Below, piece after piece: positions 1 through 20,917 of a DNA stretch of 20,917 nucleotides; position 1 is the first letter of the stretch, and every line of letters begins with the position of its first letter. Location: the NCBI GenBank assembly GCA_018648445.1, contig JABGRG010000070.1, positions 1 to 20,917 on the forward strand, in the 5' to 3' direction. Source of the DNA: Rhodospirillales bacterium (GTDB lineage: Bacteria; Pseudomonadota; Alphaproteobacteria; Rhodospirillales_A; JACZKS01). The notes beneath the pieces are model-generated. The model saw only the letters and a list, made by a program, of their open reading frames with translations. It did no database searches and was not told the DNA's origin. The position numbers and the translations under genes are program-made.

Positions 1-173
1 TATTCGTTGTAGTAGTCACGCAGGAAGTTAACGACTTCCCAGTGCTCATCGGTCATCTCGACCTTTTCCTCATCGGCCAGGAAATTAGCCACATCCGTGG
101 TCCACTGGCTGATGTCTTCCATGAAGCCTTCTTCATCATGCTCAATGGTCGTTCCGCCTACTTCGTATGCCAT
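1..173 (-). CDS. dsrC: DsrC/TusE-family sulfur carrier protein (3' part outside window)
   Basis: The first 57 residues are visible, beginning MAYEVGGTTIEHDEEGFMED and continuing with the family's SQWTTDVANFLADEE and MTDEHWEVVNFLRDYY stretches. DsrC is the small cytoplasmic protein that accepts persulfide sulfur from DsrEFH and presents it, as a trisulfide, to sulfite reductase DsrAB. The two C-terminal cysteines that do this chemistry lie beyond the window edge, so full function cannot be confirmed here. An AAAGGAGAG ribosome site precedes the ATG at 173. It is the last visible gene of the dsrABEFHC run, 41 bases after dsrH. The alternative is a TusE protein for tRNA thiolation, but the dsr context makes DsrC far likelier. 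Confidence 0.93.
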   Translation of the reverse strand, partial: MAYEVGGTTIEHDEEGFMEDISQWTTDVANFLADEEKVEMTDEHWEVVNFLRDYYNE

Positions 174-214
174 TTAGGTGCTCTCCTTTGGTCGCATTGT
201 TCGAATGGTTTTGT

Positions 215-517
215 TCAAAGCCAAGCCTGCACGGGGCCTTCCCCGGCGGCCAGATCGACAAATCCGCCGTAGTCGACGATTTTGACGCCCGCGATCAGTT
301 GATCGGGGGTGATTCCGCGAGCCTCCAGATCAGGGCCAAGAGCGTAAAACGTCCGGTCCTTGGTGGCTGTTTTCAATTCTTCCGCGTCGGGCGAACCTGC
401 GCGGGCAGCATAAACGCCATCTTCAAAAAGAAGAACGGAATCGCCCGCCCGCGCGTAGCGCAGGCACGTTGCAAACGACGAACGTTCGAAAGGCGATTTG
501 TTGACCGTATGCAGCAT
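215..517 (-). CDS. dsrH: DsrH (TusB-like) subunit of the DsrEFH sulfurtransferase
   Basis: This 100-residue protein starts MLHTVNKSPFERSSFATCLR, the hallmark N-terminus of DsrH. Cys18 corresponds to the conserved cysteine (Cys20 in Allochromatium vinosum, from memory). The middle SVLLFEDGVYAA segment is also typical. DsrH forms an alpha2-beta2-gamma2 hexamer with DsrE and DsrF in the cytoplasm that relays persulfide sulfur to DsrC. It sits 11 bases after dsrF and 41 bases before dsrC on the same strand, consistent with one transcript. Length matches the family. The related TusB acts in tRNA 2-thiouridine synthesis, but the operon settles the assignment. Confidence 0.93.
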   Translation of the reverse strand: MLHTVNKSPFERSSFATCLRYARAGDSVLLFEDGVYAARAGSPDAEELKTATKDRTFYALGPDLEARGITPDQLIAGVKIVDYGGFVDLAAGEGPVQAWL

Positions 518-528
518 TCCGTTATTCC

Positions 529-933
529 CTACGCCGAGATAACCACGTCCTGGTCGGCCATTAGTGCGGAAAGCTCTTCCGCGCTCAACACCTCGACCCG
601 GACAACGAAGTCATCGACCGTCAATCCGCGCGCCTCGATGGACTCCTTTTCGACATACATCTTTTCTATGTCGTAGCCTTCCAGCGCCCGATAGGTCGGC
701 GAGAAGTTCTTCATATTGATTGCCTTGGTGTCGTGCCCTTTGACGATATCGAACACCCCGTCGTCGATGAACGCGACGCTTACGTCCTGTTCGAAGGCAC
801 CAGTTATCAACACCAATTCCAGGGACTCCAACGCATAAAGGGTCCCATATGGCGCGCGCCGATTGACGAACATGAACTTCTTGGCGTTTTCGTTCACTTC
901 GTCGCCGTCGTCGATGAAATCAGTTTCAGCCAT
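529..933 (-). CDS. dsrF: DsrF (TusC-like) subunit of the DsrEFH sulfurtransferase
   Basis: The 134-residue product has the DsrE-like fold signature KKFMFVNRRAPYGTLYALE near the start, then AFIDDGVFDIVKG and KNFSPTYRALEGYDIEKMYV, all characteristic of DsrF. I chose the ATG at 933, which lies one base after the dsrE stop; an in-frame GTG at 945 would add four residues and overlap dsrE by 11 bases. Neither start has a strong ribosome site, so translation is probably coupled to dsrE. The protein contains no cysteine, consistent with DsrE and DsrH carrying the active thiols and DsrF acting as a structural subunit. Its length matches the family. Confidence 0.92.
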   Translation of the reverse strand: MAETDFIDDGDEVNENAKKFMFVNRRAPYGTLYALESLELVLITGAFEQDVSVAFIDDGVFDIVKGHDTKAINMKNFSPTYRALEGYDIEKMYVEKESIEARGLTVDDFVVRVEVLSAEELSALMADQDVVISA

Positions 934-934
934 A

Positions 935-1294
935 TCAATCACCAAAGACCATCAGCTGATCCGCGTCGATTCCGGCTTCGACGAGCTGGCCGAGGCCCGA
1001 AATTCGGAAACCCTCGGCCAGTATTTCGTCTTTTAGTCCGCGCCGCAGCGCTGCCGCCACGCAGACCACCAGATCGAGATCATGCTCCTTGCCCAATTGG
1101 CTCCACAGCCGGACCAGATTGCGGTCGTCCTGCTGCGGTTCCGACAGCTTGTTCGCGTTGTTTACGCCGTCATGATAGAAGAACACGCGTGTGATCTCGT
1201 AGCCTTTTTCCAACGCCGCCTTGGTAAAATGGTAGGCGGAATCGGAGGCTTGGTGAGTAAACGGACCTTCGTTGACCAAAACGCCGAACTTCAT
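935..1294 (-). CDS. dsrE: DsrE (TusD-like) catalytic subunit of the DsrEFH sulfurtransferase
   Basis: This 119-residue protein begins MKFGVLVNEGPFTHQASDSA and contains the active-site segment DLDLVVCVAAALRRG with the cysteine at residue 78. That is the same position as the persulfide-carrying Cys78 known in Allochromatium vinosum DsrE. The C-terminal GQLVEAGIDADQLMVFG is also typical of the family. It accepts sulfane sulfur in the cytoplasm and passes it to DsrC. A ribosome site (AGGAGAG) overlaps the dsrB stop codon, so dsrB and dsrE are probably translationally linked. Presence of dsrEFH next to dsrAB is the accepted marker for the sulfur-oxidising rather than the sulfate-reducing pathway. 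Confidence 0.95.
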   Translation of the reverse strand: MKFGVLVNEGPFTHQASDSAYHFTKAALEKGYEITRVFFYHDGVNNANKLSEPQQDDRNLVRLWSQLGKEHDLDLVVCVAAALRRGLKDEILAEGFRISGLGQLVEAGIDADQLMVFGD

Positions 1295-1309
1295 GACCGG
1301 GCAGCTCTC

Positions 1310-2380
1310 CTAAAAGCGGATATGCGCTGACGTGTTCAAGGTCGGCCGCGCCCAACGCCAATCGTCGATGTGATGGCGGGTGAACGGCAGATTGGTGAGC
1401 TCGAAGAAACGCGGCCAGCCGATCCGCTCGACCCATTCGCCAACACGCTCAAACGGGCGAGCATCGGCACGATAGGCTTCGAGGATCGTCGTGACGGCCT
1501 CGGAGACCTCGGGCCAGCGCGGCGGATTGTTGGGCAGGCCGGAAATCACCAGCTTATGGAAGGTCGGTTTGCTGCGCGCATTGGAGTTCTTGCCACCGAT
1601 CCAGATGGCGATCTTGGTGTGTTCGGGATCGTTGATCTGCATGGGCGGGCAGGGCGGGTAGCAGGCGCCGCAGCACATGCACTTCTTTTCATCGACCTCA
1701 AGGCTCGGCATGCCGTTGACGACAGCCGGGCGGATCGCCGCGACCGGACAACGGGCAATCACCGTGGGCCGTTCACAGATCTTGTTGACCAGATCGTGAT
1801 TGATGATCGGCGGTTTGGTGTGCTGCACGTTGATGTCGATATCACCGTGGCCGCCGCAGTTGATCTGGCAGCACAGCGTATTGATCTTCACCTTGGCGGG
1901 AAAACGCTCGTTGATGAAGTCTTCATAGAGCGAGTCCATGATCGCCTTGACCACACCCGAGGCATCGGTGCCGGGAATGTCGCAATGCAGCCAGCCCTGG
2001 GTATGGGCCAGTTGCGAGATCGAGCCGCCGGTTCCGCCGACGGGGAAACCCTCGTCGTTCAGACGCTTGATCAGCGGTTCGACCTGGCTTTCGTTGGTAA
2101 CCATGAATTCCGCGTTCGAGCGGGTCGTGAACCGAAGGTGACCGCTGCAATATTCATCCGCGATATCGCACAACACACGGATCGTATAGACGTCGAGCTG
2201 ACGCGACGTTCCGGCCTTAACGGTCCACACTTCATCGCCGCTTTCGGCGACGTGATACAGCACGCCGACGCGCGGACGCTCGTGATATTTCCACTGTCCG
2301 TAGTTCTTTCTCAGAACCGGGTGCATCCACGGCATATGATCGGGGACGCCGCTTTCGATGGGTTGACGGGGTTCAGCCAT
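1310..2380 (-). CDS. dsrB: Dissimilatory sulfite reductase, beta subunit (reverse/oxidative type)
   Basis: The 356-residue product is the siroheme-bearing beta subunit of DsrAB. In the oxidative direction the enzyme converts DsrC-bound sulfur to sulfite in the cytoplasm. Visible features are the siroheme/4Fe-4S region with Cys133 in HTQGWLHCDIPGTDASG and LCCQINCGG (Cys171-x3-Cys175), and a ferredoxin domain with CMCCGACYPPCPP at about residues 234-245. The C-terminus has the family-typical ERIGWPRFFELT. I start at the ATG at 2380, which has GGAGG five bases upstream; an upstream TTG at 2392 lies on top of that site and is unlikely. It follows dsrA by 45 bases. Length is normal for DsrB. Confidence 0.96.
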   Translation of the reverse strand: MAEPRQPIESGVPDHMPWMHPVLRKNYGQWKYHERPRVGVLYHVAESGDEVWTVKAGTSRQLDVYTIRVLCDIADEYCSGHLRFTTRSNAEFMVTNESQVEPLIKRLNDEGFPVGGTGGSISQLAHTQGWLHCDIPGTDASGVVKAIMDSLYEDFINERFPAKVKINTLCCQINCGGHGDIDINVQHTKPPIINHDLVNKICERPTVIARCPVAAIRPAVVNGMPSLEVDEKKCMCCGACYPPCPPMQINDPEHTKIAIWIGGKNSNARSKPTFHKLVISGLPNNPPRWPEVSEAVTTILEAYRADARPFERVGEWVERIGWPRFFELTNLPFTRHHIDDWRWARPTLNTSAHIRF

Positions 2381-2425
2381 TCTGTCCTCCAAAAACCTAT
2401 TCTTTTTCTTGACGCTCTCGCCGGA

Positions 2426-3676
2426 TTATTTGGCGGCGGTCGTCTGACTCTTGTTCCATTTATCAGCCTGTTCGTCCCAATCATCCATGCGCACGTAAGA
2501 ATTTTCGCGGGGATGGACGACCATATTGGGATCAACTTCCAGGCCGAGGCCCTCAATGAAGTTCGGCAGACCGATACGTTCGATCATCTCGCCGGTTCGC
2601 TCGTGTTCGAGCGCGTTTTCGGCGTAGAACTCGATAATGTTCTCGGCCAACTCCAACAGCTTGTCGTAGTCCTCATCCGTCTTGAGACGCATGAACGGAA
2701 CAGCGACGACGCCCATCAAATCACCGATTTGCAGGGTGTGCTTGCCGCCCAGAAGGATCGTCACGCCGCGGTCCTTGCCCGGGCGCAGAGCCTTCGTCAT
2801 GACGTTGATGCAGTGCATGCAACGAACACACGACGGGTTGTCGACTTCAACGGTATCGTCGTCGTTGAGACTCATGGCATTGGTCGGGCAACGCGTGATG
2901 ACGTTGTCGATAATGTACTTGCGGCCCTTTTCGGCGACGTATTTCTTGAACTCGCCTTGGTCGACCTGCATGTCGTCTGCCCAGGTGCCGATGATGGCGC
3001 CGTCCGAACGGTGGATGGCGTCGGCGCAGTCGTTCGGGCAGCCCGAGAACTTGAACTTGAACTTGTAGGGCAGCGACGGACGGTGCAGTTCGTCGATCAT
3101 GCCATTCAGGATCATGCGCATGGAGCGCGCTTCGTCATAGCACGAGAATTCGCAACGGGCTTGGCCGACGCAGGCTTGTGAGCTGCGAAGGCAGGGGCCC
3201 GCACCGCCCATGTCGAAGCCAATCTCGTTAAGTCCGTCAAAGGCTTCCTGAACCTGTTCGGTCGAGCAGCCCTGAAACATGATGTCGCCGCTTTGGCCGT
3301 GCAGGGCGATGAGGCCGGTGCCGGATTCTTCCCAGATGTCGCACATCTTGCGCAGAACGTCTGTGCTGTAGTGATAGCCCGCCGTTGGCATGATGCGCAG
3401 GGTGTGGAATTCAGCAGAATCCGGGAACTTGTCGGCAACTTCCGAAAAACGCGGAATAACGCCGCCGCCATAGCCGCGAACGCCAACGACGCCGCCTTTC
3501 CAATATCCCTTGATGGTGTTGTAGGAATATTCAAGCTGACCCAAAAGATCCTTCATGCGGTCGGCATATTGTTTGTCATCCGTCTCGGCCAACCTTTTCA
3601 GGTTGGTGACAAAGCTCGGCCAGGGACCACTTTCAAGTTGGTCGAGCATTGGCGTTACTGGCATTTTTTTTGCCAT
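2426..3676 (-). CDS. dsrA: Dissimilatory sulfite reductase, alpha subunit (reverse/oxidative type)
   Basis: This 416-residue protein is the alpha subunit of the DsrA2B2 sulfite reductase. The siroheme/4Fe-4S ligands are in order: Cys169-x5-Cys175 (QACVGQARCEFSC) and Cys213-x3-Cys217 (SGCPNDC). A ferredoxin domain follows, with Cys263 and Cys283-x2-Cys286-x2-Cys289. The N-terminal region VVGVRGYGGGVIPRFSE is diagnostic of DsrA. GGAGGT lies nine bases before the ATG at 3676. It is the first gene of the operon; upstream is a 540-base gap that must contain the promoter. The adjacency of dsrEFH and dsrC indicates sulfur oxidation; a tree placement would confirm the oxidative branch. Confidence 0.96.
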   Translation of the reverse strand: MAKKMPVTPMLDQLESGPWPSFVTNLKRLAETDDKQYADRMKDLLGQLEYSYNTIKGYWKGGVVGVRGYGGGVIPRFSEVADKFPDSAEFHTLRIMPTAGYHYSTDVLRKMCDIWEESGTGLIALHGQSGDIMFQGCSTEQVQEAFDGLNEIGFDMGGAGPCLRSSQACVGQARCEFSCYDEARSMRMILNGMIDELHRPSLPYKFKFKFSGCPNDCADAIHRSDGAIIGTWADDMQVDQGEFKKYVAEKGRKYIIDNVITRCPTNAMSLNDDDTVEVDNPSCVRCMHCINVMTKALRPGKDRGVTILLGGKHTLQIGDLMGVVAVPFMRLKTDEDYDKLLELAENIIEFYAENALEHERTGEMIERIGLPNFIEGLGLEVDPNMVVHPRENSYVRMDDWDEQADKWNKSQTTAAK

Positions 3677-4216
3677 GGACTTACCTCCAAGAACTCCGCT
3701 CTCATTTCACGCTTTATCCGTTTGTCGACGCGCCTATTTGAAAAGCCATCAAAAGCTTTGCCAACGTGCCGACCCGGCATTCACAATTCGTTCCGTGCTC
3801 CCAGGGCGCTTTCGGAATTCATCCGAAATTGCCAAAACCCCTTGTTCAAACACCCCAACGATCCGACCCGGCCGCACTTTTTCAAGCCCGCCCGTGCCTT
3901 GTCTATTGGTGTAAAGTGGAGCCGTATTCCGTGTTATTCTTTCCGTTTCCTCCCCAAGGAGCCCAAAACGCAAGAGTCTCAATGGGTTAACTCGCGATTC
4001 CGAATGCTTAGAATTTATGATATTTTTTATAGTCGAATGGAACCTGCAAAATCTACATTTTTTTGTTGCCGATAGTCCTTTTTTTATTGAGAATTGTTCG
4101 CATAATCAAATAACAAACATTTCTTTTCTTGATGATCGCTTTCGACGGAGAAATTATTGACGCCTGTCTTGGCGAATTATATTAGATTCTAGCAATATTT
4201 CGCAGGAGTAAACGCA
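3677..4216. other. Divergent intergenic region between dsrA and the plus-strand gene at 4217
   Basis: No convincing gene is present in these 540 bases. The dsrA-proximal half (3690-3980) has the GC content of its surroundings and a small perfect inverted repeat, TTTCGG...CCGAAA (3810-3828, 7-base loop). The half near 4217 (about 4000-4200) is strikingly AT-rich, with runs of T at 4021-4030 and 4059-4086. The region must hold the dsr promoter reading leftwards, but I cannot point to a clear -35/-10 pair for it. The long leader-like segment between the AT-rich part and dsrA could be a regulated 5' untranslated region or a decayed gene. Confidence 0.6.
4157..4185 (+). promoter_or_regulatory. Putative sigma70-type promoter for the gene at 4217
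   Basis: TTGACG (4157-4162) is followed after 17 bases by TATTAG (4180-4185), with an overlapping TATATT at 4178-4183. Transcription would start near 4192, giving a leader of about 25 bases that includes the AGGAG ribosome site at 4204-4208. The match is good for an alphaproteobacterial housekeeping promoter, but it lies in AT-rich DNA where chance matches are more frequent. Confidence 0.45.
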
Positions 4217-4426
4217 TTGCCAAGCCTTTCGCGCGTAACGGAAATTGACGAGGTGGAGGCCCCGTGGGGTCGAAATGTCAGGGTCGAGGAGGTTGAATTC
4301 GAGGGCGGAGCGGTGATGCTGCGTGTTCGGATCAGAGAGGGGCGGCGCTTCACCGATCTGGAGATGACCCGCGAGGTGGCGACGCGCATTGGCGCGGCTC
4401 TCGTTTCCTGGGGCGGAGCCGAATAA
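4217..4426 (+). CDS. Small conserved-looking protein of unknown function (69 aa)
   Basis: The product is a short, charged, soluble protein with no signal peptide or membrane segment. It reads as two beta-rich halves: VEAPWGRNVRVEEVEFEGG, then MLRVRIREGRRFTDLEMTRE, ending in a short helix ATRIGAALVSWG. The start is TTG at 4217, the only start placed correctly (eight bases) behind the AGGAG at 4204-4208. I do not recognise the family with certainty; the RIREGRRFTDLE motif resembles a small DUF (possibly DUF6967) that I associate with nitrogen-oxide gene neighbourhoods, but that is a weak memory-based link. It sits upstream of the DUF2249/NnrS-like/hemerythrin genes and has its own promoter, with a separate FNR-like site following it. 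Confidence 0.6.
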   Translation: MPSLSRVTEIDEVEAPWGRNVRVEEVEFEGGAVMLRVRIREGRRFTDLEMTREVATRIGAALVSWGGAE

Positions 4427-4438
4427 CCGCGCGCCTCT

Positions 4439-4480
4439 CCTTGAGCGAGATCAAGGCGCCGAAATCACACGGTGTATTAG
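4439..4480 (+). promoter_or_regulatory. FNR/DNR-type box plus -10 element (class II promoter)
   Basis: TTGAGCGAGATCAA at 4441-4454 matches the FNR consensus TTGAT-N4-ATCAA at nine of ten defined bases, and both TTGA/TCAA half-sites are intact (CCTTGA...TCAAGG is a perfect 6-base inverted repeat). A -10-like TATTAG lies at 4475-4480, predicting a start of transcription near 4487. That is about 40 bases from the centre of the box, as in FNR-activated class II promoters. The site reads into the DUF2249 gene at 4524. The regulator could be FNR, FixK, DNR or NnrR; the site alone cannot separate these. Confidence 0.6.
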
Positions 4481-4523
4481 TCTCGGTTTTTCAGCGGACG
4501 AAATTCAATACGATTGGTTTTTG

Positions 4524-4796
4524 ATGGTCGAGGATACGAACGCGCGCGATGCGTCGGTGGACGATGCGATCCCGTCTTTCGATCTGCGGGGACTGGAGCC
4601 GCCCCAGCCGGCCGTCGCCATTCTGACACTTATTGACGGTCCGGATTGCGGCGACGCGATTCTTGTTCGACTGGAGCGTGAACCGATCTTTTTGTACCCC
4701 GAACTTCTTGAGCGCGGCTGGCGATGGGAACTGGTTTCCTCGTTGCCCGGTGACGTCAATCTGCGTCTGACCAGAAACCTGCGGAAAACTGAATGA
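4524..4796 (+). CDS. DUF2249-domain protein
   Basis: The 90-residue product contains the family core: FDLRGLEPPQPAVAILTLID, then GDAILVRLEREPIFLYPELL, ERGWRWELV and a terminal beta strand. DUF2249 proteins have a TusA-like fold and are repeatedly found beside hemerythrin and NnrS genes in denitrifiers and other NO-handling bacteria; no reaction is established. I chose the ATG at 4524 because the open frame extends to a TTG at 4389 only by running back through the FNR-like box and the end of the previous gene. No strong ribosome site precedes it. Its stop overlaps the next start in an ATGA, so it is translationally coupled to the membrane protein. Confidence 0.75.
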   Translation: MVEDTNARDASVDDAIPSFDLRGLEPPQPAVAILTLIDGPDCGDAILVRLEREPIFLYPELLERGWRWELVSSLPGDVNLRLTRNLRKTE

Positions 4797-6073
4797 AATT
4801 CCCTGGCTTGATCCTGATGGGGGCGCAAAGCAAATTGCTTCCGCCTTCCATTCCGTTCCGCTTTTTCGTGGCGGCGGTTGTCTTTCACATCGTGGCCTGG
4901 GGCATGATGGCCCTGGACGCCGATCAGGCGGCGCAGTTCGTTGGCGGTCCCGGCGTGATCCTGGCCGCCATCCATGCCCTTACCCTGGGCGTCGTGGTGA
5001 TGACGGCAATTGGGGCATCCTTCCAGATTTTGCCGGTGGTGACGGGTCGGCCGCTTGCCGCTTTTTGGCCGTGCAGGCTGGTCTTCTGGTTGTTTGCTCC
5101 GGGAACGGCTGCTCTGGTTTTTGGTTTTGCAATCATTGATCAAACGGTGATCGTGACCGGCGCGACCTTTGTGGTCGCCGGGTTAACGGTGTTCGCGTTG
5201 CTCGTGGCCGACGTTCTTCGTTCGACCCGCGGGATGATCACGCTGATTACCCACGGGTGGGCGGCGATGGCCGCGCTGCTGAGCTTGGCGATAATGGGAT
5301 TGATGCTGGTATTCGACTGGGAATATGGCTTCCTTCCCGATCACGGAGGCATGGCCATCGCCCACGTGGTGGTCGCCGTCTTCGGGTTCATGGGAATGTT
5401 GGTGCTTGGATACAGTCAGTTTATGGTCCCCATGTTCGCCATGGGGCCATCGCCGAACGAAAAAGAGGTTCACGCCGCCTTCGGACTTGCCGCCGCCGCG
5501 ATCGTGGGCGCCGCGGTTTCGGCGATGGCCGGATCGACGAACGGCCTGTTGGTTGCCGCGGCTGCCGGTTTCATTGGCGCGGTTCTTCACATCCGCACCA
5601 TGGGCGCCGTTCTCAGAGACGGAATGCGAAAAGAATTGGGCCTTTCCTTCGTGCTGGTAAAGGCGGCCTGGGTATTTTTGGCGCTGGCTATTGTGTTTGG
5701 CGCTCTGGCCATGGCCGAACTTGATGATCGCCTGATCGCGTTGTTCGGCCTTGTCGCCCTTCTCGGGTGGCTGCTCACATTCTTAATGGGGATTCTTCAG
5801 CGGATCATCCCGTTCCTGGCCGCCATGAATGCGGCCAAAGAGGGGCAGACGCCGCCAACCCCCTCTGCGGTGTCCAGCGAGGGGCCGCTGAAAATCCATG
5901 CGCTGGGCCATTTTTTGGGGCTCGCCCTTTTTGCGGCTGCGATCATTCTGGACGAGGGTCTGCTGATTCTCGCCGGTGCTGCCGCGGGTGGCATCGGGGC
6001 GATCGCCTTCGCTTGGTTTGCCCTGGATTCGCTCAGGCGAATGCGTGCTTACGGAAAAATGACGCCGGACTAA
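4793..6073 (+). CDS. Multi-pass membrane protein, NnrS / oxidase-subunit-I-like
   Basis: This 426-residue protein consists almost entirely of hydrophobic segments, about twelve transmembrane helices. Conserved-looking histidines occur at residue 32 (FHIVAWG), 61 (IHALTLGVVVMTAIGASFQ) and 191 (AHVVVAVFGFMG), each in a helix, as expected for heme or copper binding. The HALTLG...GASFQILPV and LLTFLMGILQRIIPF segments resemble the NnrS and heme-copper-oxidase subunit-I-like proteins found in denitrification clusters. It overlaps the DUF2249 stop by four bases and precedes a hemerythrin, so it probably belongs to the same FNR-box operon and acts in NO or oxygen stress at the inner membrane. The exact subfamily is uncertain. 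Confidence 0.65.
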   Translation: MKFPGLILMGAQSKLLPPSIPFRFFVAAVVFHIVAWGMMALDADQAAQFVGGPGVILAAIHALTLGVVVMTAIGASFQILPVVTGRPLAAFWPCRLVFWLFAPGTAALVFGFAIIDQTVIVTGATFVVAGLTVFALLVADVLRSTRGMITLITHGWAAMAALLSLAIMGLMLVFDWEYGFLPDHGGMAIAHVVVAVFGFMGMLVLGYSQFMVPMFAMGPSPNEKEVHAAFGLAAAAIVGAAVSAMAGSTNGLLVAAAAGFIGAVLHIRTMGAVLRDGMRKELGLSFVLVKAAWVFLALAIVFGALAMAELDDRLIALFGLVALLGWLLTFLMGILQRIIPFLAAMNAAKEGQTPPTPSAVSSEGPLKIHALGHFLGLALFAAAIILDEGLLILAGAAAGGIGAIAFAWFALDSLRRMRAYGKMTPD

Positions 6074-6108
6074 TTCTAACGACGGACTAAATCTTAGGAG
6101 CAAGACGA

Positions 6109-6624
6109 ATGTACCAAATGAACCTTCGGGTTTTGCAGATTCTTCATGATGAACACCTGACGACGCTGGGACTGCTCGATCGCTTTGATCGCGTGTTGAA
6201 AAAGGTTGGTCCAAGCGGCGCGCCTGATACAGGCGATGCCGAGACGGCCCTCTTACTGGCCGATGTGATCGCCAATATGAAAGATGAAGCCGAATGCCAT
6301 TTCAATTTTGAGGAGGAACATCTTTTTCCGCGTTTTTCACAGCTCGCCGATCCTGGAATTCCGGCCATGTTGCGGGCCGAACACGAGGCCATTCGCCCGC
6401 TCGCGCGCAGGCTGGTTGAATTGGGCGGGCAGGCCGGGGCAGATGGCTTTGGCGCCGAAAGCTGGCGCGAGTTCCATCAGATAGGTCGGGAACTCATTGA
6501 GCGCGAAACCTTCCACGTACAGAAGGAAGAAATGGGTTTTTTGCCCGCGCTCGATCAAATGCTGTCGCCGGACGACGCCTCGCAACTGGCCGAGATATAC
6601 GCGGCCTCGAAAGGCGGGAGTTAG
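6109..6624 (+). CDS. Hemerythrin HHE-domain protein
   Basis: The 171-residue soluble protein shows the spaced iron-ligand pattern of the HHE family: HDEH (His13, His16), CHFNFEEEHLFPR (His64, Glu68-70, His71), EHE (His92), His123 and FHVQKEE (His136, Glu140-141). These would coordinate a non-heme di-iron centre that binds oxygen or NO. AGGAG lies eight bases before the ATG at 6109; a second in-frame ATG three codons later is possible. It comes 35 bases after the membrane protein and probably ends the DUF2249/NnrS-like operon. Together these genes look like a nitrosative or oxygen stress module rather than the respiratory enzymes of denitrification themselves. Confidence 0.88.
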   Translation: MYQMNLRVLQILHDEHLTTLGLLDRFDRVLKKVGPSGAPDTGDAETALLLADVIANMKDEAECHFNFEEEHLFPRFSQLADPGIPAMLRAEHEAIRPLARRLVELGGQAGADGFGAESWREFHQIGRELIERETFHVQKEEMGFLPALDQMLSPDDASQLAEIYAASKGGS

Positions 6625-6627
6625 GAT

Positions 6628-6656
6628 TTGCCGCTTGCGCCCGGTTCATTTATCCT
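6628..6656 (+). promoter_or_regulatory. Putative sigma70-type promoter for the DHH protein gene
   Basis: TTGCCG (6628-6633) and TATCCT (6651-6656) are separated by 17 bases, in the 79-base gap after the hemerythrin gene. Transcription would begin near 6663, about 40 bases before the ATG at 6704. The hexamers are only moderate matches. Confidence 0.3.
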
Positions 6657-6703
6657 TAGGTCTTGTACTTCGGATTTTTCTCGATGGGCAGGTGGGGTGC
6701 GAA

Positions 6704-7636
6704 ATGAGCGACGGCAAATACCGCTTGGTGACACGCAGTGATTTTGACGGACTGGTCTGCGCGGTCATTCTCAAGGAACTGGACCTGATCGACGATATCA
6801 AGTTCGTCCATCCCAAGGACATGCAGGACGGAACCGTGGTGATTTCCGATAACGACATCACCACCAATCTACCGTATGTGCATGGCGTTTATCTGGCCTT
6901 CGACCACCATCACAGCGAAGTCGTCCGTCTGGGCGAGAAGCTGGAAAACCACATCATCGATCCGGACGCTCCCTCGGCGGCAAGGGTGGTTTACGACTAT
7001 TACGGTGGAAAAGAGAAACTCCCCAACGTGTCGGACGGATTGATGGAGGCCGTGGATAAGGGCGATTCGGCACAGTTTACCGAAGACGAAATCCTCGATC
7101 CCCAGGGGTGGGCGTTGCTCAATTTCCTGATGGATTCGCGAACCGGTCTTGGTAGGTTCAGGGAATTTCGCATCTCCAATTATCATCTGATGATGGAACT
7201 GATCGATTATTGCCGCGATCACGATATCGACGACATTTTGAAAATGCCGGATGTGGTCGAGCGGGTTGAGCTTTTCAAAGATCACGGAACCAAGGCGGCG
7301 GCCCAGATCCGGCGCTGCACGACGGTTCACAAGAACTTCGCGGTTCTTGATCTGCGCGACGAGGAAACCATCTTCGCCGCGAACCGATTTTTGATTTATG
7401 CGCTGTTTCCCGAGGCCAACATCTCGGCCCACGTTGTGTGGGGTCTTAACAAACAAAACACCGTCTTCGCCGTTGGCAAGTCCATATTGAACCGCACATC
7501 GAAAACCAATATCGGCGAACTCATGCTTTCGTATGGCGGTGGTGGGCACGAGAACGCGGGAACCTGTCAGGTTGCCAACGACCAGACGGAGGTTGTTCGC
7601 AATGAGCTTATTGCGAAAATCACCGCCGACGGCTAG
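6704..7636 (+). CDS. DHH-family phosphoesterase-like protein
   Basis: The 310-residue protein carries DHH-superfamily motifs in order: SDFDGL (Asp13, Asp15) at the N-terminus, FDHHHSE (Asp67-His70), VDKGDSAQ near residue 120, and the C-terminal GGGGHENAGT (278-286) of the DHHA1 substrate-binding domain. DHH proteins are Mn2+-dependent phosphoesterases acting on polyphosphate, short oligonucleotides, pAp or cyclic dinucleotides; this sequence does not say which. I chose the ATG at 6704 because the SDFDGL strand begins ten residues later, as is usual, and the upstream extension to 6497 only overlaps the hemerythrin gene in another frame. It is cytoplasmic and 33 bases upstream of the protease gene. 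Confidence 0.8.
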   Translation: MSDGKYRLVTRSDFDGLVCAVILKELDLIDDIKFVHPKDMQDGTVVISDNDITTNLPYVHGVYLAFDHHHSEVVRLGEKLENHIIDPDAPSAARVVYDYYGGKEKLPNVSDGLMEAVDKGDSAQFTEDEILDPQGWALLNFLMDSRTGLGRFREFRISNYHLMMELIDYCRDHDIDDILKMPDVVERVELFKDHGTKAAAQIRRCTTVHKNFAVLDLRDEETIFAANRFLIYALFPEANISAHVVWGLNKQNTVFAVGKSILNRTSKTNIGELMLSYGGGGHENAGTCQVANDQTEVVRNELIAKITADG

Positions 7637-7669
7637 ACCCCGCATTTTTCCGACCGGGAGCGCCAACAC

Positions 7670-9160
7670 ATGACCCGGCGGCGGTTTTCGGGAATGCTCG
7701 GCATTATCGGCGGCCTTCTGATCGGGGCCGCGCTTTCGCCTGTTCTGGTCGGATGCATGGGCGAAGATTCCGCGTTTCAGCGCACCGTAAGCGCAATCCG
7801 GTCTTACGCCACTTCGCTCCCGTCGGAGGCCAACAAGGAACTTTCGCGCTTCAATGAAATTCATCGCGAATATGCCGTCGATTCTGAAAACACGCGGGAA
7901 CTCAAACACTTCAAGGATGCCTTCGTTCGAATCCGCAGCGATTACCTGCACCCCATCGCCGATGCCAAGTTGATCGCCGCCGCCCTAGAAGGCGTGAACG
8001 GGCTGGAGGACGAACCCGGCACGGTTTCCTCGTCTCAGGTCGTCGAGGCCGGGCTCGACGCCATGGTCGCTTCCCTGGATCCTCATTCGGCCTATCTCAA
8101 CGCCGAGGAAATGAAAGAGACCTTCATTTCAACCCGCGGCCAGTTTGGCGGATTGGGTATTGAGGTCACCATGCAGGACGGTATGGTTAAGGTGGTTTCT
8201 CCGATTGAAGGGACGCCCGCGTTTCGTGCCGGGCTGAAACCGGGCGACCTGATATCGCATCTCGACGGAGATCCCATTCAGGGTGCGACCATCATGGAGG
8301 CGGTCAAGCGGATGCGCGGGAAACCGGGCACCGATATTTTGCTGACCGTGCGGCGCGAAGGGGTTCCATCCTTCGACGTCACCATTACCCGAGCCATCAT
8401 CACCGTGCGCGCCGTTCGGTGGCACACCGAGGGCGACATCGGGTACATCCGCGTAGCCAGCTTTACCGAGCAGGCCGAAGACGGGATCGCCACCGCGTTC
8501 AGAGGAATTCGGGGCGAATTGGGCGCCACGGCCAAGGGCTATGTGCTGGACCTCAGAAACAATCCGGGTGGATTGCTGGATCAGTCGCTGGCCGTCGCCG
8601 ACGCGTTTCTTGAACGGGGCCGCATCGTTTCCGTGCGCGGACGCGATCCTAAACGCGAGCAGGTGTTTGTCGCCGAAGCCGGGGATTTGGCTGACGGGTT
8701 GCCCATCGTCGTGCTGATAAACGGCGGCTCGGCGTCGGCTTCCGAAATCGTCGCCGTCGCGTTGCAGGAAGGGCACAGGGCGACCGTCATGGGGCGGCGC
8801 TCTTTCGGCAAGGGATCGGTGCAGACGATCACGCCACTTCCCGTTCAAGGCGCGGTGAAATTGACGACGGCGCTCTATTATTCACCCAACGGAAGAACCA
8901 TCCAGGGTCAGGGCGTACTGCCCGACATCGAAATCGCCGCGACCGATACCGCCGCCCGCCAGCGCGAATCCGATCTGCCCGGCGCCCTTGCCGCCGCCAA
9001 CCCCTCCAGCCGCAAAAGCCTGGGCCTCGTCGCCGAAGAAAGCTGTCCGCAAGCCGGAGACGAAGGCAAAGACCGTATCCTCGGCTGCGCTCTGGCGTAC
9101 CTTAGAGCCGGATCAGCCAAACAGTTTCTGGCTGCGGTCGGACAAAGCCCGAAGATGTAG
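7670..9160 (+). CDS. S41 carboxyl-terminal processing protease (CtpA type) with lipobox-like N-terminus
   Basis: The 496-residue protein has a PDZ domain at about 158-245 (GQFGGLGIEV ... GTPAFRAGLKPGD) and an S41 peptidase domain after it. The Ser/Lys dyad is visible as Ser356 in GGSASASE and Lys381 in SFGKGSVQ, spaced 25 residues as in characterised family members. Such periplasmic enzymes trim the C-termini of envelope proteins. The N-terminus is unusual: TRRRF resembles a twin-arginine motif, and the hydrophobic stretch ends in LVGC (Cys29), matching a lipobox, so the protease may be a membrane-tethered lipoprotein. The C-terminal ~70 residues are a Cys-containing tail outside the core. 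GGGAG precedes the ATG. Confidence 0.88.
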   Translation: MTRRRFSGMLGIIGGLLIGAALSPVLVGCMGEDSAFQRTVSAIRSYATSLPSEANKELSRFNEIHREYAVDSENTRELKHFKDAFVRIRSDYLHPIADAKLIAAALEGVNGLEDEPGTVSSSQVVEAGLDAMVASLDPHSAYLNAEEMKETFISTRGQFGGLGIEVTMQDGMVKVVSPIEGTPAFRAGLKPGDLISHLDGDPIQGATIMEAVKRMRGKPGTDILLTVRREGVPSFDVTITRAIITVRAVRWHTEGDIGYIRVASFTEQAEDGIATAFRGIRGELGATAKGYVLDLRNNPGGLLDQSLAVADAFLERGRIVSVRGRDPKREQVFVAEAGDLADGLPIVVLINGGSASASEIVAVALQEGHRATVMGRRSFGKGSVQTITPLPVQGAVKLTTALYYSPNGRTIQGQGVLPDIEIAATDTAARQRESDLPGALAAANPSSRKSLGLVAEESCPQAGDEGKDRILGCALAYLRAGSAKQFLAAVGQSPKM

Positions 9161-10321
9161 TCACGGCCTTACTGCCGGCGGCAGTTTCCACAGGCGTTCG
9201 GCGTTACCGTGGGCCAGGGCGTGGGCAACATCGTCGGGTATCGTTGTCAAGGTTTGACGCCAGACCTTGACTTGGGGAAGGAAGTTTTTTTCCCAGTGAA
9301 AGGCGAATACGTTGTCGAAGGCGAGAACGAAACGCGTTGGGTTGGCAATCACCAGCTTTTCCCACGCGGGCGCAAATTTTTCGTCGACGATCATCCGCGT
9401 CCACGGCTGCGAGGTGTCGTTGTAGGCCACCGGATTGCTGTGGGACGTTATGAAGAACAAATTCGGGTGCTTGGGCAGCAGGCGCGCTGCGTCACCGGCC
9501 TTCAACTGGCCCATATGGATCATGCCGATGGGAACATCCCGGTTGGCGGCCAGAAAGGTTTCGAGCTTCTTCATATACCGTGATTTGGCGCCGCCCATGG
9601 CCCCGAATTCCACGTGGGCGATGAACGGAAAGCCCTTTTGCCGTGCTGTGTCCATGAATACCGCGACGCGCGGATCATCCGGGTCCATGGTTGCTTTTCC
9701 GGCGCCGACTTTTTTCTTTGCGGCATGCCACATGATGATCTCAGCCACGGCGCGGTAGTCGTGCCTTTCCAGTTCCTTGAAAAACATACCGGGGAATTTC
9801 CCGGTGTTTTTGGTGAATGCCTTGGTCTTGCTTTTGGCGGCGGGAATGATCCTGTCGGGGTGGCGGGCCGCCAGTTCCAGAACGTCCGATGACGGTTGCT
9901 GGAAGCGGGTCGACAGGATGACCTGAGCGACACCAGCCTGATCGAGCATGGGGATGATCGTGTCAACATCCGTGTCCTCGTCGATCTGGCTGTGGGCGTC
10001 GATAAGAGGGCCCTGCCAACCTCCGCTGGGTGCTGCGGCGGTTCTGGTTTTGGCGGCACGCTTGGTTCCGCCACTCGATCCTGTCCTCTTGTCTCCGGGA
10101 AGCTCCTCGATTGTCAGATAGCTGTCACCGTTTCGGTCCAACTTTTTGAACGCCTTCTTGTTCTTTTTCCATTCCTTGCGGCTAATTTTTCCGTCACCGT
10201 TTCGATCCATGGCTTTGAGGATTTGTTTGGGGTCCTTGGCCTGAGCCTCGCCACTTTTCATCATCGGCACGCTTGCTACCAAGAAAACAGCAATAAGGCG
10301 AAAAACGAGTAATCTCATCAC
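9161..10321 (-). CDS. Secreted EF-hand / amidohydrolase-2-like fusion protein
   Basis: The 386-residue product has a signal peptide (residues 1-28, likely cleaved after AQA). Two canonical EF-hand loops follow, Asp39-Glu50 (DRNGDGKISRKE) and Asp62-Glu73 (DRNGDSYLTIEE). After a basic linker comes a TIM-barrel domain of amidohydrolase-2 style: LIDAHSQID (His110), IAHVEFG (His236), MIHMG (His269), LAFDN (Asp336). The usual HxH metal pair is altered to His-x-Gln (Gln112), so catalysis may use a changed metal site or be lost. The EF-hands suggest calcium binding in the periplasm. It converges on the S41 protease gene with no base between the two stop codons, and its promoter must lie in the 234-base gap before cyclase 1. 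Confidence 0.75.
   Translation of the reverse strand: MMRLLVFRLIAVFLVASVPMMKSGEAQAKDPKQILKAMDRNGDGKISRKEWKKNKKAFKKLDRNGDSYLTIEELPGDKRTGSSGGTKRAAKTRTAAAPSGGWQGPLIDAHSQIDEDTDVDTIIPMLDQAGVAQVILSTRFQQPSSDVLELAARHPDRIIPAAKSKTKAFTKNTGKFPGMFFKELERHDYRAVAEIIMWHAAKKKVGAGKATMDPDDPRVAVFMDTARQKGFPFIAHVEFGAMGGAKSRYMKKLETFLAANRDVPIGMIHMGQLKAGDAARLLPKHPNLFFITSHSNPVAYNDTSQPWTRMIVDEKFAPAWEKLVIANPTRFVLAFDNVFAFHWEKNFLPQVKVWRQTLTTIPDDVAHALAHGNAERLWKLPPAVRP
9171..9185. terminator. Short hairpin at the convergent gene junction
   Basis: ACTGCC-GGC-GGCAGT is a perfect 6-base-arm hairpin eleven bases after the protease stop codon, inside the last codons of the opposing gene. It is followed by only three T residues on the plus strand, so it is a weak terminator candidate. 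Confidence 0.25.
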
Positions 10322-10461
10322 TTCAACCCCTTGGAAAAACTGTTTGTTCCGGGATTTTCTGCGATTTCCCGGATAGCCGTCAAATTGACGTCAGCACAAT
10401 ATCGGGCCGCGCGGAGCCGCTCTGGAGAATTTGCGCGAAACGTTGCTACAGTTTCTATATA

Positions 10462-10504
10462 TGTGAAGTGGTTCACTCTGCTGTAGCCATTAAACTGTGT
10501 TAAG
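10462..10504 (+). promoter_or_regulatory. CRP-like operator upstream of cyclase 1
   Basis: TGTGA-N6-TCACT at 10462-10477 matches the CRP consensus TGTGA-N6-TCACA at nine of ten bases. Its centre is 86.5 bases from the start codon at 10556. A TG dinucleotide (10496-10497) followed by a weak GTTAAG -10 candidate (10499-10504) lies at class II distance. The site is in the divergent gap, so it could instead or also serve the minus-strand EF-hand gene. The alphaproteobacterial regulator could be any CRP/FNR family member with a GTGA half-site. Confidence 0.45.
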
Positions 10505-10555
10505 CTACATCACTTCCGCGATTGCAGCGGTTGAGGGGGGCGCGCGCCGAAGTTA

Positions 10556-11749
10556 ATGTCCGATAGACCGATCGAACGTAAGCTGCTGGCAATCCTGTAT
10601 GCCGATGTCGCGGGCTACAGCCGTTTAACGGGTGTGGACGAAGAAGGCACGCATCGGCGCTTAAGCGAATACATGGATGCGTTCTCGGCGGCCATCGAAG
10701 AGGGTGGCGGCCATGTCGTGCATTATGCGGGCGACGCTATTCTTGCCGACTTTGGTAGCGTGGTTGATGCACTCAATTGCGCAGTGTCGGTTCAGCGCGA
10801 CCTCAAGAGCCGCAATGAAACCGCGAACAAGGACCGGCGGGTCGAGTTTCGTATCGGCATCAACCTGGGCGAGGTCATGGTTGATCGCAATGACATTTAC
10901 GGCGACGGCGTAAATGTCGCGGCGCGCCTGGAAGGCTTGGCCGATGTCGGCGGGATTTGTGTCTCCGAGGCGGTCTACACTCAGGTTCGTGGCCGGGTCG
11001 ATTTCGGGTTCGAGCGTCTCGGTCGTCAGCGGGTAAAGAACATCGCTGATCCGGTTGTCGCCTATCGCGTGGTTGTTGACGGACAGGCGCGAATATTCAA
11101 ACAGCATCTCCAACAAAAACTGGCCTGGATCAGCCCGAAGCGCATTGCAGTCGGGACCGTCTTGCTTTTGGCGCTCGTGATCGTTGCCGGAGGTTGGGGC
11201 CTTTCAGTGTCGGATGAGCGCATTGATACCGCTCCATCGGTCGCCGTGGCACCTTTTCGGGTAATCGGCGGCGGCACGGAGCCCTTTGCGTTCAGTGACG
11301 GCCTGACCATCGATTTGGTCACCGAGCTTTCCAAGCAGACGGAATTGAGAATTGTCGCACCCCCTGCGGGAGCGGCGGCCGGACCGTCAAATGATCCCGT
11401 CGCCGCGAAAGCGCGCTACCGGGTTGAAGGGAGTGTCCGCCAGGCCGAAGGAAGGGTGCGCATCACGGCCCAGTTGGTTGGCGTGGAAAAAGGCTTCCAC
11501 TTGTGGGGTGCGCGGTTCGATCGCGAGTTCAAGGATACGCTTGCGGTCCAGGAGGATGTTGCCAAGAAAATCGTCGCCGCCCTCGCAGCCCGCCTCACCG
11601 AGGCCGAGGCCGAACGCGTCGAAACGGGGGTGACACCGATGGGGTTGCTGGTAACGGGAATGGAACAGTTGGGACGGCTTGGCGAAGGGGCGGTATCGGC
11701 CCAGTCGAGCGTGTTCGAATGGCTCCTGGGCGGGGCGAATGATGGTTGA
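10556..11749 (+). CDS. Membrane-anchored class III nucleotide cyclase with TolB/FlgO-like domain, no TPR tail
   Basis: The 397-residue protein starts with a class III cyclase catalytic domain. The metal-binding aspartates are Asp17 (YADVAGYSRL) and Asp60 (AGDAILADF). The base-selecting Asp113 and transition-state Asn120/Arg124 (DIYGDGVNVAARLEG) are present. The position normally held by the adenine-recognising Lys is His56. One transmembrane helix (about 195-216) follows, then a TolB/FlgO-like extracytoplasmic domain (VAVAPFRVIGGG ... FHLWGARFDREF ... VQEDVAKKIV). It ends soon after this domain, where the paralogue at 13270 continues into TPR repeats. It probably makes cAMP (or cGMP) at the inner membrane in response to an envelope signal. 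GAGGGG precedes the ATG at long spacing. Confidence 0.85.
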   Translation: MSDRPIERKLLAILYADVAGYSRLTGVDEEGTHRRLSEYMDAFSAAIEEGGGHVVHYAGDAILADFGSVVDALNCAVSVQRDLKSRNETANKDRRVEFRIGINLGEVMVDRNDIYGDGVNVAARLEGLADVGGICVSEAVYTQVRGRVDFGFERLGRQRVKNIADPVVAYRVVVDGQARIFKQHLQQKLAWISPKRIAVGTVLLLALVIVAGGWGLSVSDERIDTAPSVAVAPFRVIGGGTEPFAFSDGLTIDLVTELSKQTELRIVAPPAGAAAGPSNDPVAAKARYRVEGSVRQAEGRVRITAQLVGVEKGFHLWGARFDREFKDTLAVQEDVAKKIVAALAARLTEAEAERVETGVTPMGLLVTGMEQLGRLGEGAVSAQSSVFEWLLGGANDG

Positions 11750-11761
11750 GCTGATTGCAAG

Positions 11762-11804
11762 TGTGAACCGGTTAACAGACGTCGCAGCGATTGCATGGTA
11801 CGAC
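11762..11804 (+). promoter_or_regulatory. CRP-like operator upstream of the bactofilin-like gene
   Basis: TGTGAACCGGTTAACA at 11762-11777 is a near-perfect 16-base palindrome (one mismatched pair) and matches TGTGA-N6-TCACA at nine of ten positions. The centre is 62.5 bases before the ATG at 11832. TGG followed by TACGAC (-10 candidate, 11799-11804) is at the same offset as in the other two CRP-like sites of this window. The -10 match is weak. Confidence 0.35.
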
Positions 11805-11831
11805 AGAATACGAAATGAGTGGAGAAAGCCG

Positions 11832-13127
11832 ATGTCAATGGCGCGAATCAAACGGATTTCAGTACTTGTCGTGGCGCTGGGCGTGTTGATGCCTTTCGGC
11901 GCAATCGCCGAGGAAAACGACGAGGAAGTGGTCAAGACTGGGTTCTTTACCAAAGACCTTTTCGTTCGCGGCGAGCATGTTTCGATTCGCGCTGAAGTCG
12001 ACGGAGATGTCGTTGCCATAGGTGGCGAGGTCGACGTCCGTTCCGGTACCACCGGTGACGTGATCGCAATGGGTGGCAACATTTCCCTGGACGGGCAGGT
12101 CGGCGGTGAAATTTTGTCCGCGGGTGGCGAGATCGAGATAGATGGCATCGTGAATGGCGGGACCGTCGCAATCGGCGGCCATGTCGACATTGATGGTAAA
12201 ATCACCGGTCCCGTTTTGGCCGTCGGTGGGCAGGTGACAACAGACGGCACCATCGACCGTGATTTGAAAATCCTCGGTGGACGGGTCTTTCACGAGGCGG
12301 TCGTCAATGGCGATCTACTCATTGCAGCCGGTGACGCCAGACTTTCCGAAACATCCGTTGTTATGGGCAAGGTTTGGATAACCGGTGGGCGGGCCGCAGT
12401 CCGCGGAATGGTCGCGGGCAATTTGCGGGTGGCCGCGCGCAGAATCGTCATCGCGGGCGAGGTGACCGGCGACGTTAATTTGGATGGCGTTGACATCGAG
12501 GTTTTGCCAAGCGCCGTCATTCACGGCAATTTTATCTACAGTTCCCCGAGCGAGGCCAATATTCACGCAGACGCCAAAATTGCCGGAGATGTTGCATTTC
12601 ACAGGACTGAGGCGCCGCGCCATGCGGTCGGTTTTGCATTTGCTGCGGTTGGTTTCGTGAGTCTTATGGCCGTTGGTGGCGTAATCCTCCTGGGGACAAT
12701 CCTGCTTCTGCTCTGCCCCAGCGCGTCGATCGCTGCCGCCCGCAACGTTGGTGCGAGGCCCTGGGCGGCCTTGGGGCTGGGATTTGCCATCCTCGTTACG
12801 GTTCCGGTGGTGATCGTTATTCTGATGGTTAGTGTGATTGGCATTCCGCTGGCGATCTTCCTGATCGGCCTTTACGTGCTGATCAAGATGGCTGGCCTCT
12901 TGGTGTTGTCGACGGCCGTTGGCATGAGAATAATGCGCCTGTTCGGCAAAACTTGCGGCGACACGTTCTGGCCGAAGCTGGGCGTGCTGGTTATCGGCGT
13001 GCTGACCGTCTTCATCATTGCGCTAATCCCGGTTGTCGGCGTTATTGCGCTATTGATCGCCTGGGTCATTGGCACTGGCGCGCTGGGTCTCAAGGTTCAC
13101 AACGCCTACTGCTGCGCACCGTCGTAG
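11832..13127 (+). CDS. Exported bactofilin-like beta-solenoid protein with C-terminal membrane domain
   Basis: The 431-residue protein has a signal peptide (cleavage likely after AIA, residue 26). About 200 residues of short glycine-hydrophobic repeats follow (units such as GDVVAIGGEVDV, GDVIAMGGNISL, GGTVAIGGHVDI, GPVLAVGGQVTT), the right-handed beta-helix signature of the polymer-forming cytoskeletal (bactofilin/DUF583) fold. The last 160 residues contain about four hydrophobic segments, including VSVIGIPLAIFLIGLYVLIK. The solenoid would therefore lie in the periplasm, anchored in the inner membrane, unlike cytosolic bactofilins. GGAG seven bases before the ATG at 11832 sets the start; the frame is open further upstream but overlaps cyclase 1. 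It lies between two paralogous cyclase genes and ends at a strong terminator. Confidence 0.8.
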   Translation: MSMARIKRISVLVVALGVLMPFGAIAEENDEEVVKTGFFTKDLFVRGEHVSIRAEVDGDVVAIGGEVDVRSGTTGDVIAMGGNISLDGQVGGEILSAGGEIEIDGIVNGGTVAIGGHVDIDGKITGPVLAVGGQVTTDGTIDRDLKILGGRVFHEAVVNGDLLIAAGDARLSETSVVMGKVWITGGRAAVRGMVAGNLRVAARRIVIAGEVTGDVNLDGVDIEVLPSAVIHGNFIYSSPSEANIHADAKIAGDVAFHRTEAPRHAVGFAFAAVGFVSLMAVGGVILLGTILLLLCPSASIAAARNVGARPWAALGLGFAILVTVPVVIVILMVSVIGIPLAIFLIGLYVLIKMAGLLVLSTAVGMRIMRLFGKTCGDTFWPKLGVLVIGVLTVFIIALIPVVGVIALLIAWVIGTGALGLKVHNAYCCAPS

Positions 13128-13155
13128 GTTGACGTTGGACAGCGTAGGAAACGTG

Positions 13156-13187
13156 CGGGCGGGCAAAAGTCCGCCCGTTTCATCTTT
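13156..13187 (+). terminator. Rho-independent terminator after the bactofilin-like gene
   Basis: CGGGCGG (13156-13162) pairs with CCGCCCG (13171-13177); two more inner pairs close an AAAA loop. The stem is followed by TTTCATCTTT. It lies 28 bases after the stop codon and separates this gene from cyclase 2. Confidence 0.75.
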
Positions 13188-13216
13188 GCCAAAAACTCTC
13201 TCCGCAAATCTGGCGG

Positions 13217-13245
13217 TTGCCCTTTTTTCTGATCAAATCTAAGAT
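13217..13245 (+). promoter_or_regulatory. Putative sigma70-type promoter for cyclase 2
   Basis: TTGCCC (13217-13222) and TAAGAT (13240-13245) are 17 bases apart. Transcription would start near 13252, leaving an 18-base leader with GGGG before the ATG at 13270. No CRP-like site is visible here, in contrast to cyclase 1. Confidence 0.4.
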
Positions 13246-13269
13246 TCCCCGGGGACACTGGGGATCGCG

Positions 13270-15162
13270 ATGCAGGACCGACCCATCGAACGCAAGCTGG
13301 CGGCGATTTTCTACGCCGACGTGGCGGGCTATAGCCGCCTGACGGGCCTTGATGAGGAGGGCACCCACCGTCGCCTTAGCGAATATCTGGATGTAATTTC
13401 ATCGGCCATCGAAGAGAGCGGAGGGCGCGTCGTTCATTATGCGGGCGATGCGGTTCTAGCCGATTTCAAGACGGTCGTGGAAGCCGTTTCCTGCGCGATC
13501 TCGATTCAGCGTGATCTGGCCGTGCGAAACCAGCCTTTGCCGGAGGACCGGCGGGTGGAATTTCGCATCGGCATTAATTTGGGCGACGTCATGGTCGACC
13601 GCAACGATATCTACGGCGACGGCGTAAATGTTGCCGCCCGCCTTGAGGGACTTGCCGACGTTGGCGGCATTTGCATTTCCGGCGCCGTTCACGATCAGGT
13701 TCGCAATCGGATGGATGTCGGTTTCGAACCCATGGGACGTCAGCAGGTCAAGAACATCGCAGAACCCATCTCCGCTTTTCGCGTGGTTCTGGATGGGACG
13801 GTGCGCAAACCCGCGCGCCAATGGTCCAAACTATTGTCCAAGGGTCGGATCGCATTGGCCGTGGCATTTGCGGCCTATGTGGTGGGTGCTGGAATTGTGG
13901 CCTGGTATGCCCGGGATCGCGACGCCCAAAGAGAAGTGTTGCAGGCTGAAAGCGAATTGGCGATTCCGCAAAAACCATCCATCGCGGTTCTGCCCTTCGA
14001 CAACCTCAGCGACGACTCCTCACAGGAATACTTCGCCGACGGCATTTCCGAAGACATCATCACGTCGCTTTCCCAAGTGTCCAACTTGTTCGTCATCGCC
14101 CGCAATTCCAGCTTCACCTACAAGGGCCGTGCGGTGAAGATCCAGACCGTCGCGCGCGAACTTGGTGTTCGCTACGTGCTGGAAGGCAGCGTACAGAAAT
14201 CGGGCGGACGCATCCGCGTCAACGCGCAGCTTATCGACGGGGCCAACGGTCGCCATTTATGGGCGGACCGCTTTGACCGTGAATTGAAGGACCTGTTCGA
14301 AGTTCAGGACGAAATTACGCGAAAAATCTGCACCGCGTTGGCGGTCAATCTGACCGAGGGCGAGCAGTTTCGTGTATGGAGCAAGAGTTCCCGCAATATT
14401 GAAGCCTGGGAATTTCTGAACCGGGGCATCGAGCAATTTCACCACTTTGACAAGGATAGCAACGTCAGAGGGCGCGAGCTGATGGAGAAGGCCATCGAAA
14501 TCGATTACGGCTATGCGCTCGCGTACGGAATGTTGGCCTGGAGCCACTGGCTGGACGCGCAGTACAGGTGGACCGAGCACCCGCAAATTTCGTTCGAACG
14601 GGCGGAGGAACTGGCCATCAAGGCGATGGCCCTGGATGACACGATTCCCGACAATTACGCTCTGATGGGGGCCATCCATCTTTTTAAACGCCAATATGCC
14701 GAGGCCATAGCCGCGGGCGAAAAGGCTGTCGCGCTGAGTCCGAACCACGCTACCAATACGGCGCTGTTGGCCATGACCCAAGTGAACGCCGGAAATTTTG
14801 ACGAGGCAATTCTCGGTTTTGACAAAGCCAGGCGTCTTAGCCCGTATCCTGCCGATTGGTTCCTTGAAGCCCAGGGCTGGGCCTACTTGTGGGCAGGGCG
14901 AAGTGAAGAGGCCGTGCAAACATTCGAAGAGTATTTGCAGCGCAAAGATCAGCAAACGCCGGGACACAATGTGCGTTTGGGGATGGCGCTGGCGTTTGCT
15001 GAACAGGGGCGTGAGAACGACGCACGAAAAGCCGTGGGCCAGGAGTTGGCGCTTAGTCCGCACATAACGCTTGGCGGCTTTCGTGGAATGTCTCTGTTCC
15101 ATGACAAAGAAGCATTGCACCGAAAGACCGAGGTGCTCGGCCGCTTGGGGCTTCCCCAATGA
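13270..15162 (+). CDS. Membrane-anchored class III nucleotide cyclase with TolB/FlgO-like and TPR domains
   Basis: The 630-residue protein has a catalytic domain nearly identical in layout to cyclase 1 (Asp17, Asp60, Asp113, Asn120, Arg124, with His56 replacing the usual Lys). A transmembrane helix lies at about 192-213. A TolB/FlgO-like domain follows (SIAVLPFDNLSDD ... YVLEGSVQKSGGRIRVNAQL ... HLWADRFDREL, about 236-360), then several TPR-like helical repeats to the C-terminus (ALAYGMLAWSHW, AIAAGEKAVALSPNHAT, AVQTFEEYLQRK). This architecture is common in rhizobia and related bacteria. The cyclase domain is cytoplasmic; TolB and TPR parts would sense or bind partners in the periplasm. It has its own promoter and a GGGG ribosome site, so it is probably expressed separately from cyclase 1. 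Confidence 0.9.
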   Translation: MQDRPIERKLAAIFYADVAGYSRLTGLDEEGTHRRLSEYLDVISSAIEESGGRVVHYAGDAVLADFKTVVEAVSCAISIQRDLAVRNQPLPEDRRVEFRIGINLGDVMVDRNDIYGDGVNVAARLEGLADVGGICISGAVHDQVRNRMDVGFEPMGRQQVKNIAEPISAFRVVLDGTVRKPARQWSKLLSKGRIALAVAFAAYVVGAGIVAWYARDRDAQREVLQAESELAIPQKPSIAVLPFDNLSDDSSQEYFADGISEDIITSLSQVSNLFVIARNSSFTYKGRAVKIQTVARELGVRYVLEGSVQKSGGRIRVNAQLIDGANGRHLWADRFDRELKDLFEVQDEITRKICTALAVNLTEGEQFRVWSKSSRNIEAWEFLNRGIEQFHHFDKDSNVRGRELMEKAIEIDYGYALAYGMLAWSHWLDAQYRWTEHPQISFERAEELAIKAMALDDTIPDNYALMGAIHLFKRQYAEAIAAGEKAVALSPNHATNTALLAMTQVNAGNFDEAILGFDKARRLSPYPADWFLEAQGWAYLWAGRSEEAVQTFEEYLQRKDQQTPGHNVRLGMALAFAEQGRENDARKAVGQELALSPHITLGGFRGMSLFHDKEALHRKTEVLGRLGLPQ

Positions 15163-15183
15163 CGGGTTTCCGTCGAAGAATGA

Positions 15184-15212
15184 TTGCTTCGGTCATCCAA
15201 TAAAAGAATACT
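15184..15212 (+). promoter_or_regulatory. Putative promoter for the kinase/enolase-like operon
   Basis: TTGCTT (15184-15189) and AATACT (15207-15212) are 17 bases apart, in the 82-base gap before the kinase gene. Each hexamer matches consensus at about four positions, so the call is tentative. Confidence 0.28.
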
Positions 15213-15244
15213 AAGCGCGGATAGGACAAACAGGAGGCGGGTTA

Positions 15245-16243
15245 ATGACCCCTGATGAAATAAGGGCCGCTCTTGTGCGGCTGGGCGTTGCCGGGAAAGG
15301 CGAAAATCCGCGCATTGAAGCGCTTAAGGGCGGGGTATCCTCTGACATTTTCCGCGTCGATCTGGATAGCGGTCCGGTCTGCATCAAACGCGCTTTGCCC
15401 AAGCTGAAGGTCGCCGCCGACTGGCGTGCGCCGGTCGAACGCAACACTTATGAGTTCGAGTGGATGCGTGTCGCTTTCGACATCGAACCGACCAGTGTTC
15501 CCGAGCTTTTGGCTGCCGATGTCGAAGCCGGTCTTTTCGTCATGCGGTTTCTCGATCCCGAACGCTATCCCTTGTGGAAAGAACAACTGCGCGACGGCAA
15601 CGCGGATATCGGCACGGCCAAAGCCGTGGGCGATCGGTTGGTTCGTATTCATGCCGCCACGGCGGGCGAGGCTGCCATTGCCGAAACATTCCCCACCGAT
15701 CACATCTTCCATCCCATCCGTCTGGAGCCGTACCTGCTGGCCACGGCGCGCGCCCATCCCGATCATGCCGCCGTTCTGGAGGAATTGGCCGAGACGACGC
15801 TGAACACCAAGAAGGCACTGGTGCACGGTGACGTCAGCCCGAAAAACATTCTGGCGGGGCCGGACGGTCCCGTGTTTCTAGATGCCGAATGCGCCTGGTA
15901 CGGCGATCCTGCGTTTGATCTTGCTTTTTGCATGAATCACCTGCTTCTGAAGTGTTTGTGGACGCCTTCGGCAACGCCCGGCTTCCTGAACTGTTTCGAT
16001 GCTCTGGCGGCGGTTTATCTGAATGGTGTCACCTGGGAGCCTGTCGAAGTACTGGAAAGGCGGGTTGCCAATTTGCTTCCGGGACTGTTTCTGGCCCGCG
16101 TCGATGGCAAATCGCCGGTCGAATACTTGACCGAGGCAAGCGATAAGGAACGGGTGCGTCGTGTCGCAATGGCGCTGCTTGCCGATCTTCCGGATCGGTT
16201 GGGTATTGTAAGGGATGCTTGGAAAAGGGAGGTGGGCCAATGA
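15245..16243 (+). CDS. APH-fold small-molecule kinase
   Basis: The 332-residue protein belongs to the aminoglycoside-phosphotransferase/choline-kinase superfamily. Visible parts are the ATP-binding Lys48 (GPVCIKRA), the catalytic loop HGDVSPKNIL (His194, Asp196, Asn201), and the metal-binding FLDAECAWYGDPAFDLAF (Asp213, Asp221). The C-terminal third (KCLW onwards) is helical and probably forms the substrate pocket. It is cytoplasmic. AGGAGG precedes the ATG. Its stop overlaps the start of an enolase paralogue in an ATGA, so the two act together: the kinase probably phosphorylates a sugar or hydroxy-acid that the enolase-like enzyme then uses. 5-Methylthioribose kinase is one possible relative; antibiotic resistance is unlikely in this context. 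Confidence 0.82.
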   Translation: MTPDEIRAALVRLGVAGKGENPRIEALKGGVSSDIFRVDLDSGPVCIKRALPKLKVAADWRAPVERNTYEFEWMRVAFDIEPTSVPELLAADVEAGLFVMRFLDPERYPLWKEQLRDGNADIGTAKAVGDRLVRIHAATAGEAAIAETFPTDHIFHPIRLEPYLLATARAHPDHAAVLEELAETTLNTKKALVHGDVSPKNILAGPDGPVFLDAECAWYGDPAFDLAFCMNHLLLKCLWTPSATPGFLNCFDALAAVYLNGVTWEPVEVLERRVANLLPGLFLARVDGKSPVEYLTEASDKERVRRVAMALLADLPDRLGIVRDAWKREVGQ

Positions 16244-17535
16244 ACCCGCATGTTGTCACCGGGGTCAAGGGTCGCCGGGTATGGGATTCGCGCGGTCGTC
16301 CCACGGTCGAGGTGGAAATCGATTTGGCGGGCGGGGCCGTGGGCCGGGCCATCGCCCCGGCGGGCGCGTCGACCGGCAGCGGCGAGGCCATTGATCTTCG
16401 TGACGGCGGCGAGCGCCTGGGCGGGTTCGACGTGCAAACGGCGCTGGGAAACGTCAACGGCGAAATCCGGCTTTGCATCGCCGGTATGGATGCCACTGAT
16501 CAGGCGGCGATCGACACCGCACTCATTGAACTGGATGGCACCGAAAACAAAAGCCGTCTCGGCGGCAACGCGACCATTGCCGTTTCTATGGCCGTCGCCC
16601 ACGCCAGGGCGGCTGCGGCGGGTCAGCCGTTATGGCTGTATTTGGGCGGGGACGATGCATGCACTTTGCCGTTGCCCGAGATACAGATTTTCGGCGGCGG
16701 CGCGCACGCGGGCGCGCGCATCGATATTCAGGATTTCATGGTCGTCATGCCCGGCGCGTCCAGCTTCGACGAAGCCCTAGCCTGGACGGCGGACGTTTAC
16801 CGGGTCGCCGGAAAAATGATGGACGAAGCCGGAAAGCTGCAGGGTGTGGCGGACGAGGGCGGCTACTGGCCCGCTTTCGCCACCAACGAGGAAGGTCTGG
16901 AACTTCTAGTCCGAGCAATTGAACGGGCCGGGCTTGTTCCGGGCGAACAGGCGGCCATTTCGCTGGACATCGCGGCAACGGAGTTTTGCCACGACGGCCG
17001 TTACAAACTGGCCCTGGAGGAACGCGAACTGGATTCGGACGGCCTAGCCGATCTGCTGGTTTCCTGGGTGGACCGCTATCCTATCATTTCCATTGAAGAC
17101 CCCATGTCCGAAGACGATGCGATTGGCATGCGCCGCTTTACCGAGGCCGTTGGCAACAGGGTCCAGATCGTTGGTGACGATTTCGTCGTTACCAATGCCA
17201 ATCGCATCAAGCGAGCGGCTGGCGACGGCGCGTGCAACGCGGCCCTGATCAAACCCAATCAGGCCGGAACCCTGAGCGAGACCCATGCGGCGCTCAAAGC
17301 CGCCCGTGATGCCGGGTGGGGGGGCATTGTTTCGGCACGTTCGGGGGAAACCGAAGACGTAACGGTGGCCCATCTGGCCGTCGGGTGGGGTGTATTGCAG
17401 TTGAAGGTAGGCTCGTTCGCCAGGGCCGAACGCATGGCCAAATGGAACGAGGTCCTGCGGATAGAGGAACGTTTGGGGGATCGGGCACGGTTCGTTGGTG
17501 GCGCACCGTTCGCTTCCCTGGCCGGCGCTGACTGA
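16240..17535 (+). CDS. Divergent enolase paralogue (enolase superfamily)
   Basis: The 431-residue product aligns by eye over the whole length of enolase: DSRGRPTVEVE, GASTGSGEAIDLRD, the metal ligands Asp243 (LDIAATEF), Glu286 (IEDP) and Asp313 (VGDD), Glu206 (DEGG), the catalytic base Lys338 (LIKPNQ) and Lys389. Two active-site positions differ from housekeeping enolase: the His of the VSHRSGETED motif is Ala367 (VSARSGETED), and the Glu of DIQEF is Asp165. Metal binding and proton abstraction could be retained while phosphate recognition is changed, so the substrate may not be 2-phosphoglycerate. GGAGG before the ATG at 16240 fixes the start, which overlaps the kinase stop. This is presumably a second enolase homologue, the housekeeping gene being elsewhere. 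Confidence 0.85.
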   Translation: MNPHVVTGVKGRRVWDSRGRPTVEVEIDLAGGAVGRAIAPAGASTGSGEAIDLRDGGERLGGFDVQTALGNVNGEIRLCIAGMDATDQAAIDTALIELDGTENKSRLGGNATIAVSMAVAHARAAAAGQPLWLYLGGDDACTLPLPEIQIFGGGAHAGARIDIQDFMVVMPGASSFDEALAWTADVYRVAGKMMDEAGKLQGVADEGGYWPAFATNEEGLELLVRAIERAGLVPGEQAAISLDIAATEFCHDGRYKLALEERELDSDGLADLLVSWVDRYPIISIEDPMSEDDAIGMRRFTEAVGNRVQIVGDDFVVTNANRIKRAAGDGACNAALIKPNQAGTLSETHAALKAARDAGWGGIVSARSGETEDVTVAHLAVGWGVLQLKVGSFARAERMAKWNEVLRIEERLGDRARFVGGAPFASLAGAD

Positions 17536-17568
17536 GGCAAAACCGATTTGGGCCTGTCATAGCTGCGC

Positions 17569-17597
17569 TTGAACTCGACGTTGGGCGCGTTCATTAT
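17569..17597 (+). promoter_or_regulatory. Putative sigma70-type promoter for the lipoprotein gene
   Basis: TTGAAC (17569-17574) and CATTAT (17592-17597) have a 17-base spacer, predicting a transcript start near 17604 and a leader of about 29 bases containing the GGAGGG ribosome site. Confidence 0.35.
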
Positions 17598-17632
17598 TGG
17601 ATTTGACACTACTATATGTGGAGGGCTTAAGA

Positions 17633-18187
17633 ATGATGGCTCCTGGAAAAATCGCGGTATTGCTTTCGTTGGCATTTTTGGCCGGATGTGCATCCCAGGC
17701 GGCTGCGCCCGTGCAGGGCCCAATCCAGCCGGTGGTGGGCGACGTGTTTCATTTGGATGTCGCTCAAATCGAAATTTTCCGACCGGCGGCTGAACCGGGC
17801 ACGGTGATCGATATGTCAACCGCCGTTGAGAACTGGCTGCGCAAACATTTGGTGGCTGTTGGCACGAGTGGCCGTATCCGGGCCGGGATTAACAACGCTG
17901 CGGTTCGCGAATCGGTCATGCGCCGCACCGCGCCGGGCGGAACTTCCTTTAACCGCGTTCGTCAATACGACGGGATGGTCCATGTTCGCATCGATGCGAC
18001 CAATCGTTCGACCGGGCAAGCAGGCTTTGCCGGTGGATCGGCCAGCCGCAGCCAGACCGTCGCGGCGGATATTCAGGTTGCCCAGCAGCATCAGGTGGCT
18101 TCCGATATGGCCGATGCCTTGATGCGCGATTTTTCATACTCGCTGTCGGCCGACGTTCGTCAGCGGCTCGCAAAATTCCTACGATAA
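17633..18187 (+). CDS. Predicted outer-membrane or periplasmic lipoprotein of unknown function
   Basis: The 184-residue product has a type II signal peptide: a Lys near the N-terminus, a hydrophobic stretch and the lipobox LAGC with Cys19. The mature part is a mixed alpha/beta domain of about 150 residues with strands such as QIEIFRP and GMVHVRIDATN, and a C-terminal helix SADVRQRLAKFL. I do not recognise the family; the overall shape recalls small envelope lipoproteins of the YajG or LptE kind, without a firm match. GGAGGG at 17620-17625 fixes the start at the first of two adjacent ATGs; the frame opens earlier at a non-ATG codon but without a ribosome site. It stands alone between the enolase-like gene and the giant adhesin. 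Confidence 0.75.
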   Translation: MMAPGKIAVLLSLAFLAGCASQAAAPVQGPIQPVVGDVFHLDVAQIEIFRPAAEPGTVIDMSTAVENWLRKHLVAVGTSGRIRAGINNAAVRESVMRRTAPGGTSFNRVRQYDGMVHVRIDATNRSTGQAGFAGGSASRSQTVAADIQVAQQHQVASDMADALMRDFSYSLSADVRQRLAKFLR

Positions 18188-18194
18188 AGTTACC

Positions 18195-18237
18195 GCATCG
18201 GAGTCTTTTGCCGCACGGATGGCGACGACTCCGATGC
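18195..18237. repeat. 11-base perfect inverted repeat after the lipoprotein gene
   Basis: GCATCGGAGTC (18195-18205) and GACTCCGATGC (18227-18237) are exact reverse complements with a 21-base loop that can form a small GCC/GGC inner stem. It begins eight bases after the stop codon. The nearest T-run (18250-18254) is too far away for a standard terminator, so it may act as a 3'-end stabiliser, a Rho-linked terminator or a protein site. Confidence 0.6.
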
Positions 18238-18315
18238 AAATCTCCCCGTTTTTGTTGCCGGATTGGGCTATATCCTGTCTGTCGGCGATCTTCGAAAAAC
18301 CGCGGAAATCCGGGC

Positions 18316-18359
18316 CTGTGACGTCCGTCACAGCCAATATCTTTTCTCCCTGATATATT
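18316..18359 (+). promoter_or_regulatory. Perfect CRP-type operator with extended -10 promoter
   Basis: CTGTGACGTCCGTCACAG (18316-18333) is an exact inverted repeat with 8-base arms and contains TGTGA-N6-TCACA without mismatch. TGATATATT at 18351-18359 supplies an extended -10 (TGn plus TATATT). The predicted transcript start, near 18366, is 41.5 bases from the operator centre, the classic class II CRP geometry. This promoter would give the giant repeat gene a leader of about 180 bases. Confidence 0.6.
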
Positions 18360-18426
18360 TGGCAAGACTGGATTGGCGCCTGTGCGCCCGTTTGCACGTA
18401 AGGCTTTGAGTTAATTGATAAAATTT

Positions 18427-18475
18427 TATGGATATTTGGATCGAATCAACGTCGTATTTCTTCGATTTATCCATA
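18427..18475 (+). repeat. AT-rich imperfect hairpin in the predicted leader
   Basis: TATGGATA (18427-18434) pairs with TATCCATA (18468-18475), and inside it ATCGAA (18440-18445) pairs with TTCGAT (18461-18466); the two stems are joined by a 5-base versus 1-base bulge. It lies between the predicted transcript start and the ribosome site of the giant gene, so it could affect mRNA stability or be a palindromic protein-binding site. Confidence 0.4.
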
Positions 18476-18546
18476 TATCTGTCTAGTTCAACGGGGTGCG
18501 TTGCCTGATTTGGGCATAGAGCGAAGTCTCAAAGGGAGAAAGTAAA

Positions 18547-20917
18547 ATGGCCATCAATGATCTCACCGGCGAATTTGGTTTGCCAGAAGGTGTGACCCCG
18601 GATCACGTTGTCGAGGCATCCGGTTCCGATTCATTGATTCTCCCGGAAGGCTTGCCGCTTTCCGACTGTGAAATGGTTCAGGTTGGCGACAATCTGACAC
18701 TTACCGCGCCCGATGGAACGGTGACCGTTGTCGAAGGATATTTCGGCACCGAGAACCCGCCTCAACTGGTTTCTCCCGGCGGTGGCGAGATGGACGGCGA
18801 TATGGTTTCGCAGTTGGCCGGGCCGGTCGCGCCGGGTCAGGTTGCCGATGCCGGTACGGCGGTCGGCGCCCAGCCCATCGGAACGGTTGAAAGCGCCACC
18901 GGCACGGTGACGGCCACCCGTGCCGACGGCACGCAAGTTCAGCTTCAGACCGGCGATCCGGTTTTCCAGGGCGACATTCTGGAAACTTCCGAAGACGGCT
19001 CCATCGGCGTCGTGCTGGCCGATGAGGCGACCTTCTCCATGGCCGAAGACGGCCGCATGGTGCTGGACGAAATGGTCTATGACCCCGGCACGCAGGAAGG
19101 CTCCATCAACCTCGAGATCGTGCAGGGTGTTTTCACCTTTGTCAGTGGCCAGGTGGCCAAGACCGATCCCGATGCCATGACCTTGACCACGCCGGTGGCG
19201 ACCATTGGTATCCGCGGAACCCAGGTGGGTATTGAAATCCCGGATGGCGAGGAAATGAAGGTTGTCCTCATGGAAGAGGGCGACGGCTTCGTCGGCGAAG
19301 TCGTGGTTATGAACGAATCCGGCATTCAGGTCATGAACTCGTCGGCTGAATTCACCACCATTTCCGGCGCGGGCGTGGCGCCTTCGTCGGTTGGAACCAT
19401 GAGCATCAGCGAAATGGTTCAGTCCTTCTCGAGCGCTTTGCAGGCCCTTCCCCAGACCGATACCAACAACGCCAACGACTACGGCATGAAGGAAGAGCTC
19501 GGCGATGCCGGCGACGAGGAAGAAACCGAGGAAGAAGAACTCGCCGACGTCGAGGAAGAAGCCGAGGAAGAGGAAGCAGGCGAAGAAGTCGTTGAGGAAG
19601 AAGTCGTTGAGGAAGAGGTCGAGGAACTCGCTGACGTCGAGGAAGAGGTCGAAGAGATCGCCGAAGAAGAGGTCGAGGAACTCGCCGACGTCGAGGAAGA
19701 GGTCGAAGATCTGCCGGAAGAAGTTGCCGAGGAGGAGGTTGAAGAGGTCGAGGAAGCCGAAGAGCTGGCTGATATCGATGATGTTGGCGACGCTGACGAT
19801 CTTGCTGATTTCGAAACAGCCTCCGGCGATGAAGGCGGTGATGAAGGTGATGATGACACCGAGGAATTGGCCGATGTCGACGATGTCGGTGGCGGCGGCG
19901 ATGACGGCGGCGATGACGCCGATCTGGATGATATTGAAGACCTTGCCGACTTCGAAACAGCGTCCGGTGACGAAGGCGACGACGGGTTCGGCGAATCCGT
20001 CACCAGAGTGAGCCAGCAGTTCGACGATGACGGCACGGGCGACGATTCAGGCGATGGCACGGGCGACGATGGTGACGACGGCACCGGTGGCGTTGAAGGC
20101 AGCGGCACGGGCACCACCACCACCGACGATGGCTCGACAACCGTTGCCAACGCATTCCCGATTGCGACGGGCGGCGACGTGGATGGTACGTCCGAGGACA
20201 CATCCTTTTCCGGACAACTGTCGGCAACCGATCCTGACGGCGTCTCGCTGACCTTCGGCGGTTCGGGAGATACCGCCCACGGCGAGGTTACGATCAACCC
20301 GAACGGCTCCTACACCTATACGCCGGATCCCGATTACAACGGTACGGACAGTTTCACCTTCACCGTTACGGATGGTGACGGAGCTGTCAGTTCCGCCACG
20401 ATTACCTTTGACGTGGCCTCGGTTGACGATGTTCCTGTCGTGACCGTCGCGGACGCAGTTTCTGGCGGCATGGGAACGGAGATTGATCTCGACATTTCCG
20501 CAGCCATGGATGGGGTTACCACCGAGACGGTTGAATCTATTGAAATTGCCGGTGTTCCCACTGGTGCGACGCTGTCGGTCGGAACCGACAATCTCGATGG
20601 AACGTGGACGATTTCGGGCGCCGAGGACTTGGCCGCGCTGGACGGTTTGACGATTACGTCGGCGTCTGATGACAACTCCGACTTCACACTCAGCGTAACG
20701 TCGACATCGACGGACGGTGGAACATCTGATCCTGTCAACATCGAAGTAAACGTCAACGTCGGCCCCGAAGCGGCAGTTGGCACGGGTGCGACTGATGAAG
20801 ACACAGCCTTTAGCGGCCAGCTTTCTGCGACGGACGAGGACGCGGGCGACACGTTGACGTTCGGTCTGGCCGAAGGCGGCGGGGCGGCGAACGGCACGGT
20901 TACGGTTAATGCGGACG
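18547..20917 (+). CDS. Giant FecR-domain, acidic, Ig/cadherin-like repeat protein (3' end outside window)
   Basis: At least 790 residues are encoded with no stop before the window end. Order: a conserved N-terminal region without a signal peptide (LTLTAPDGTVTVVEGYF ... QLAGPVAPGQ); a FecR-like domain at about 115-235 (GTVTATRADGTQVQLQTGD ... VATIGIRGTQVGIE); a Glu/Asp-rich low-complexity linker at about 318-525 with internal repeats; then tandem Ig/cadherin-like domains (EDTSFSGQLSATDPDG ... GSYTYTPDPDYNGTDSFTF) typical of RTX/BapA adhesins. Lack of a signal peptide fits type I secretion through a C-terminal signal, outside the window. Likely a cell-surface or biofilm adhesin, with Asp-rich loops suited to calcium. 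GGGAGAAAG precedes the ATG, and a CRP-type promoter lies upstream. Confidence 0.85.
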   Translation, partial: MAINDLTGEFGLPEGVTPDHVVEASGSDSLILPEGLPLSDCEMVQVGDNLTLTAPDGTVTVVEGYFGTENPPQLVSPGGGEMDGDMVSQLAGPVAPGQVADAGTAVGAQPIGTVESATGTVTATRADGTQVQLQTGDPVFQGDILETSEDGSIGVVLADEATFSMAEDGRMVLDEMVYDPGTQEGSINLEIVQGVFTFVSGQVAKTDPDAMTLTTPVATIGIRGTQVGIEIPDGEEMKVVLMEEGDGFVGEVVVMNESGIQVMNSSAEFTTISGAGVAPSSVGTMSISEMVQSFSSALQALPQTDTNNANDYGMKEELGDAGDEEETEEEELADVEEEAEEEEAGEEVVEEEVVEEEVEELADVEEEVEEIAEEEVEELADVEEEVEDLPEEVAEEEVEEVEEAEELADIDDVGDADDLADFETASGDEGGDEGDDDTEELADVDDVGGGGDDGGDDADLDDIEDLADFETASGDEGDDGFGESVTRVSQQFDDDGTGDDSGDGTGDDGDDGTGGVEGSGTGTTTTDDGSTTVANAFPIATGGDVDGTSEDTSFSGQLSATDPDGVSLTFGGSGDTAHGEVTINPNGSYTYTPDPDYNGTDSFTFTVTDGDGAVSSATITFDVASVDDVPVVTVADAVSGGMGTEIDLDISAAMDGVTTETVESIEIAGVPTGATLSVGTDNLDGTWTISGAEDLAALDGLTITSASDDNSDFTLSVTSTSTDGGTSDPVNIEVNVNVGPEAAVGTGATDEDTAFSGQLSATDEDAGDTLTFGLAEGGGAANGTVTVNAD
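19615..19710 (+). repeat. 54-base tandem repeat in the acidic linker
   Basis: The 41-base stretch at 19615-19655 recurs at 19669-19709 with a single silent difference (GCT/GCC). The 18-residue unit includes EVEELADVEEEVEE. The near-identity indicates recent duplication or continuing slippage within the giant gene. Confidence 0.75.
19801..19977 (+). repeat. Older 12-residue repeat (141-base spacing) in the acidic linker
   Basis: LADFETASGDEG is encoded at 19801-19836 and again at 19942-19977. The protein sequence is identical but five of twelve codons differ at the third position, so the copies are older than the 54-base repeat and the residues appear to be under selection. Confidence 0.75.
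20194..20917 (+). repeat. Tandem Ig/cadherin-like domains, about 201-residue higher-order unit
   Basis: EDTSFSGQLSATDPD (from 20194) and EDTAFSGQLSATDED (from 20797) are homologous domain starts 603 bases apart. Between them lies a second, different domain (about 20420-20760, containing VESIEIAGVPTGATLSVG). The pattern is therefore A-B-A', and more copies probably follow beyond the window. Confidence 0.7.

Follow-up and report, generated by a model that had tools for sequence, protein, structure and literature searches.

The activating CRP site of E. coli gal P1 is given as both -40.5 and -41.5 in passages of a single review (PMC4693257). For mchA of EAEC, sections of a second source describe a class II promoter whose extended -10 element is supported by mutations, with a CRP motif of two TGTGA elements arranged as an inverted repeat and 6 bp between them (PMC12360894). 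The S. meliloti regulator Clr is described with the consensus HGTYHCNNNNGRWACA and a dual response to cAMP and cGMP (PMC10127613). Among the top matches in the open-access literature, which mostly excludes subscription papers, none dealt with the control of FecR-type giant proteins by CRP in Rhodospirillales. Class II CRP promoters themselves being known, the novelty of the promoter analysed here would lie in its target and its lineage.

The window is the whole stretch of DNA that we analysed, 20,917 nucleotides from a Rhodospirillales bacterium (contig JABGRG010000070.1 of assembly GCA_018648445.1). A scan of the entire window for TGTGA-N6-TCACA revealed one perfect match, at 18317-18332, where 0.013 are expected given the window composition. 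The mismatch-free site described in an earlier note on this DNA is therefore present, and so is its rarity, with our figure taking the place of the chance expectation of about 0.02 quoted there. The 18 bases do not form the exact palindrome that had been claimed: the inverted-repeat arms (18316-18323 and 18326-18333) pair fully, and the central TC has no symmetric partner, which breaks the 18-mer. From the operator centre at 18324.5 to the first hexamer base at 18354 the distance is 29.5 bases, which is class II spacing. The extended -10 TG-A-TATATT (18351-18359) is thus correctly placed, as had been proposed, and a start near 18366 would put the operator at -41.5. An operator combined with a TAnnnT placed exactly at this offset, on either side, has an expectation of 0.0002, and of 0.000015 with the TG included, both values being computed post hoc with the site already seen. 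A sigma-70 promoter scan that requires a -35 hexamer did not list the operator-linked promoter; class II promoters often lack this hexamer.

Table 1. Features of the window and of one related locus
Feature	Position	Strand	Basis or remark
Upstream gene, 196 aa	17597..18187	+	ORF; ends 129 bases before operator
CRP-type operator TGTGACGTCCGTCACA	18317..18332	.	exact TGTGA-N6-TCACA, inverted repeat
TG of extended -10	18351..18352	+	sequence
-10 hexamer TATATT, class II offset	18354..18359	+	sequence; TAnnnT at same offset in relatives
Predicted transcript start	18366..18366	+	inferred from spacing
Second conserved box GATAAAATTTTATGGATATTT in predicted leader	18417..18437	+	kept in relatives
FecR / Ig-cadherin repeat protein, first 790 codons	18547..20916	+	ORF, Pfam; frame open at window end
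246-aa protein (no Pfam family) and CHASE2-cyclase operon	L112:2264-5053 = G001:C40:42264-45053	minus	

The reading frame that starts at 18547 matches the Pfam families FecR, Big_9, Cadherin_5 and Cadherin_4. FecR (PF04773) reaches 28.1 bits against a cut-off of 24 and is accompanied by Big_9 and Cadherin_5, in agreement with the FecR/Ig-repeat protein named in the earlier note; the product is presumably an adhesin. The closest relative found (contig JADHSV010000025.1, 94% over 322 residues) belongs to genome G001, a MAG of Rhodospirillales bacterium isolate BS150m-G3, the isolate name of which would indicate a Black Sea origin. Its FecR-type protein has 3653 aa, with laminin-G-like and DUF4114 domains besides, so that the term giant applies to the closest relative, the window itself holding the first 790 aa. 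The three genes directly upstream have the same order in the window and in the G001 contig, and hmmscan detected no Pfam family at E 0.001 for the upstream gene at 17597..18187. A plasmid origin was rejected: of 61 plasmid records with a match, not one covered more than 80% of the query, and the 20 of these 61 matches that were listed cover the repeat part only. Elsewhere in the window, at 1310-3676 on the minus strand, dsrB and dsrA encode a dissimilatory-type sulfite reductase with scores over the NCBIfam cut-offs, and we take the small frames at 215-1294 to resemble dsrE/F/H.

Upstream of the FecR-type frame, AAGGGAGA (18532..18539, + strand) is presumably the ribosome-binding site. The box GATAAAATTTTATGGATATTT, which follows the predicted start by about 50 bases, is identical in L001 and differs by one base in L002. 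Scanning six genomes, we found exact copies only before the FecR gene of G001 and G002; the four other matches carry 2 or 3 mismatches, and the box was rejected as a global regulator site. It plays no part in the model proposed below. An RNA element in the leader was likewise rejected, since there was no Rfam match in the window and folding was no better than that of shuffled sequences (z 0.42).

Related loci, 74 in number, came from one scan of genome contigs with an N-terminal domain alignment as query, and were selected with protein patterns as the criterion, irrespective of the upstream DNA. Those with less than 400 bp upstream, five in number, were dropped, leaving 69 for comparison. A perfect TGTGA-N6-TCACA was found within 400 bp of the start in 20 of the 69, and nine further loci carry the operator with one mismatch. 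The 29 other letter orders of the TGTGA half-site gave no match in the 69 upstream regions, nor did any of ten other spacers (range 2 to 12), and among the 1024 inverted repeats of the form 5-N6-5 TGTGA ranks first, with 20 loci against 7 for the runner-up. Of the 20 perfect sites, 11 have TAnnnT at exactly the class II offset (14 within one base), as do five of the nine one-mismatch sites (7 within one base), the background of TAnnnT being about 1.5-1.6% per position. Three near-copy pairs are included in the 20 (upstream regions 87 to 97% alike); with near-copies removed, the exact offset is found in 9/17. Six of the 20 perfect sites lack TAnnnT at offset 36 to 38. The three rows nearest to the window on the tree (L001, L002, L004) keep both the operator, in one case with one mismatch, and the extended -10. 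TGnTAnnnT occurs in the window and these three loci only; the remaining 26 loci that carry a perfect or one-mismatch site lack it. Conservation before related giant genes, which had been set as a test beforehand, was clearly positive on these counts. Operator, -10 element and their spacing thus recur in relatives, and the sequence comparison supports an interpretation as a class II CRP promoter.

With its 8-base arms and 2-base gap, the inverted repeat could also fold, and might then be an RNA hairpin or the terminator of the upstream gene, not an operator. This is scarcely credible, mainly because it leaves the fixed distance to TAnnnT in relatives unexplained. Moreover, no T run follows the repeat, and a terminator scan of 17500-18700 listed 17564-17589 only. 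Weak evidence in the same direction comes from the pairing of inner positions: of 21 sites, 2 are unpairable at positions 6/11 (7 more form G-U) and 7 at positions 7/10. A genomic repeat family was rejected as well, ten genomes having only 3 to 10 perfect sites each, with differing inner letters. A half-site far above its permuted controls, at a fixed distance to a sequence-variable -10, argues for a protein-bound activator site and against a hairpin or repeat.

A bound protein might also repress, if the site overlapped the -35 region of a promoter that is self-sufficient through its extended -10. An extended -10 can function without an activator, and the window and its three nearest relatives each have such an element. 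The class II activation offset, however, recurs among relatives lacking an extended -10, and a repressor would have no need of this spacing; we therefore regard repression as very improbable and retain activation as the preferred reading.

The remaining 40 of the 69 loci have no operator at one mismatch or fewer. In a quick tree of 72 of the 75 rows (L046, L049 and L061 were left out, their frames being too short), the label 'perfect site' needs 9 changes as compared with 17.6 for shuffled labels, so that the operator is clustered on the tree yet comes and goes. No member of a 13-member clade (Magnetovibrio, Thalassospiraceae and other rows) has an operator with at most one mismatch; it is also missing in L063, which groups with L004, and in L054, the second family member in G001. 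Loss of the palindrome in close relatives that keep the gene was named in the earlier note as evidence against its proposal. This applies in part: the closest relatives keep both, and more distant ones, the Magnetovibrio clade for example, have the gene without the operator. Seven loci (L013, L017, L021, L042, L055, L059, L060) display a different palindrome, AGATCA-N6-TGATCT. Its gap is again 6 bases, and it is located around -150 relative to the start, roughly in the position that the CRP site occupies elsewhere in the family; L021 has both this palindrome and the CRP site.

The window being a contig stretch and not a whole genome, the candidate regulator is known from the genomes of relatives. 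G001 encodes a 239-aa CRP-like protein with cNMP_binding and HTH_Crp_2 domains. Its alignment with E. coli CRP showed the recognition helix RETVAR (RETVGR in E. coli CRP) and conservation of the E and RS of the cyclic-nucleotide pocket, at about 20% overall identity. The best NCBIfam match is CRP (NF008732, PRK11753) with 64.7, below the cut-off of 266; the protein is CRP-like and not the E. coli CRP equivalog. Searches at E <= 1e-20 detected the CRP-like protein in 23 of 24 genomes (none in G016), with best identities outside G001 of 49 to 76%; it is split over two frames in G004, and the G022 match contains two stops. RETVAR could be read in 22 of the 23 loci from these 24 genomes, the exception being G022. 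The RETVAR protein is also encoded in G003, G012 and G024, the three genomes searched from the operator-less 13-member clade. As the protein is present with and without a FecR operator, its occurrence is not by itself a predictor of the operator.

A second CRP-like protein was found in G006, G009, G010, G017, G019 and G020, accounting for six of seven weaker matches fetched (loci L217, L218, L219, L221, L222, L223). It has the helix RETVSR, RETVGR or RETVAR and the pocket FGE(L/F)AAIDGL(P/A)RSA; the seventh match, L220 of G003, has no such helix and pocket. All six genomes have a perfect FecR operator, and in these relatives the second protein may bind it. This leaves the odds of our explanation unchanged, as it names a CRP-like dimer and not one orthologue.

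The promoter could nevertheless be real and not a cAMP switch, if the operator served another Crp/Fnr regulator or a CRP-like protein that senses cGMP or no nucleotide. Between 6 and 13 HTH_Crp_2 matches per genome in the eight genomes searched make other regulators available, as does the second CRP-like protein in the six genomes above. By inspection, the window operator fits the Clr core GTNNCNNNNGNNAC; on the other hand, T at position 6 in 16 of 21 sites means that those sites do not fit it. Among solved structures the G001 regulator matches Clr (7pza) best, and Clr answers to cAMP and cGMP (PMC10127613); four aligned orthologues (L208, L210, L211, L214) have RSS or RST instead of RSA in the pocket, which would also suit another signal. 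Against this, all 12 aligned orthologues conserve the pocket RS and ten of them the E (D in G006 and G010), and in G001 and G002 the RETVAR protein is the only one with a RExxxR-type helix and matching pocket among the fetched HTH_Crp_2 loci, a subset of the matches. Another regulator or another signal appears unlikely to us, and a cAMP-bound CRP-like dimer is the reading that we keep.

Genome-wide searches in ten genomes, hand-picked and including seven already known to have a FecR-locus operator, revealed 3 to 10 perfect sites in each (55 in total) and 0 to 3 per genome for a reversed control pattern. The five sites of G001 lie before the FecR gene, before a CHASE2-cyclase operon, just downstream of crp and in two further places, the last three having no TAnnnT at offset 36 to 38. 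At the CHASE2-cyclase operon the perfect site is located between divergent genes, exactly 29.5 bases before TATAAT. This operon was rejected as a general target: relatives of its 246-aa protein were detected in four of the other 23 genomes, with 26-30% identity, and the fetched loci contained no perfect site and one site with one mismatch. In G009, a perfect site that has TAATTT at the offset lies before the gene of an ALTTAQ-repeat protein. G001, G002 and G011 have a perfect site (L194, L195, L196) some 50 to 100 bp beyond the crp-like gene, with CAnnnT at the class II offset; perhaps it serves a small RNA or short gene that CRP activates, and Rfam gave no match for this region of the three loci. 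In all three, CGATCTTCCCTCAAGAGCAGACT occurs 179 to 254 bases beyond the site, and after it come a G+C-rich inverted repeat and a T run.

The window itself contains two one-mismatch CRP-like sites, at 10462-10477 and 11762-11777. Class III nucleotide cyclase domains are encoded by two of its genes (10556-11749, and 13270-15162 with TPR repeats). The first site precedes the cyclase gene that starts at 10556, the second a gene whose bactofilin match is weak, at 27 bits for a cut-off of 27.9. Both were rejected as CRP promoters, as neither has TAnnnT at the exact offset. The DNA from 10000 to 13300 has no match in G001 or G002.

In the mechanism that we propose, a CRP-like dimer with cyclic AMP bound would occupy 18317-18332, over the -35 region, and would help a sigma-70-type RNA polymerase to initiate near 18366, with 18351-18359 as the extended -10. 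The transcript, its leader about 180 bases long, would then be translated from 18547. That the promoter answers to some activator of the Crp family is very likely, and a class II CRP-type promoter with cAMP as its signal is probable; the identity of the binding protein, the need for cAMP and activation are what we infer for this part.

A broader picture is tentative and more doubtful than not. In these uncultured Rhodospirillales, a lineage-specific CRP with few strong targets might make cAMP largely a surface-protein switch, activating the FecR/Ig giant and, in the closest relative, also the CHASE2-cyclase operon, with possible feedback, and a short crp-downstream transcript. Within this one gene family, control of adhesion by cAMP would then have been wired, lost and replaced several times, with AGATCA-N6-TGATCT as the replacing operator. 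If true, the proposed promoter control would give the very large surface proteins of a marine and mostly uncultured group of alphaproteobacteria a cAMP input that can be tested; the signal with which large adhesins are otherwise mainly discussed is c-di-GMP. An operator with a -10 at fixed distance would offer a clean footprint for reading the CRP regulon of the group, and the gene family could serve for tracing gain and loss of one promoter.

The E. coli gal P1 promoter has an extended -10. As in the E. coli class II promoters gal P1 and mchA, the CRP-type site of the window would lie over the -35 region. The locus differs from these in bacterial order, in a candidate regulator only about 20% identical to E. 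coli CRP and in its target, a FecR/Ig-repeat giant protein, and the promoter is here predicted from sequence. With the Clr regulon of S. meliloti it would share an alphaproteobacterial CRP-like regulator, the Clr structure 7PZA (PMC10127613) being the best solved-structure match of the G001 protein; the recognition helices differ, with RPKVNR in Clr and RETVAR in the G001 regulator. The window protein resembles LapA-type adhesins in being a large repeat protein. Its match to NCBIfam retention_LapA (NF033682) at residues 111-176 is weak, with 35.8 bits below the cut-off of 50, and the tand_rpt_95 match is below its NCBIfam cut-off too. LapA-type adhesins carry an N-terminal retention module; in the window protein, FecR (PF04773) scores above its cut-off.
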